Positions 1 to 39,842 of a stretch of DNA of 39,842 nucleotides are shown here, in pieces. The position numbers and the translations under genes are program-made. The notes under the pieces are model-generated. The model worked only from the letters and a program-made list of their open reading frames with translations, had not been told where the DNA came from and did no database searches. The DNA is from a virus. Each line of letters begins with the position of its first letter. Position 1 is the stretch's first letter. The DNA lies in the IMG/VR virus record IMGVR_UViG_3300045051_000490, positions 1 to 39,842 of that record. The stretch is one strand, 5' to 3'.

Positions 1-814
1 TATCTATACTTTCTTGGATGATCTTCAGGGCCGCGGCGCGCATATCTTCGTCGTCAAGCACTTCTTCGGACGGCGGCATGGGCGGATCGGCTACTTGCCC
101 GTCGGTGAAATGGCGGCGGCTGTCTAGTGACGGGAGCTGACTGATCAGATAAGGGGTGGTGATGTCGCCGTTATCCAGCATAAAGATCGACCCGGCATAA
201 GTTTCGATAACGCGGTTTTTCCAGTCCAGGCGCAATTGCTCCTGCTCCTGCCTGCGTTCTTCCCTTTCAGCTTCCGCTTTGGCCTTGATAATCATCGCCT
301 CGCGCCTGCCTACCGACCACCATAACAGCGCCAGGCCAGCCAGCACCAGGGCGAGCGGTTTGGCGACCGTCATCAAGTCCTCATAAGTGCGGTCGTTTTT
401 GGCCTTGTTGTCTGCCGCCAGGATCAGGTTATTATTGGCAATCTGTGTCGCCGTCGCCGCCGGGGCTGTGGCTTGCGCCGCTTCAGCCGTCGCCAGGGGC
501 GCGGCGGTCAGTGTGGCGACCTGCCCGAGCATGGCAACCTGCGTCTGCTGCGCCTGGATACCCTGCCATTCGCCGCTCACCCGGGTGGAGATGAGCGCCG
601 CCTCGTGATCGCTTTGCGCATCCTTCACCCCTTGCACCCGGGTGGATTCCAGGGCGGCGGCTTGCGTGGCATTGCGCGCGGCCTGGACGACCTGGAGTGT
701 CGATTGCGCGCCGATTGCCGAGCGTTCGGCGCTCAGCGGGCCGGCGGGCGCATCGGCGCAGGCGGCCAGGAGCAGGGCGAGCAGGAAGCTAATCACCAGT
801 GTTCGCGTTGCCAT
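1..814 (-). CDS. Membrane lipoprotein, C-terminus cut by window edge
   Basis: The frame is open from an ATG at 814 to the window edge, 271 codons. The N-terminus is a lipoprotein signal: a hydrophobic run ending in LLAAC with the lipid-modified Cys at residue 19. Next comes an Ala/Thr/Gln-rich low-complexity region (about 35-125). A second membrane segment (about 152-169, ending LLWWSVGRRE) and a charged Glu/Arg/Gln-rich coiled-coil-like stretch follow. Predicted topology is lipid anchor outside, one membrane crossing, C-terminal domain inside. It overlaps the preceding gene by 22 bases at the distal end of the leftward operon. I do not recognise the family; an envelope role such as lysogenic conversion or superinfection control is inference only. 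Confidence 0.75.
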   Translation of the reverse strand, partial: MATRTLVISFLLALLLAACADAPAGPLSAERSAIGAQSTLQVVQAARNATQAAALESTRVQGVKDAQSDHEAALISTRVSGEWQGIQAQQTQVAMLGQVATLTAAPLATAEAAQATAPAATATQIANNNLILAADNKAKNDRTYEDLMTVAKPLALVLAGLALLWWSVGRREAMIIKAKAEAEREERRQEQEQLRLDWKNRVIETYAGSIFMLDNGDITTPYLISQLPSLDSRRHFTDGQVADPPMPPSEEVLDDEDMRAAALKIIQESID

Positions 815-1014
815 CTCGTGTTCCCGCCGGGATAACATACATCGGTTATTTCCAAATCAGGCAGTTTATCTATCTCGAATTGGGTGGATATGCACCAATT
901 GCCATCTTTGACGAATATATATACAGGCAAGAAGATAAAATTCGCTTCGAGCATTGCAACTGAAGCAACATAACGGAAAGGGGCAGCCCCGCGAGGGGCT
1001 ATAACCTCAATCAT
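793..1014 (-). CDS. Hypothetical protein, 73 aa
   Basis: The start at 1014 is supported by an AAAGGGGAG Shine-Dalgarno four bases upstream and by overlap with the stop of the preceding helix-turn-helix gene (ATGATTGA arrangement). A longer reading exists upstream, but it would run through the HTH gene. The protein has a hydrophobic aromatic centre (residues about 18-35) and ends in a Trp. No family is recognised. It is translationally coupled between the HTH gene and the lipoprotein gene. Confidence 0.6.
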   Translation of the reverse strand: MIEVIAPRGAAPFRYVASVAMLEANFIFLPVYIFVKDGNWCISTQFEIDKLPDLEITDVCYPGGNTRWQREHW

Positions 1015-1219
1015 CGCGCTCCCCTTTCGGTCCTGGTTTGGCTTCCGCTTGGTACTGCAAGATTGACTCCAGGTCAATTCGCCATTCGCCCTTACCCCAT
1101 GCGCCGTCCCCCCATTTTTTAGCGTTGATCTTCTTGGAGCGGGCAAGTTCGCGCACCCGTTCGGGGTGATAGCCGGTTTTGTCGCTGGCTTCTTCGACAG
1201 TTACCCAGGTGATAGTCAT
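1007..1219 (-). CDS. Excisionase-like helix-turn-helix protein, 70 aa
   Basis: The N-terminal half (TVEEASDKTGYHPERVRELA) matches the MerR/excisionase-type winged helix in which a small HTH recognises DNA; it is followed by a basic stretch and an Asp-Leu-Glu-rich tail typical of phage Xis-like proteins. The position in the leftward early arm also suits an excisionase or directionality factor. No integrase lies in the window to confirm this. There is no Shine-Dalgarno; a TATAAT box ends six bases before the ATG, so the message may be leaderless. A small transcriptional regulator is the alternative. Confidence 0.7.
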   Translation of the reverse strand: MTITWVTVEEASDKTGYHPERVRELARSKKINAKKWGDGAWGKGEWRIDLESILQYQAEAKPGPKGERDD

Positions 1220-1225
1220 AATGCA

Positions 1226-1253
1226 ATTATACAGTATATTTACGGGAACGCAA
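1226..1253 (-). promoter_or_regulatory. Promoter of the excisionase-like gene, probably leaderless
   Basis: On the minus strand a perfect -10 box TATAAT (1226-1231) is preceded 16 bases upstream by a weak -35 TTGCGT (1248-1253). Six bases separate the -10 from the ATG at 1219, so transcription should begin at or next to the start codon. Confidence 0.5.
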
Positions 1254-1258
1254 CAACG

Positions 1259-1284
1259 AAAAACCCCGCCGGCGAGGGCGGGGC
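1259..1284 (-). terminator. Rho-independent terminator after the zinc-ribbon gene
   Basis: On the minus strand a 7-bp all-GC stem (CCCCGCC at 1264-1270 with GGCGGGG at 1277-1283, 6-nt loop) is followed by five T. It ends the transcript of the zinc-ribbon gene just before the separate promoter of the excisionase-like gene. Confidence 0.75.
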
Positions 1285-1312
1285 TGGGGGTGGTTTCTCT
1301 TGCCCCAGACGT

Positions 1313-1513
1313 TTATTTATATTCTACGTAATAAGTTTCTCCGCAATCCAGACAACGCCTTTCCTGGGTTCGCACCGGAACGGTATCGTCCACCACCGAC
1401 AGGTCGAGCACCTGGCTTGCAGCGTCGGTATTGCGGGAGAGACACTTAGGACAGGTTACATTCTTTTCTTCTTTCTCGTCGTCCCTATCATAAAAAATAC
1501 TATCGTTATACAT
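1313..1513 (-). CDS. Zinc-ribbon protein, 66 aa
   Basis: Two CxxC knuckles (CPKC near residue 21 and CLDC near residue 54) flank a short beta-rich segment, the pattern of a single zinc ribbon. An acidic N-terminus (DRDDEKEE) precedes it. The closest visible analogy is the NrdR-type N-terminal zinc ribbon (CPKC...RR.C..C), but there is no ATP-cone and the length is far too short for NrdR, so it is probably a small nucleic-acid-binding phage protein. The leader contains AAAGGAACAGACA directly before the ATG. Confidence 0.75.
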   Translation of the reverse strand: MYNDSIFYDRDDEKEEKNVTCPKCLSRNTDAASQVLDLSVVDDTVPVRTQERRCLDCGETYYVEYK

Positions 1514-1568
1514 CGTGTCTGTTCCTTTCGCCGGCGAGGGCGGGGCTGATTTAGACAGAGACGGGTGC

Positions 1569-1820
1569 TTATTCTAAGGCGGCTTTTAGCTCGGCTATCT
1601 CGCCCGTTACGTCATAATCCGCGCCAATTAGTTCGTTCAGGGCATCCAGCGCGCGAGTAGCAGCCGCCCGCAGTTGCTCGATTTTCGCGAGCAGAACAAG
1701 CGTATCGGCCTGCACGATTTCAAGGTGCATAGATTGATCCATAATAGACGGCGGCCAAAATTCCGCGCGCTTGCGGATCTCGTCAAAGTCTGCTTTCATT
1801 ACTTTCGCTATATTGCTCAT
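1569..1820 (-). CDS. Hypothetical helical protein, 83 aa
   Basis: The start at 1820 is chosen because AAAGGAACAGACA lies immediately before this ATG; reading further upstream would translate the hairpin repeat. The sequence is almost entirely amphipathic helix, with a C-terminal coiled-coil-like stretch (KIEQLRAAATRALDALNELI). This layout recurs in other small early proteins of this window (10720-11001, 13977-14321). Function unknown. Confidence 0.7.
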   Translation of the reverse strand: MSNIAKVMKADFDEIRKRAEFWPPSIMDQSMHLEIVQADTLVLLAKIEQLRAAATRALDALNELIGADYDVTGEIAELKAALE

Positions 1821-1837
1821 TTGTCTGTTCCTTTCGT

Positions 1838-1872
1838 CTGCAACATTGCCGGGGCGGTTGCGCGCCCCGGCT
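1838..1872 (-). repeat. 35-nt exact repeat with GC hairpin, copy 1
   Basis: This 35-base sequence is identical to 2387-2421. It contains the stem GCCGGGGCG / CGCCCCGGC with a 6-nt loop. No T-run follows, so it is not a classical terminator. It sits in the 5' leader of the 83-aa gene, directly upstream of the AAAGGAACAGACA motif. Confidence 0.85.
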
Positions 1873-1898
1873 ACTGCCGGGCACACGGCGGGTGTGGG

Positions 1899-2123
1899 CT
1901 AGGATTGCCGGAAGTGGGCGTTATACTCATCCACCTTACTCACCAAGTCCTTTATTGTGGCGACCAGGGCGGTATGCTCTGCTATCAACGCCGTTCGCGC
2001 CTTCTGGATGTTTTTGGCGGCGTTGCGCGTACTCTCGCCGCGCTCTTTGGCGTGTTCGAGTTCCATCGCGCCTTCTTCCAAGTCGTCAAGTATTTTTGCG
2101 AAGCGGTCATCTGTCAGGTTCAT
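1899..2123 (-). CDS. Hypothetical helical protein, 74 aa
   Basis: A small, charged, all-helical protein (LDDLEEGAMELEHAKERGE then a long Ala/Lys helix). The ATG at 2123 follows the AAAGGAACAGACA leader, which decides the start. It belongs to the leftward early operon between two copies of the hairpin repeat. No family is recognised. Confidence 0.7.
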   Translation of the reverse strand: MNLTDDRFAKILDDLEEGAMELEHAKERGESTRNAAKNIQKARTALIAEHTALVATIKDLVSKVDEYNAHFRQS

Positions 2124-2146
2124 CGTGTCTGTTCCTTTCGTGTGGG

Positions 2147-2356
2147 CTACGCGGCTTCGATTTCGTCTGCCGTTACCAGGGCTGTACCTTCGCCGGATAC
2201 GTAGACTTCATAGCACCCCTTCCGAGACGGGTTGAGTGCATCGGACAAATCGGTGACAATCTCGCCAACTTTGCCGCGGGTGTCAATGTCGATTTGTTCT
2301 GTCGAGCCTGCAAAAGCAGTTTCTTTGATACGTACTTTTTGACCTACTATAAACAT
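2147..2356 (-). CDS. SH3/KOW-like small protein, 69 aa
   Basis: The start at 2356 is set by AGGAGG seven bases upstream, giving MFIVGQKVRIKETAF. The sequence looks like a small all-beta barrel: a Gly-Gln-Lys-Val-Arg-Ile opening, a central Gly-Lys-Val-Gly-Glu-Ile strand, and a final Tyr-Glu-Val-Tyr strand. This is typical of KOW/SH3-like phage proteins of unknown role. The GGAACAGACA motif is present too, but upstream of the stronger AGGAGG, as if a second ribosome site had been inserted. Confidence 0.7.
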   Translation of the reverse strand: MFIVGQKVRIKETAFAGSTEQIDIDTRGKVGEIVTDLSDALNPSRKGCYEVYVSGEGTALVTADEIEAA

Positions 2357-2386
2357 TGTCCTATCCTCCTGTCTGTTCCTTTTATT

Positions 2387-2421
2387 CTGCAACATTGCCG
2401 GGGCGGTTGCGCGCCCCGGCT
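2387..2421 (-). repeat. 35-nt exact repeat with GC hairpin, copy 2
   Basis: Identical to 1838-1872, with the same 9-bp stem. It lies in the intergenic space between the ERF gene and the SH3-like gene, again directly upstream of AAAAGGAACAGACA, so hairpin and ribosome-site motif are repeated as one unit. Confidence 0.85.
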
Positions 2422-2450
2422 GTGGATGGGTGCGGAACGGTAGTTCCGGG

Positions 2451-3356
2451 TTAGATTAGGGTTTGCTGACCTTCGCCGATCAAAGCGGAAGTCACGATTG
2501 CCTGAGCTTCTTTCGCGGCCATTGTGTCAATTTTATACTCGCCGCCGCTATCCTGGGTTGGCTTCAGCCATTCGTCAAGGATGGTCTTCAGCCAGGGACC
2601 GCTTACGTTCTTCGTGCTTTCTTCGCCGGTCAGGTAGTCCAGCACGATGCGCCGCTTGTCTTCGGCGGCGGCATCCCCGGCGAACGCCTGAGATAAGCAG
2701 AAGCGCAGCATATTGCGCTGCTTGTCGCTGGGCTGGAAATCGCGCTGTTTGGCGCATTTAGCGCTCAATCCCTGGCGCACAATTTCGGGCGAGTAAGGGC
2801 GGGTTGGCTTACCATTGATGGGCTGGACTTCAGCCGTCGCCTGCCATTCGGTATCGCCTGGTTGCTCACGCGCGGGCGGTTCGGGCGGTGCTGAAGCGGC
2901 GGGTTTCGGTTCCGGTTTCGGCTGTGCGGGCTGAGCGGCGGGTTTCGACTTGCTTGTGTCTTTGTCGTTGCCGTCGGTGTCCTCATCTGCGTACATTCCC
3001 AGGATCGAAGCCAGAGAATAGCGGCGCAGGTAAGTAACAACAGCGCCCATAGATTGCGCCATGCTGACCCCGTTTCCCTTGGTGACTTCCAGCGCCAGCG
3101 CGCTTTCGATCCATTCCCCGGATTGGTGCATCAATAAAGTTGTGACGGTCAGCACGCCGTCGGATAGCGAGGGGTGCTGAGAGAAGCTCAATCCATTCGC
3201 GGACAGCGGGCCTTTAGCCGCCTGGATAACGCTCCCCAGGTCGGCATACTTATTTTTCAGGAACGGATTAGACGCTTCCATCTTGGCCGGGGCCATAGCC
3301 CCTTGAGCCTTCGCGAGGGCGGTAGCCAATTCCTTGATACTATCGCTTTTATTCAT
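2451..3356 (-). CDS. erf: ERF-family single-strand annealing recombinase
   Basis: ERF proteins (Erf of P22) bind single-stranded DNA and anneal complementary strands in phage recombination and genome circularisation. The first 130 residues carry the family signature: an N-terminal LATALAKAQGAM, then NPFLKNKYADL, the central GVSMAQSMGAVVTYLRRYSL and MYADEDTDGND. A Lys/Pro/Ala-rich linker (about 135-170) and a variable C-terminal domain follow. The length of 301 aa is normal. AGGAGG precedes the ATG. It is the main gene of the leftward early operon, the same place as the red genes in lambda. Confidence 0.95.
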   Translation of the reverse strand: MNKSDSIKELATALAKAQGAMAPAKMEASNPFLKNKYADLGSVIQAAKGPLSANGLSFSQHPSLSDGVLTVTTLLMHQSGEWIESALALEVTKGNGVSMAQSMGAVVTYLRRYSLASILGMYADEDTDGNDKDTSKSKPAAQPAQPKPEPKPAASAPPEPPAREQPGDTEWQATAEVQPINGKPTRPYSPEIVRQGLSAKCAKQRDFQPSDKQRNMLRFCLSQAFAGDAAAEDKRRIVLDYLTGEESTKNVSGPWLKTILDEWLKPTQDSGGEYKIDTMAAKEAQAIVTSALIGEGQQTLI

Positions 3357-3369
3357 TGTGCCTCCTGAA

Positions 3370-3666
3370 TTATAAACTGATTAGGGTATCGAGCTTCAAT
3401 GCTACGCTGGCCGGGACTTCGCCCCGCTGCCAGCAGTCGTAAAGGTCATCGTACATCTGCCCGGCGGCGGCTGCCTGAGCCATCGCCAACTCTTTGGCTT
3501 CGTAGGTGATACCGCGGCGACCTTTCTCCCAGGCGTCAATCGTTTCGCGTTCCACTTTCTCGGCTAAGACTTTGGCGACCCGAGCCGCTTCTAGCCATTC
3601 GGGCTTGACGCCGTGGCTGGGGCGCTGAGTGAAGGCTGTGTCAAATTCGGGGGCGTTGGCATCCAT
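3370..3666 (-). CDS. Hypothetical protein, 98 aa, first gene of leftward operon
   Basis: First gene behind the leftward early promoter and 13 bases upstream of erf. The sequence is helical and charged, with one Cys and no recognisable domain. The leader reads GGAGAACAGACAC before the ATG at 3666. Its position matches the lambda N region, but nothing in the protein (no Arg-rich N-terminus) supports an antiterminator, so the function is left open. Confidence 0.7.
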   Translation of the reverse strand: MDANAPEFDTAFTQRPSHGVKPEWLEAARVAKVLAEKVERETIDAWEKGRRGITYEAKELAMAQAAAAGQMYDDLYDCWQRGEVPASVALKLDTLISL

Positions 3667-3727
3667 GTGTCTGTTCTCCTGCCCCGGTGGGGGCGTCTGC
3701 GTTGGCGTTTGTCGTTTGTCGATGTGT

Positions 3728-3767
3728 TTATATTATACCGGGAATAAATTATTTGTCAAGGTTGAAA
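3728..3767 (-). promoter_or_regulatory. Leftward early promoter (PL-like) with operator
   Basis: On the minus strand TTGACA (3754-3759) and TATAAT (3732-3737) are separated by 16 bases, both perfect consensus. The ten-base core TCAACCTTGA (3756-3765 as its complement) overlaps the -35 box. The 39 bases from 3728 to 3766 match the rightward early promoter at 34 positions. It drives the 98-aa gene and erf. Confidence 0.88.
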
Positions 3768-3818
3768 TTATTACTCGCAGAAGAATAATTACATCAAAGG
3801 ATAACAGCAACAGGCAAC

Positions 3819-3844
3819 AAAAAAGCGCCCAAACCGGGCGCTTT
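3819..3844 (-). terminator. Terminator of the repressor operon
   Basis: On the minus strand a stem of GCGCCC / GGGCGC extended by three A-T pairs, with a 5-nt loop, runs into six T. It ends the repressor and membrane-protein transcript just before the leftward early promoter, insulating immunity from early expression. Confidence 0.9.
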
Positions 3845-3861
3845 CCTTGCTAGACTGAAAC

Positions 3862-4134
3862 TTATTTTTTGTTGTCCCTCGTCCAGAGCCAGGCGATTAT
3901 CAACATACCGATGATAACGCCCAGGACGAATATGCCGCTAAGTAGCGGGATCGTCTCATTTGAAATCATAGCCAGCACCAAATATAGGATCAATGTAGAG
4001 TTGATTAGAAGCTTGCTGGCGGTGGATGCGCTGATCGGGTACAGAATCAAAGCCAGTAGCGCGAAGCCAAACTGACGGCCTGGCGAGAGCAGCGGCAAAT
4101 ACTGCTCTACTCGTTCTAGTGGCGATTGTCTCAA
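3862..4134 (-). CDS. Small membrane protein downstream of the repressor
   Basis: Ninety residues with about three hydrophobic segments (roughly 24-38, 44-57 and 62-83) and a C-terminal basic tail (WTRDNKK), suggesting an inner-membrane protein. The start is a TTG at 4134 with GGGGAGG six bases upstream; no better ATG lies in frame. It follows the repressor gene and shares its terminator, so it is probably expressed in the lysogen. That suggests superinfection exclusion, but this is inferred from context only. Confidence 0.7.
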   Translation of the reverse strand: MRQSPLERVEQYLPLLSPGRQFGFALLALILYPISASTASKLLINSTLILYLVLAMISNETIPLLSGIFVLGVIIGMLIIAWLWTRDNKK

Positions 4135-4241
4135 TGGGGCCTCCCCTGGTAGGTTTGTGAATTAAAGCGCGGGGCTTACACGTTGTTAAACGCCACAGAC
4201 TCCGTTTCGTTACAATCTTTATTAAATCATTATTACTCCTT

Positions 4242-4607
4242 TCAAATCTGCAATGTTTCCTGGTTGTCTTCCGGCTTACCGCCCCCTTCGTAGGCGTTCT
4301 GCACGGCATTCGCGAATCGCTCTTGGAACTCAAGGGGGAGCTTTGGCAGGATGCGCGCAATGATTTTCACTGCCGTGTTTTCGGGCAGGCGCTCGGGCTG
4401 GCCGGCGTACTTATATACATCTGACCCAAGGTTCTTTGCAAGTTGGTCTAGATTTGCGTGATCGGGGATAACTGCGCCGCTCATCCACTTACTAAGCGAA
4501 GGCTGGCGCACGCCCAGGTAGCGGGCGAACGTGCTGATATTTTGACGCCTCCCCGTGCGATTCTCCCACTTACGAAACTCCTGATCCATAAAATCCTTAA
4601 ATTCCAT
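4242..4607 (-). CDS. CI-like phage repressor, HTH XRE family
   Basis: Residues about 20-75 form a lambda-repressor-like HTH (STFARYLGVRQPSLSKWMSG then a helix at LDQLAKNLG). The C-terminal part (about 85-121) is short and helical and has no Ser-Lys protease dyad, so this 121-aa repressor probably is not self-cleaving in the LexA/CI manner. The start at 4607 is fixed by GGAGG six bases upstream. It is divergent from the Cro-like gene, with back-to-back promoters in between, and should hold the early promoters shut in the lysogen. Confidence 0.85.
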   Translation of the reverse strand: MEFKDFMDQEFRKWENRTGRRQNISTFARYLGVRQPSLSKWMSGAVIPDHANLDQLAKNLGSDVYKYAGQPERLPENTAVKIIARILPKLPLEFQERFANAVQNAYEGGGKPEDNQETLQI

Positions 4608-4635
4608 ATTTCCTCCATTCCTCCTGGTTTCGCCT

Positions 4636-4664
4636 ATTATAAACGAAAAGTCAACAAAATTCAA
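4636..4664 (-). promoter_or_regulatory. Repressor promoter (PRM-like)
   Basis: On the minus strand TTGAAT (4659-4664) and TATAAT (4636-4641) are spaced by 17 bases, upstream of the repressor ATG at 4607. Its -35 box is only two bases from the -35 of the rightward promoter, and both share the TCAACCTTGA core. Confidence 0.8.
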
Positions 4665-4698
4665 CCTTGACATTTATTTTATTCTCCGTATAATATAA
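4660..4698 (+). promoter_or_regulatory. Rightward early promoter (PR-like) with operator
   Basis: TTGACA (4667-4672) and TATAAT (4689-4694) are spaced by 16 bases, both perfect consensus. The operator core TCAACCTTGA occupies 4661-4670, over this -35 box and reaching into the repressor -35 box. It drives the Cro-like gene and the rightward early genes. The block is a near copy of the leftward promoter. Confidence 0.88.
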
Positions 4699-4719
4699 TT
4701 ATCAGGAGAGAATAAAATA
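4675..4719 (+). repeat. Inverted repeat across PR -10 box and cro ribosome site
   Basis: A perfect 12-base inverted repeat, TATTTTATTCTC at 4675-4686 and its complement at 4708-4719, flanks the -10 box. It reaches the A of the cro ATG. It could be a second operator, or an RNA hairpin that hides the Shine-Dalgarno GGAGAG. Confidence 0.75.
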
Positions 4720-4970
4720 TGAACACAGACATAAAACCGTTGATTGACGAAATTATGACCCAGCAGGGTTTCGCGAGGCTGTCTGATTTCTCGCGCGGTC
4801 TTAACCAAAAGCTAGAATTGAAGGTTGCGCGCTCCACCGTCCATTACTGGTACAACGGCGGTAAGGTTCCCTACCGTCGCACACTCGAATACATCCGGGC
4901 TAGTTACCAGCCCGAAGATTGGCAGTACCAGTTCGCGTCTACGCTCCTTTCCCGTGAAACGGATAAATAA
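4719..4970 (+). CDS. Cro-like DNA-binding protein, 83 aa
   Basis: First gene of the rightward early transcript, divergent from the repressor. Residues about 18-60 look like an HTH (RLSDFSRGLNQ, then STVHYWYNGGKVPYRR as the recognition region) followed by a short helical tail. Size and position fit Cro, which represses the lysogenic promoter after infection. Leader GGAGAGAATAAAAT precedes the ATG. Similarity to characterised Cro proteins is not obvious, so the function rests on context and fold impression. Confidence 0.75.
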   Translation: MNTDIKPLIDEIMTQQGFARLSDFSRGLNQKLELKVARSTVHYWYNGGKVPYRRTLEYIRASYQPEDWQYQFASTLLSRETDK

Positions 4971-4990
4971 TACTGCATTTGATAATTATA

Positions 4991-5004
4991 TTTCAACATT
5001 GAAA
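4991..5004. promoter_or_regulatory. Third operator-like palindrome after cro
   Basis: TTTCAACATTGAAA is a perfect inverted repeat (TTTCAA, CA, TTGAAA). Its core TCAACATTGA differs by one base from the core TCAACCTTGA in both early promoters. It lies 20 bases after the Cro-like gene and could be an auxiliary repressor or Cro site. Confidence 0.5.
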
Positions 5005-5078
5005 AACGATCAACGACACAATAAGTTACACGCAAGTTCCTGACAGTTTTTTAAGGAGTTTCAAAAGGAGAACAGACA

Positions 5079-5243
5079 ATGTACTTCAAGAAAATTAGCA
5101 TCTCGTCTATCTATCGCTGGTTTGCCCGCGTCTGCTCGGGCTGCGGCGGCTCCGGTCGCTGTGGCATTTGCGGCGGCGCTGGCTGTATGTCCTGCCAGAA
5201 AGACTATAACGGCGTATGCGCCGTATGCCACGGGCGGGGGTAG
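5079..5243 (+). CDS. DnaJ-type Cys-rich zinc protein, 54 aa
   Basis: Translation from the ATG at 5079 gives a 54-aa protein with a basic N-terminus and the repeated motif CxxCxGxG: CSGCGGSG, CGICGGAG, then CMSC and a closing CAVCHGRG. This is the DnaJ central zinc-finger pattern in miniature, with eight Cys available for two zinc sites. The start is supported by AAGGAGAACAGACA directly before it. It is the first gene after cro, a position where lambdoid phages place regulators or anti-host factors; the function is unknown. Confidence 0.75.
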   Translation: MYFKKISISSIYRWFARVCSGCGGSGRCGICGGAGCMSCQKDYNGVCAVCHGRG

Positions 5244-5245
5244 GA

Positions 5246-5476
5246 ATGAAAACCTGCAACTTCCCCGAACGCAAGAACCAGCGCCGCAAAGGTGCATACC
5301 AGCGACTACTTGACGGCTGCTATGGGGTGTACTTTGTGGACGGTATGCGCCCGGACTTGACAGTCCCGGTTGCTATCCTGAACGAAGCCCATAGCCTAGA
5401 AACTCGTATTGTTGATAGCGCCCGTCATGAGCGCAGCAAGAAGCGCCGCAACGGGAAACGCAATCCCAACAGCTAG
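5246..5476 (+). CDS. Hypothetical basic protein, 76 aa
   Basis: Starts two bases after the stop of the DnaJ-like gene, with GGGGGTAGG serving as ribosome site. The middle (LLDGCYGVYFVDGMRPDL) looks beta-rich and the C-terminus is strongly basic (SKKRRNGKRN), suggesting nucleic-acid binding. No family is recognised. Confidence 0.65.
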   Translation: MKTCNFPERKNQRRKGAYQRLLDGCYGVYFVDGMRPDLTVPVAILNEAHSLETRIVDSARHERSKKRRNGKRNPNS

Positions 5477-5491
5477 AAAGCACTGGCGCAC

Positions 5492-5531
5492 GGGGCGGGC
5501 GGTACCACGGGGACGACCCGCCGCCCGCCCC
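5492..5531 (+). other. Very stable intergenic GC hairpin
   Basis: GGGGCGGGCGG (5492-5502) pairs perfectly with CCGCCCGCCCC (5521-5531), and the 18-nt loop can pair further (CGGG with CCCG). No T-run follows, so termination is unlikely. It lies in the leader of the next gene, upstream of its AAGGAACAGACA motif. Confidence 0.75.
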
Positions 5532-5568
5532 CAGGCCGACAATCATTACAAAATAAGGAACAGACAAA

Positions 5569-5823
5569 ATGCACACATCAACTGAAATCCAGTCAAGACC
5601 TATCCAGCGCCGAATAGAACGGGCGCAAGCAGCAGAGCAAGACGAAGGCGATGACGAAGATTGCGGCATGGCCGTTGGAGCCGCCGCCGTCCTGAGTATC
5701 CTGTTTTGGATCGCCGCCCTGCTCGTCCTGGCCTTCAAATACCCGGCAATCGCCGGCTACTGCCTGACCCTGCTCGTCTTGGGCGTTTTCTTCTTCGGCT
5801 GCCTACGGGCTGCCAATCGCTAG
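5569..5823 (+). CDS. Small membrane protein, 84 aa
   Basis: A soluble acidic N-terminus (AEQDEGDDED) is followed by two membrane segments (about 36-57 and 62-78) with a short connection. AAGGAACAGACAAA precedes the ATG at 5569. It is one of five small membrane proteins between cro and the methyltransferases. Function unknown. Confidence 0.7.
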   Translation: MHTSTEIQSRPIQRRIERAQAAEQDEGDDEDCGMAVGAAAVLSILFWIAALLVLAFKYPAIAGYCLTLLVLGVFFFGCLRAANR

Positions 5824-5830
5824 ACAAAAT

Positions 5831-5863
5831 GAAGCGCCCGCTGCTGTTATCAACGGGCGCTTC
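5831..5863 (+). other. Intergenic hairpin in the leader of the 48-aa gene
   Basis: GAAGCGCCCG (5831-5840) pairs perfectly over 10 bp with CGGGCGCTTC (5854-5863) around a 13-nt loop. No T-run follows. GAACAGACAGGA comes next, so this again is hairpin plus ACAGACA before a start codon. Confidence 0.75.
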
Positions 5864-5890
5864 AACTAGAACAGACAGGAATATTTTACC

Positions 5891-6037
5891 ATGAACCACA
5901 AAAACCACATCAACTACGTACCGCCCACGCCCTACCGTAAGCCCGAAAACGAGATCGACTATATCAAGTGGGGCATCTTCTTTATCTTTTGCGCCCTGCT
6001 CATCCTGGGCGCGCTGTGGACGAAAGGAATTATCTAA
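5891..6037 (+). CDS. Small single-pass membrane protein, 48 aa
   Basis: Translation gives a polar, Pro/Asn-rich N-terminus and one membrane segment (about 27-43, GIFFIFCALLILGAL). The stop TAA shares its last A with the ATG of the next gene (TAATG), indicating translational coupling. The GAACAGACAGGA element lies ten bases before the start. No homologue recognised. Confidence 0.65.
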   Translation: MNHKNHINYVPPTPYRKPENEIDYIKWGIFFIFCALLILGALWTKGII

Positions 6038-6891
6038 TGGCAGACACATCAATCGAATGGACAGACAAGGTATGGAATCCAGTCACCGGATGTAGCAAGG
6101 TTTCGCAAGGGTGCAAGCACTGCTACGCAGAGACAATTGCCAACCGCTTTTGGGGAGAGCGAAAATTCACGGATGTGCAGTGCCACCCAGAGCGACTGGA
6201 TGAGCCTTCGAAATGGCGCAAGCCAGCGAAGGTGTTTGTGAACAGCATGAGCGATTTGTTTCATGAGGATGTGCCAGATAAGTTTATTGACCAAGTATTT
6301 GCAATGATGTACAGGGCAAAGCAGCATACATTTCAGGTCTTGACCAAGCGGCCAGCCCGCATGTTGGAGTATTTCAGACGGTTTGAGATAGGCAAGAATA
6401 ATATTATCGGTCATGATGTTGATCGGGTAGACCGGATTGGTTACGCCGCTGGTGAGACCTACGGGAGCAGTAATCTATTTCTGCCACTCCCAAATGTCTG
6501 GCTGGGCGTCTCGGTCGAAAACCAGCGGGCAGCCGATGAGCGGATACCGCTACTCCTGCAAACACCGGCGGCGGTGCGCTTCGTGAGTTGTGAGCCGCTG
6601 TTGGGGGCGATTGATCTCGAACCATTCTATCTCGATAACATTCACGGCGGCCTGAGCCTGTACCTGGACTGGCTGATCGTCGGCGGCGAGAGCGGCGCGG
6701 GTGCCAGACCGATGCAAGAGAGCTGGGTCAGATCAATTGTCCAGCAATGCCAGGCCGCAAGCGTTCCCGTGTTTGTAAAACAGATGGGAAGCGTTTGGGC
6801 TAAAGAGCGCTATATCCCAACGAAAAGCAAGAAGGGCGGGGATATACAAGATTTTCCAGTTGACTTACAAATAAGGGAGTTCCCACAATGA
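6037..6891 (+). CDS. Phage Gp37/Gp68-type protein (DUF5131)
   Basis: The start at 6037 (MADTSIEWTDKVWNPVTGC) matches the canonical beginning of the Gp37/Gp68 (DUF5131) family. Conserved Cys residues at 19, 26 and 29 (GCxxxxxGCxxCYAE) are reminiscent of a radical-SAM iron-sulfur site. FVNSMSDLFHEDVP, FQVLTKRP, the WLGVSVENQ segment and GGESGAGARPM are further family hallmarks. The length of 284 aa is normal. The reaction is unknown. It neighbours two DNA methyltransferases, so nucleic-acid modification is a reasonable guess but only inference. Confidence 0.9.
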   Translation: MADTSIEWTDKVWNPVTGCSKVSQGCKHCYAETIANRFWGERKFTDVQCHPERLDEPSKWRKPAKVFVNSMSDLFHEDVPDKFIDQVFAMMYRAKQHTFQVLTKRPARMLEYFRRFEIGKNNIIGHDVDRVDRIGYAAGETYGSSNLFLPLPNVWLGVSVENQRAADERIPLLLQTPAAVRFVSCEPLLGAIDLEPFYLDNIHGGLSLYLDWLIVGGESGAGARPMQESWVRSIVQQCQAASVPVFVKQMGSVWAKERYIPTKSKKGGDIQDFPVDLQIREFPQ

Positions 6892-6995
6892 CACCCGCTG
6901 ACGCATTGACCGTCTTTATTCTAGCTTTCCTACTCATCGTCTATATCATTTTCGCCGTTGGCAAAATCCGCAAGACCTACCGGGGGCAGAAATGA
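6888..6995 (+). CDS. Small single-pass membrane protein, 35 aa
   Basis: Starts within the stop of the DUF5131 gene (ATGA) with AAGGGAG upstream and ends overlapping the next start (ATGA). One membrane helix covers about residues 7-25 and is followed by a basic tail (KIRKTYRGQK). Coupling on both sides argues that it is a real gene despite its size. Confidence 0.6.
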   Translation: MTPADALTVFILAFLLIVYIIFAVGKIRKTYRGQK

Positions 6996-7246
6996 AGCGC
7001 CGCGCGATTGGTTTCGTTACCGGCATCCTGGCCGCCTTCCTGTTCGTCAAACGTGCCCGCAGCTCCTACGCCGCGCGCCAGGCCGCCCGCACCATGAGCG
7101 ACGCCGAAGCCGCCCAAATGTACCGCGAGCTGGACAACACCTGCAAGGTGGGCGAAGCGCCCGCTGAGTGGCTGATCAGCGGGAATATGATGATCCTGCT
7201 GCCCAACCTTGACCCGGATAACCGGGTGTGGTTCAGCAAGAATTAG
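6992..7246 (+). CDS. Small membrane-anchored protein, 84 aa
   Basis: A short N-terminal hydrophobic segment (about 6-19, preceded by KRR) looks like a membrane anchor or signal anchor. It is followed by a helical, Ala-rich soluble part and a beta-rich end (WLISGNMMILLPNL). It overlaps the previous stop by four bases. Function unknown. Confidence 0.65.
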   Translation: MKRRAIGFVTGILAAFLFVKRARSSYAARQAARTMSDAEAAQMYRELDNTCKVGEAPAEWLISGNMMILLPNLDPDNRVWFSKN

Positions 7247-7249
7247 ACC

Positions 7250-7846
7250 ATGAAACCACGTTTACTCGATCTCTTTTCGGGCGCAGGCGGAGCTGCGAAA
7301 GGCTACCAGCGGGCTGGCTTCTATGTCGTTGGAGTGGACATTCGCCCAATGCCCCGTTATTGCGGCGATGAGTTCATTCAAGACGACGCCCTGGAATACC
7401 TGGCGGCACACGGGGCAGAGTACGACGCCATCCACGCCAGCCCGCCGTGTCAGGGGTACGCCAACGTCACCCGATGGACAGGCAACCAGGACGACCACCC
7501 GCGCCTGATTGCGCCAGTCAGGGAACTGCTGAAGGCGACCGGCCTGCCCTATGTTATCGAGAATGTCAGGACAAAGGAACTGAACCCCGACCTGATGCTG
7601 TGCGGGTCGATGTTTGGCTTGCGTGTCATTCGCCACCGCTACTTTGAAGCGCCCTGGATGACGCCCGTCCTGCTGCCCGCCTGCAACCATTCGGATTTTC
7701 TACCCTTCGAGCATAAAGCCGAGCGCGATTATGCCGACGCAATGGGCTGTGAATGGATGGATAAAGTCGCCGCTCGCCAGGCCATCCCGCCAGCGTTTAC
7801 CGAATTTGTTGGCGGGCACCTGATCGCAATAGCGGAGGCCGCATGA
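7250..7846 (+). CDS. DNA cytosine-C5 methyltransferase, short phage form
   Basis: C5 methyltransferase motifs appear in order: motif I DLFSGAGG (7-14), motif IV SPPCQGY with the catalytic Cys at 67, motif VI ENV (104-106), a motif VIII-like IRHRYFE around 128-133, and a C-terminal FVGGHLIA resembling motif X. At 198 aa it is much shorter than host enzymes, with little room for a target-recognition domain. This short form occurs in many phages. No restriction partner is adjacent, so it is an orphan enzyme likely to protect phage DNA. The site it recognises cannot be read from the sequence. Confidence 0.92.
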   Translation: MKPRLLDLFSGAGGAAKGYQRAGFYVVGVDIRPMPRYCGDEFIQDDALEYLAAHGAEYDAIHASPPCQGYANVTRWTGNQDDHPRLIAPVRELLKATGLPYVIENVRTKELNPDLMLCGSMFGLRVIRHRYFEAPWMTPVLLPACNHSDFLPFEHKAERDYADAMGCEWMDKVAARQAIPPAFTEFVGGHLIAIAEAA

Positions 7847-8100
7847 GTAGACTAACCACTGCCCTAAAAGCTGACATGGAAGAAATCGAGCGCCTAAAGG
7901 CCGACAACATCAACCTGGAACAGGCCCGCATCTTCGGTGTTGAAATCGTCAAGCGTTTACAGGCCGAGAGCGCCCGCAAGGATGCCGAAATCCGCAAGCT
8001 CACCAACATACTGAACGCCTACAAGCACGACTACGAGCATCGCCCCGCGCGCCCGCTGCCCAGGCGAAACTGCGTCAAGAGATGGCAGGGAGGGGCGTGA
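7843..8100 (+). CDS. Coiled-coil protein, 85 aa
   Basis: Overlaps the methyltransferase by four bases (ATGA) with GGAGG upstream. Residues about 10-65 form one continuous charged heptad-like helix, followed by a basic Pro/Arg-rich tail. No family is recognised. Its place between two DNA methyltransferases might suggest a structural or accessory role. Confidence 0.65.
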   Translation: MSRLTTALKADMEEIERLKADNINLEQARIFGVEIVKRLQAESARKDAEIRKLTNILNAYKHDYEHRPARPLPRRNCVKRWQGGA

Positions 8101-8624
8101 TGAAATACGCCTACGCAGACCCGCCCTATATCGGGCAAGCCAAGCGCCATTACAGCGATGACCCGTTGTGCGCTGAAGTGGATCACCGCAAACTAATCAA
8201 TCACATGATGCGCAACTATGAAGGCTGGGCGCTGTCCCTCAGCTCGCCCACCCTGAAACAGATATTGGCCTACTGCCCCGATACCGTGCGCGTTGGGGCA
8301 TGGGTCAAGCCCTTCGCCAGCTTCAAGCCGGGCGTCAATCCCGCTTACGCCTGGGAACCGGTCATCTTTTGGGGCGGGCGACCCTTGGGGCGCAGCGTTG
8401 ACACCGTGCGCGATTGGGTGAGCGAGAACATCACCATCGAGAAAGGCACGCACGGGGCAAAGCCGCGCCGCTTCTGCTTTTGGGTGTTCGAGATGCTGGG
8501 CATGAAGCCGGGCGACGACTTCACCGACCTTTACCCCGGATCGGGCGCGGTTGCGGAAGCCTGGGACGTTTGGCGCGGAGCTGAGGGGCAGGAACAACTG
8601 CCCCTGTTCGCGGAGGCGGGCTGA
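8100..8624 (+). CDS. Putative DNA N6-adenine methyltransferase
   Basis: The start at 8100 has AGGGAGGGG just upstream. The catalytic motif ADPPY lies at residues 6-10, at the N-terminus, and the SAM-binding motif DLYPGSG lies at 143-149, near the C-terminus. This inverted order is that of permuted (beta-like) amino-methyltransferases; DPPY favours adenine-N6 as the target. The length of 174 aa is compact and typical of phage enzymes. No restriction gene is nearby. Its target site is unknown. Confidence 0.82.
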   Translation: MKYAYADPPYIGQAKRHYSDDPLCAEVDHRKLINHMMRNYEGWALSLSSPTLKQILAYCPDTVRVGAWVKPFASFKPGVNPAYAWEPVIFWGGRPLGRSVDTVRDWVSENITIEKGTHGAKPRRFCFWVFEMLGMKPGDDFTDLYPGSGAVAEAWDVWRGAEGQEQLPLFAEAG

Positions 8625-8627
8625 TGG

Positions 8628-8656
8628 TTGACAAATGGAGCGTTATCGTTTATACT
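8628..8656 (+). promoter_or_regulatory. Consensus promoter upstream of the replication genes
   Basis: TTGACA (8628-8633) and TATACT (8651-8656) are spaced by 17 bases. Transcription should begin near 8663, which coincides with the first base of the structured RNA at 8664. It drives the initiator and helicase-loader genes. Confidence 0.85.
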
Positions 8657-8663
8657 TGCAACA

Positions 8664-8788
8664 TCCTGGCGGATAAGATCGGCGGAATTGCCAATTGTGG
8701 CAAGACCGTAACGTTGCACACATACAACCAAATAGTTCTCATGAGCAATCGGCTCTCGTTATGGACCTATCCGCTGATCCCGCCAGGA
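8664..8788 (+). ncRNA. Structured leader RNA with three-way junction
   Basis: A long basal stem pairs 8664-8672 with 8780-8788 (9 bp) and, after a left-side AUAA bulge, 8677-8686 with 8770-8779 (10 bp, one G-U pair). Inside are hairpin 8688-8693/8698-8703 (6 bp, AUUG loop) and stem 8706-8713/8757-8764 (8 bp, one G-U pair). That stem encloses a 29-nt strand and hairpin 8743-8746/8752-8755. The element begins at the predicted transcription start and ends 56 bases before the initiator ATG. It matches no riboswitch class I recognise. It could be a leader regulator, an antitermination RNA or part of origin control. Confidence 0.65.
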
Positions 8789-8844
8789 CAGTGTGACAAG
8801 GCCAGGAACATAACGGGAGCCGACTGCTTTAAGGGACTTGCATC

Positions 8845-9624
8845 ATGAGCAAGACAGTTTTAGCGAACGTTGACGGCTTCACCCCTTGTATTGATAACAT
8901 CACTCAGGAATACGGGATTATGGTATCGGCTGTGTTTGGCAGGGTTTGGCGCTACTGCCAGGGCGAGCGGGGGATTTGTGACGCATCACTCGAAACGATA
9001 GCCGAAGACCTGAGGATGGGTTACATGACCGTTTTACGGCATGTTAAACTCCTAGTGAACGAAGGCTTACTGGAAGACCTAACCCCTAATTTGCGATATA
9101 AACCGCATACCTACCGAGACACAGGGAAAGTTCATTTTCTACTTTCTATGTCGGCAGGTCTACCAAAAAGAGAGATTGGGTCTACCAATTTGGTAGATGA
9201 AGGTCTACCAAAAAGGGAGTTAAAGATAGATAGTAAGAAACCAATTAAGAAAGAAAAAGAGCAAGACCCCCGCACCCAACACCCGGCTATTTTAGCAGTC
9301 AGAGATATTACCGGACGATACCCAACTAAAGACGTTTACGACGTTCTTATCGCTTCTATTGGAGGCGAGCCGGATGCCCGTAAACTAAAAGCCTGCTTTG
9401 AGGCGTGGCGGGTGAAGGACTACAAGCCCACAAATTACGGGTGGGTCACGGACTGGTATAAGAACGGGATACCCGTCTTCCAGAAGAATGGCAACGGCAA
9501 ATTCCCGCCCGCCGCCCAGCCTCCTAGCGCCTCCCCCGAAGAACTAGAACGGCAGCGCGAGCTTGACAAAGAGCGCACCCGCGCCCGGATCCGCGCCGCG
9601 AAAGAGAAACAGGCTCACCCATGA
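8845..9624 (+). CDS. Lambda O-like replication initiator with winged HTH
   Basis: The N-terminal 90 residues form a winged-helix domain (LETIAEDLRMGYMTVLRHVKLLVNEGLL), as in O-like and DnaD-like phage initiators that bind origin iterons. A polar linker (about 105-140) contains the duplicated peptide GLPKRE and is encoded by DNA repeats. A C-terminal domain (about 148-215) and a charged helical tail (ELERQRELDKERTRARIR) follow, the region that in O-like proteins contacts the helicase loader. The next gene encodes a DnaC-like loader, supporting the assignment. AAGGGA precedes the ATG. Confidence 0.85.
   Translation: MSKTVLANVDGFTPCIDNITQEYGIMVSAVFGRVWRYCQGERGICDASLETIAEDLRMGYMTVLRHVKLLVNEGLLEDLTPNLRYKPHTYRDTGKVHFLLSMSAGLPKREIGSTNLVDEGLPKRELKIDSKKPIKKEKEQDPRTQHPAILAVRDITGRYPTKDVYDVLIASIGGEPDARKLKACFEAWRVKDYKPTNYGWVTDWYKNGIPVFQKNGNGKFPPAAQPPSASPEELERQRELDKERTRARIRAAKEKQAHP
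9157..9262. other. Probable replication origin: iterons plus A-rich region
   Basis: Inside the initiator gene, GGTCTACCAA occurs at 9157, 9179 and 9202 (22- and 23-base steps, about two helical turns). Copies one and three extend to GGTCTACCAAAAAGRGAG. Copy two continues into an inverted copy, giving the perfect palindrome TCTACCAA-T-TTGGTAGA (9181-9197). A strongly purine- and AT-rich stretch follows at 9220-9262, a candidate unwinding element. Lambda and relatives place their origin the same way, in the linker region of O. Confidence 0.72.
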
Positions 9625-10397
9625 CCCTAACTAACCTGTCTACCGAACTGAAGAAAATCGCCCTGCCGTCCACCGACCCGGAACGGCTGGCCGCCGCCCT
9701 TGCCAAACAGCGCGAGCGCATGGCTGCCGACCTGGGCATGTGCCAGGCTGATTGTCCGGTATGCGAAGGCATCGGCTACGTGCGGGTAGGCGACGGGACA
9801 TTAGAGCTTTGCCCAAACGTCAACCGCTGGAAGCTGGCCAGCGCCGCGCGCTACGGGATAAGCCAGCAGGAAGCCGACACGCTGGACTGGTCTGGCGTGA
9901 TGGACGTAAACGGGGCGGCCCGCGCGGTGGAAGCTGTGCAGCGCGCCCTGGCCTGGGGCTTCGGCTGGGTCTACCTTTACGGCGACTTTGGGGTAGGCAA
10001 GACGCATATCCTGAAGATCGCCATTGCCCAGGCTTTGCGCAATAACCAGGATGCGGCCTATGTGCGCATGGCTGAGATTATGGACAATTTGCGCGAGGGT
10101 TTTGACGATAAGGCGGAAGGCGAAACCGCCCGCCTGCGCTGGTGGAGCGGGCTAAAAGTCCTGGCGATTGACGAATTTGAAAAGGTGCGCGCCTCCGGTT
10201 ACGGCGATGAGCGCCAGTTTGTCTTGATGGATCGGCGCTATGAGATGGCGATACGGCAGGAGGGCGTGACGCTGATTGCCTCCAATTCCGACCCTGCCAG
10301 CCTGCCGGGGTATTTGTACGACCGGGTGCGGGATGGGCGCTTCCAGATGATCCGCATCACGGGCGAGAGCCTGCGCCCTGGAATGGATTGGGCATGA
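9621..10397 (+). CDS. DnaC-like AAA+ helicase loader
   Basis: AAA+ ATPase that loads the replicative helicase at the origin. Walker A GDFGVGKT lies at 121-128, Walker B VLAIDE at 180-185, a sensor-1-like TLIASNSD near 220, and an arginine-finger region YDRVRDGR near 236-243. The N-terminal part carries CPVC (about 47-50) and a later Cys, a possible zinc site seen in several DnaC-like phage loaders. It overlaps the initiator gene by four bases. The length of 258 aa is typical of DnaC/DnaI. Confidence 0.92.
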   Translation: MTLTNLSTELKKIALPSTDPERLAAALAKQRERMAADLGMCQADCPVCEGIGYVRVGDGTLELCPNVNRWKLASAARYGISQQEADTLDWSGVMDVNGAARAVEAVQRALAWGFGWVYLYGDFGVGKTHILKIAIAQALRNNQDAAYVRMAEIMDNLREGFDDKAEGETARLRWWSGLKVLAIDEFEKVRASGYGDERQFVLMDRRYEMAIRQEGVTLIASNSDPASLPGYLYDRVRDGRFQMIRITGESLRPGMDWA

Positions 10398-10708
10398 CCG
10401 CCCCCGCCATCCCCCGCCCGCGCCCACGCATCGCCCCGCCGCCGCGCCCCATCGCGCACCCGGCGCCCGTCACGGTCAAGCCGGAGAAGCGCTCGGGATA
10501 CTGTGAAGTCGTCGAGATTTGGGAAGCGGATGACTGGCTGGAAGTGGCAGAGCCAGCAATTCGATGGTGCGACAAGTATCACAAACTTGTCAGGGAATGG
10601 CTCGACCAGGACGGCGACCAGTGGGATGAAACCAAATGGCTTGACGTTGTGGCGCACCGCGCGCAGTGCCCGGCGTGCCAGGCGGCAGCCGAGAAGATGA
10701 AAGTATAG
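10394..10708 (+). CDS. Hypothetical protein with C-terminal CPAC, 104 aa
   Basis: Starts at the ATGA overlap with the loader gene. The N-terminus is Pro/Arg-rich and disordered (PRPRPRIAPPPRP); the rest is acidic and Trp-rich (EIWEADDWLEVAEPAIRW) and ends with HRAQCPACQ. A His/Cys zinc site is possible. First gene of a nin-like block of small accessory genes. Function unknown. Confidence 0.65.
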   Translation: MTAPAIPRPRPRIAPPPRPIAHPAPVTVKPEKRSGYCEVVEIWEADDWLEVAEPAIRWCDKYHKLVREWLDQDGDQWDETKWLDVVAHRAQCPACQAAAEKMKV

Positions 10709-10719
10709 AGAACAGACAA

Positions 10720-11001
10720 ATGACACTAACAACTGAGCAACACGAAACCATGATTCACGACTACGGTACAGCCATCGGCGGGATACTCGAATCTATTCCA
10801 GGCTCGCCAGCCCAACAGCGCTCCATTGACGACGCCAGCGAAACCGAGCAGAAACTATGCGCCGAACACGCCGCCCTGCTCGCGGAAATCGAGCGGCTGC
10901 GGGCTATCCTATCCGAAGTTGTTACCGAAGTGTCGGAATACCGCGACCTGCCGCTATCGTCGGTCTTGCGAGATAAATTGCTCGCCCTGAAACTCGACTA
11001 A
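10720..11001 (+). CDS. Hypothetical coiled-coil protein, 93 aa
   Basis: The start at 10720 is set by GAGAACAGACAA directly upstream. The core (EHAALLAEIERLRAILSEVVTEVSEY) is a coiled coil shared in style with 1569-1820 and 13977-14321, where ALLAEIERL recurs. These may be paralogues kept in the early region. No known family. Confidence 0.65.
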   Translation: MTLTTEQHETMIHDYGTAIGGILESIPGSPAQQRSIDDASETEQKLCAEHAALLAEIERLRAILSEVVTEVSEYRDLPLSSVLRDKLLALKLD

Positions 11002-11011
11002 TGGAGTCAAT

Positions 11012-11731
11012 ATGTCACGCCATTGCAGCCAGCACCAACGCTATAAATCAGGATGCCAGGATTGCCAGACGCTCAACCGCCGCGTTCCGCAACCTATGAG
11101 CAAGGCGACCTGCAAACGTTGCAAGATAACCTTTGAGTATAAAAAACGCGGGCCATGCCCGCCGCTACTTTGCCCCGCCTGCCGTGAAGTGCCGCAGACT
11201 ATCGAATGCAAAACGGCGACCTGCCAGGAGTGCGGGGCAGTGTTTGAATATGACAAGCACTCGCGCTGCGCCCCGCTGCGCTGCGACCCTTGCAAGGCGC
11301 GCCACAAGCGCGAAGCCTCCCGCCGCCACTATGCCAAGACTGTCGGGCATCCCGTGAACAGCTACCAGAGCAAGACCTGCCCCGGCTGCGGCTGCCCAAT
11401 CCCTTCCAGCCGCCAGCGCTGCGAGCCGTGTGCCAAGACGCACGCCAAAGCCGTCAAAGCGCAAGCCGCGGCTGAAAAATGGGAAGCAGAGAAATCCAAG
11501 CGCCAGGCACAGAAGCCGGGCGGCCTGGCGGTCAGCGATAACAACGCCTGCGCGCGGTGCGTCTTTCTTCAGGAGTGCCGCCGCATCGTGGACAATTCGG
11601 TACGTATTGGCGACGTGCTAATAAGTCCTTATTGCTTTGTAGACAGCCCCTACTACCACCGCTACCAGGCGAAATACGCCAAGTCTAAGGCGGGCAATCG
11701 GGCGGGAGCGGCGCGTGGGGTGAGCGCATGA
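11012..11731 (+). CDS. Multi-zinc-ribbon protein, 239 aa
   Basis: At least four Cys clusters are visible: CSQH...CQDC (about 5-19), CKRC...CPAC, CQEC...CDPC and CPGCGCP...CEPC, then a C-terminal CARCVFLQEC...C. The central repeats (TCKRCKITFEYKKRGPCPPLLCPAC and CQECGAVFEYDKHSRCAPLRCDPC) are internal duplications of one zinc ribbon. A basic coiled linker joins them to the last module. The protein probably binds nucleic acid; the role is unknown. GGAG lies before the ATG. Confidence 0.75.
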   Translation: MSRHCSQHQRYKSGCQDCQTLNRRVPQPMSKATCKRCKITFEYKKRGPCPPLLCPACREVPQTIECKTATCQECGAVFEYDKHSRCAPLRCDPCKARHKREASRRHYAKTVGHPVNSYQSKTCPGCGCPIPSSRQRCEPCAKTHAKAVKAQAAAEKWEAEKSKRQAQKPGGLAVSDNNACARCVFLQECRRIVDNSVRIGDVLISPYCFVDSPYYHRYQAKYAKSKAGNRAGAARGVSA

Positions 11732-11934
11732 ACGATTATATAAATACCCTGATTTGGGCGAGCCACATCGTATCTTTCCCGATAGCCGCCGCGCTGTGCC
11801 TCATCAAGCGAGATTGGGGTTATTTCGCCTTCTTCTATTCCTGTTCCAACGTTCTTATTTTGGGGAATGTCATTCTTTTCGTTTTGGCGTTGAGAGAACT
11901 GGAAGAAGGCGAAGAACAGGACGGGCAAGAATGA
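11728..11934 (+). CDS. Small membrane protein, 68 aa
   Basis: Two hydrophobic segments (about 7-25 and 30-56) around a short basic loop (KRDWG) are followed by an acidic tail (ELEEGEEQDGQE). It overlaps the upstream stop and the downstream start by four bases each. Not recognised. A holin-like topology is possible, but it lies far from the lysis genes. Confidence 0.65.
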   Translation: MNDYINTLIWASHIVSFPIAAALCLIKRDWGYFAFFYSCSNVLILGNVILFVLALRELEEGEEQDGQE

Positions 11935-12260
11935 GCGACCTGGAAGCCACGCTACTATTCCAGATGCGCGCCGCCGGCCTGCCTGAGCCGCAAACGGAAT
12001 TTCGTTTCCATCCTACCCGAAAGTGGCGCTTTGATTTTTGTTTTCCGGTCGAGCGCATCGCCGTCGAATTGCAGGGCGGGGTGTGGACGGACGGCAAGCA
12101 CGGGCGCGGATCGGGTATCCGCAAGGATTACGAAAAGCTGAACGCCGCGCAGCTCCTGGGATATATGGTGCTGCAATATTCATCCGATATGGTGCGCGAC
12201 GGGCTGGCGCTGGCAGACATAGAGCAGGCGATTAGACGGGCGAAGGAAGGCGAGATATGA
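11931..12260 (+). CDS. Phage PD-(D/E)XK-type endonuclease, 109 aa
   Basis: The start at 11931 overlaps the preceding stop (ATGA). The core KWRFDFCFPVERIAVELQGG has the nuclease signature: an Asp on the first strand (FDF), then E-x-Q on the next (VELQGG). A His/Gly loop (GKHGRGSGIRKDYEKLNAAQL) and a final MVLQYS strand follow. Small stand-alone nucleases of this type are common in phage replication and recombination regions. A Holliday-junction or nicking role is likely but not proven. Confidence 0.82.
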   Translation: MSDLEATLLFQMRAAGLPEPQTEFRFHPTRKWRFDFCFPVERIAVELQGGVWTDGKHGRGSGIRKDYEKLNAAQLLGYMVLQYSSDMVRDGLALADIEQAIRRAKEGEI

Positions 12261-12355
12261 AACATATCCCAGTTTTATTTCTTTTTATATTCATCGGTCT
12301 TCTGTTGTCTATTTGCATGATCGTATATGTAATAAAAGTGGGGGCAGTCGTATGA
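12257..12355 (+). CDS. Very small membrane protein, 32 aa
   Basis: Translation gives one hydrophobic helix over nearly the whole length (about 5-26) with a single Cys. AAGGAAGG is present upstream, and both ends overlap their neighbours by four bases (ATGA), so it is probably translated. Function unknown. Confidence 0.55.
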   Translation: MKHIPVLFLFIFIGLLLSICMIVYVIKVGAVV

Positions 12356-13107
12356 AAGTCTTATCACTCGGTTGGGGCGTACAATCCTTCACTCTGGCAG
12401 CAATGGTCGCCCTGGGTGAGCTGGAGCCTATCGACATTGCCCTACATGCCAATACGACGCATGACAGCAGCGGAACATATTCTTTCGCTGCCCGCTTCAC
12501 GCCCTGGCTAAAAGAAAGGGGCGTGAAAGTGGCGACGGTTTTGCCATCGCACAGCGACCCGCTAGATAACGGCTACGGCTGGCCTGATGAGCCATTTTAT
12601 ACCATCACTCCGAGCGGAAACGGGCAAATCAAAAGACAATGTACCTCGCAATGGAAAGTTATCCCCATGCGCCGCTGGCTGCAAGCCAACCGCAACGGAC
12701 AGCCCGTCGAGCAATGGATTGGTATTAGCCTTGACGAGTTCCAGCGCATGAAAGACAGCGATGTAAAGTACATCACCCACCGCTGGCCGTTGATCGAGCG
12801 CAAGATGACCCGCCAGGATTGCGTCAAGTGGCTAACGGCTCACGGCCTGGAAGTGCCGCCAAAGTCGGCGTGTGTATTCTGTCCATTCCACTCGACGCGC
12901 GAATGGCACGACCTGAAAGCGAACGGTAACGGCGACTGGCACAAGGCAATAGAGGTGGATAGGGCCATCAGAAAAGCCCGCCCGCCCTATGATCTATTCG
13001 TGCATCCCGCGCGCATCCCTCTCGAAGATGTGGACTTACGCACCGACCAGGAGCGCGGGCAGTTGGAATTATGGAATGCAGAATGCAGCGGGATTTGTGG
13101 CGTATGA
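12352..13107 (+). CDS. PP-loop ATPase, PAPS-reductase-like
   Basis: The start MKVLSLGWGVQS holds the PP-loop (SxGxGVQS, 5-12), here with Trp at 8 in place of the usual Gly. This places it among N-type ATP pyrophosphatases related to PAPS reductase and tRNA-thiolation enzymes. Cys97 (RQCTSQWKVIPMRRW) and the pair C174/C177 (CVFCPFHS) are conserved in the phage branch and could bind an iron-sulfur cluster or relay sulfur. The length of 251 aa is usual. The substrate is unknown; a nucleic-acid modification or sulfur-transfer role is possible. Confidence 0.85.
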   Translation: MKVLSLGWGVQSFTLAAMVALGELEPIDIALHANTTHDSSGTYSFAARFTPWLKERGVKVATVLPSHSDPLDNGYGWPDEPFYTITPSGNGQIKRQCTSQWKVIPMRRWLQANRNGQPVEQWIGISLDEFQRMKDSDVKYITHRWPLIERKMTRQDCVKWLTAHGLEVPPKSACVFCPFHSTREWHDLKANGNGDWHKAIEVDRAIRKARPPYDLFVHPARIPLEDVDLRTDQERGQLELWNAECSGICGV

Positions 13108-13286
13108 CCCCCGCCCAACGCGCCGCCATCGACCAGGCCGTCGCCATCCTGCGCGCGGCGGGCATCAAGGCCGAATGGATGCCGATACACGGATCAACCG
13201 GAACTATGATTTATTTGCCGAATACCAACGGAGCCAACAATGGAGCAGCAAGCAGTATACACAACCACGGTAACAATCAAGGCTAA
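13104..13286 (+). CDS. Hypothetical protein, 60 aa
   Basis: Begins at the ATGA overlap with the PP-loop gene. The first half is helical and Ala-rich (AAIDQAVAILRAAGIKAEW); the tail is rich in Asn, Gly and His. It overlaps the next gene by 47 bases, which is unusually long for this genome, so its C-terminal tail may be under little constraint. Confidence 0.5.
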   Translation: MTPAQRAAIDQAVAILRAAGIKAEWMPIHGSTGTMIYLPNTNGANNGAASSIHNHGNNQG

Positions 13287-13551
13287 ACCGTATTTTTGCC
13301 GCTGCCGAGAGATCGGGGTAGTGACCAACGAAAGCGGCCAGCGCGTTTTGCGCATCGAAGCGGCAGACCTTGAAATAAAGATGATCGGCAACGGCGGGAT
13401 CACCTGCCATCGCTGCGGCGCTGAATTGACCTGGCAGTACCGCCGCCAGCCGCGCAACGTGCCTCCATTCGTAGAGCGCATGGAGACGCGGCGCGGTGGG
13501 ATTGATGCCTGCCTGGGGGCGCTGGAAGATGAGATTAAGGAGGAGAGATGA
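13240..13551 (+). CDS. Zinc-ribbon-like protein, 103 aa
   Basis: CGGAG lies seven bases before the ATG at 13240. Cys pairs CRC (about 20-22) and CHRCG (about 57-61) suggest a zinc ribbon embedded in beta strands. The C-terminus is charged and helical. It belongs to the run of small zinc proteins 13240-14533. Function unknown. Confidence 0.65.
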   Translation: MEQQAVYTTTVTIKAKPYFCRCREIGVVTNESGQRVLRIEAADLEIKMIGNGGITCHRCGAELTWQYRRQPRNVPPFVERMETRRGGIDACLGALEDEIKEER

Positions 13552-13727
13552 ACAAAAGCGAAATTCAGGAAATCAAGCGGATACAAAAGAAGTTCCATAA
13601 AGAAACCGGCAGTCGCAATCAATGGCGGCTCGCATGGGTAATTTTAGATAAACACCCTATGCTGGCTGTTTCCATCATTGTTGATAGGCTGCGGGAAATC
13701 GCGAGAGAAGGGAAGGAGGAGAGATGA
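13548..13727 (+). CDS. Hypothetical basic protein, 59 aa
   Basis: Translation from the ATG at 13548, preceded by AAGGAGGAGAG and overlapping the preceding stop. The N-terminus is a charged helix (EIQEIKRIQKKFHKET), followed by NQWRLAWVILDKHPMLA and a final helix. The next gene uses the same AAGGAGGAGAGATGA arrangement, so the two junctions look duplicated. No family is recognised. Confidence 0.6.
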   Translation: MNKSEIQEIKRIQKKFHKETGSRNQWRLAWVILDKHPMLAVSIIVDRLREIAREGKEER

Positions 13728-13951
13728 GTGAAATCCGAAACGCTATTGATGCTCTAAAATCTTTGCTTGGACACCAGACATTTATAGCTATGAGCAGGAG
13801 GACGGAAGAATTAGACAAGCAAAGTAAATGTTCACATCCTAGAGACTCCGTGAAAGAATTGGATGAGGAAGAATTTAGCCCGTACGGAGATTACGTTTTT
13901 GTGAAATGCTTAGTATGCGGAAAGACTTGGTGGGCGGAAATCCCCCAATAA
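13724..13951 (+). CDS. Small zinc-binding protein, 75 aa
   Basis: A helical N-terminus is followed by a zinc-ribbon pattern: CSHP (about 36-39) and CLVCGKTWW (about 62-70), close to the C-H/C-C ribbons of small phage regulators. AAGGAGGAGAG precedes the ATG. It lies shortly before the early-late junction, so a transcriptional role is possible but not shown. Confidence 0.65.
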   Translation: MSEIRNAIDALKSLLGHQTFIAMSRRTEELDKQSKCSHPRDSVKELDEEEFSPYGDYVFVKCLVCGKTWWAEIPQ

Positions 13952-13976
13952 TTTAATTAAAACAAGAGGACAGACA

Positions 13977-14321
13977 ATGAATAAACAGGATGAATACACT
14001 AAGATTTACGCAACTCTTTATAGTGCGGCCTATCGCGCGGGATACCACGAACATAAAGCCAACCTTGACCCGCGCTCGGTAGACAAGTCGGAACGTTACG
14101 ACGGCCTGGCTAACCGCTGCCTGATTGCTGCCCAGGACACGAACGCCGCCTTGCTCGCGGAAATCGAGCGTTTGCAAGAACGCATGACCAAGATGGAAAT
14201 ACTACTTGAGGCGCATGACCCGGAATGGGAAACCGCCCCCATCTTCACGGGTAGGCCAACGAGAACCGATAAAGAATTAGAGGAGATTTTCAAGGATTAC
14301 TATACAGGGAGACTATCATGA
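13977..14321 (+). CDS. Hypothetical coiled-coil protein, 114 aa
   Basis: GAGGACAGACA lies directly before the ATG at 13977. The middle contains NAALLAEIERLQERMTKMEILLEA, a coiled coil resembling that in 10720-11001. The C-terminal part is charged. No family is known. As one of the last genes before the late promoter it is a positional candidate for a late regulator. Confidence 0.65.
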   Translation: MNKQDEYTKIYATLYSAAYRAGYHEHKANLDPRSVDKSERYDGLANRCLIAAQDTNAALLAEIERLQERMTKMEILLEAHDPEWETAPIFTGRPTRTDKELEEIFKDYYTGRLS

Positions 14322-14533
14322 GCGAAATAAAGTATTGTTCGAAGTGTGGCGCTGAACTGGAAATAATCGTATCCGGTAAAGTTCACTATGACAACCAGAC
14401 AGGCGAGCAAATCGCACGCGTAAAGATGCACTGTCCGAATAGGCGCTGGTTTCTTGATGGTCACGACTCATGGGACGGCGATGTGGGCATTAAAACGGGC
14501 TTCAAGTTAGACGTGAAGTATTACGACTTTTAG
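14318..14533 (+). CDS. Zinc-ribbon protein, 71 aa
   Basis: Starts at the ATGA overlap. CSKCGAELEI (7-16) and a later MHCPNRRWF form a three-Cys ribbon-like core, with an aromatic and acidic end. Last early gene before the late promoter and terminator. Zinc fingers occur in some late antiterminators, but the protein is far shorter than lambda Q, so the function is open. Confidence 0.65.
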   Translation: MSEIKYCSKCGAELEIIVSGKVHYDNQTGEQIARVKMHCPNRRWFLDGHDSWDGDVGIKTGFKLDVKYYDF

Positions 14534-14543
14534 CCGTAATTCG

Positions 14544-14552
14544 TGGTAAAAT
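14544..14552 (+). promoter_or_regulatory. Extended -10 candidate late promoter
   Basis: TGGTAAAAT is an extended -10 element (TG, one base, then TAAAAT at 14547-14552) without a good -35 box. Transcription from it would start near 14559. It would cross a hairpin (14590-14595 with 14603-14608) and meet the strong terminator at 14630, the layout of a Q-regulated late promoter. Confidence 0.4.
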
Positions 14553-14629
14553 AGAACAAGTAATCTACAATAGGAATATGTAAGTTGCAGCCCGTCCGAT
14601 TTACGGGCGGGATAATTCGGGAAGATTTG

Positions 14630-14664
14630 CGCCGATACTCTATAACGGAGTATCGGCGTTTTTT
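14630..14664 (+). terminator. Strong terminator between early and late genes
   Basis: A perfect 11-bp stem (CGCCGATACTC with GAGTATCGGCG, 7-nt loop) is followed by six T. It ends the rightward early transcript ahead of the lysis genes. Confidence 0.93.
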
Positions 14665-14745
14665 GCTTAACAACAATAAATGGCGCACCTGAAACAAATC
14701 GTTGTGAGGTGTGGGATTGGGGCGGGATTAGATAAGGAGCAGACA

Positions 14746-15012
14746 ATGAGTATTTGGGAAAGTCGCAAATTTCGGGCGCTGGTCGTAGATACCGTATTCT
14801 CGACCGCTATATTTTTCGTCACTCACTACCTGGCACCAGACCTGCAAACCCCGGTGCTATTCCTGATCGGGTCATGGCAGCCGGTTGCAATCGCCTTGAT
14901 TGTGGGTTGGGCCTACGAGGACGGCAAAGAGAAGGGCGCCACGGTCTACCATTCTTCGGCGCTCATTCCACCTGAAGAAATCCCGTCGCCTGACCCGCAG
15001 CCGCAAGGATAA
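14746..15012 (+). CDS. Holin-like membrane protein, 88 aa
   Basis: The ATG at 14746 follows AAGGAGCAGACA. Two membrane segments (about 11-28 and 35-55) with a short loop and a charged, Pro-rich C-terminal tail form a class II holin topology. It is the first late gene and opens a cassette that ends with the endolysin. Holin identity is inferred from topology and position. Confidence 0.7.
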   Translation: MSIWESRKFRALVVDTVFSTAIFFVTHYLAPDLQTPVLFLIGSWQPVAIALIVGWAYEDGKEKGATVYHSSALIPPEEIPSPDPQPQG

Positions 15013-15018
15013 GCCCGC

Positions 15019-15345
15019 ATGATCGACTGGGGCGCACTCATCACAGCGATCATTATTGCCATTGCCGCGGGCCTGGTAGGCGGCGGCGGTGTAGCCGCCT
15101 ATTTGCGCGTGCGGTCACAGAATAAAGTAGATGGCGCAGACGCAGACAAAGCCGCCGCCGAAAGCTGGGTGATGCTCATCACGCAACTACAAAACCGCGT
15201 CACCGCTTTAGAAACGGTAGTAAAAACCAAAGACAGCCGCATTGATGACCTGGAAGCGGAAGTGGCAGAACTGCGCGAGTACATGCAGCAAAACGGGCTG
15301 AACCCGCCGCCGCGCAAGAACCGCAAGAGCGATAAGGGCCAATGA
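15019..15345 (+). CDS. Single-pass membrane coiled-coil lysis protein, 108 aa
   Basis: One N-terminal membrane helix (about 5-28, ending GGGGVAAYL) is followed by a long coiled coil (about 45-92, RVTALETVVKTKDSRIDDLEAEVAELREYM) and a basic tail. This resembles accessory holins or inner-membrane spanins of phage lysis cassettes. It is placed between the holin-like gene and the endolysin block. AAGGA precedes the ATG. Confidence 0.65.
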   Translation: MIDWGALITAIIIAIAAGLVGGGGVAAYLRVRSQNKVDGADADKAAAESWVMLITQLQNRVTALETVVKTKDSRIDDLEAEVAELREYMQQNGLNPPPRKNRKSDKGQ

Positions 15346-16169
15346 CCGAAATTGTTGCCATAGCCGGCGACATGCACATTAACTCGACGGTCGGACTGTC
15401 TGTACCGACCATGAACCTGGACGACGGCGGCACTTATAGCGCCAGCCGCGGGCAGCGTTGGCTGTGGGATTGCTGGCTTGACTTTTGGGATAGCGTTGAC
15501 AGCCTGGCCCGCGAGAACATTGCCGACGTGACGACCATCCTGAACGGCGACATCGTTGAGGGCGACAGCAAGCACCGCTCGACGCAGGTCGTCACCCGCA
15601 ACCCTGCCACCATCCAGCGCCTTGCAGCCGAAACCATCCAGCCGGCGGCGAACCTTTCCAAGAGAATGTTCTTCATCCGGGGCACCGGGGCGCATACCGG
15701 CAAGTCGGCGCACATGGAAGAAGAATTAGCCGCCGACACGGTGAACGCCGTCAAGAATGAAGACGGTAACACCTATTCCTGGTGGAGGCTCCTGGCTGAG
15801 TTTAGCGGCGTGCTGTTCGACGTGACGCATCACGGCCCGATGGGGCGGCAGGCGTGGACAGGCCCAAACCCCCTGAACGCCCTGGCTGTAACCCTGATGA
15901 TGACTTACGCCGGGATGCGCCTGCCTGACATTGCCGCCCGGTCGCACAACCACCGCGACGGCGACACATACGACAACTACCCGGTTAGAGTCGTGGCGCT
16001 CCCGTCCTGGCAGCTTGCGACCGAGTACGTCCACCGCATCGGGGCGCAGCCGGCAGACATCGGCGGGATCATCAATATTTGCGACCGCGGAAAGTATCAA
16101 ATCATCAAGAAAAAGTATAAGCCTGCACCTGCAAAGATATGGACGATTTCAGCGAAACCGACCTACTAG
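15342..16169 (+). CDS. Calcineurin-like metallophosphoesterase
   Basis: The metal-binding motifs of the superfamily are visible: GDMH (9-12), NGDIVEGD (68-75), a modified third motif GTGAHTG (114-120) where GNHE is usual, HH at 163-164 and SHNH at 201-204. The length of 275 aa fits. Members hydrolyse phosphodiesters or phosphomonoesters; the phage substrate is unknown. Its place inside the lysis cassette, overlapping the genes on both sides, is unusual for a housekeeping nuclease and suggests late expression. Confidence 0.85.
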   Translation: MTEIVAIAGDMHINSTVGLSVPTMNLDDGGTYSASRGQRWLWDCWLDFWDSVDSLARENIADVTTILNGDIVEGDSKHRSTQVVTRNPATIQRLAAETIQPAANLSKRMFFIRGTGAHTGKSAHMEEELAADTVNAVKNEDGNTYSWWRLLAEFSGVLFDVTHHGPMGRQAWTGPNPLNALAVTLMMTYAGMRLPDIAARSHNHRDGDTYDNYPVRVVALPSWQLATEYVHRIGAQPADIGGIINICDRGKYQIIKKKYKPAPAKIWTISAKPTY

Positions 16170-16363
16170 CCGAACTTGACGGCTACTTCTGCCAGGAAAC
16201 CCGGCAGGAGGGCGACATTGACGCCCGCATGATTAGCGAAAGGTTTGGGTTATCCATCAACGCCGCGCGCTGCCACATGCGCAGGATTGCGATGGACGGC
16301 AAATATAAGATTGTCACCGTCAAGGAAGAAAACTATTTCATTAAGGTGCTGAGGAAGGTATGA
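16139..16363 (+). CDS. Winged-helix protein, 74 aa
   Basis: Overlaps the phosphoesterase gene by 31 bases. Residues about 24-60 (DARMISERFGLSINAARCHMRRIAMDG) are a clear helix-turn-helix followed by a beta wing (YKIVTVKEENYFIKVL). It is a compact DNA-binding protein in the late operon. A regulator of late genes or a packaging accessory protein are both possible. Confidence 0.7.
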   Translation: MDDFSETDLLAELDGYFCQETRQEGDIDARMISERFGLSINAARCHMRRIAMDGKYKIVTVKEENYFIKVLRKV

Positions 16364-17028
16364 ACCTATCCGAAATCAAAGCCGCAATAAAGCCAACCTG
16401 GGAAGTCAACGGCATCGACGTAAGCGCGGGCGTTGGCCTGATCGACTGGACGAAAATCAAGACTGATTTCGTCTTTATGCGCGCCACCTGGGGAATTTCC
16501 GTCGACGGGCGCTTCACCCGCAATTGGGCGGAAGCCAAAAAGCAGGGCATCCCGCGCGGGGCGTACCACTTCCTGAAACCGGACAAGAACTGGAAGGCGC
16601 AGCTCGAACTATTCGCATCCATCACCAAAGGCGCAGAACTGCCGCCCGTCTTAGACGTCGAAGAAAGCGGGCTGCTGTCTAAAAACCAGCTCAACAACGT
16701 CATTCCCAAGTGCCTGAACCTGATGGAAGAACTGACCGGCAAGCGCCCGATTATCTACACATCGGCGGGCTTCTGGAATCGCTACATGCCATCGACTGAC
16801 TTGGGCAACCTGCCGCGCGGCAACAATCCCGGCTATATGCTGTGGGTCGCAAACTACTGGCCGGCCTGGTATCCGCGCCCAACCCTACCGAAGGATTGGG
16901 CGAAAGCGGGCTACACCTTTTGGCAATGGTCGAAGTCGGGCAGGCTGGCAGGCGCGCCGGGATGCGTGGACTTGAACCGCTACAACGGGACGCGGGCGCA
17001 GTTCGAGAAGATGGTCAAAAATGATTAG
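16360..17028 (+). CDS. Endolysin, GH25 lysozyme
   Basis: N-acetylmuramidase that cuts peptidoglycan during lysis. The family signatures are NGIDVSAGVGLIDW (Asp20), FVFMRATWG, AYHFLKPD, and the catalytic pair in LDVEES (Asp99 and Glu101). PIIYTSAGFWNRY and the closing WQWSKSGRLAGAPGCVDLNRYNG follow. At 222 aa it is essentially the catalytic domain alone, without a cell-wall-binding module or signal peptide, so it needs a holin for export. Confidence 0.95.
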   Translation: MNLSEIKAAIKPTWEVNGIDVSAGVGLIDWTKIKTDFVFMRATWGISVDGRFTRNWAEAKKQGIPRGAYHFLKPDKNWKAQLELFASITKGAELPPVLDVEESGLLSKNQLNNVIPKCLNLMEELTGKRPIIYTSAGFWNRYMPSTDLGNLPRGNNPGYMLWVANYWPAWYPRPTLPKDWAKAGYTFWQWSKSGRLAGAPGCVDLNRYNGTRAQFEKMVKND

Positions 17029-17161
17029 AACTCTCCTTTTGTGGCTTTGTATTTGGGCAGGCTCGCGGCTATTCGATACCGTGGAAGTCGGAACGGATGA
17101 CACCGACGAATACGTATTGTCGGTCAAGTTTAGCAACCGAGACGACGAAGATGATACTTAG
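17021..17161 (+). CDS. Small membrane-anchored acidic protein, 46 aa
   Basis: Translation from an ATG overlapping the endolysin stop gives an N-terminal hydrophobic segment (about 3-14, with a Cys at 10) and an acidic tail (VGTDDTDEYVLSVKFSNRDDEDD). It might be a signal-anchored lysis accessory. It is too small for a family call. Confidence 0.5.
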   Translation: MIRTLLLWLCIWAGSRLFDTVEVGTDDTDEYVLSVKFSNRDDEDDT

Positions 17162-17279
17162 AACACTTGTGCGATGGGGCAGGGGAGCCGCGTGGAAGGG
17201 CTGGTACTGCCTGAGTTGCTACAAATTCAACCCGGCTTGGCGGGATTGCTGCGTGCATTGCGGGAGGCCGCGGGGATGA
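17151..17279 (+). CDS. Zinc-finger miniprotein, 42 aa
   Basis: Translation gives WYCLSCYKFNPAWRDCCVHCGRPRG at the C-terminus: a CxxC...CxxC ribbon with conserved Trp and Asn, resembling RanBP2-type zinc fingers. It overlaps the preceding gene by 11 bases. The start lacks a clear ribosome site and relies on coupling. Confidence 0.5.
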   Translation: MILRTLVRWGRGAAWKGWYCLSCYKFNPAWRDCCVHCGRPRG

Positions 17280-17359
17280 AAGGGCTACACGGGATGGACG
17301 AGTGTAGTAAGGTCATCGTGTGCCACAAAATGACTGTAAATGGGATGCGAGTACAGTAA
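17276..17359 (+). CDS. Possible miniprotein, 27 aa
   Basis: An ATGA overlap with the zinc-finger miniprotein opens a 27-codon frame with a Cys pair (ECSKVIVC). Length and lack of family make this uncertain; translational coupling is the only support. Confidence 0.3.
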   Translation: MKGLHGMDECSKVIVCHKMTVNGMRVQ

Positions 17360-17410
17360 ATTGATGCTTCCGATAATCGCACTTATCAGAAACAATAATT
17401 TTACCAGCCT

Positions 17411-17500
17411 ATGAAGCTCTCCCCTATCCGCTGGATACGCAGGCGATTTGCAAGACGAGTGACGAAACGTGAGCGACGCAAGCAGAAGCGTAATAGATGA
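17411..17500 (+). CDS. Possible Arg/Lys-rich miniprotein, 29 aa
   Basis: The frame from the ATG at 17411 encodes a highly basic peptide (13 of 29 residues are Arg or Lys) resembling an arginine-rich RNA- or DNA-binding peptide. There is no good ribosome site, and it overlaps the next gene by 32 bases. The 51 bases before it (17360-17410) hold nothing I can name. Confidence 0.3.
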   Translation: MKLSPIRWIRRRFARRVTKRERRKQKRNR

Positions 17501-17690
17501 GCTGGCTGGCCCTACCCTGGAAATCCGCTACACGGAAATCCTGTACGGGCGCGGCGCTGACTTGTGGGCGATATTGCTGCTGGCGAAACCGGATTGCGAG
17601 ACGAGAGTAAAGATCGACTGGAACGGGATCAACGCGCGGGCGTGGGATATGTCGTTCGTACCGTGGGATAGAGAATGTCAGACAAGATAA
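17469..17690 (+). CDS. Hypothetical protein, 73 aa
   Basis: Uses a GTG start at 17469; no in-frame ATG gives a sensible length. The sequence is beta-rich with aromatic residues (LEIRYTEILYGRGADLWAILLLAKPD, then WNGINARAWDMSF). It leads into the terminase region with a 16-base overlap to the next gene. Not recognised. Confidence 0.55.
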   Translation: MSDASRSVIDELAGPTLEIRYTEILYGRGADLWAILLLAKPDCETRVKIDWNGINARAWDMSFVPWDRECQTR

Positions 17691-17950
17691 CCTTCGTTGC
17701 TGAAGTGGTGCGGGTCAAGACGATGGCAGACGGCGGCCTACGCTTCGAACTAGGTGTAGGCGAGAATTACATCATGCAGGCGGCGCAATTGATGGAGTGT
17801 AAGCGGGTAGGCGTTGTACTTCAAGTGACAGCAGAACCGCAATCTTGGACGGAGTTGGACGATGAGACTAAAAAAGGCGCAGAAGGAAGCGGTTCTCAAG
17901 TGGATCGCAGAAGGTCTGCAAACAGACGAGATAAACGGGCTGGCGAATAG
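17675..17950 (+). CDS. Hypothetical beta-rich protein, 91 aa
   Basis: Residues 1-62 look like a conserved small fold (VRVKTMADGGLRFELGVGE, then MQAAQLMECKRVGVVLQVT), a style seen next to small terminase genes. The last 29 residues are read over the terminase start region in another frame and are low-complexity (Arg/Gly/Ser), giving an 89-base overlap. The folded part probably ends near residue 63. Confidence 0.6.
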   Translation: MSDKITFVAEVVRVKTMADGGLRFELGVGENYIMQAAQLMECKRVGVVLQVTAEPQSWTELDDETKKGAEGSGSQVDRRRSANRRDKRAGE

Positions 17951-18386
17951 TTTTGACCCGCCGTTTAGCGTTTTACGGTCGCAAGTTGATTATTACCGCA
18001 AGACGCGCTGGATTGACCTTGAAGCCATCTCCAAGATTAGCGAAAAGACTGCGCTCGTTGAAGGGTACGCGCTAAAGGAACACCGGGTATATAAATTGTC
18101 TCTCCTGGCCGCCCTGATGGAAAAAGATTTATTTGGCGGCTTCCTATGGACAGATCAAGTCAAGGGAGTTGGTTCTGGTGAGATTGCCGAGATTGTAGAT
18201 TACGAGGAGTTCAACGGCGCTGAAGTGGTGCAGTACCGGGGCGTGTTGGACGACATTGCCAAGGAGACAGGCGGCAGGGTGCAAAAGGTCGACAACAACA
18301 ACAGCGGCGAAATGAAGGTCATTATTGAGTATGCAGACGGTCAAGTTGGTTTTGCCCCGCCTCCATCCGGCACAAGCCCAGGTTAA
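17862..18386 (+). CDS. terS: Putative small terminase subunit
   Basis: Immediately precedes and overlaps the large terminase gene. The N-terminal region (KKAQKEAVLKWIAEGLQTDEINGLAN, about 2-30) reads as an HTH; a central helical part (about 60-90) would support oligomerisation and a polar C-terminal tail would contact TerL. Size (174 aa) and place fit a TerS, which recognises the packaging site. Sequence similarity of TerS proteins is always low, so the call rests mainly on context and the HTH. GGAG lies before the ATG. Confidence 0.75.
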   Translation: MRLKKAQKEAVLKWIAEGLQTDEINGLANSFDPPFSVLRSQVDYYRKTRWIDLEAISKISEKTALVEGYALKEHRVYKLSLLAALMEKDLFGGFLWTDQVKGVGSGEIAEIVDYEEFNGAEVVQYRGVLDDIAKETGGRVQKVDNNNSGEMKVIIEYADGQVGFAPPPSGTSPG

Positions 18387-19569
18387 GCATGAGCGCAAGC
18401 GGTTCAATGTGCTTAATTGTGGGCGGCGTTTCGGCAAGACGACACTTGGGATTGACCTGGAACTAGAACCAATGCTTGAAGGTTATCCGGTCGGGTGGTT
18501 CTCTCCTACTTACAAGATGTTGGCCGACGTATGGCGCAACGTCAAATATATTTATGCGCCGATTGTCAAGAATAAGCTAGAGCAGGAACACAGGCTCGAA
18601 TTGGTAAATGGCGGCGTGCTGGATATGTGGAGCCTGGAAGACCCGGACGGGGCGCGCGGTCGCAAGTATAAGCGGGTCGTGATTGATGAGGCGGCGAAAG
18701 TCAAGAAGCTCGAAGAAGCCTGGAATGAAGTTATCCGGGCTACTTTGGCGGACTACGAGGGCGATGCTTATTTCAAGTCTACCCCTAAGGGATTGAACTA
18801 CTTCTATTCCTTGTGGAATATGGCAGACAATGACCCACTAAATTGGGCGCGCTGGCGCTTTCCTACCTCGGCTAATCCGTTTATCAGGCCAAGCGAAATA
18901 GAATCGATGCGCCTGGAACTACCTGAGCGCGTTTACAGACAAGAGATAGAGGCCGAGTTCCTAGCCGATGGAACTTACTTCCAGAACATTGACAAAGCCG
19001 CAATTATCGAGCGACAGGACGAACCCGAGCAGCACGCCGGGCATTATTTAGTGATGGGCATTGACTTCGCTCTCTCGAACGATTACACCGTGCTTACGGT
19101 CGGCTGCCGGGATTGCAACCGCGTCGTGGATTGGCAGCGCTTCAACCAGATTGATTTTACGTATCAACGGGAGCGCATCGTAGATATGGCGGAACACTGG
19201 AACGTGGGCGGCATCCTACCTGAGCGCAACAGCATCGGCGAGCCGAATATTGAGATCCTGATCCAGCGTGAATTGCCCATCCTGCCGGGACCGGACGGCA
19301 AGCTAGGTTTCAATACCACAGCCACAACCAAGCCGGCACTCATTCAGGGATTGGCGACGGCGCTGGAACATGACGGCTTTTTAGTACCGCGCGATTATTC
19401 GGACGAATTACGCAGTTACGAAGTTGAGACCATGGCAAGCGGGCATCCAAAGTTTTCAGCGCCCACAGGCCAGCACGATGACCGGGTGATAAGTTTGGCG
19501 CTGACCTGGCGGGCGCTTACCCAGGCAGCAACTATTGATGTAATAGATGATCCTTTTGCGGGATGGTGA
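18331..19569 (+). CDS. terL: Large terminase subunit
   Basis: Packaging motor and headful or cos nuclease. The ATPase domain carries Walker A GRRFGKTT (31-38), the SPTYKM element, Walker B RVVIDE (115-120) and the STPKGLNYFYSL coupling motif. The nuclease domain follows with GIDFALSNDYT (around 243-253), a central ERNSIGEP and a late HDDRVISLAL. I prefer the ATG at 18331 over the TTG two codons upstream. It overlaps terS by 56 bases. At 412 aa it is a compact TerL. Confidence 0.96.
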   Translation: MQTVKLVLPRLHPAQAQVKHERKRFNVLNCGRRFGKTTLGIDLELEPMLEGYPVGWFSPTYKMLADVWRNVKYIYAPIVKNKLEQEHRLELVNGGVLDMWSLEDPDGARGRKYKRVVIDEAAKVKKLEEAWNEVIRATLADYEGDAYFKSTPKGLNYFYSLWNMADNDPLNWARWRFPTSANPFIRPSEIESMRLELPERVYRQEIEAEFLADGTYFQNIDKAAIIERQDEPEQHAGHYLVMGIDFALSNDYTVLTVGCRDCNRVVDWQRFNQIDFTYQRERIVDMAEHWNVGGILPERNSIGEPNIEILIQRELPILPGPDGKLGFNTTATTKPALIQGLATALEHDGFLVPRDYSDELRSYEVETMASGHPKFSAPTGQHDDRVISLALTWRALTQAATIDVIDDPFAGW

Positions 19570-19572
19570 CAC

Positions 19573-21036
19573 ATGGCTTTTTATGACACATTTTTAGACA
19601 AGTTTGCCGACAAAGTAGCTTCGCGGGTGATTAGCGGAACGGGGAATGAAAGCATATCCCTTGCCCGCGCCTACCGCCAGGGCGCGCAGCGCAAGACGCT
19701 GAACGTCAAGCAAGGGCAATTTGACGATAACCTGGCCTTGAACTATACCGGCCTGGTCGCGTCGCGCATCGTTTCGCAGATGTTCGGGCAGGGCATAGAG
19801 CTGGACTTTGAAGGCGACACGGAAACGGAGCAAGAGCGTTACATTGACGCGGTGCTTGACGCGAACCATGAAGAAATCCTATTCCACCGCGCCAGCCTAT
19901 CCGCCACAGAAGCGGGCACCGGCTATCTGATGATTATTCTCGATGGGATAGTGGGCGAAGACGGCAACACGTACCCGCGCCTGCAACTGGTAGACCCGCA
20001 ATATGTCCAAATGGACACGCTGCCCGAAGATTACGAGATGGTCATACGCTACACCATCCAGTACAAATTTGTACAGGATGGCAAGGAAAAAGCCAGGAAG
20101 CGGGTCATCGAGCATACCGCCGCCGACATTGCGGAAGATGGCACGCAATCAGGCGGCGATACGTGGGAAATCCTTGACTACATCTCAGACGATAGCTACG
20201 GGTCAAAGTGGCAACTAGTCAGCATGACCACCTGGCCTTACGACTTCCCGCCAATCATCCATTGGCAGAACTTACCGTCTGTGGCGAGCTGCTACGGCGA
20301 GCCGGACGTCAGCGCGCCGATTATCGCCATGCAAGACCGCATCAATTTCGTTTCGTCCAACATCTCCAAACTGATCCGCTACTACGCCCACCCGATGCGC
20401 ATTGCAAAGAATGTAGGCACAATCGAGCGCGTGGATATGGGGCCGGACCAGATGGTCAAGATCAGCGGGGCAGACGCCGACATCAGCCAGCTCGACCCAT
20501 TAGGCGACCTGATAGCCAGCCTGGAATACTTCAAGATTTTACGCCAGACGTTTTTCGACACGGCCCGCGTGGTGGACATCGACAGCCTGGAAGATAAGCT
20601 AGGCACATTGACCAACTTCGCCTTGCGCGTCATCTACCAGGACAACCTGGCGATGATCGGCACCAAGCGCGAATTATTCGGCGATATGCTCGAAGAATTG
20701 GTGCGTCGCCTGCTGATCCTGGCCAACATGCAGCCCGTCCCGTGCGAAATCGTGTGGCCTGACTTCCTGCCCGTGAACGGCACCGAGCAGGTAGCAACCA
20801 TCAAAACCGAACTAGAATTAGGGGTAATCTCCAAGCAATCGGCGGCCAGTGAATTGGGTATTGATTGGGAGCAGGAGCAAGAGCGCATCAACCAGGAAGC
20901 GCAGGACGCCAACGCCAACAGCGACAACATCGGGGCGGCGATACTGCGGGCGTTCAACAATGGCGGCAATCAACAACCGCCAATGATGGGCAATCAGAAG
21001 CCCAACGATAAATTTGATTTTACTGCGTTTAGGTAA
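19573..21036 (+). CDS. Portal protein, SPP1 gp6-like
   Basis: Forms the dodecameric ring at the head vertex through which DNA passes. The order TerL, portal, MuF-type protein, scaffold and capsid supports the call. Typical features are LDANHEEILFHRASLSATEAGTGYLMI in the wing, the YGEPDVSAPIIAMQDRINFVSSNISKLIRY helix region, and the C-terminal TELELGVISKQSAASELGIDWEQEQERI segment. The length of 487 aa is normal. The acidic and Asn/Gln-rich tail is variable. Confidence 0.93.
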   Translation: MAFYDTFLDKFADKVASRVISGTGNESISLARAYRQGAQRKTLNVKQGQFDDNLALNYTGLVASRIVSQMFGQGIELDFEGDTETEQERYIDAVLDANHEEILFHRASLSATEAGTGYLMIILDGIVGEDGNTYPRLQLVDPQYVQMDTLPEDYEMVIRYTIQYKFVQDGKEKARKRVIEHTAADIAEDGTQSGGDTWEILDYISDDSYGSKWQLVSMTTWPYDFPPIIHWQNLPSVASCYGEPDVSAPIIAMQDRINFVSSNISKLIRYYAHPMRIAKNVGTIERVDMGPDQMVKISGADADISQLDPLGDLIASLEYFKILRQTFFDTARVVDIDSLEDKLGTLTNFALRVIYQDNLAMIGTKRELFGDMLEELVRRLLILANMQPVPCEIVWPDFLPVNGTEQVATIKTELELGVISKQSAASELGIDWEQEQERINQEAQDANANSDNIGAAILRAFNNGGNQQPPMMGNQKPNDKFDFTAFR

Positions 21037-21061
21037 TAACGCGTCAGGAGGCGCGTAGATT

Positions 21062-21244
21062 ATGAAAGATATATTCACTAAAGACATCGGCCCAATCGGT
21101 TTAACTGTTTACCGGAGCGAATTCTCGAAAAAGATAGAAGTTAGTATCGGGGATGGCGGAGACGATATAACCTTTGACGCTAGATATATAGACGATTTGA
21201 TAAAGTTACTTAATGAGGCGAAAAAAGCAATCAAACATGCCTAA
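21062..21244 (+). CDS. Hypothetical protein between portal and MuF, 60 aa
   Basis: AGGAGG precedes the ATG by eleven bases. The sequence alternates beta strands (IGLTVYRSEFSKKIEVSIG) with a C-terminal helix (DDLIKLLNEAKKAIKH). It overlaps the next gene by eight bases. Its codon use is more AT-rich than its neighbours (many AAA, ATA, GAT), so it may be a late insertion. Unknown function. Confidence 0.65.
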   Translation: MKDIFTKDIGPIGLTVYRSEFSKKIEVSIGDGGDDITFDARYIDDLIKLLNEAKKAIKHA

Positions 21245-22232
21245 CCCTTCCCCCGTCATCGTCGCCGCCAATCGCTACCGCGCCCAGCTTGCCGCCAAAG
21301 ATGCGCAGGCTTTGGGCCGGCTGATCGACGCTTATAGAAGGGCGTACAGCCGCCTTTCGTCTGCCGTGGATGCGCTGGTGCTTCAGATTGGCGACAGCGA
21401 GCCGACGCGCGGGCAGGTAATCAGGATGGCGCGCTATAAGTCGCTCATGGGTCAGACGATAGACGAGCTGCAAGGCTTTTCTGCGCTGACACGCAACGAG
21501 ATGGAACGGGCGGCAGAACTGGGGATTACCCTGGGCGAGCAGCACGCCCGCGAGCTGGCAAGCATCACCGTTGCAGGCGATACGCGCTTAGCGGCCGGTT
21601 TCAATCGTTTACCGAAGGAAACCATTCAGCAGCTACTCGGCTTCCTTGACCCATCCGGGCCGCTGTACGCCCGCCTGGGCGAGCTTGCCCCGCATACGGC
21701 GAGCCTGGTGAGTGATGCGATTGTGTCGGGCGTAGCCATGGGTAAAAATCCGACCGTGATAGCGAACATCGTGCGGGATGCGTTTGGGAACGGCTTGACC
21801 GATGCGCTTAGGTTCGCCCGCACGGTACAGCTTTACAGCTACCGTGAAAGTTCACGGGCGAGCTACGTCGCCAATTCTGACATTGTGACCGGCTGGTATT
21901 GGGGCGCTGAGTTGGGGCCGGACACCTGCATGAGCTGTATCGCTATGCACGGGACATTCCATACCTTAGACGAAACGCTCAACGACCACCACAACGGGCG
22001 CTGTGCGATGATACCCGCCGTCAAGGGCTTCGATAGTCCATTGACCGAAGGCGGGCAGGAATGGTTCGATAAGCAGAGCGAAGCCACCCAACGCGCCATG
22101 ATGGGGCCGGGCAAGCTGGAAGCCTACCAGGGCGGAAAGTTTGAGTTTAGCGCACTCACGGCCACCAGCAATAACGACGTTTACGGCGAGATGAGAACGG
22201 AAGCGGCGCTAAAGGATTTAGTATCACAATGA
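21237..22232 (+). CDS. Minor head protein, MuF/SPP1 gp7 type
   Basis: A virion protein ejected or bound near the portal. Long helices fill the first 180 residues. The C-terminal MuF signature is CMSCIAMHGTFHTLDETLNDHHNGRC around 239-264, with paired Cys and His, followed by GGQEWFDKQSEATQRAMMGPGKLEAYQGG, a stretch typical of the family. The start at 21237 is chosen over an in-frame ATG at 21213 because it keeps the overlap short; neither has a strong ribosome site. Confidence 0.88.
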   Translation: MPNPSPVIVAANRYRAQLAAKDAQALGRLIDAYRRAYSRLSSAVDALVLQIGDSEPTRGQVIRMARYKSLMGQTIDELQGFSALTRNEMERAAELGITLGEQHARELASITVAGDTRLAAGFNRLPKETIQQLLGFLDPSGPLYARLGELAPHTASLVSDAIVSGVAMGKNPTVIANIVRDAFGNGLTDALRFARTVQLYSYRESSRASYVANSDIVTGWYWGAELGPDTCMSCIAMHGTFHTLDETLNDHHNGRCAMIPAVKGFDSPLTEGGQEWFDKQSEATQRAMMGPGKLEAYQGGKFEFSALTATSNNDVYGEMRTEAALKDLVSQ

Positions 22233-22390
22233 TCCAACCCGCCCCCTCCCCACCCATGAGCGAGCGTGAATTTTGGCTGATCGTGCGCCAGGCGCTCTTG
22301 CTATTCGTGGACGCTATCGAGCGCCGTTATGGATTAGCTAGAACATCAGAGCTACGCAAACGGGAAAAGTGCGGTATAATTGAGTCGTAA
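22229..22390 (+). CDS. Small conserved-looking phage protein, 53 aa
   Basis: Translation from the ATGA overlap gives a Pro-rich start, then a helix (SEREFWLIVRQALLLFVDAIERRYGL) and a basic end. Many phages carry a similar short helical protein between the minor head and scaffold genes; a role is not known to me. The next 118 bases hold a TATAAT-like box (22375-22380), a hairpin and a terminator. Confidence 0.6.
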   Translation: MIQPAPSPPMSEREFWLIVRQALLLFVDAIERRYGLARTSELRKREKCGIIES

Positions 22391-22400
22391 GTAATTGAAT

Positions 22401-22481
22401 ATTTAGGTAGTCCTAAATTGGAACGCCGCTTTTTTGTGGTAGTCGCGCAAGCGAACGCCGCAGGAAAGCGGCGTTTTTTTG
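22401..22481 (+). terminator. Tandem hairpins and terminator before the scaffold gene
   Basis: ATTTAGG/CCTAAAT forms a 7-bp hairpin (22401-22418). Further on, AACGCCGC (22454-22461) pairs with GCGGCGTT (22468-22475) and runs into seven T, a proper terminator. Its 3' arm can also pair over 11 bp with 22422-22432. The 24-base blocks at 22406 and 22438 are imperfect direct repeats (both start GGTAGTC and end GAACGCCGC), so the terminator arose by or alongside a tandem duplication. Confidence 0.8.
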
Positions 22482-22508
22482 TTTCCGCAATCACAGGAGA
22501 AAGCCGAG

Positions 22509-23090
22509 ATGGCAGACGAAGTAACACCGGGCGAGACGCCCGCAACCCCCACCCAGCCCACGGAACCGCAGGCCGAGACGGTCACGCTGTCCAAGGCTGA
22601 ACTCGACAAGATGCAAGCCGCACTCAAGGAAGCCAACAAGGAAGCTGCCACGCGCCGCAAGCGTCTTGAAGAACTCGAAACGGCAGAAGCGAAACGCAAG
22701 GAAGCCGAACTCTCCGAGGTGGAGAAGTTGCAAAACGCATTGAAGGAAGCCACCCAAAAGGCCGCGAAGTTGGAGCGTGACACTCTAGCCCGCACCATTG
22801 CCGAGAAGGTAGGCTTGCCGTCTGCGCTTGCCACCCGCTTGCAGGGCGACACGCCCGAAGATATGGAAGCGGACGCGAAATCTTTGTTGGAAGCCATGCC
22901 CAAACCTACCCAACCAACCGAACCCGCCAAACCGAAAAGCCCAGGCGTCACCAATCCAGGGGCGAATGGATCAGTCAAAGAAACGGAAGCGCAGGCGCGC
23001 GCCCGCATCTTTGGCACCAATAGCAACCCGTTTGACGCTGACTTTCTCGCCCAAAAAGGGGGCGGTATCTTCTACAACGATAAGGATTAA
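22509..23090 (+). CDS. Capsid scaffolding protein
   Basis: CAGGAGA lies upstream of the ATG at 22509. The N-terminus is Pro/Thr-rich, followed by a long charged coiled coil (about 37-95, LKEANKEAATRRKRLEELETAEAKRK). A Pro-rich linker and a short C-terminal segment (TEAQARARIFGTNSNPFDADFLAQKGGG) that should contact the capsid protein complete it. Composition, 193-aa size and position directly before the major capsid gene are diagnostic of a scaffold. Confidence 0.88.
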   Translation: MADEVTPGETPATPTQPTEPQAETVTLSKAELDKMQAALKEANKEAATRRKRLEELETAEAKRKEAELSEVEKLQNALKEATQKAAKLERDTLARTIAEKVGLPSALATRLQGDTPEDMEADAKSLLEAMPKPTQPTEPAKPKSPGVTNPGANGSVKETEAQARARIFGTNSNPFDADFLAQKGGGIFYNDKD

Positions 23091-23095
23091 CGACA

Positions 23096-23941
23096 ATGGC
23101 GAACGAGTCTAGTTATGCCTCAATTTCTTCCCTGATTGGAACGATCTACGAGGGCGCGGTACTGACCGCCCGTGAAAATTCCATCATGGCTCCGCTGGTC
23201 AGCAGCTTTTCTGACCTGAACTCCGCTGCGGTGCGCGGCCTGGCCGCATACTCCGGCGGCACTATCCAAACCCTTTGGGAAACCCAGGATTTGAGCGCGC
23301 AGACCTTCACGCCCGCCAGCCTGGCAACCCTCACCCCGTACATGTACGGGGCGCAGTACTTCCTGACTGACCGCCGCGTGCGCTCCGATCCGTTCGGCGT
23401 GCAGCGCGACGCCGCCCGCGACCTGGGCGAGATGGTTGCAACCGCCGTCGATACGGCCCTGGTCGGGCTGCTCGATGACTTTACCGGCGGCACCGTCGGT
23501 ACGGCAGGCGGAACGATCACCTGGGCGAACTTCTTCAACGCTCTCGGCTTGCTGCGCCGGGCAAAGGCCCCGCAGCCGTATGTGTGCGTATTAGAGCCGG
23601 GTCAATGGTACTTCCTGGCGAACACCATCGCCGCCGGGGCGACCGTCACCAACGCGCCCGCCCTGCAAGACGCGGTTGCCCGCCAATTCTTCGCCGCCAA
23701 TGCTTACGGCGTTGACGTGTACGTGGATGCCAACATCACCAGCGGCACCGCGGCTAAAGGCGGCATGTTCGCCCGCGAAGCCATCGCCCTGGATACCCGT
23801 CAGGCGTTCCGCATCGAGCCACAGCGCGACGGCTCGCGCGGCGGCGGCGGCTGGGAGCTGAACAGCTCCATCGACTACGCAAGCGGCGTTTGGCGCGCCG
23901 CGTTCGGCGTAACCATGGTCGGAACTTCGGTCATGGCCTAA
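23096..23941 (+). CDS. Major capsid protein
   Basis: Follows the scaffold gene by five bases. The 281-aa sequence has the layout of an HK97-fold capsid protein: a helical N-arm, a spine helix (DPFGVQRDAARDLGEMVATAVDTALVGLLDD around 98-128), and an A-domain with YVCVLEPGQWYFL. A beta-rich end (WELNSSIDYASGVWRAAFGVTMVGTS) closes the protein. Codon use is GC-rich and very regular, as expected for the most abundant virion protein. Confidence 0.88.
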   Translation: MANESSYASISSLIGTIYEGAVLTARENSIMAPLVSSFSDLNSAAVRGLAAYSGGTIQTLWETQDLSAQTFTPASLATLTPYMYGAQYFLTDRRVRSDPFGVQRDAARDLGEMVATAVDTALVGLLDDFTGGTVGTAGGTITWANFFNALGLLRRAKAPQPYVCVLEPGQWYFLANTIAAGATVTNAPALQDAVARQFFAANAYGVDVYVDANITSGTAAKGGMFAREAIALDTRQAFRIEPQRDGSRGGGGWELNSSIDYASGVWRAAFGVTMVGTSVMA

Positions 23942-23957
23942 CTAACCCTGTGAGTTT

Positions 23958-23990
23958 GGGGAATAGGCCGCCCTCCTCGGCCTATTCCCC
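23958..23990 (+). other. Strong hairpin after the capsid gene
   Basis: A perfect 13-bp stem (GGGGAATAGGCCG with CGGCCTATTCCCC, 7-nt loop) can be lengthened by GAGT/ACTC. No T-run follows. It may stabilise the capsid mRNA 3' end or cause partial termination, lowering expression of the glycosyltransferase genes after it. Confidence 0.8.
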
Positions 23991-24024
23991 ACTCAACCAA
24001 AGCCCGTAGGAGGCGGGCGTCATC

Positions 24025-25275
24025 ATGAGAATACACTGGCTTAGCAACGCACCCTGGGCAAACACCGGCTACGGCAACCAGACAAAGCTATTCACGCCGC
24101 GTATCAAAGACCTGGGTCACGAAGTGAGCATCACCGCCTTTTATGGTTTGCAGGGCGGGCGCATCATTGGCTCGCACGACATCCCGATTTACGGCAACGC
24201 CGGCCACCCTTACGGGCAAGATGTGATGGTGCCGAACGCCGTAGCAGAAGGGGCACAAATCATCATTACTCTGCTTGATAGCTGGGTAGTCGAGCCGCAG
24301 CGTTTCAACGGCGCGCCGGTCGTGTGGGTGCCCTGGTTTCCCGTGGACAGCGAGCCTTGCAAGCCTGCCGACATTGCGGGGGTAAAGCAGGCGCACGCCC
24401 GGATTGTGTTCTCTCACTTTGCCGAGAGCGAGATGCAGAAAGCGGGCTTAGATTGCTACTACGTGCCGCATGGGGTAGACAGCCAGGCGTTCCACCCGCA
24501 GGACATGAAGCGCAGCCGCAAGATGCTGACCTGGTCGCAAGATCGCTTTATTGTCGGCATGGTGGCAGCGAATAAAGGGTTTCCCTGCCGCAAAGCCTTC
24601 TTTGAGCAATTGACCGCCTTCGCCGCCTTCCACAAGTCGCACCCTGACGCATTGCTTTATATGCACACGGACGACGGGGCGCACGAGAGCAGGCTAGGCG
24701 TCAACCTGCCTGAGTTCCTTGACATTTTAGGGCTGAAATACGACTACATGCGCCAGCAGCCGATTAGCCCATCCACGGCGGTTATCTTCTGCGATCAGTA
24801 CACCTATGCCTCAACCGGCTATAACGACGAATACATGAACGCCGCCTACAACGGCATGGACGTTCATATGTTAGTGAGTATGGGCGAAGGTTTCGGCATT
24901 CCCATCCTTGAAGCACAGGCCGCCGGCTGCCCGGTGCTGGTGGGCGATTGGACGGCGATGTCTGAATTGTGCTTTGGCGGCTGGAAGGTTGCCAAGCGCG
25001 ACGCAACGCCTTCGTGGATGCCGCAGTATCACACCTTCCAATTTTCGCCGCACCCGGAAGCCATCGCCGAGAAGTTGGAGCAAGCCTACCGGATGCGCGG
25101 CAATTACGACTACCGCGAGCGGGCGCGGGATGGGGCAGTGAAGTATGACGCGGACAGGATTACGCAAAAATACTGGAAGCCGGTACTTGAGAAAATCGAG
25201 CAATCGCTTGCCCCTGTGGTTCTACCCGCTGGCGTTCCTGTTGGGGATCTTGTTGGGCAGGAAGTGAGCGCATGA
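24025..25275 (+). CDS. Glycosyltransferase, GT-B fold (GT4-like)
   Basis: Transfers sugar from an activated nucleotide donor. The N-terminal Rossmann half starts MRIHWLSNAPWANTGYGNQ, the common opening of phage GT4-like enzymes, with VPHGVDSQAFHP near the domain border. The C-terminal half holds the EX7E motif (Glu288 and Glu296 in GEGFGIPILEAQAAGCPVL), which binds the donor. It has 416 aa and its own ribosome site, GTAGGAGG. It starts the glycan insert directly behind the capsid gene, so a virion protein is the likely acceptor; glycosylation of DNA or host glycans are alternatives. Confidence 0.92.
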   Translation: MRIHWLSNAPWANTGYGNQTKLFTPRIKDLGHEVSITAFYGLQGGRIIGSHDIPIYGNAGHPYGQDVMVPNAVAEGAQIIITLLDSWVVEPQRFNGAPVVWVPWFPVDSEPCKPADIAGVKQAHARIVFSHFAESEMQKAGLDCYYVPHGVDSQAFHPQDMKRSRKMLTWSQDRFIVGMVAANKGFPCRKAFFEQLTAFAAFHKSHPDALLYMHTDDGAHESRLGVNLPEFLDILGLKYDYMRQQPISPSTAVIFCDQYTYASTGYNDEYMNAAYNGMDVHMLVSMGEGFGIPILEAQAAGCPVLVGDWTAMSELCFGGWKVAKRDATPSWMPQYHTFQFSPHPEAIAEKLEQAYRMRGNYDYRERARDGAVKYDADRITQKYWKPVLEKIEQSLAPVVLPAGVPVGDLVGQEVSA

Positions 25276-25475
25276 CGATCAACCCGGAAGAACACGCCGC
25301 AAGTTATAAGGCCGTCGTGGATATTGCCCGCTATGGTTTTGAAGTTGAATACATTAATAGCAAGGGCGAAGGCTATAAGCTCGATTTCATCCCGTTCGGT
25401 TCTTTCGAGGCAATGGTACACGCTTATCAGGATTTCAAGAAGCACGGAAAAGACGACACGGAGAGTAAAGCATGA
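25272..25475 (+). CDS. Hypothetical protein in the glycan insert, 67 aa
   Basis: Overlaps the GT-B gene and the next glycosyltransferase gene by four bases each. A helix (residues 6-22), a beta hairpin (FEVEYINSKGEGYKLDFIPF) and a final helix form a small alpha/beta unit. Similar short proteins at 26882 and 27178 also punctuate the insert. Function unknown. Confidence 0.6.
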   Translation: MTINPEEHAASYKAVVDIARYGFEVEYINSKGEGYKLDFIPFGSFEAMVHAYQDFKKHGKDDTESKA

Positions 25476-26146
25476 ATACCCCACGCGTCGTCCTGATGAG
25501 CTTATGGCGCAATGATTACAAGCGGCGCATTGGCGAGCGCGCATCACGCCTGCTGGATAAGACCTACCCGAATATTCGCTTTGTGTGGGTGGTAGGCGAT
25601 AGCGAAGACGAAACCGAAACGTACCTGCGTGAAGTCGCCCGCTTTCGCCCGGATCGGGACATTACCATCATTCGCCACGATACCCACATCGAGGGCAACG
25701 ACCCATCCACCCGGGTGAAGCGTATCAGCCAGACGTATAACGCTGGCTTTGATGACGTTAGAGACGATGATGATTATTGGTGCCTGCATGAGAGCGACTT
25801 GACCTCCCCGCCCGACTTGATTGAGCGGTTCTTAGGTAGTGGACTATGCCCCGTGGCGGGGTGGGTCACGCTCGACGGCATGTTTTACGACACCTGGGCG
25901 TACCGCAAGGATGGGCGCCACTTCACCAACGGCGAGCCGCGCCCAAGCGAACCTTTCACCGTGGATAGTTTCGGCAGTTGCGCCCTGTGGCACGCCGGCG
26001 ACTTGCGGGCAGGCGTGCGAACGGATTCATTCGACTTCGTGGAGCTGTGCGAGAAATTGCGCAAACGGGGCTGGCAGTTGTGGGTAGATCCACGCATTGA
26101 GATCGTACAGCCGCATGATTTATGGGTGCCCTATGCCCACGCCTGA
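25472..26146 (+). CDS. Glycosyltransferase-like protein, GT-A fold
   Basis: The 224-aa sequence has a GT-A layout. VLMSLWRNDYKRRIGERASRLLDKTY forms the first beta-alpha unit and FVWVVGDSEDET the second. An acidic cluster DDDDYWCLHESD near residues 97-108 sits where the metal-binding DxD motif is expected, and an acceptor part (VDSFGSCALWHAGDL) follows. Family assignment within GT2-like enzymes is tentative. It is coupled to genes on both sides. Confidence 0.75.
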   Translation: MNTPRVVLMSLWRNDYKRRIGERASRLLDKTYPNIRFVWVVGDSEDETETYLREVARFRPDRDITIIRHDTHIEGNDPSTRVKRISQTYNAGFDDVRDDDDYWCLHESDLTSPPDLIERFLGSGLCPVAGWVTLDGMFYDTWAYRKDGRHFTNGEPRPSEPFTVDSFGSCALWHAGDLRAGVRTDSFDFVELCEKLRKRGWQLWVDPRIEIVQPHDLWVPYAHA

Positions 26147-26891
26147 CAAGATTGCCGTCCTGATCGTCAATTACAACATGCCGGAGCGTACCAGTGCCCT
26201 GGCGGAAGTGATTTATCACTCCAAATACCCGCATGACCTGTACGTGATTGATAACGGTTCGGATATTGCCAAGTATTCGCACTTTACAAACGTTTGGATC
26301 GACAAAAATATACAGACCACCGGGGGCTGGCTGGCAGGGCTGAAGATTGCGAAGGATGCCGCGCTACAAAGTAGCACCGATTACCTGGCGTACATGTTCC
26401 TGATTACGTCGGCTGAGTTCGTGGGCAATGATGACCCGCTGGCACCCTTAGCGCAGCTCTTGCTTGACGACCCGCTGGCCGTGGGCGTGCATCCGGCATT
26501 GACCGCTGATAGTACGACGCATTGGGAACACATGAAAGCGCGCGGCGGCCCTCCCCGCCGCACATGGTTCATTGACAACATTGCATCCATGTATAGGGCA
26601 AGTTGGTTTGACTCTATTGGCGGCTTTGACCCGGCGCTCACGTATGCCTGGGGCATCGACCTGGAAACCTGCTACAAAGCCAGGGTGCAAGGTCGCAGCC
26701 TGTACATCCACGAAGGGGTGCAGGTCAAGAAAGTGACCGACATCGGGTACACGATGGGCAGGATGAACATGAGCGCAGACGAACGGCAGCGACTGGCGAG
26801 CGAGAACGAGCGCGCGGTACTGAGCGCGAAGTACGGCGCGGACTATTACGAACATTTGACCACCTGGGGCATAGAGGAGGCATGGCGTTGA
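26133..26891 (+). CDS. Family 2-like glycosyltransferase
   Basis: AVLIVNYNMPERTSALAEVI and LYVIDNGSD are the nucleotide-binding opening of GT2 rhamnosyl- and galactofuranosyl-type enzymes. TGGWLAGLKIAKDAA and the acceptor-side IGGFDPALTYAWGIDLETCYKARVQG are further hallmarks. It overlaps the previous gene by 14 bases; the ATG at 26133 keeps the catalytic fold complete at 252 aa. The sugar and acceptor cannot be read from the sequence. Confidence 0.88.
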   Translation: MPTPDKIAVLIVNYNMPERTSALAEVIYHSKYPHDLYVIDNGSDIAKYSHFTNVWIDKNIQTTGGWLAGLKIAKDAALQSSTDYLAYMFLITSAEFVGNDDPLAPLAQLLLDDPLAVGVHPALTADSTTHWEHMKARGGPPRRTWFIDNIASMYRASWFDSIGGFDPALTYAWGIDLETCYKARVQGRSLYIHEGVQVKKVTDIGYTMGRMNMSADERQRLASENERAVLSAKYGADYYEHLTTWGIEEAWR

Positions 26892-27160
26892 AAGGCGAAA
26901 GAGTTTACGCGAAAGATGGCGACCTTTGGTTGAAGCCCGGCGAATACGGGATCAATCCTAGAGATGGCATTTGGTACGCATGTACCCCTAGCGGCCTTTG
27001 GGGAAACCTGGCCGGTCATGAAGTTACAGAGCATGAAGACGGGACGATTACGGTTTCGCCGTCTATCCTTGTAACCGGGCACGCCGACGAAGATGGAAAC
27101 CCCATCGAGAAGGTAGTTTGGCATGGTTATCTTGAACACGGCGAATGGCGCGAAATATGA
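26882..27160 (+). CDS. Hypothetical beta-rich protein, 92 aa
   Basis: GAGGAGG precedes the ATG at 26882. The sequence is beta-rich with many Gly, Trp and His (GLWGNLAGHEVTEHEDGTITVSPSIL and a closing VVWHGYLEHGEWREI). The end resembles small proteins in which a His and a terminal Gly-Glu-Trp strand close a compact sheet (DUF6527-like), but I am not certain. It lies between glycosyltransferase genes. Confidence 0.6.
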   Translation: MALKGERVYAKDGDLWLKPGEYGINPRDGIWYACTPSGLWGNLAGHEVTEHEDGTITVSPSILVTGHADEDGNPIEKVVWHGYLEHGEWREI

Positions 27161-27177
27161 AAGGATGACGATTTACG

Positions 27178-27381
27178 ATGAATAGCGATAGCGAAGTAAG
27201 CCCGGAAGAAAAAGCATTACACGATCTAAGAGAAGCGCTTGCAAGTCTAAAACTAGCAAAGCCAAACGACGGTAGCGAAAAAGACCGCCGTTATGCCGTT
27301 GCGATTACCGAGACGGAAAAGGTATTTGCTTATTACTGGACTTATCTTACCGATCAATATATTTACTCAACGCCAAAATGA
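27178..27381 (+). CDS. Helical-hairpin protein, possibly Acb2/Tad1-like, 67 aa
   Basis: The protein is two helices: LHDLREALASLKLAKPND and SEKDRRYAVAITETEKVFAYYWTYLTDQ. The second has the spacing of the phage Acb2/Tad1 hairpin domain (Pro, then Ser/Glu-Arg, Ala-x-x-Ile-Thr-x-x-Glu), which sponges cyclic nucleotide signals of CBASS or Thoeris defence. The match is faint and made by eye, so this stays a hypothesis. AAGGATG lies 12 bases upstream, farther than usual; AAA/AAT-rich codons differ from the neighbours. Confidence 0.5.
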   Translation: MNSDSEVSPEEKALHDLREALASLKLAKPNDGSEKDRRYAVAITETEKVFAYYWTYLTDQYIYSTPK

Positions 27382-27944
27382 CACTTTACGATGAAATCGC
27401 CGCCCGCATCACGGGGCGCATTGCAATCACCAAACTAGAAGCCGACTATCTGGAAAAGGTATTCGTCGCCCATCCGGGCTTGCACATCGAGATCGGTACG
27501 CTGTGGGGCGCGACCGCCATTCTCGCGGCGCTGGCGGGCAAGGGCCAGGTCATCACGATTGATTACATGCAAGAGTGCTATTGGAAAGACGGCGACCCTG
27601 GCGCTAACAATGCCATTCCGAGCGCAGCCGCCATTCTTGACAACATTGCACGCTTCGGTGTGGCGCACAGAATTAACGTTATCAAGTCCGTCTCCCATCC
27701 CTGGCCCTTGCCCGCTGCGCTGAAACCCGTCACGATGTTTATCGACGGGGCGCATGAATACGAAGGTTGCCTGCGAGATTGGGAAACCGCCCGCAAGATT
27801 GCCCGCGAATTGGTGATCTTCCACGACTACGGGCCGGTACATCCGGGCGTGAAGAAGGTAGTAGATGAAGTGGCGGCGCTTGACCCGCATTGGCATTTGT
27901 TGGAAATTGTTGGCAGTCTCGCAATTTTCGAGAGCATGAAATGA
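27378..27944 (+). CDS. Class I SAM-dependent methyltransferase
   Basis: A Methyltransf_24-like Rossmann enzyme: the SAM loop is HIEIGTLWGATAILAAL (about 36-52), followed by VITIDYMQECYW as the acidic second strand. MFIDGAHEYEGCLRDWE is the hallmark substrate-side motif of this group, which includes glycan O-methyltransferases and cephalosporin-hydroxylase-like proteins. With 188 aa and four glycosyltransferases around it, methylation of the sugar chain built by the insert is the natural inference. Confidence 0.85.
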   Translation: MTLYDEIAARITGRIAITKLEADYLEKVFVAHPGLHIEIGTLWGATAILAALAGKGQVITIDYMQECYWKDGDPGANNAIPSAAAILDNIARFGVAHRINVIKSVSHPWPLPAALKPVTMFIDGAHEYEGCLRDWETARKIARELVIFHDYGPVHPGVKKVVDEVAALDPHWHLLEIVGSLAIFESMK

Positions 27945-28537
27945 GCGTAACCTTCGCCGTCATCACCGACATGAAGCGCCCTGAAAAGCTGGCGGCTTGC
28001 GTCAAGTCTATTCAGGCGTTGAAGATACCGCGCTTCGAGATCAACGTCTCGATTGATTACAAAGGCGAGGGCAAGTTAGGGGCGCTTAGGAATCGGGCGT
28101 GCAAGAAGGCCATCTACGGCACGCTGGTAGTCTGCGACGATGACATTCTATTTCGGGACGACTTCTATCAGGGCTTGGAGCGTTATGGAGATGATTGGGA
28201 TGTACTGTCCTGTATCTTGCTCAACCCTGATGGAACCCGTCATTGGGATTGGATGACTTACGGCGGGCCGACCGGCCATCACCTGCTAGGTTACGACGAG
28301 CCGGATGACGGCAATGTGTACCCGCCTGGCGGCCTGTGCGTCCTGAAGTACGCGACGTTTCTCAAAGTGCGCTGGGATGAAACCATCGGCTTCCAGCAGG
28401 GCGCGGCTGAAGATGTGGACTACGGCATACGCCTGCACAAAGCGGGCTATCAAGTCAAGTTCAACCCTTATTGCACGGCGGTACATGACGACCCCCGATA
28501 TACGCAATCGGGAAAGGTGGTAATACGGCATGGCTAG
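27941..28537 (+). CDS. Glycosyltransferase, GT-A fold with DDD motif
   Basis: The start MSVTFAVITDMKRPEKLAACVKSI and the sequence LGALRNRACKKAIYGTLVVCDDDILFR place the metal-binding Asp66-Asp68 at the end of the donor-binding half. The acceptor half contains PPGGLCVLKYATFL and GAAEDVDYGIRLHKAGYQVKF, typical of GT2/GT27-like enzymes (the late EDVD is catalytic in many). At 198 aa it is a minimal catalytic domain. It overlaps the connector gene by eight bases, tying glycan synthesis to virion assembly genes. Confidence 0.87.
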   Translation: MSVTFAVITDMKRPEKLAACVKSIQALKIPRFEINVSIDYKGEGKLGALRNRACKKAIYGTLVVCDDDILFRDDFYQGLERYGDDWDVLSCILLNPDGTRHWDWMTYGGPTGHHLLGYDEPDDGNVYPPGGLCVLKYATFLKVRWDETIGFQQGAAEDVDYGIRLHKAGYQVKFNPYCTAVHDDPRYTQSGKVVIRHG

Positions 28538-29120
28538 AACAACCATGTCGGATCTCATAACCCAACTGCGGGGGATGACCAACGCAGGCACGGCAGATTA
28601 CACAGTAGGGACTGTGGCGTATTGGTCAGATGACCAGCTCCAAGCCGTACTCGATCGCTTTCGCACCGATTACGTCGACCGCCCGCTCTATCCTGTCTTT
28701 GAGACGCAGCCCGCCGGAACGCTCCATGCCTATCGCTATATTAGCGGCGCACAGAACCTTGAAGCCACGGACGGCGGCACGGCGATCTTTGTTGTAAAAA
28801 GTATGGCGTTCAACCCGGTAGGAACGGCAACTTACACGCCCGACTACCCGCGCGGCGAAGTTACCTTTGTTGCTGACACTTTGGGGCAAAGCTACTATTT
28901 TACGGGCAGGGCGTATAACCTGAACAAGGCGGCGGCTGATGTGTGGCGCACCAAAGCGTCTTACTACTCGGTTTCGAGTATTGATTGGTCAACCGACAAC
29001 ATGAGCGTCAAGCGCAGCCAGGTCGTCAAGCAAGCCTATGATATGGCGCAATTCTACGAGCAGCAAGCAGGGCCGGAAAGCATTGACGTTTACCGGGGAG
29101 ATATGGACGCATGTTACTAG
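28530..29120 (+). CDS. Putative head-tail connector protein
   Basis: First morphogenesis gene after the glycan insert and directly before a head-closure protein. The N-terminal part (SDLITQLRGMTNAG...WSDDQLQAVLDRFR) resembles the helical bundle of gp15/gp6-type connectors. The middle is beta-rich, and the C-terminal helix (MSVKRSQVVKQAYDMAQFYEQQAG) is of the kind that packs on the portal. The role is assigned mainly from gene order. Confidence 0.75.
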   Translation: MARTTMSDLITQLRGMTNAGTADYTVGTVAYWSDDQLQAVLDRFRTDYVDRPLYPVFETQPAGTLHAYRYISGAQNLEATDGGTAIFVVKSMAFNPVGTATYTPDYPRGEVTFVADTLGQSYYFTGRAYNLNKAAADVWRTKASYYSVSSIDWSTDNMSVKRSQVVKQAYDMAQFYEQQAGPESIDVYRGDMDACY

Positions 29121-29467
29121 ACGCCGCCACACTCACCCAAATCCGGGCTGATATTGCCCAAATGTTACCCGACGTTTGTACGCTCTTGACGGCTACCACA
29201 ACCAGCGATGGCACGGGCGGGTGGAGCGAAACCTGGGGCACGGCGGTAGCAAGTTCCCCGTGTCGCCTGGATTACGTGCGCGGCAGAGAGATGGTGGTTG
29301 CCGGCGCATTACAGCCTTTTTCGGGGTGGATGTTTACCCTACCCTGGAACACGGCGATCACCACCAACTACCGCATTTCGCACAACGGCAACACTTACGC
29401 CGTGATTGGCGAAGATGCGGACAAGTCGTGGATTGCCAGCGTGCGCGCGCCTGCGGAGAGAGTATGA
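29111..29467 (+). CDS. Putative head-closure protein
   Basis: At 118 aa, with an N-terminal helix and a beta barrel (CRLDYVRGREMVVAGALQPFSGWMFTLPWNTAIT), then HNGNTYAVIGE, it matches SPP1 gp16-like stopper proteins in length, predicted fold and position between connector and tail-completion genes. It overlaps both. Confidence 0.8.
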   Translation: MLLDAATLTQIRADIAQMLPDVCTLLTATTTSDGTGGWSETWGTAVASSPCRLDYVRGREMVVAGALQPFSGWMFTLPWNTAITTNYRISHNGNTYAVIGEDADKSWIASVRAPAERV

Positions 29468-29790
29468 CCGTCACGGTAAAGCTCGACACACGGGCATTAG
29501 ACGCCCTGGCCAAGAACCTGGACACGAACACGGACGGGGCGCTGAAGGCGCTTGCTTATCAGGTCGAAGGGCGGGCCAAGAGCCTGGCGCCCGTCGATAC
29601 CGGGGCGCTGAAAGGTAGCATCTGGACAGACCGCAAGCGGGCGGGGCTTTACCACGTAAGCGACGGCGTTGAATATGGGCTATTCAACGAATTAGGCACT
29701 TCCCGCATGGCGGCGCATCCGTTCATGGTGCCTGCAGTCGAAGGCGTAGCGGGCGAAGTGGCGGAGCGCTTCAAGGAATTATTCAAATGA
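29464..29790 (+). CDS. Tail-completion protein, HK97 gp10-like
   Basis: The start at 29464 overlaps the previous stop. APVDTGALKGSIW, YHVSDGVEYGLFNELGTSRMAAHPFMVPAVE is the diagnostic HK97-gp10 motif series. The family joins the tail terminator to the head. 108 aa, usual size. Confidence 0.93.
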   Translation: MTVTVKLDTRALDALAKNLDTNTDGALKALAYQVEGRAKSLAPVDTGALKGSIWTDRKRAGLYHVSDGVEYGLFNELGTSRMAAHPFMVPAVEGVAGEVAERFKELFK

Positions 29791-30197
29791 GCGATTACTT
29801 TGGCGCGATGGGCACGGCACTATTCTCCGCCCTTTCAGGCGGGACGGCGCTTACTGCCGAGCTGGGCGGCACGGCGATTTACAACACGCAAGCGCCCGAT
29901 AACAAAGCCCTGCCCTACGTGGTTTACAGCCACCAGGGGGGCGGGCCGAACAACATCACCAAGTCAGATTTGCGCGAAAACGTGTGGTACGTGCGTGCGT
30001 ACGGGCCTACGCTGGCGAAAGCTACCGCAATTGATAGACAAATTGACGCAATTCTCAACAGAAAGGCTCTTAGCGTGTCCGGTTACGCATGTTTTTGGTG
30101 CGCGCGTGAGCAAGATTTTCAAATCGTGGAAACCCCGGCGAGTGGCACACACATTTACAGCGCCGGTGCATTTTATCGCATTCGGATAACAGATTAG
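29787..30197 (+). CDS. Tail terminator protein, DUF3168 type
   Basis: AIYNTQAPDNKALPYVVYSHQGG, WYVRAYGPTLAKATAIDRQIDAIL and a closing HIYSAGAFYRIRI define the gpU/DUF3168-like terminator that caps the tail tube. 136 aa. Overlaps the gp10-like gene by four bases. Confidence 0.9.
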   Translation: MSDYFGAMGTALFSALSGGTALTAELGGTAIYNTQAPDNKALPYVVYSHQGGGPNNITKSDLRENVWYVRAYGPTLAKATAIDRQIDAILNRKALSVSGYACFWCAREQDFQIVETPASGTHIYSAGAFYRIRITD

Positions 30198-30208
30198 GAG
30201 ATACAACC

Positions 30209-30616
30209 ATGAGTGAGTACGCCGGATCAGCAATGTATTTAGCCTGGGTTTACAGCGGCGGGACAGTCAATCTCGACGCCGACTCACGGCAGTTCGATTG
30301 GTCGCCAACCAAAAATTGGATTGACGCGACCGCAGGTAAGGATCAATTCGAGCATCTTTTGCCGTCCTACGGCACCGGGCAGGACATCCAGGTTCCTATG
30401 CTGGCGCAGGTGGGCGGGTCAGTCCTCGCCGCCGCAATCGGGGCAGACGTCGCCGGTACGCTGGTTTACGGCCCGGAAGGCACGGCCACGGGCGCGCCGA
30501 AATACTCTATCCCCGCCACAAGCGCCGGGCCGGGTTGGTCGTCACCGTTCAACGATGTCACGGTGATTACGGGCCAATTCCGCCAGACGGCGGTACACGT
30601 TGCGGGTAATTTCTAA
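30209..30616 (+). CDS. Major tail protein (tail tube)
   Basis: AGGAGATACAACC provides the ribosome site. The 135-aa protein is beta-rich with DADSRQFDWSPTKNWIDATAGKDQFEHLLP and a C-terminal INTERNAL beta hairpin region around residues 110-135. It lies between the tail terminator and the assembly-chaperone pair, the invariant place of the tail tube gene. It is shorter than lambda gpV but typical of many siphoviruses. Confidence 0.85.
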   Translation: MSEYAGSAMYLAWVYSGGTVNLDADSRQFDWSPTKNWIDATAGKDQFEHLLPSYGTGQDIQVPMLAQVGGSVLAAAIGADVAGTLVYGPEGTATGAPKYSIPATSAGPGWSSPFNDVTVITGQFRQTAVHVAGNF

Positions 30617-30870
30617 TGGCTGACTTCGTAACGAAAGAAGGGCGCGAAATAACCTTTGACTTGGATGCTATTTCTATCAAGGAATATCGCGCCCTATTCG
30701 ACCCAAAACAGAAGCAAGCCGAAGAAGATGAAACCGCCGTCAAGGTTTCCGGTCTTACGATGGATGAATATACAAGCCTATCCGTCAACGACCAGAAGCG
30801 GTTTTTTGCGGCGCTTGTTGCCCGCGCTAGTGGGCCTGTCAACCCAAACTTGCCAAGCGCATCTTCTTAG
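30616..30870 (+). CDS. Tail assembly chaperone, gpG-like
   Basis: The 84-aa zero-frame product resembles gpG-type chaperones: an N-terminal beta strand (FVTKEGREITFDLDAISIKEYRAL) and an acidic helical middle. It stops at 30868-30870 and is extended in part of the protein population by a -1 frameshift at 30843-30849. It helps assemble tape measure and tube proteins and is absent from the finished virion. Confidence 0.9.
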   Translation: MADFVTKEGREITFDLDAISIKEYRALFDPKQKQAEEDETAVKVSGLTMDEYTSLSVNDQKRFFAALVARASGPVNPNLPSASS

Positions 30871-31082
30871 CGTTTGAGTTCCCGAAAGACAACGAAATGC
30901 CGCTCGAATACTGGCGCTGGCATATCGCAAGGGAGTTCGGGTGGACACTCGCCCAGGTAGATGCGCTGAGTTTGGCTGATCTTGACGAATACTTCCAGGT
31001 AAGCGAAGGATTGGTCAAGGCGCGAGAGCAAGAAGCGAAAGTGAGGCAGCGTGGCGGAAAGGGTAGCAAGTCTATACGCTGA
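30616..31082 (+). CDS. Frameshifted tail assembly chaperone, gpGT-like
   Basis: Zero-frame reading to the AAC codon ending at 30849, then -1 reading from CTT at 30849 to the stop at 31080-31082, gives a fusion of 155 aa. The added T part (LAKRIFLAFEFPKDNEMPLEYWRWHIAREFGWTLAQ) is a typical T domain with its conserved Trp residues, and it has no ribosome site of its own. This matches the G/GT arrangement conserved in siphoviruses. The T frame overlaps the tape measure gene by 32 bases. Confidence 0.9.
30843..30849 (+). other. -1 ribosomal frameshift site CCCAAAC
   Basis: CCCAAAC stands in the exact X-XXY-YYZ phase of the gpG frame (aaC CCA AAC). After slipping, reading continues in the T frame without a stop for 77 codons, whereas the zero frame stops 21 bases later. 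Confidence 0.92.
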
Positions 31083-33153
31083 AATTGGCGCGGACACCAG
31101 TAAGTTTAAGGCTGGTATTGACGACGTTAAGGGCGGCCTCACCGGGGCGTCTGCCGATATAAAGAAGTTTAGCACCACCTTTAATTCATCCTTCATTACG
31201 GGACTGAATAAAGGCAAGCTATCGGCGGGCGACTTTGGCAACGCCCTGGTAGATGCGGCAGACAAGGCGGGTTTAGGTACGACCGAGATCCGCAAGATGG
31301 CCGGGGCGACCGGGCTATTCAGCAAAGAGCAGATCAACGCCGCCACGGTATCAGCGGCGACCGCCGAGAAAGCGCAGCAATTAGCCGAGGCAGTTAGAAC
31401 CGGCGAGATGACCACGCGCGACGCGGGCAAGGCGATGAAAGAGTTCGCCGCTGCGCAGCAGGTTTCTAGCACCGCCACACAGGGTCTGATTGCCGGACTG
31501 AAAGGCTTAGCCGTCGCAGGCGGGATAGCAATCGGGGTAGGGCTCGCCATCAAGAAGGGCATTGACGCCACGGCAGGCGCTACCCTGAATTACGCCAAAC
31601 AGGTACGCAATCTTACCATCGAAATCGGGGCAGCCCCGGAAGAAGCGTCAAAACTTATTCAAGTTGCTGACGATATGGGGATTGAGTTCGGGCAGCTTGA
31701 AACGGCGCTAGAAGGTGCAATCAGGAAGGGCGTCAAGCCGACGATTTCAGGCATTGCGGAACTTAGCGACCAGTACCTAAAACTTGCCCCGGGCGTCGAG
31801 CGCACCAAGTTTCTGTTCGATAACTTTGGACGCAGCGGCGCAGACCTGGCGCGCTTGATGGAGCTGGGTAGCACCCAAATCAAGACTATGGGCGACAGCA
31901 TCGAGGGCACGGCACGCCTGATGGACGGCAAAGCGCTGGTTGCGGCAGAGCAGTACCGCATTGCTCTTGACGATATGGGCGACGCCGCCGAAGATGCGAA
32001 GTTGTCACTAGGGCGCGGCCTGATCCCTGCCCTTTCGCAGTTCACCAAGCTCACCGCCAATCTGTTCCAGCTGCGCAGCGGCAACCTGGCAGACGATTAC
32101 CGCAATATCTTCAAGGCGCTGACTGACTTCAAGCGCGGCTGGTCAGATATGGACTTGAACGCGTCGGCTATCGCGTCGGGCATGGGCATCAAAGAAACCG
32201 GGGCGCTTGCCAACGCCATCAAGAGCGCAGACGCCGCCAAACAAGCCCAAACCATGACCGACGAACAGGCCGCCGCACAGGAAGCGGCCACTAAGCGCAC
32301 CCAGGAGCATACCGCCGCCATGCGCGAGCAGGGCATTGAGGGCGGCTTGGGTAAGTCGCAGATGGAAACCTACAACGCTTCTGTCTATGCTATGGCAGAA
32401 GCGGAGAAAACCGCCGCGCAAGCCGCCCAGAACGCCGGGGATGCCTTCTTTTATGCCAACCTAAAAACGCAAGATTGGATTGACACGCTGGGCACGGACA
32501 TCAGCGGCAAGATTTCCGGCTGGATGAATACGATTGACTATGAATTAGCGGGCGGGGGCAAGCTCGACGCGGTGGCAGAGAAAATCCATACCGCCATCCT
32601 GAAAGGCGCAATCCAGCCCGACGAAGCCAAGAAATTCTTGGCGCCCTTGTTCGTCCAAAGCCAGCTTTTACAGGTAGAGCTAGGTAACATCAACGCGCAG
32701 CAGGCGCAAAAGAATATATCTGAGCAGCTCAATATTCCGTTACAGGAAGCCAAAAAGCTAATTGAAGAAGTCAAGGCGGCGGGACAATTCGACCTGCAAA
32801 GCACCATTACGGTTTATATGGATCTCGTCACGCGCGCCAATTCGGGTACGGGCTACGTCACGGCGGATCAGGCCAACCAAATCAAGAAACTCATTCCAGA
32901 ACTTCCTGGCGTGAATAACAAGCGCGCGGTAGGCGGGCCGGTAATGGCTGGCTCCCCCTATCTGGTAGGCGAGCGCGGCCCTGAGTTATTCGTACCACGC
33001 CAAAACGGGAACATCATACCGAACGGCGCAAGCGGCGGCGATACCTACGTTACCAACGAAAACCACTTCCACAGCGCCGGGGCGGTTGCCCTCGGTATGG
33101 CGATTGTCGCCACGGGGCGCAGAAGCAGATTAGACGCAAGTATGGGCATGTGA
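31051..33153 (+). CDS. Tape measure protein
   Basis: 700 aa, starting at a GTG with AGGCAGC upstream. ASLYAEIGADTSKFKAGIDDVKGGL is the usual opening of tape measures. Long Ala/Lys-rich helices, a hydrophobic stretch around 140-180 (LIAGLKGLAVAGGIAIGVGLAIKKG) that may act in membrane passage, and a C-terminal GSPYLVGERGPELFVP motif common in this class follow. The length suggests a tail of about 100 nm by the usual 0.15 nm per residue. It follows the chaperone pair. Confidence 0.95.
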   Translation: MAERVASLYAEIGADTSKFKAGIDDVKGGLTGASADIKKFSTTFNSSFITGLNKGKLSAGDFGNALVDAADKAGLGTTEIRKMAGATGLFSKEQINAATVSAATAEKAQQLAEAVRTGEMTTRDAGKAMKEFAAAQQVSSTATQGLIAGLKGLAVAGGIAIGVGLAIKKGIDATAGATLNYAKQVRNLTIEIGAAPEEASKLIQVADDMGIEFGQLETALEGAIRKGVKPTISGIAELSDQYLKLAPGVERTKFLFDNFGRSGADLARLMELGSTQIKTMGDSIEGTARLMDGKALVAAEQYRIALDDMGDAAEDAKLSLGRGLIPALSQFTKLTANLFQLRSGNLADDYRNIFKALTDFKRGWSDMDLNASAIASGMGIKETGALANAIKSADAAKQAQTMTDEQAAAQEAATKRTQEHTAAMREQGIEGGLGKSQMETYNASVYAMAEAEKTAAQAAQNAGDAFFYANLKTQDWIDTLGTDISGKISGWMNTIDYELAGGGKLDAVAEKIHTAILKGAIQPDEAKKFLAPLFVQSQLLQVELGNINAQQAQKNISEQLNIPLQEAKKLIEEVKAAGQFDLQSTITVYMDLVTRANSGTGYVTADQANQIKKLIPELPGVNNKRAVGGPVMAGSPYLVGERGPELFVPRQNGNIIPNGASGGDTYVTNENHFHSAGAVALGMAIVATGRRSRLDASMGM

Positions 33154-33157
33154 ATAG

Positions 33158-34483
33158 ATGACACAAGTCCTAAAACTATCCAGCACCAATAACGGCGATG
33201 TAGACCTTGTAGGCGGCACAATCCTATGGCGCATGGGCGGGTGGGAAACCACGACCGCCAAGGACCTGGTGTGGGAGACGATTGACCTGATCTCCACCGC
33301 CGCGGACGCCAACATCCGCACCGAACAGGCCAGGATTGACGCCATCCTCGAAGAAGCAAGGCAGTTCCACGCCGACCCGAGCCGGGTTAATCCCGTGTGG
33401 CTGTACTGGCAATCTGAAGGGGAAGGGGTCAAGCGGTCATGCGTCTACGATGGCGAGAGCGCCATTCTGACAGACCAGCGCCTATCGCCATTGCTCAACG
33501 CTGGCGGGGCAGCCCTGCGGCTGGCCATCGAGCGCGCGCCGCTATGGGAAGCCGACGCCGGGACGGTCATCACGGCAGGCACGGCGATCAGCACCAACGG
33601 CGGGCACGTGCATCTGAGCTATGCCGCCGGGACTTTGCCAGGGCGCATCGACTACTTTAAGGCCACTTTTAACGAAGAAACCAACGTCACCGGCAAATTA
33701 TATTTTGGCCTGAAGCCGGTCGATTACTACGCCGGGACGGTCTATGCCGACTTCAATCCTTTATGGGAATGCGAGAAAGGCACTTCACCGATTGCAGGCG
33801 GGAGCGCCGTAGCAGACGGCAACGCCAGCGGGGGCACGGTGCAGCGCATCCCCTTTACCAATAACACGGGGCTAGTGGAGCGCCTGGCGCTCAAGGTGGG
33901 CGACGTTTTATCCGGCAACTACGCGGCGATGGCGGGCGAATATACCGCCGTCCTGCGTTATAAGCGGGTTATCTCGAACGGCGAATACCGCATCCGGACG
34001 CGGGTCGGCTTTTCGGGCGGGTCTGAAAGCTACGTCGCTGGAGATGTGTATATCTCAGGTGCGACCCTGGTAGGCTTCCAGCTTATCGAATTAGGTCACA
34101 TCAAAATCCCCGTGACCGGGATGCGCCAAAACCTGAGCATTGCCAACGCAGGCTTTTTTATCGACATCGAGCAGGTGGTGGGCACGACCGGAGTGATTGA
34201 CCTGGATTGTGTCTATCTCATTCCGGCAGAACATCAAGCCGTCTGTGAAAACGGCCTGAGTACCACCGTCGGCCCGCTGTGGTTCTACACCGCACCTAAT
34301 GAAGAACAAAGCAGCCTGAGCGGGTATTCCACGGGCTACTTAGGCAGCAAGGAAGTGTTTACGAATTGGGAATACCCGAATAGAAACGGGGCAATCCTGG
34401 TAGTGGTGGACGGGACAGACCTTCATAATACCGTGGGCGTGGAACTGAAAATATTCCCACGCTGGGCAACCTTTAGAGTATGA
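33158..34483 (+). CDS. Putative distal tail structural protein, 441 aa
   Basis: Follows the tape measure, where siphoviruses encode the distal tail protein. The sequence is mainly beta with WEADAGTVITAGTAISTNGGHVHLSYA and repeated Gly/Thr-rich strands, and it looks like two or three jelly-roll or carbohydrate-binding-like domains. I do not recognise the family, so the name rests on position and composition. Confidence 0.65.
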   Translation: MTQVLKLSSTNNGDVDLVGGTILWRMGGWETTTAKDLVWETIDLISTAADANIRTEQARIDAILEEARQFHADPSRVNPVWLYWQSEGEGVKRSCVYDGESAILTDQRLSPLLNAGGAALRLAIERAPLWEADAGTVITAGTAISTNGGHVHLSYAAGTLPGRIDYFKATFNEETNVTGKLYFGLKPVDYYAGTVYADFNPLWECEKGTSPIAGGSAVADGNASGGTVQRIPFTNNTGLVERLALKVGDVLSGNYAAMAGEYTAVLRYKRVISNGEYRIRTRVGFSGGSESYVAGDVYISGATLVGFQLIELGHIKIPVTGMRQNLSIANAGFFIDIEQVVGTTGVIDLDCVYLIPAEHQAVCENGLSTTVGPLWFYTAPNEEQSSLSGYSTGYLGSKEVFTNWEYPNRNGAILVVVDGTDLHNTVGVELKIFPRWATFRV

Positions 34484-35742
34484 GAAATTTACGCCTATAC
34501 AGCAGGGCCGCAGAAGGAACGCCCGTTTTTGCCCGTGACATCTCGAACGACGCGACGGGCTGGCGGCGCTCTATTCGCAGGGACGGCGGGTACTGGCAGG
34601 GGTCGTTCAAGCTGACGGGCGACTTCTCCGACCTGCACACGTTTTTTTATCAATACTTAGGCGGGCATCTCGAAGAAAAAAGCAACGGCTTTGTCACCTG
34701 GGAAGGCTTGCTCTATGAGATGGAATTATCGGTAGGGGGCGTGACTAGGCGCCGCAGCTTAGACCTCCTATACAACAAAGTCACGACACGCTATATCAAT
34801 GAAGATAACGAGAACATCACCGGGACGCCCGCCAGCAACGCTACCAGCATTGCCAAGTATTCCACGCGGGAAGAACTGCTCCTGCTCGACGGCTACACGG
34901 AAACCGCCGCCAATACCCGCCGCGATACCTTCCTGAACGAGCATTGCTATCCGTGGGCGCGAGCGGTAGGGGCGGGCCTGGGCGGGGGTGAAGCGACCTT
35001 GAATGTCGTCGCCGCTGGGTACGCTCTTACGACTAACTGGCAGTATGCAGGCACAGCGGTTGCAGACGGCGGAACGGTCAACCTGAGCGACTACATGGGC
35101 ACCATCGTTGCCGCGCATTGCCCGCTCGTGTACACGGGCGGGATTGCCGCCAACACCCTGCAAGTGGTCAAGACGACCAACGTCCCCGCGCGGGCGTGGG
35201 ATCTTATGATGGATTTGGTCGATTTGGGCGGCACCGTGGGCGCACCCTACCGGGCGTATGTCGGCAACGGCAGGCGCTTCTATTATGAGCAGATCGGCAC
35301 CGCGCCTGAGTATTACCTGAGAAACGGCGGCTTATACGGCTCGCCTGGCGGCAGGGTAGAAGCCGACCCGTGGGCGGTGCAGCCTGCCGTGGTGCGGGAT
35401 ATGTCCTGGCCGGTGAGCGCCTACGATAAAGGGTCGTGGCTGCTTGATGGCAGGGACTTTTATATTGAGGAAGTCGAAGTCTCGGACCCCGGCGTGTTAG
35501 TCCTGAAGACCGATCTATTCGAAGAATCAGAAATCCTTGCCGCACAGCAGGCATACCAAATCCAGCTAGAGCAGGAAAGCGGCGGGGGAATGGGCGCGGC
35601 GGGATCCGGGCGCGGCTCGCTCAACTGGAAGCGCGCGGCGGGCATCCCTGAAGATCAATGGAGCAAATTGACCAATGCCGACAAATGGCAGTACAAAGGC
35701 ATCGGTAAGCGGCGTAAAGCATTGAAGAAGATGAAGCGATGA
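34480..35742 (+). CDS. Putative baseplate hub/tail-tip protein, 420 aa
   Basis: Overlaps the preceding gene by four bases. WRRSIRRDGGYWQGSFKLTGDFSDLHTFFYQYLGGHLEE looks like the first hub domain of Tal-like proteins; YIEEVEVSDPGVLVLKTDLFEESEI near residue 330-350 is another barrel strand. The C-terminal 50 residues are Gly-rich then basic (WQYKGIGKRRKALKKMKR). A central role in the tail tip is inferred from order, between distal tail protein and tailspike. Confidence 0.65.
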   Translation: MRNLRLYSRAAEGTPVFARDISNDATGWRRSIRRDGGYWQGSFKLTGDFSDLHTFFYQYLGGHLEEKSNGFVTWEGLLYEMELSVGGVTRRRSLDLLYNKVTTRYINEDNENITGTPASNATSIAKYSTREELLLLDGYTETAANTRRDTFLNEHCYPWARAVGAGLGGGEATLNVVAAGYALTTNWQYAGTAVADGGTVNLSDYMGTIVAAHCPLVYTGGIAANTLQVVKTTNVPARAWDLMMDLVDLGGTVGAPYRAYVGNGRRFYYEQIGTAPEYYLRNGGLYGSPGGRVEADPWAVQPAVVRDMSWPVSAYDKGSWLLDGRDFYIEEVEVSDPGVLVLKTDLFEESEILAAQQAYQIQLEQESGGGMGAAGSGRGSLNWKRAAGIPEDQWSKLTNADKWQYKGIGKRRKALKKMKR

Positions 35743-38700
35743 GTAGAACCAACAAAACGTTAGGGCTACGCAATTTCGAGAAAGACGCCGAAAGATTGCG
35801 CGTGCTGATGGGCGGCGGCACGACTTATCTGCCGCCTTCCGCGGGCGGGGAGATGTTCAATAGGATTGTCGTCTACCACGCATCGGGCGCACCGGCGCAG
35901 TTCTTCCCCGTGAACGATGCGGGATTGGCTGCCGCGATTGTCGCCGTGACGGGCGCGGATACGATTACTATCCCGCCCTGCATCTTTGCCAACGACTACA
36001 CCCTGCCTGCAAATACGAGCGTTTTAGGCACCGGCTCGCTTGTCACCAAGTTTAGCGGCACCGTGACTTGCGGCTCGAATACCTACCTGCGCGACGTGGG
36101 CATTATGCGCAGCGTGTCGAGCGGGTCTGAGATTGTCGGATTATTGGGTCCAACCACGGGGGAGGCTTATCTCAATACCGTCAATATCAACCAGGCCAAC
36201 TCCGGGGCGGGCGCGGCGACGGGTATCAAGATGCAGGCGGGCAACCTGAAAGTCAGGGGCAGTTATTCCAGGGGTAGCGCTACGGGCGGCGGCCTGGGTT
36301 ATGCCGTCATCGGGCACGCTACGGCGCGCTTCGAGTTTGACGAAGGCTGCTCTTTTGTCGGATCTACGGCGAAATTCAGCGGCGGCAACATCTACGCCTA
36401 CAACACGCAGAACGAAATCCGCCAGCTTGACGCCGCCGGGGAGCTGGTGCGCACCTACTCGGCAAGCCAGGCGGGGCTAATTGCGGGGCTTGCGGCGGCA
36501 GCGTCGGGCGACCGGCTGGAACTTCCGCAAGACACGATTGATTTAGCGACCGGGATCAGCGTCCCGGCGGGCGTGACGATTAGCGGGCAGGGAGGGTACG
36601 GAAGCCTGAATTTTTCAGCCTTTGCAGGGACGGCGATCATCCTTGACGCCGGGTCATCCTTGCAGAAACTATCCATCAACTACGACGCCACCGGGCAGGC
36701 AAACGCCCTGGGCATTTCCGCATCCGGGGACGGCTGGCTGGTGCAATTGTGTTCGGTCTATATCCACGGGGCGAGCGGCAACAACTACGGGGGCGAGTTC
36801 AGCGGGGCAACACCCGTCAAGGGCTTTATCGAGTTCAGCCACTTGCACGGCAACGGCGGGTCGAACGCCCATGGTATCCGCATCCTTTCGGGCGGAAATG
36901 TGGCGGTCAGCTATTCGACCGGCCTGGGGCGCAACGGGTCGTCTACCAGTTACGGGCTGTCCAACGCCACGGGCGCAAGCGGCAACGAGAGCTGGATTGA
37001 GTTCTCGCGCTTCGACGGCGACACGGCAGGTTCTAAGATCGGGGCGGTAAACAGCGGCTACGGGGCGTTCTTCAGCAACATTTTTTCAGGGGCTACCGCC
37101 GGCTTCTCGAACTCCGGCACGGCGCGGGTTTGTGACAACCACTGGACAAGCCAGACCGGGGCGGGCACCATCACCTATCTTCAGGGCGACCGGGGGGCGT
37201 ACAACGAAGAAACCTGGCACGCCTCGGATATTGAAAACAGCTACCTTCAGCGCCACTTGCCGAAACCGGCTGCAGACGGCACGGACGACACGAAAATCGC
37301 GGTAGTCCAGGGCACGCAATGGGTGATGGGCGATCCGTCGGCTAACTCGCCGGTGGTGGTGGATTACTCCACGGTCAACGTTGACAATCCCCCAACAAAA
37401 GAGCAAATTGACACAGCATTTGGTACACCGGGCGTAGTTGGGGCGGGCTTCCTGGGTATAATAAATGACAACGCCGCCGCGCTCAACCAATATCTTTGCG
37501 CATCCGACGGCTTCAACTGGCTATATATGAACCTCACCAAAGCAATCGCAACCGTCGCCGCCGCTATCGCAATCCTGGCGGGCGACACCTTCACCGGCTC
37601 GAACGGTACGCATCTCAACGCCCATACAATGGACGAAGGCAGCGGGTGGACTGAGAACAGCGGCAGTTGGGCGATTTCCAGCAACGCCGCGGTACAGGCC
37701 ACCAACGCCGGTGCGCAATACATCGCCACGACTGACACCGGAGACGCCAATACAAGGATCAGGGCGCGGGTCAAGCCGTCTGCCGCCAGTGGGCTACACA
37801 TAGGCGGCCTGATTGGGCGTTTCTCGGATACCAGCAATTATTGGCGGGCCGACATTACCACGGGTGGAACCCCCCTGGTGCGCCTGTGGGAGATGAACGG
37901 CGGCGTACAAACTTTGCGAGCCTCGAAAGCCTGGACAAACCGCTACCAAAAATATGTAGACCTTGAGATGACTTTGGATGGCAATATTATCTCGGTAACG
38001 GTAGACGGCGGCTATGGCATTACCTATACTTCCAGCTTCAACAACACCGCCACCAAACACGGCATAACCGAATACCGCGACAATACGACGCCGGTGCAGG
38101 CGTGCGTCTTTGAAGATTTCCAGGTGGTTGACCTGCCTGTCTACCCCTGGACGCGCCTGGGCGATGTGCTGACCGCCGGGACCGGGGAAGGGCAAAACGT
38201 CTTGGAAGCATCGGTTATTTACGAAGGCAACGCCAAGATACTCACGGGCAACGTGTTCAAGATGTGGTACACCGCCGGTTACGGCACCTGGGCGGACATT
38301 GGCATCCGCTACGCCGAATCGACTACCGGGCTTCCCGGATCCTGGACAAAGTACGGCTCAAACCCGCTGATAACCCACTACGCCCGCTCATCGGTATTCA
38401 AGGATGGCGGAACTTATTATATGTATGCCAGTTACGAAGATACCCGCCTGGACTTACTGACTTCCACCGACGGCCTTGCCTGGACACTGGATACGTCGAA
38501 CGTCCTGCCTTTGGGCGGGGCGGGGGCGTGGGATGACCAGCACATTGTCAATACTTTCGTCTGGAAAGAAGGTCCAACCGATTGGCGCATGATGTACGAG
38601 GGTAACCACGGCGGCAGCTTCTGGCACCTGGGCTATGCCACATCGACCGACGGCAGAACGTGGACGAAATCAGGCAGCAACCCGGTATTGAATTTGGACG

Positions 38701-39038
38701 GCGGCACGGGTGGGCCGTTTGTGAAGAAGGTGGGGTCATACTACTACCTGTTTACCCACAAAGCGCCGCAGGATTTGCAGGTGCCGACCAACCTGTACCG
38801 CTACCGTTCCACGGATTTAGTCAACTGGACGCCCTATCCGATGTCGGCGGAGTTGGTGCGCATCGGGGCCGACCAGGGCGAAGACAATTATGTTGGGCAG
38901 TTGGGCGACCCGTTCATCGTGGAAGCCAACGGCCTGGCTTACTTCTTCTTCTCGGCAACGTCGGACGGCACGCAACAGAGCGGCAATACGCATATCGAAG
39001 TGGCGACAGCTGACCCGCGCGCCATTTATGAGTGGTGA
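35739..39038 (+). CDS. Modular tailspike with beta-helix and glycosidase-like propeller
   Basis: 1099 aa. A short N-terminal anchor (1-35) leads into two right-handed beta-helix blocks. Each opens with the same kind of cap (AAIVAVTGADTITIPP near residue 65 and GLAAAASGDRLELPQD near 245). A linker (about 470-610), a LamG-like jelly roll (about 615-795, EGSGWTENSGSWAISSNAAVQ) and a five-bladed propeller (about 800-1099) follow. The propeller blades (SSVFKDGGTYYMYASYED, GGPFVKKVGSYYYLFTHKAP, GDPFIVEANGLAYFFFSATSDG) resemble GH43-type hydrolases. A host-polysaccharide binding or cutting role is likely; catalytic residues are not certain. Confidence 0.85.
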   Translation: MSRTNKTLGLRNFEKDAERLRVLMGGGTTYLPPSAGGEMFNRIVVYHASGAPAQFFPVNDAGLAAAIVAVTGADTITIPPCIFANDYTLPANTSVLGTGSLVTKFSGTVTCGSNTYLRDVGIMRSVSSGSEIVGLLGPTTGEAYLNTVNINQANSGAGAATGIKMQAGNLKVRGSYSRGSATGGGLGYAVIGHATARFEFDEGCSFVGSTAKFSGGNIYAYNTQNEIRQLDAAGELVRTYSASQAGLIAGLAAAASGDRLELPQDTIDLATGISVPAGVTISGQGGYGSLNFSAFAGTAIILDAGSSLQKLSINYDATGQANALGISASGDGWLVQLCSVYIHGASGNNYGGEFSGATPVKGFIEFSHLHGNGGSNAHGIRILSGGNVAVSYSTGLGRNGSSTSYGLSNATGASGNESWIEFSRFDGDTAGSKIGAVNSGYGAFFSNIFSGATAGFSNSGTARVCDNHWTSQTGAGTITYLQGDRGAYNEETWHASDIENSYLQRHLPKPAADGTDDTKIAVVQGTQWVMGDPSANSPVVVDYSTVNVDNPPTKEQIDTAFGTPGVVGAGFLGIINDNAAALNQYLCASDGFNWLYMNLTKAIATVAAAIAILAGDTFTGSNGTHLNAHTMDEGSGWTENSGSWAISSNAAVQATNAGAQYIATTDTGDANTRIRARVKPSAASGLHIGGLIGRFSDTSNYWRADITTGGTPLVRLWEMNGGVQTLRASKAWTNRYQKYVDLEMTLDGNIISVTVDGGYGITYTSSFNNTATKHGITEYRDNTTPVQACVFEDFQVVDLPVYPWTRLGDVLTAGTGEGQNVLEASVIYEGNAKILTGNVFKMWYTAGYGTWADIGIRYAESTTGLPGSWTKYGSNPLITHYARSSVFKDGGTYYMYASYEDTRLDLLTSTDGLAWTLDTSNVLPLGGAGAWDDQHIVNTFVWKEGPTDWRMMYEGNHGGSFWHLGYATSTDGRTWTKSGSNPVLNLDGGTGGPFVKKVGSYYYLFTHKAPQDLQVPTNLYRYRSTDLVNWTPYPMSAELVRIGADQGEDNYVGQLGDPFIVEANGLAYFFFSATSDGTQQSGNTHIEVATADPRAIYEW

Positions 39039-39041
39039 CAG

Positions 39042-39437
39042 ATGGCAATCGAGAACATTACCCGCATTACACAGTACAGGGACACAAAAACCAACGTCGA
39101 AGCCCTTGACGGTGCCCTGGAAGAAGGGGCGATCAGCTACGCCACCGATACCGGCGAGCTGGGGCTATACACGAACGGAGCCTGGGTATGGTTTTCGTCT
39201 GGGGCGAGCGCGGCTGATGTAAAGGCCAAGGTATCGAGCGGCGACACGACTACCGACTACCTTTTCAGCAAGTTGGCAGCCGGGACAAATATCACCCTGA
39301 CAAAAAATAATCCAGGCGGCAACGAGACGATCACCATTACCGCCGCCAGCGGGTCATTCGACCCGTCTACCATCCTGGTTGACGATAGCTTCAACATCCT
39401 GATTGACGACAGCGGCAACGTTTTAGTAGGAGCGTAA
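39042..39437 (+). CDS. Tail-fibre-like structural protein, 131 aa
   Basis: EEGAISYATDTGELGLYTNGAWVWF is the common N-terminal adaptor of small phage fibre proteins. TTDYLFSKLAAGTNITLTKNNPGGNETITITA is a fibre strand motif. The end (ILVDDSFNILIDDSGNVLVGA) is a short repeat of a (I/V)L(I/V)DDSxN unit. It probably forms an additional fibre or tail tip component next to the tailspike. Confidence 0.72.
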   Translation: MAIENITRITQYRDTKTNVEALDGALEEGAISYATDTGELGLYTNGAWVWFSSGASAADVKAKVSSGDTTTDYLFSKLAAGTNITLTKNNPGGNETITITAASGSFDPSTILVDDSFNILIDDSGNVLVGA

Positions 39438-39439
39438 TT

Positions 39440-39842
39440 ATGGCATTACTGAGAGATGATCCCCAATTTGCAACCGGCTGGATTAACGCCGATGAAGCCT
39501 GGACTTATGCCAGCGCAGACGGGGCAACGGGGGTGATTACCGTGCCCACGGATGCGACCGCCAAATACTCGGTTGGGATGCGGGTGAAGCTCACCCAGAC
39601 GACCGTAAAGTATTTCATCATCACGGCAATTGCGGCAACGTCGATGACTGTATGGGGCGGCACGGATTACACCCTGGCCAACGCCGCCATTTCAGCCAAC
39701 TATTACAGCCCGCACAAAGCGCCGCTCGGCTTCCCGCTATCGCCGCTGAAATGGTCAATCGAGACGCACGACACGACTGGGGGCAGCCAGGCCAGCCCGA
39801 CGCAAAATCAATGGTACAACCTGGGCACGGTTTCGATTGCCC
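39440..39842 (+). CDS. Structural protein, C-terminus cut by window edge
   Basis: GTAGGAGCG lies eight bases before the ATG. About 134 codons are visible, all open. DATAKYSVGMRVKLTQTTVKYFIITAIAATSMTVWGGTDYTL and SPHKAPLGFPLSPLKWSIE are a recurrent small beta-barrel domain of fibre or receptor-binding proteins. It belongs to the tail-fibre group; full length unknown. Confidence 0.75.
   Translation, partial: MALLRDDPQFATGWINADEAWTYASADGATGVITVPTDATAKYSVGMRVKLTQTTVKYFIITAIAATSMTVWGGTDYTLANAAISANYYSPHKAPLGFPLSPLKWSIETHDTTGGSQASPTQNQWYNLGTVSIA

Follow-up and report, generated by a model that had tools for sequence, protein, structure and literature searches.

The window, i.e. the whole 39,842-nt stretch of IMG/VR virus record IMGVR_UViG_3300045051_000490, carries eight ORFs that fill the region from the major capsid protein gene (positions 23096-23941, plus strand) to the gene for the first connector protein (28530-29120). 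The capsid protein is of the Phage_capsid_4, HK97-type family (Pfam PF25209, 6e-8), in a clade in which the capsid gene is always followed by a GT4 glycosyltransferase gene; homologues of the connector close the island in 40 loci, and Hc1 and tail completion genes come after the connector. The initial annotation proved accurate as to coordinates, the common plus strand of all island ORFs and the connector, and the kinds of genes present: a GT4-type GT-B glycosyltransferase with an intact EX7E motif, three GT-A/GT2-like transferases, one of them very divergent, a Methyltransf_24 methyltransferase, and three small ORFs. Its claim of mutual overlap applies to most neighbors (4-14 nt) and to the last gene and the connector (8 nt), but not to the gap at 27161-27177. 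Two starts were corrected, with the likely start of GT2b at 26133 instead of 26097 and that of GT2c at 27941 (a 4-nt ATGA overlap) instead of 27890. The late half of the window had no match to known phages in nucleotide comparisons, and no host is claimed, since the only candidate genome contigs were three short MAG contigs from conflicting phyla, which are probably misbinned viral pieces.

The constant first gene (24025-25275) codes for a 416-aa GT4 enzyme, identified by profile searches (PF13692, 6e-8; PHROG 2170, 5e-34) and containing in its C-terminal GT4 domain the motif EGFGIPILE (E288-x7-E296), with the catalytic glutamates conserved 102/102. Its profile finds chlorovirus B736L as the best PDB sequence match (3oy2, 2e-6), a match of the general GT4 kind. 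It overlaps by 4 nt the small ORF s67 (67 aa, 25272-25475), which is conserved in the related locus L006 (88% by BLAST; dN/dS 0.41), and is followed by GT2a (224 aa, 25472-26146), a GT-A/GT2-like glycosyltransferase with a PF00535 match (1.6e-4) slightly below the Pfam cutoff. Both GT4 and GT2a are under purifying selection (dN/dS of 0.07 and 0.09, respectively, against L006), i.e. they are more than chance ORFs. GT2b (252 aa, 26133-26891), with relatives in 17 loci, had no match to Pfam and PHROG profiles; a profile comparison matched it weakly with an island GT2 family, and a low-confidence structural model (pLDDT 47.5), whose best PDB matches are nearly all GT-A enzymes, likewise hints at a GT-A-like transferase. 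The next two small ORFs are s92 (92 aa, 26882-27160), which is weakly DUF6527-like (PF20137, 5e-3, under the cutoff), and s67b (67 aa, 27178-27381), matched solely by phrog_19204 (2e-3); all three small ORFs are less secure than the enzyme genes, with s92 and s67b lacking independent support. The SAM methyltransferase (188 aa, 27378-27944), a proposed sugar O-methyltransferase, matches Methyltransf_24 over the cutoff (PF13578, 3e-7) and has 6g7d as its best, albeit weak, PDB match. The last gene, GT2c (198 aa, 27941-28537), is GT-A/GT2-like and displays a DDD motif and a PF13641 match below the Pfam cutoff (6.5e-5). A hydropathy scan found no membrane segments in the island proteins.

The capsid gene is parted from the GT4 gene by an 83-nt gap (23942-24024) with strong hairpin potential: it can fold into a stem-loop with a 13-bp stem and no T run (-41.6 kcal/mol, z -5.1), and none of 200 shuffles was equally stable. 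A second, small hairpin covers the GT4 ribosome-binding site. Gaps at the same position in relatives had z < -2 in 31/60 distinct cases (mononucleotide shuffles). We propose that the hairpin probably acts as an expression boundary, keeping the shell protein abundant and the enzymes scarce.

Linkage to the capsid gene and cassette turnover

In capsid-seeded searches, the GT4 gene was the next one downstream of the capsid gene, at a distance of 8-1194 bp, in all 74 non-redundant capsid loci having enough sequence. The initial annotation took head and tail genes to be normally contiguous here and the island to be an interruption, which is wrong for this phage group. In 48/74 loci the shell cassette includes a cement-like protein gene between capsid and GT4; it is absent from the window and from all 24 capsids of its clade, which nevertheless retain GT4, and the cement protein was therefore rejected as a general acceptor. 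In L002 and L003, capsid and GT4 are separated by a 367-aa ORF that seems to be a spurious or an unrelated frame. Exchange of the capsid gene proceeds independently of GT4: against L006, the capsid stands at 55% and GT4 at 96%. Moreover, GT4 follows the portal and tail-terminator genes more closely than the capsid gene, and a distance correlation showed no special GT4-capsid link; we therefore see no sign of tight enzyme-acceptor co-evolution.

All genes past GT4 form an exchangeable cassette of about 0.5-8.6 kb. In sister islands it contains GT2s, GT4, methyltransferases, sugar-nucleotide epimerases and radical-SAM proteins, while the smallest islands consist of GT4 and a methyltransferase. 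The search for nucleotide-sugar genes suggested earlier as a check was productive, as sister islands carry an epimerase/GDP-mannose dehydratase and a UDP-galactopyranose mutase. Some islands also contain the phrog_3758 virion protein and a lectin-like protein, neither of which occurs in the window island, and one (L037) includes a beta-galactosidase-like gene and a sugar permease. The island gene order is repeated in relatives: the GT2b-methyltransferase-GT2c block is found again in other capsid-connector islands, and GT2c follows the methyltransferase in L185, L186, L202 and L203. Relatives of the island enzymes also follow capsid genes from three unrelated families (phrog_10, phrog_1005 and phrog_283), and Pontimonas phage phiPsal1 also carries the same enzymes. 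The initial annotation would have been contradicted by the same genes residing in a DNA-modification or lysogenic-conversion locus; all readable GT2b/methyltransferase neighborhoods belong to the head/tail region except L199, which adjoins a UvsX-like recombinase gene.

Probable virion glycosylation and alternative roles

We consider it likely, with a probability of roughly 0.7, that this head-operon island encodes a soluble pathway that operates in the host cytosol and glycosylates a head protein of the virion. Stepwise sugar addition to a virion protein, as first suggested, is the best-supported reading in view of the fixed GT4 position, the unrelated capsids, the nucleotide-sugar genes of sister islands, and searches that turned up no DNA-glycosylation or serotype-conversion partner gene, with the acceptor being putative. 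GT4, which is always first behind the capsid (or capsid and cement) genes, would most likely attach the first sugar, drawn from the host nucleotide-sugar pool, to a shell protein, the major capsid protein being the most probable acceptor. Lengthening of the glycan would fall to the GT2-type enzymes, and the Methyltransf_24 enzyme would O-methylate one of its sugars; the earlier proposal that methylation comes last is unsupported, because gene order does not show the order of steps. As the later enzymes are traded as cassettes, related phages would share a common linkage and bear different capsid glycans. We infer the acceptor, the succession of steps, the sugar identities, and the benefit, which may lie in adhesion, shielding or stability. 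Several points argue against this reading: the capsid gene is swapped independently of GT4, with no sign of tight enzyme-acceptor co-evolution, the window's capsid protein has no Ser/Thr-rich tail, lipids or polysaccharides are frequent GT4 substrates, and the window enzymes, as far as compared, are unrelated in sequence to Che8 gp108-110.

The alternative closest to virion head glycosylation, with which it overlaps, differs in the acceptor, which could be a cement protein, head fiber, connector or tail tube. The cement-like gene in two-thirds of loci, the virion proteins inside some islands, and the glycosylated tail tube of mycobacteriophages (PMC12619734) give it some weight, yet the window's clade keeps GT4 without a cement gene, and the window island contains no virion proteins; it remains a minority possibility to be taken seriously. 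We regard as rather unlikely a role in host-surface modification, in which late remodeling of a cell-envelope glycan would block superinfection or keep progeny from readsorbing to debris, and the head operon would simply provide late expression. Host-surface roles of phage glycosyltransferases are well known, and surface polysaccharides are common targets of the GT4 and GT2 families. Such a role was also proposed in PMC10202952, and would fit cassette turnover, as in receptor arms races, and a capsid gene that is swappable without GT4. However, a GtrA-type flippase, integrase and resolvase were not found in the record, which may be a fragment, the island proteins are devoid of membrane segments, and the position is fixed behind unrelated capsid genes although any late site would serve. 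It is improbable that the genes are non-virion cargo hitch-hiking in a permissive head-operon gap, either serving host metabolism or having no phage function: strong cassette turnover and the L037 gene content would agree with this, while the presence of GT4 in all 74 capsid lineages and the strong purifying selection on it would not. DNA glycosylation, with sugars placed on modified bases, is a classic role of phage glycosyltransferases, and phage DNA methyltransferases are encoded at 7250-8624. Nonetheless, it seems highly implausible here, given the head-operon location, the lack of a thymidylate-synthase-family hydroxymethylase gene in the (possibly incomplete) record, and sister islands that carry sugar-nucleotide enzymes and virion proteins instead of base-modification genes.

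It is quite possible, though somewhat less likely than not, that capsid glycosylation is a core rather than an accessory trait of a large uncultured group, with GT4 priming every capsid and cassettes writing lineage-specific methylated glycans, resulting in capsid serotypes. Head assembly or stability might also depend on GT4, and its constant retention would then be accounted for.

Comparison with known systems

The system is not wholly new, as Che8 and Corndog provide precedents; what sets it apart is the unexpectedly obligate capsid linkage and the strong hairpin between shell and enzyme genes. Virion glycosylation in Che8, Corndog and Myrna was described by Freeman et al. 2023 (PMID 37329881), as related in PMC12363180, PMC12619734 and PMC11256854, according to which the acceptors are the capsid and the tail tube; capsid glycosylation is reported to require Che8 gp110 and Corndog gp38 (PMC12363180). 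We used Corndogvirus Familton as a stand-in for Corndog. Like the window, these phages encode a soluble glycosyltransferase cluster with a Methyltransf_24/TylF-type methyltransferase (Che8 gp108, a GT2-MT24 fusion; Familton gp34), and in Familton the O-methyltransferase and glycosyltransferases lie in the head operon, between the portal and protease/capsid genes. In contrast, Che8 gp110 and Familton gp37 are GT25-like, whereas the window cluster is led by GT4, and no GT25 (PF01755) match was found among window enzymes. The Che8 cluster is at the genome end and that of Familton upstream of the capsid gene, while the window island is downstream, with GT4 obligate. Similarity was not significant between the island GT2 profile and Che8 gp109 or gp110, between the GT4 profile and gp108, or between the window methyltransferase and Che8 gp108 or Familton gp34, though all of the latter are Methyltransf_24. 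As far as compared, the island would work like the Che8 and Corndog systems without being an orthologous member.

Chlorovirus PBCV-1 decorates its major capsid protein by means of virus-encoded cytosolic, mostly soluble glycosyltransferases and a methyltransferase domain (PMC5408694). The likeness extends to B736L as the best, though general, GT4 match; however, this is a eukaryotic virus with a double jelly-roll capsid, N-linked glycans and scattered genes, as opposed to the tailed-phage Phage_capsid_4 protein of the window. GtrABC serotype conversion by temperate phages also involves phage glycosyltransferases altering surface glycans, but needs a membrane flippase and lysogeny genes, and the flippase and integrase were not found in the window record, possibly a fragment.

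Phage virion glycosylation has been shown for a few mycobacteriophages and discussed for them as a shield from antibodies in animals, a benefit that is unlikely to be what matters in most environmental settings. A capsid-linked glycosyltransferase that is never missing, together with recruitment beside unrelated capsid genes, suggests that sugar-coated heads are probably useful in the environment and widespread, and may belong to the core traits of a large phage group most of which is uncultured. The finding also points to cultured relatives, the nearest being Mae-JY09, with 40% for the capsid and 46% for GT4. The head operons of phiPsal1 and Microcystis phage Mae-JY09, known from annotation alone, are alike in the order of capsid, GT4, GT2/methyltransferase or epimerase, and connector, with the phiPsal1 capsid protein being unrelated to that of the window.

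Layout of the island and the hairpin ahead of it

The window is one entire IMG/VR record of 39,842 bp, classed as linear and perhaps an incomplete genome. Its siphovirus-like late operon, on the plus strand, runs through terminase (18325), portal (19573), MuF-like (21213), scaffold (22479) and capsid (23096-23941) genes to a connector (28530), followed by head closure, tail completion, tail terminator, tail tube and tape measure genes. The glycan-gene island described in the initial annotation is indeed present: the capsid-connector interval holds eight ORFs, coding for GT4 (a GT-B glycosyltransferase), three GT-A/GT2-like transferases, a Methyltransf_24 enzyme (MT) and three small products, and most of them are coupled by 4-14 nt overlaps. 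Hydropathy revealed no membrane segments in any of the eight products. GC content of the large genes (0.55-0.58) equals that of the genome (0.56) and thus bears no mark of recent insertion; the small ORFs lie below it, at 0.42-0.52. Among alternatives checked by gene content, no thymidylate-synthase-type, GtrA, or integrase or resolvase family was detected in this possibly incomplete record. The region 12313-13107, without a Pfam match, has an N-terminal motif resembling, by eye, PAPS-reductase-like phage proteins.

The 83-nt gap between the capsid gene and GT4 (23942-24024) contains a very strong stem-loop (-41.6 kcal/mol, z -5.1), and in relatives z is below -2 in 31 of 60 distinct equivalent gaps, the sequences of which are unrelated. 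These stem-loops have no T run and are therefore no classic terminators; they might act as RNA-stability or attenuation elements between abundant shell and scarce enzymes. About half of the relatives, among them L081, L103, L155, L132, L091 and L170, have strong stem-loops between the last shell gene and GT4.

GT4 as a core gene followed by a cassette

A GT4-seeded search of viral contigs turned up 58 loci in which a capsid gene could be recognised, including the window and its duplicate locus, and GT4 lies at most 1.2 kb downstream of that gene in every one. Because of this seeding, the search was repeated with capsid profiles, themselves derived from GT4-bearing phages (one scan listing at most 80 loci): among at least 118 capsid loci, GT4 follows in 109, the sequence of 9 stops before this can be judged, and no locus was found without it. 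With capsids more than 95% alike removed, GT4 stands behind the capsid gene in 74/74 non-redundant loci among the matches listed, at 8-1194 bp and before any connector gene; 5 further loci end too soon. Pelagiphage HTVC112P and phage DSL-LC06, two more remote relatives by capsid (25-31% identity), have no annotated glycosyltransferase adjoining the capsid gene. All 102 full-length GT4 sequences retain both catalytic glutamates, E288 and E296. GT4 is a core gene; in a number of phages its reading frame exceeds 500 aa through a C-terminal extension, which, judging by a Pfam tally of island proteins, may be an FkbM-like methyltransferase.

The genes after GT4 form a cassette, the GT4-connector interval ranging from about 460 bp (a single methyltransferase) to 8.6 kb. 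The tally of 115 island proteins, GT4-fused tails counted in, comprises GT2, GT4 and GT34-like transferases, FkbM, Methyltransf_24 and other methyltransferases, and radical-SAM proteins, part of them with B12-binding domains. It also includes nucleotide-sugar genes, for which the initial annotation had suggested a search: NAD-dependent epimerase/GDP-mannose dehydratase and UDP-galactopyranose mutase occur in relatives' islands. The window order GT2b-MT-GT2c, GT2b and GT2c being two of the GT2-like transferases, recurs in L185/L186 and L202/L203.

Some of these genes, and others, were located in the islands of individual relatives. Radical-SAM proteins (L017:10049-11311, L020:3949-5004, L026:12453-13259), some with B12-binding or SPASM domains, could possibly perform C-methylation of sugars or peptide modification. 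A phage-encoded UDP-galactopyranose mutase (L007:12941-13993; homologue L068:3532-4536) suggests galactofuranose on those virions. The GH42-like gene and sugar-transport-type permease at L037:3252-7877 may be genuine cargo or may reflect chimeric assembly of the contig. Large virion-like proteins near the connector (L066:14038-16731, L024:8850-10679, L007:13997-15727), with laminin-G/lectin, GH43-like or repeat-rich character, are possible head fibres.

Shell exchange and the possible acceptor

In many relatives the capsid-GT4 interval encodes a protein rich in beta structure, some 119-141 aa long (L007:9538-9900, L010:8507-8905, L055:9051-9437 and relatives), at times in two copies (L055). 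This family matches no PHROG of known function; the fold modelled for it (pLDDT 82) is similar to that of the cement proteins from cyanophage Pam1 and Helicobacter phage KHP40. Its presence or absence requires 1-2 changes on the capsid tree versus 5-10 on the GT4 tree, indicating that capsid and cement travel as a unit and GT4 stays put. Similarly, window and L006 agree at 89% in portal, 96% in MuF and 96% in GT4 versus 55% in capsid, the exchanged block being bounded at about 22950 and 23990; the flanking head operons are otherwise 85-99% similar. Shell exchange beneath a fixed GT4 implies that GT4 tolerates different shells, and rules out the cement protein as its only acceptor.

The initial annotation's reading, sugar addition to a virion protein, finds partial support. 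Glycosylation of the virion head is favoured by the capsid linkage in all 74 non-redundant loci among the matches listed, and we put its probability at about 0.7. The capsid protein itself is perhaps the acceptor, at somewhat under even odds. Shells are exchanged independently of GT4, and no GT4-capsid co-evolution signal for such a specific acceptor was seen. Another virion protein is a less likely acceptor, in an estimate overlapping with that for head glycosylation.

Recruitment behind unrelated capsids and known systems

Relatives of GT2b or GT4 lie directly behind phrog_10-type capsid genes in L190 (57 bp), L195 (53 bp) and L198 (12 bp), behind a distant relative of that type in phiPsal1 (70 bp), behind a phrog_283 capsid gene in L072, and slightly farther from phrog_1005 capsid genes in L079 and L194. 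None of these three capsid types is related in sequence to the window capsid family, and the enzyme genes appear to have been recruited independently next to unrelated capsid genes. In Synechococcus phage S-CBS4, GT4-GT2-methyltransferase genes stand right behind the portal region. The initial annotation had considered that the same genes might occupy other loci; in the neighbourhoods read (L071, L073 and L078 not among them) they mostly sit behind capsid genes, but in L199 a GT2b relative adjoins a recombinase gene, so that a place next to the capsid gene is strongly preferred without being universal.

Virion-protein glycosylation is known from mycobacteriophages Che8, Corndog and Myrna, and Che8 gp110 and Corndog gp38 are reported to be essential for capsid glycosylation (PMC12363180; also PMC12619734). 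Che8 gp108 is a GT2-Methyltransf_24 fusion, and in Corndogvirus Familton the stretch from portal to protease/capsid contains an O-methyltransferase gene, an unknown gene, and a GT2-like and a GT25-like one. The comparisons made revealed no sequence relationship of window enzymes to those of Che8 or Familton; thus the island would be alike in working to the Che8/Corndog type, with parts separately assembled. Chloroviruses offer a second analogue, and the best PDB match of the GT4 profile is chlorovirus B736L.
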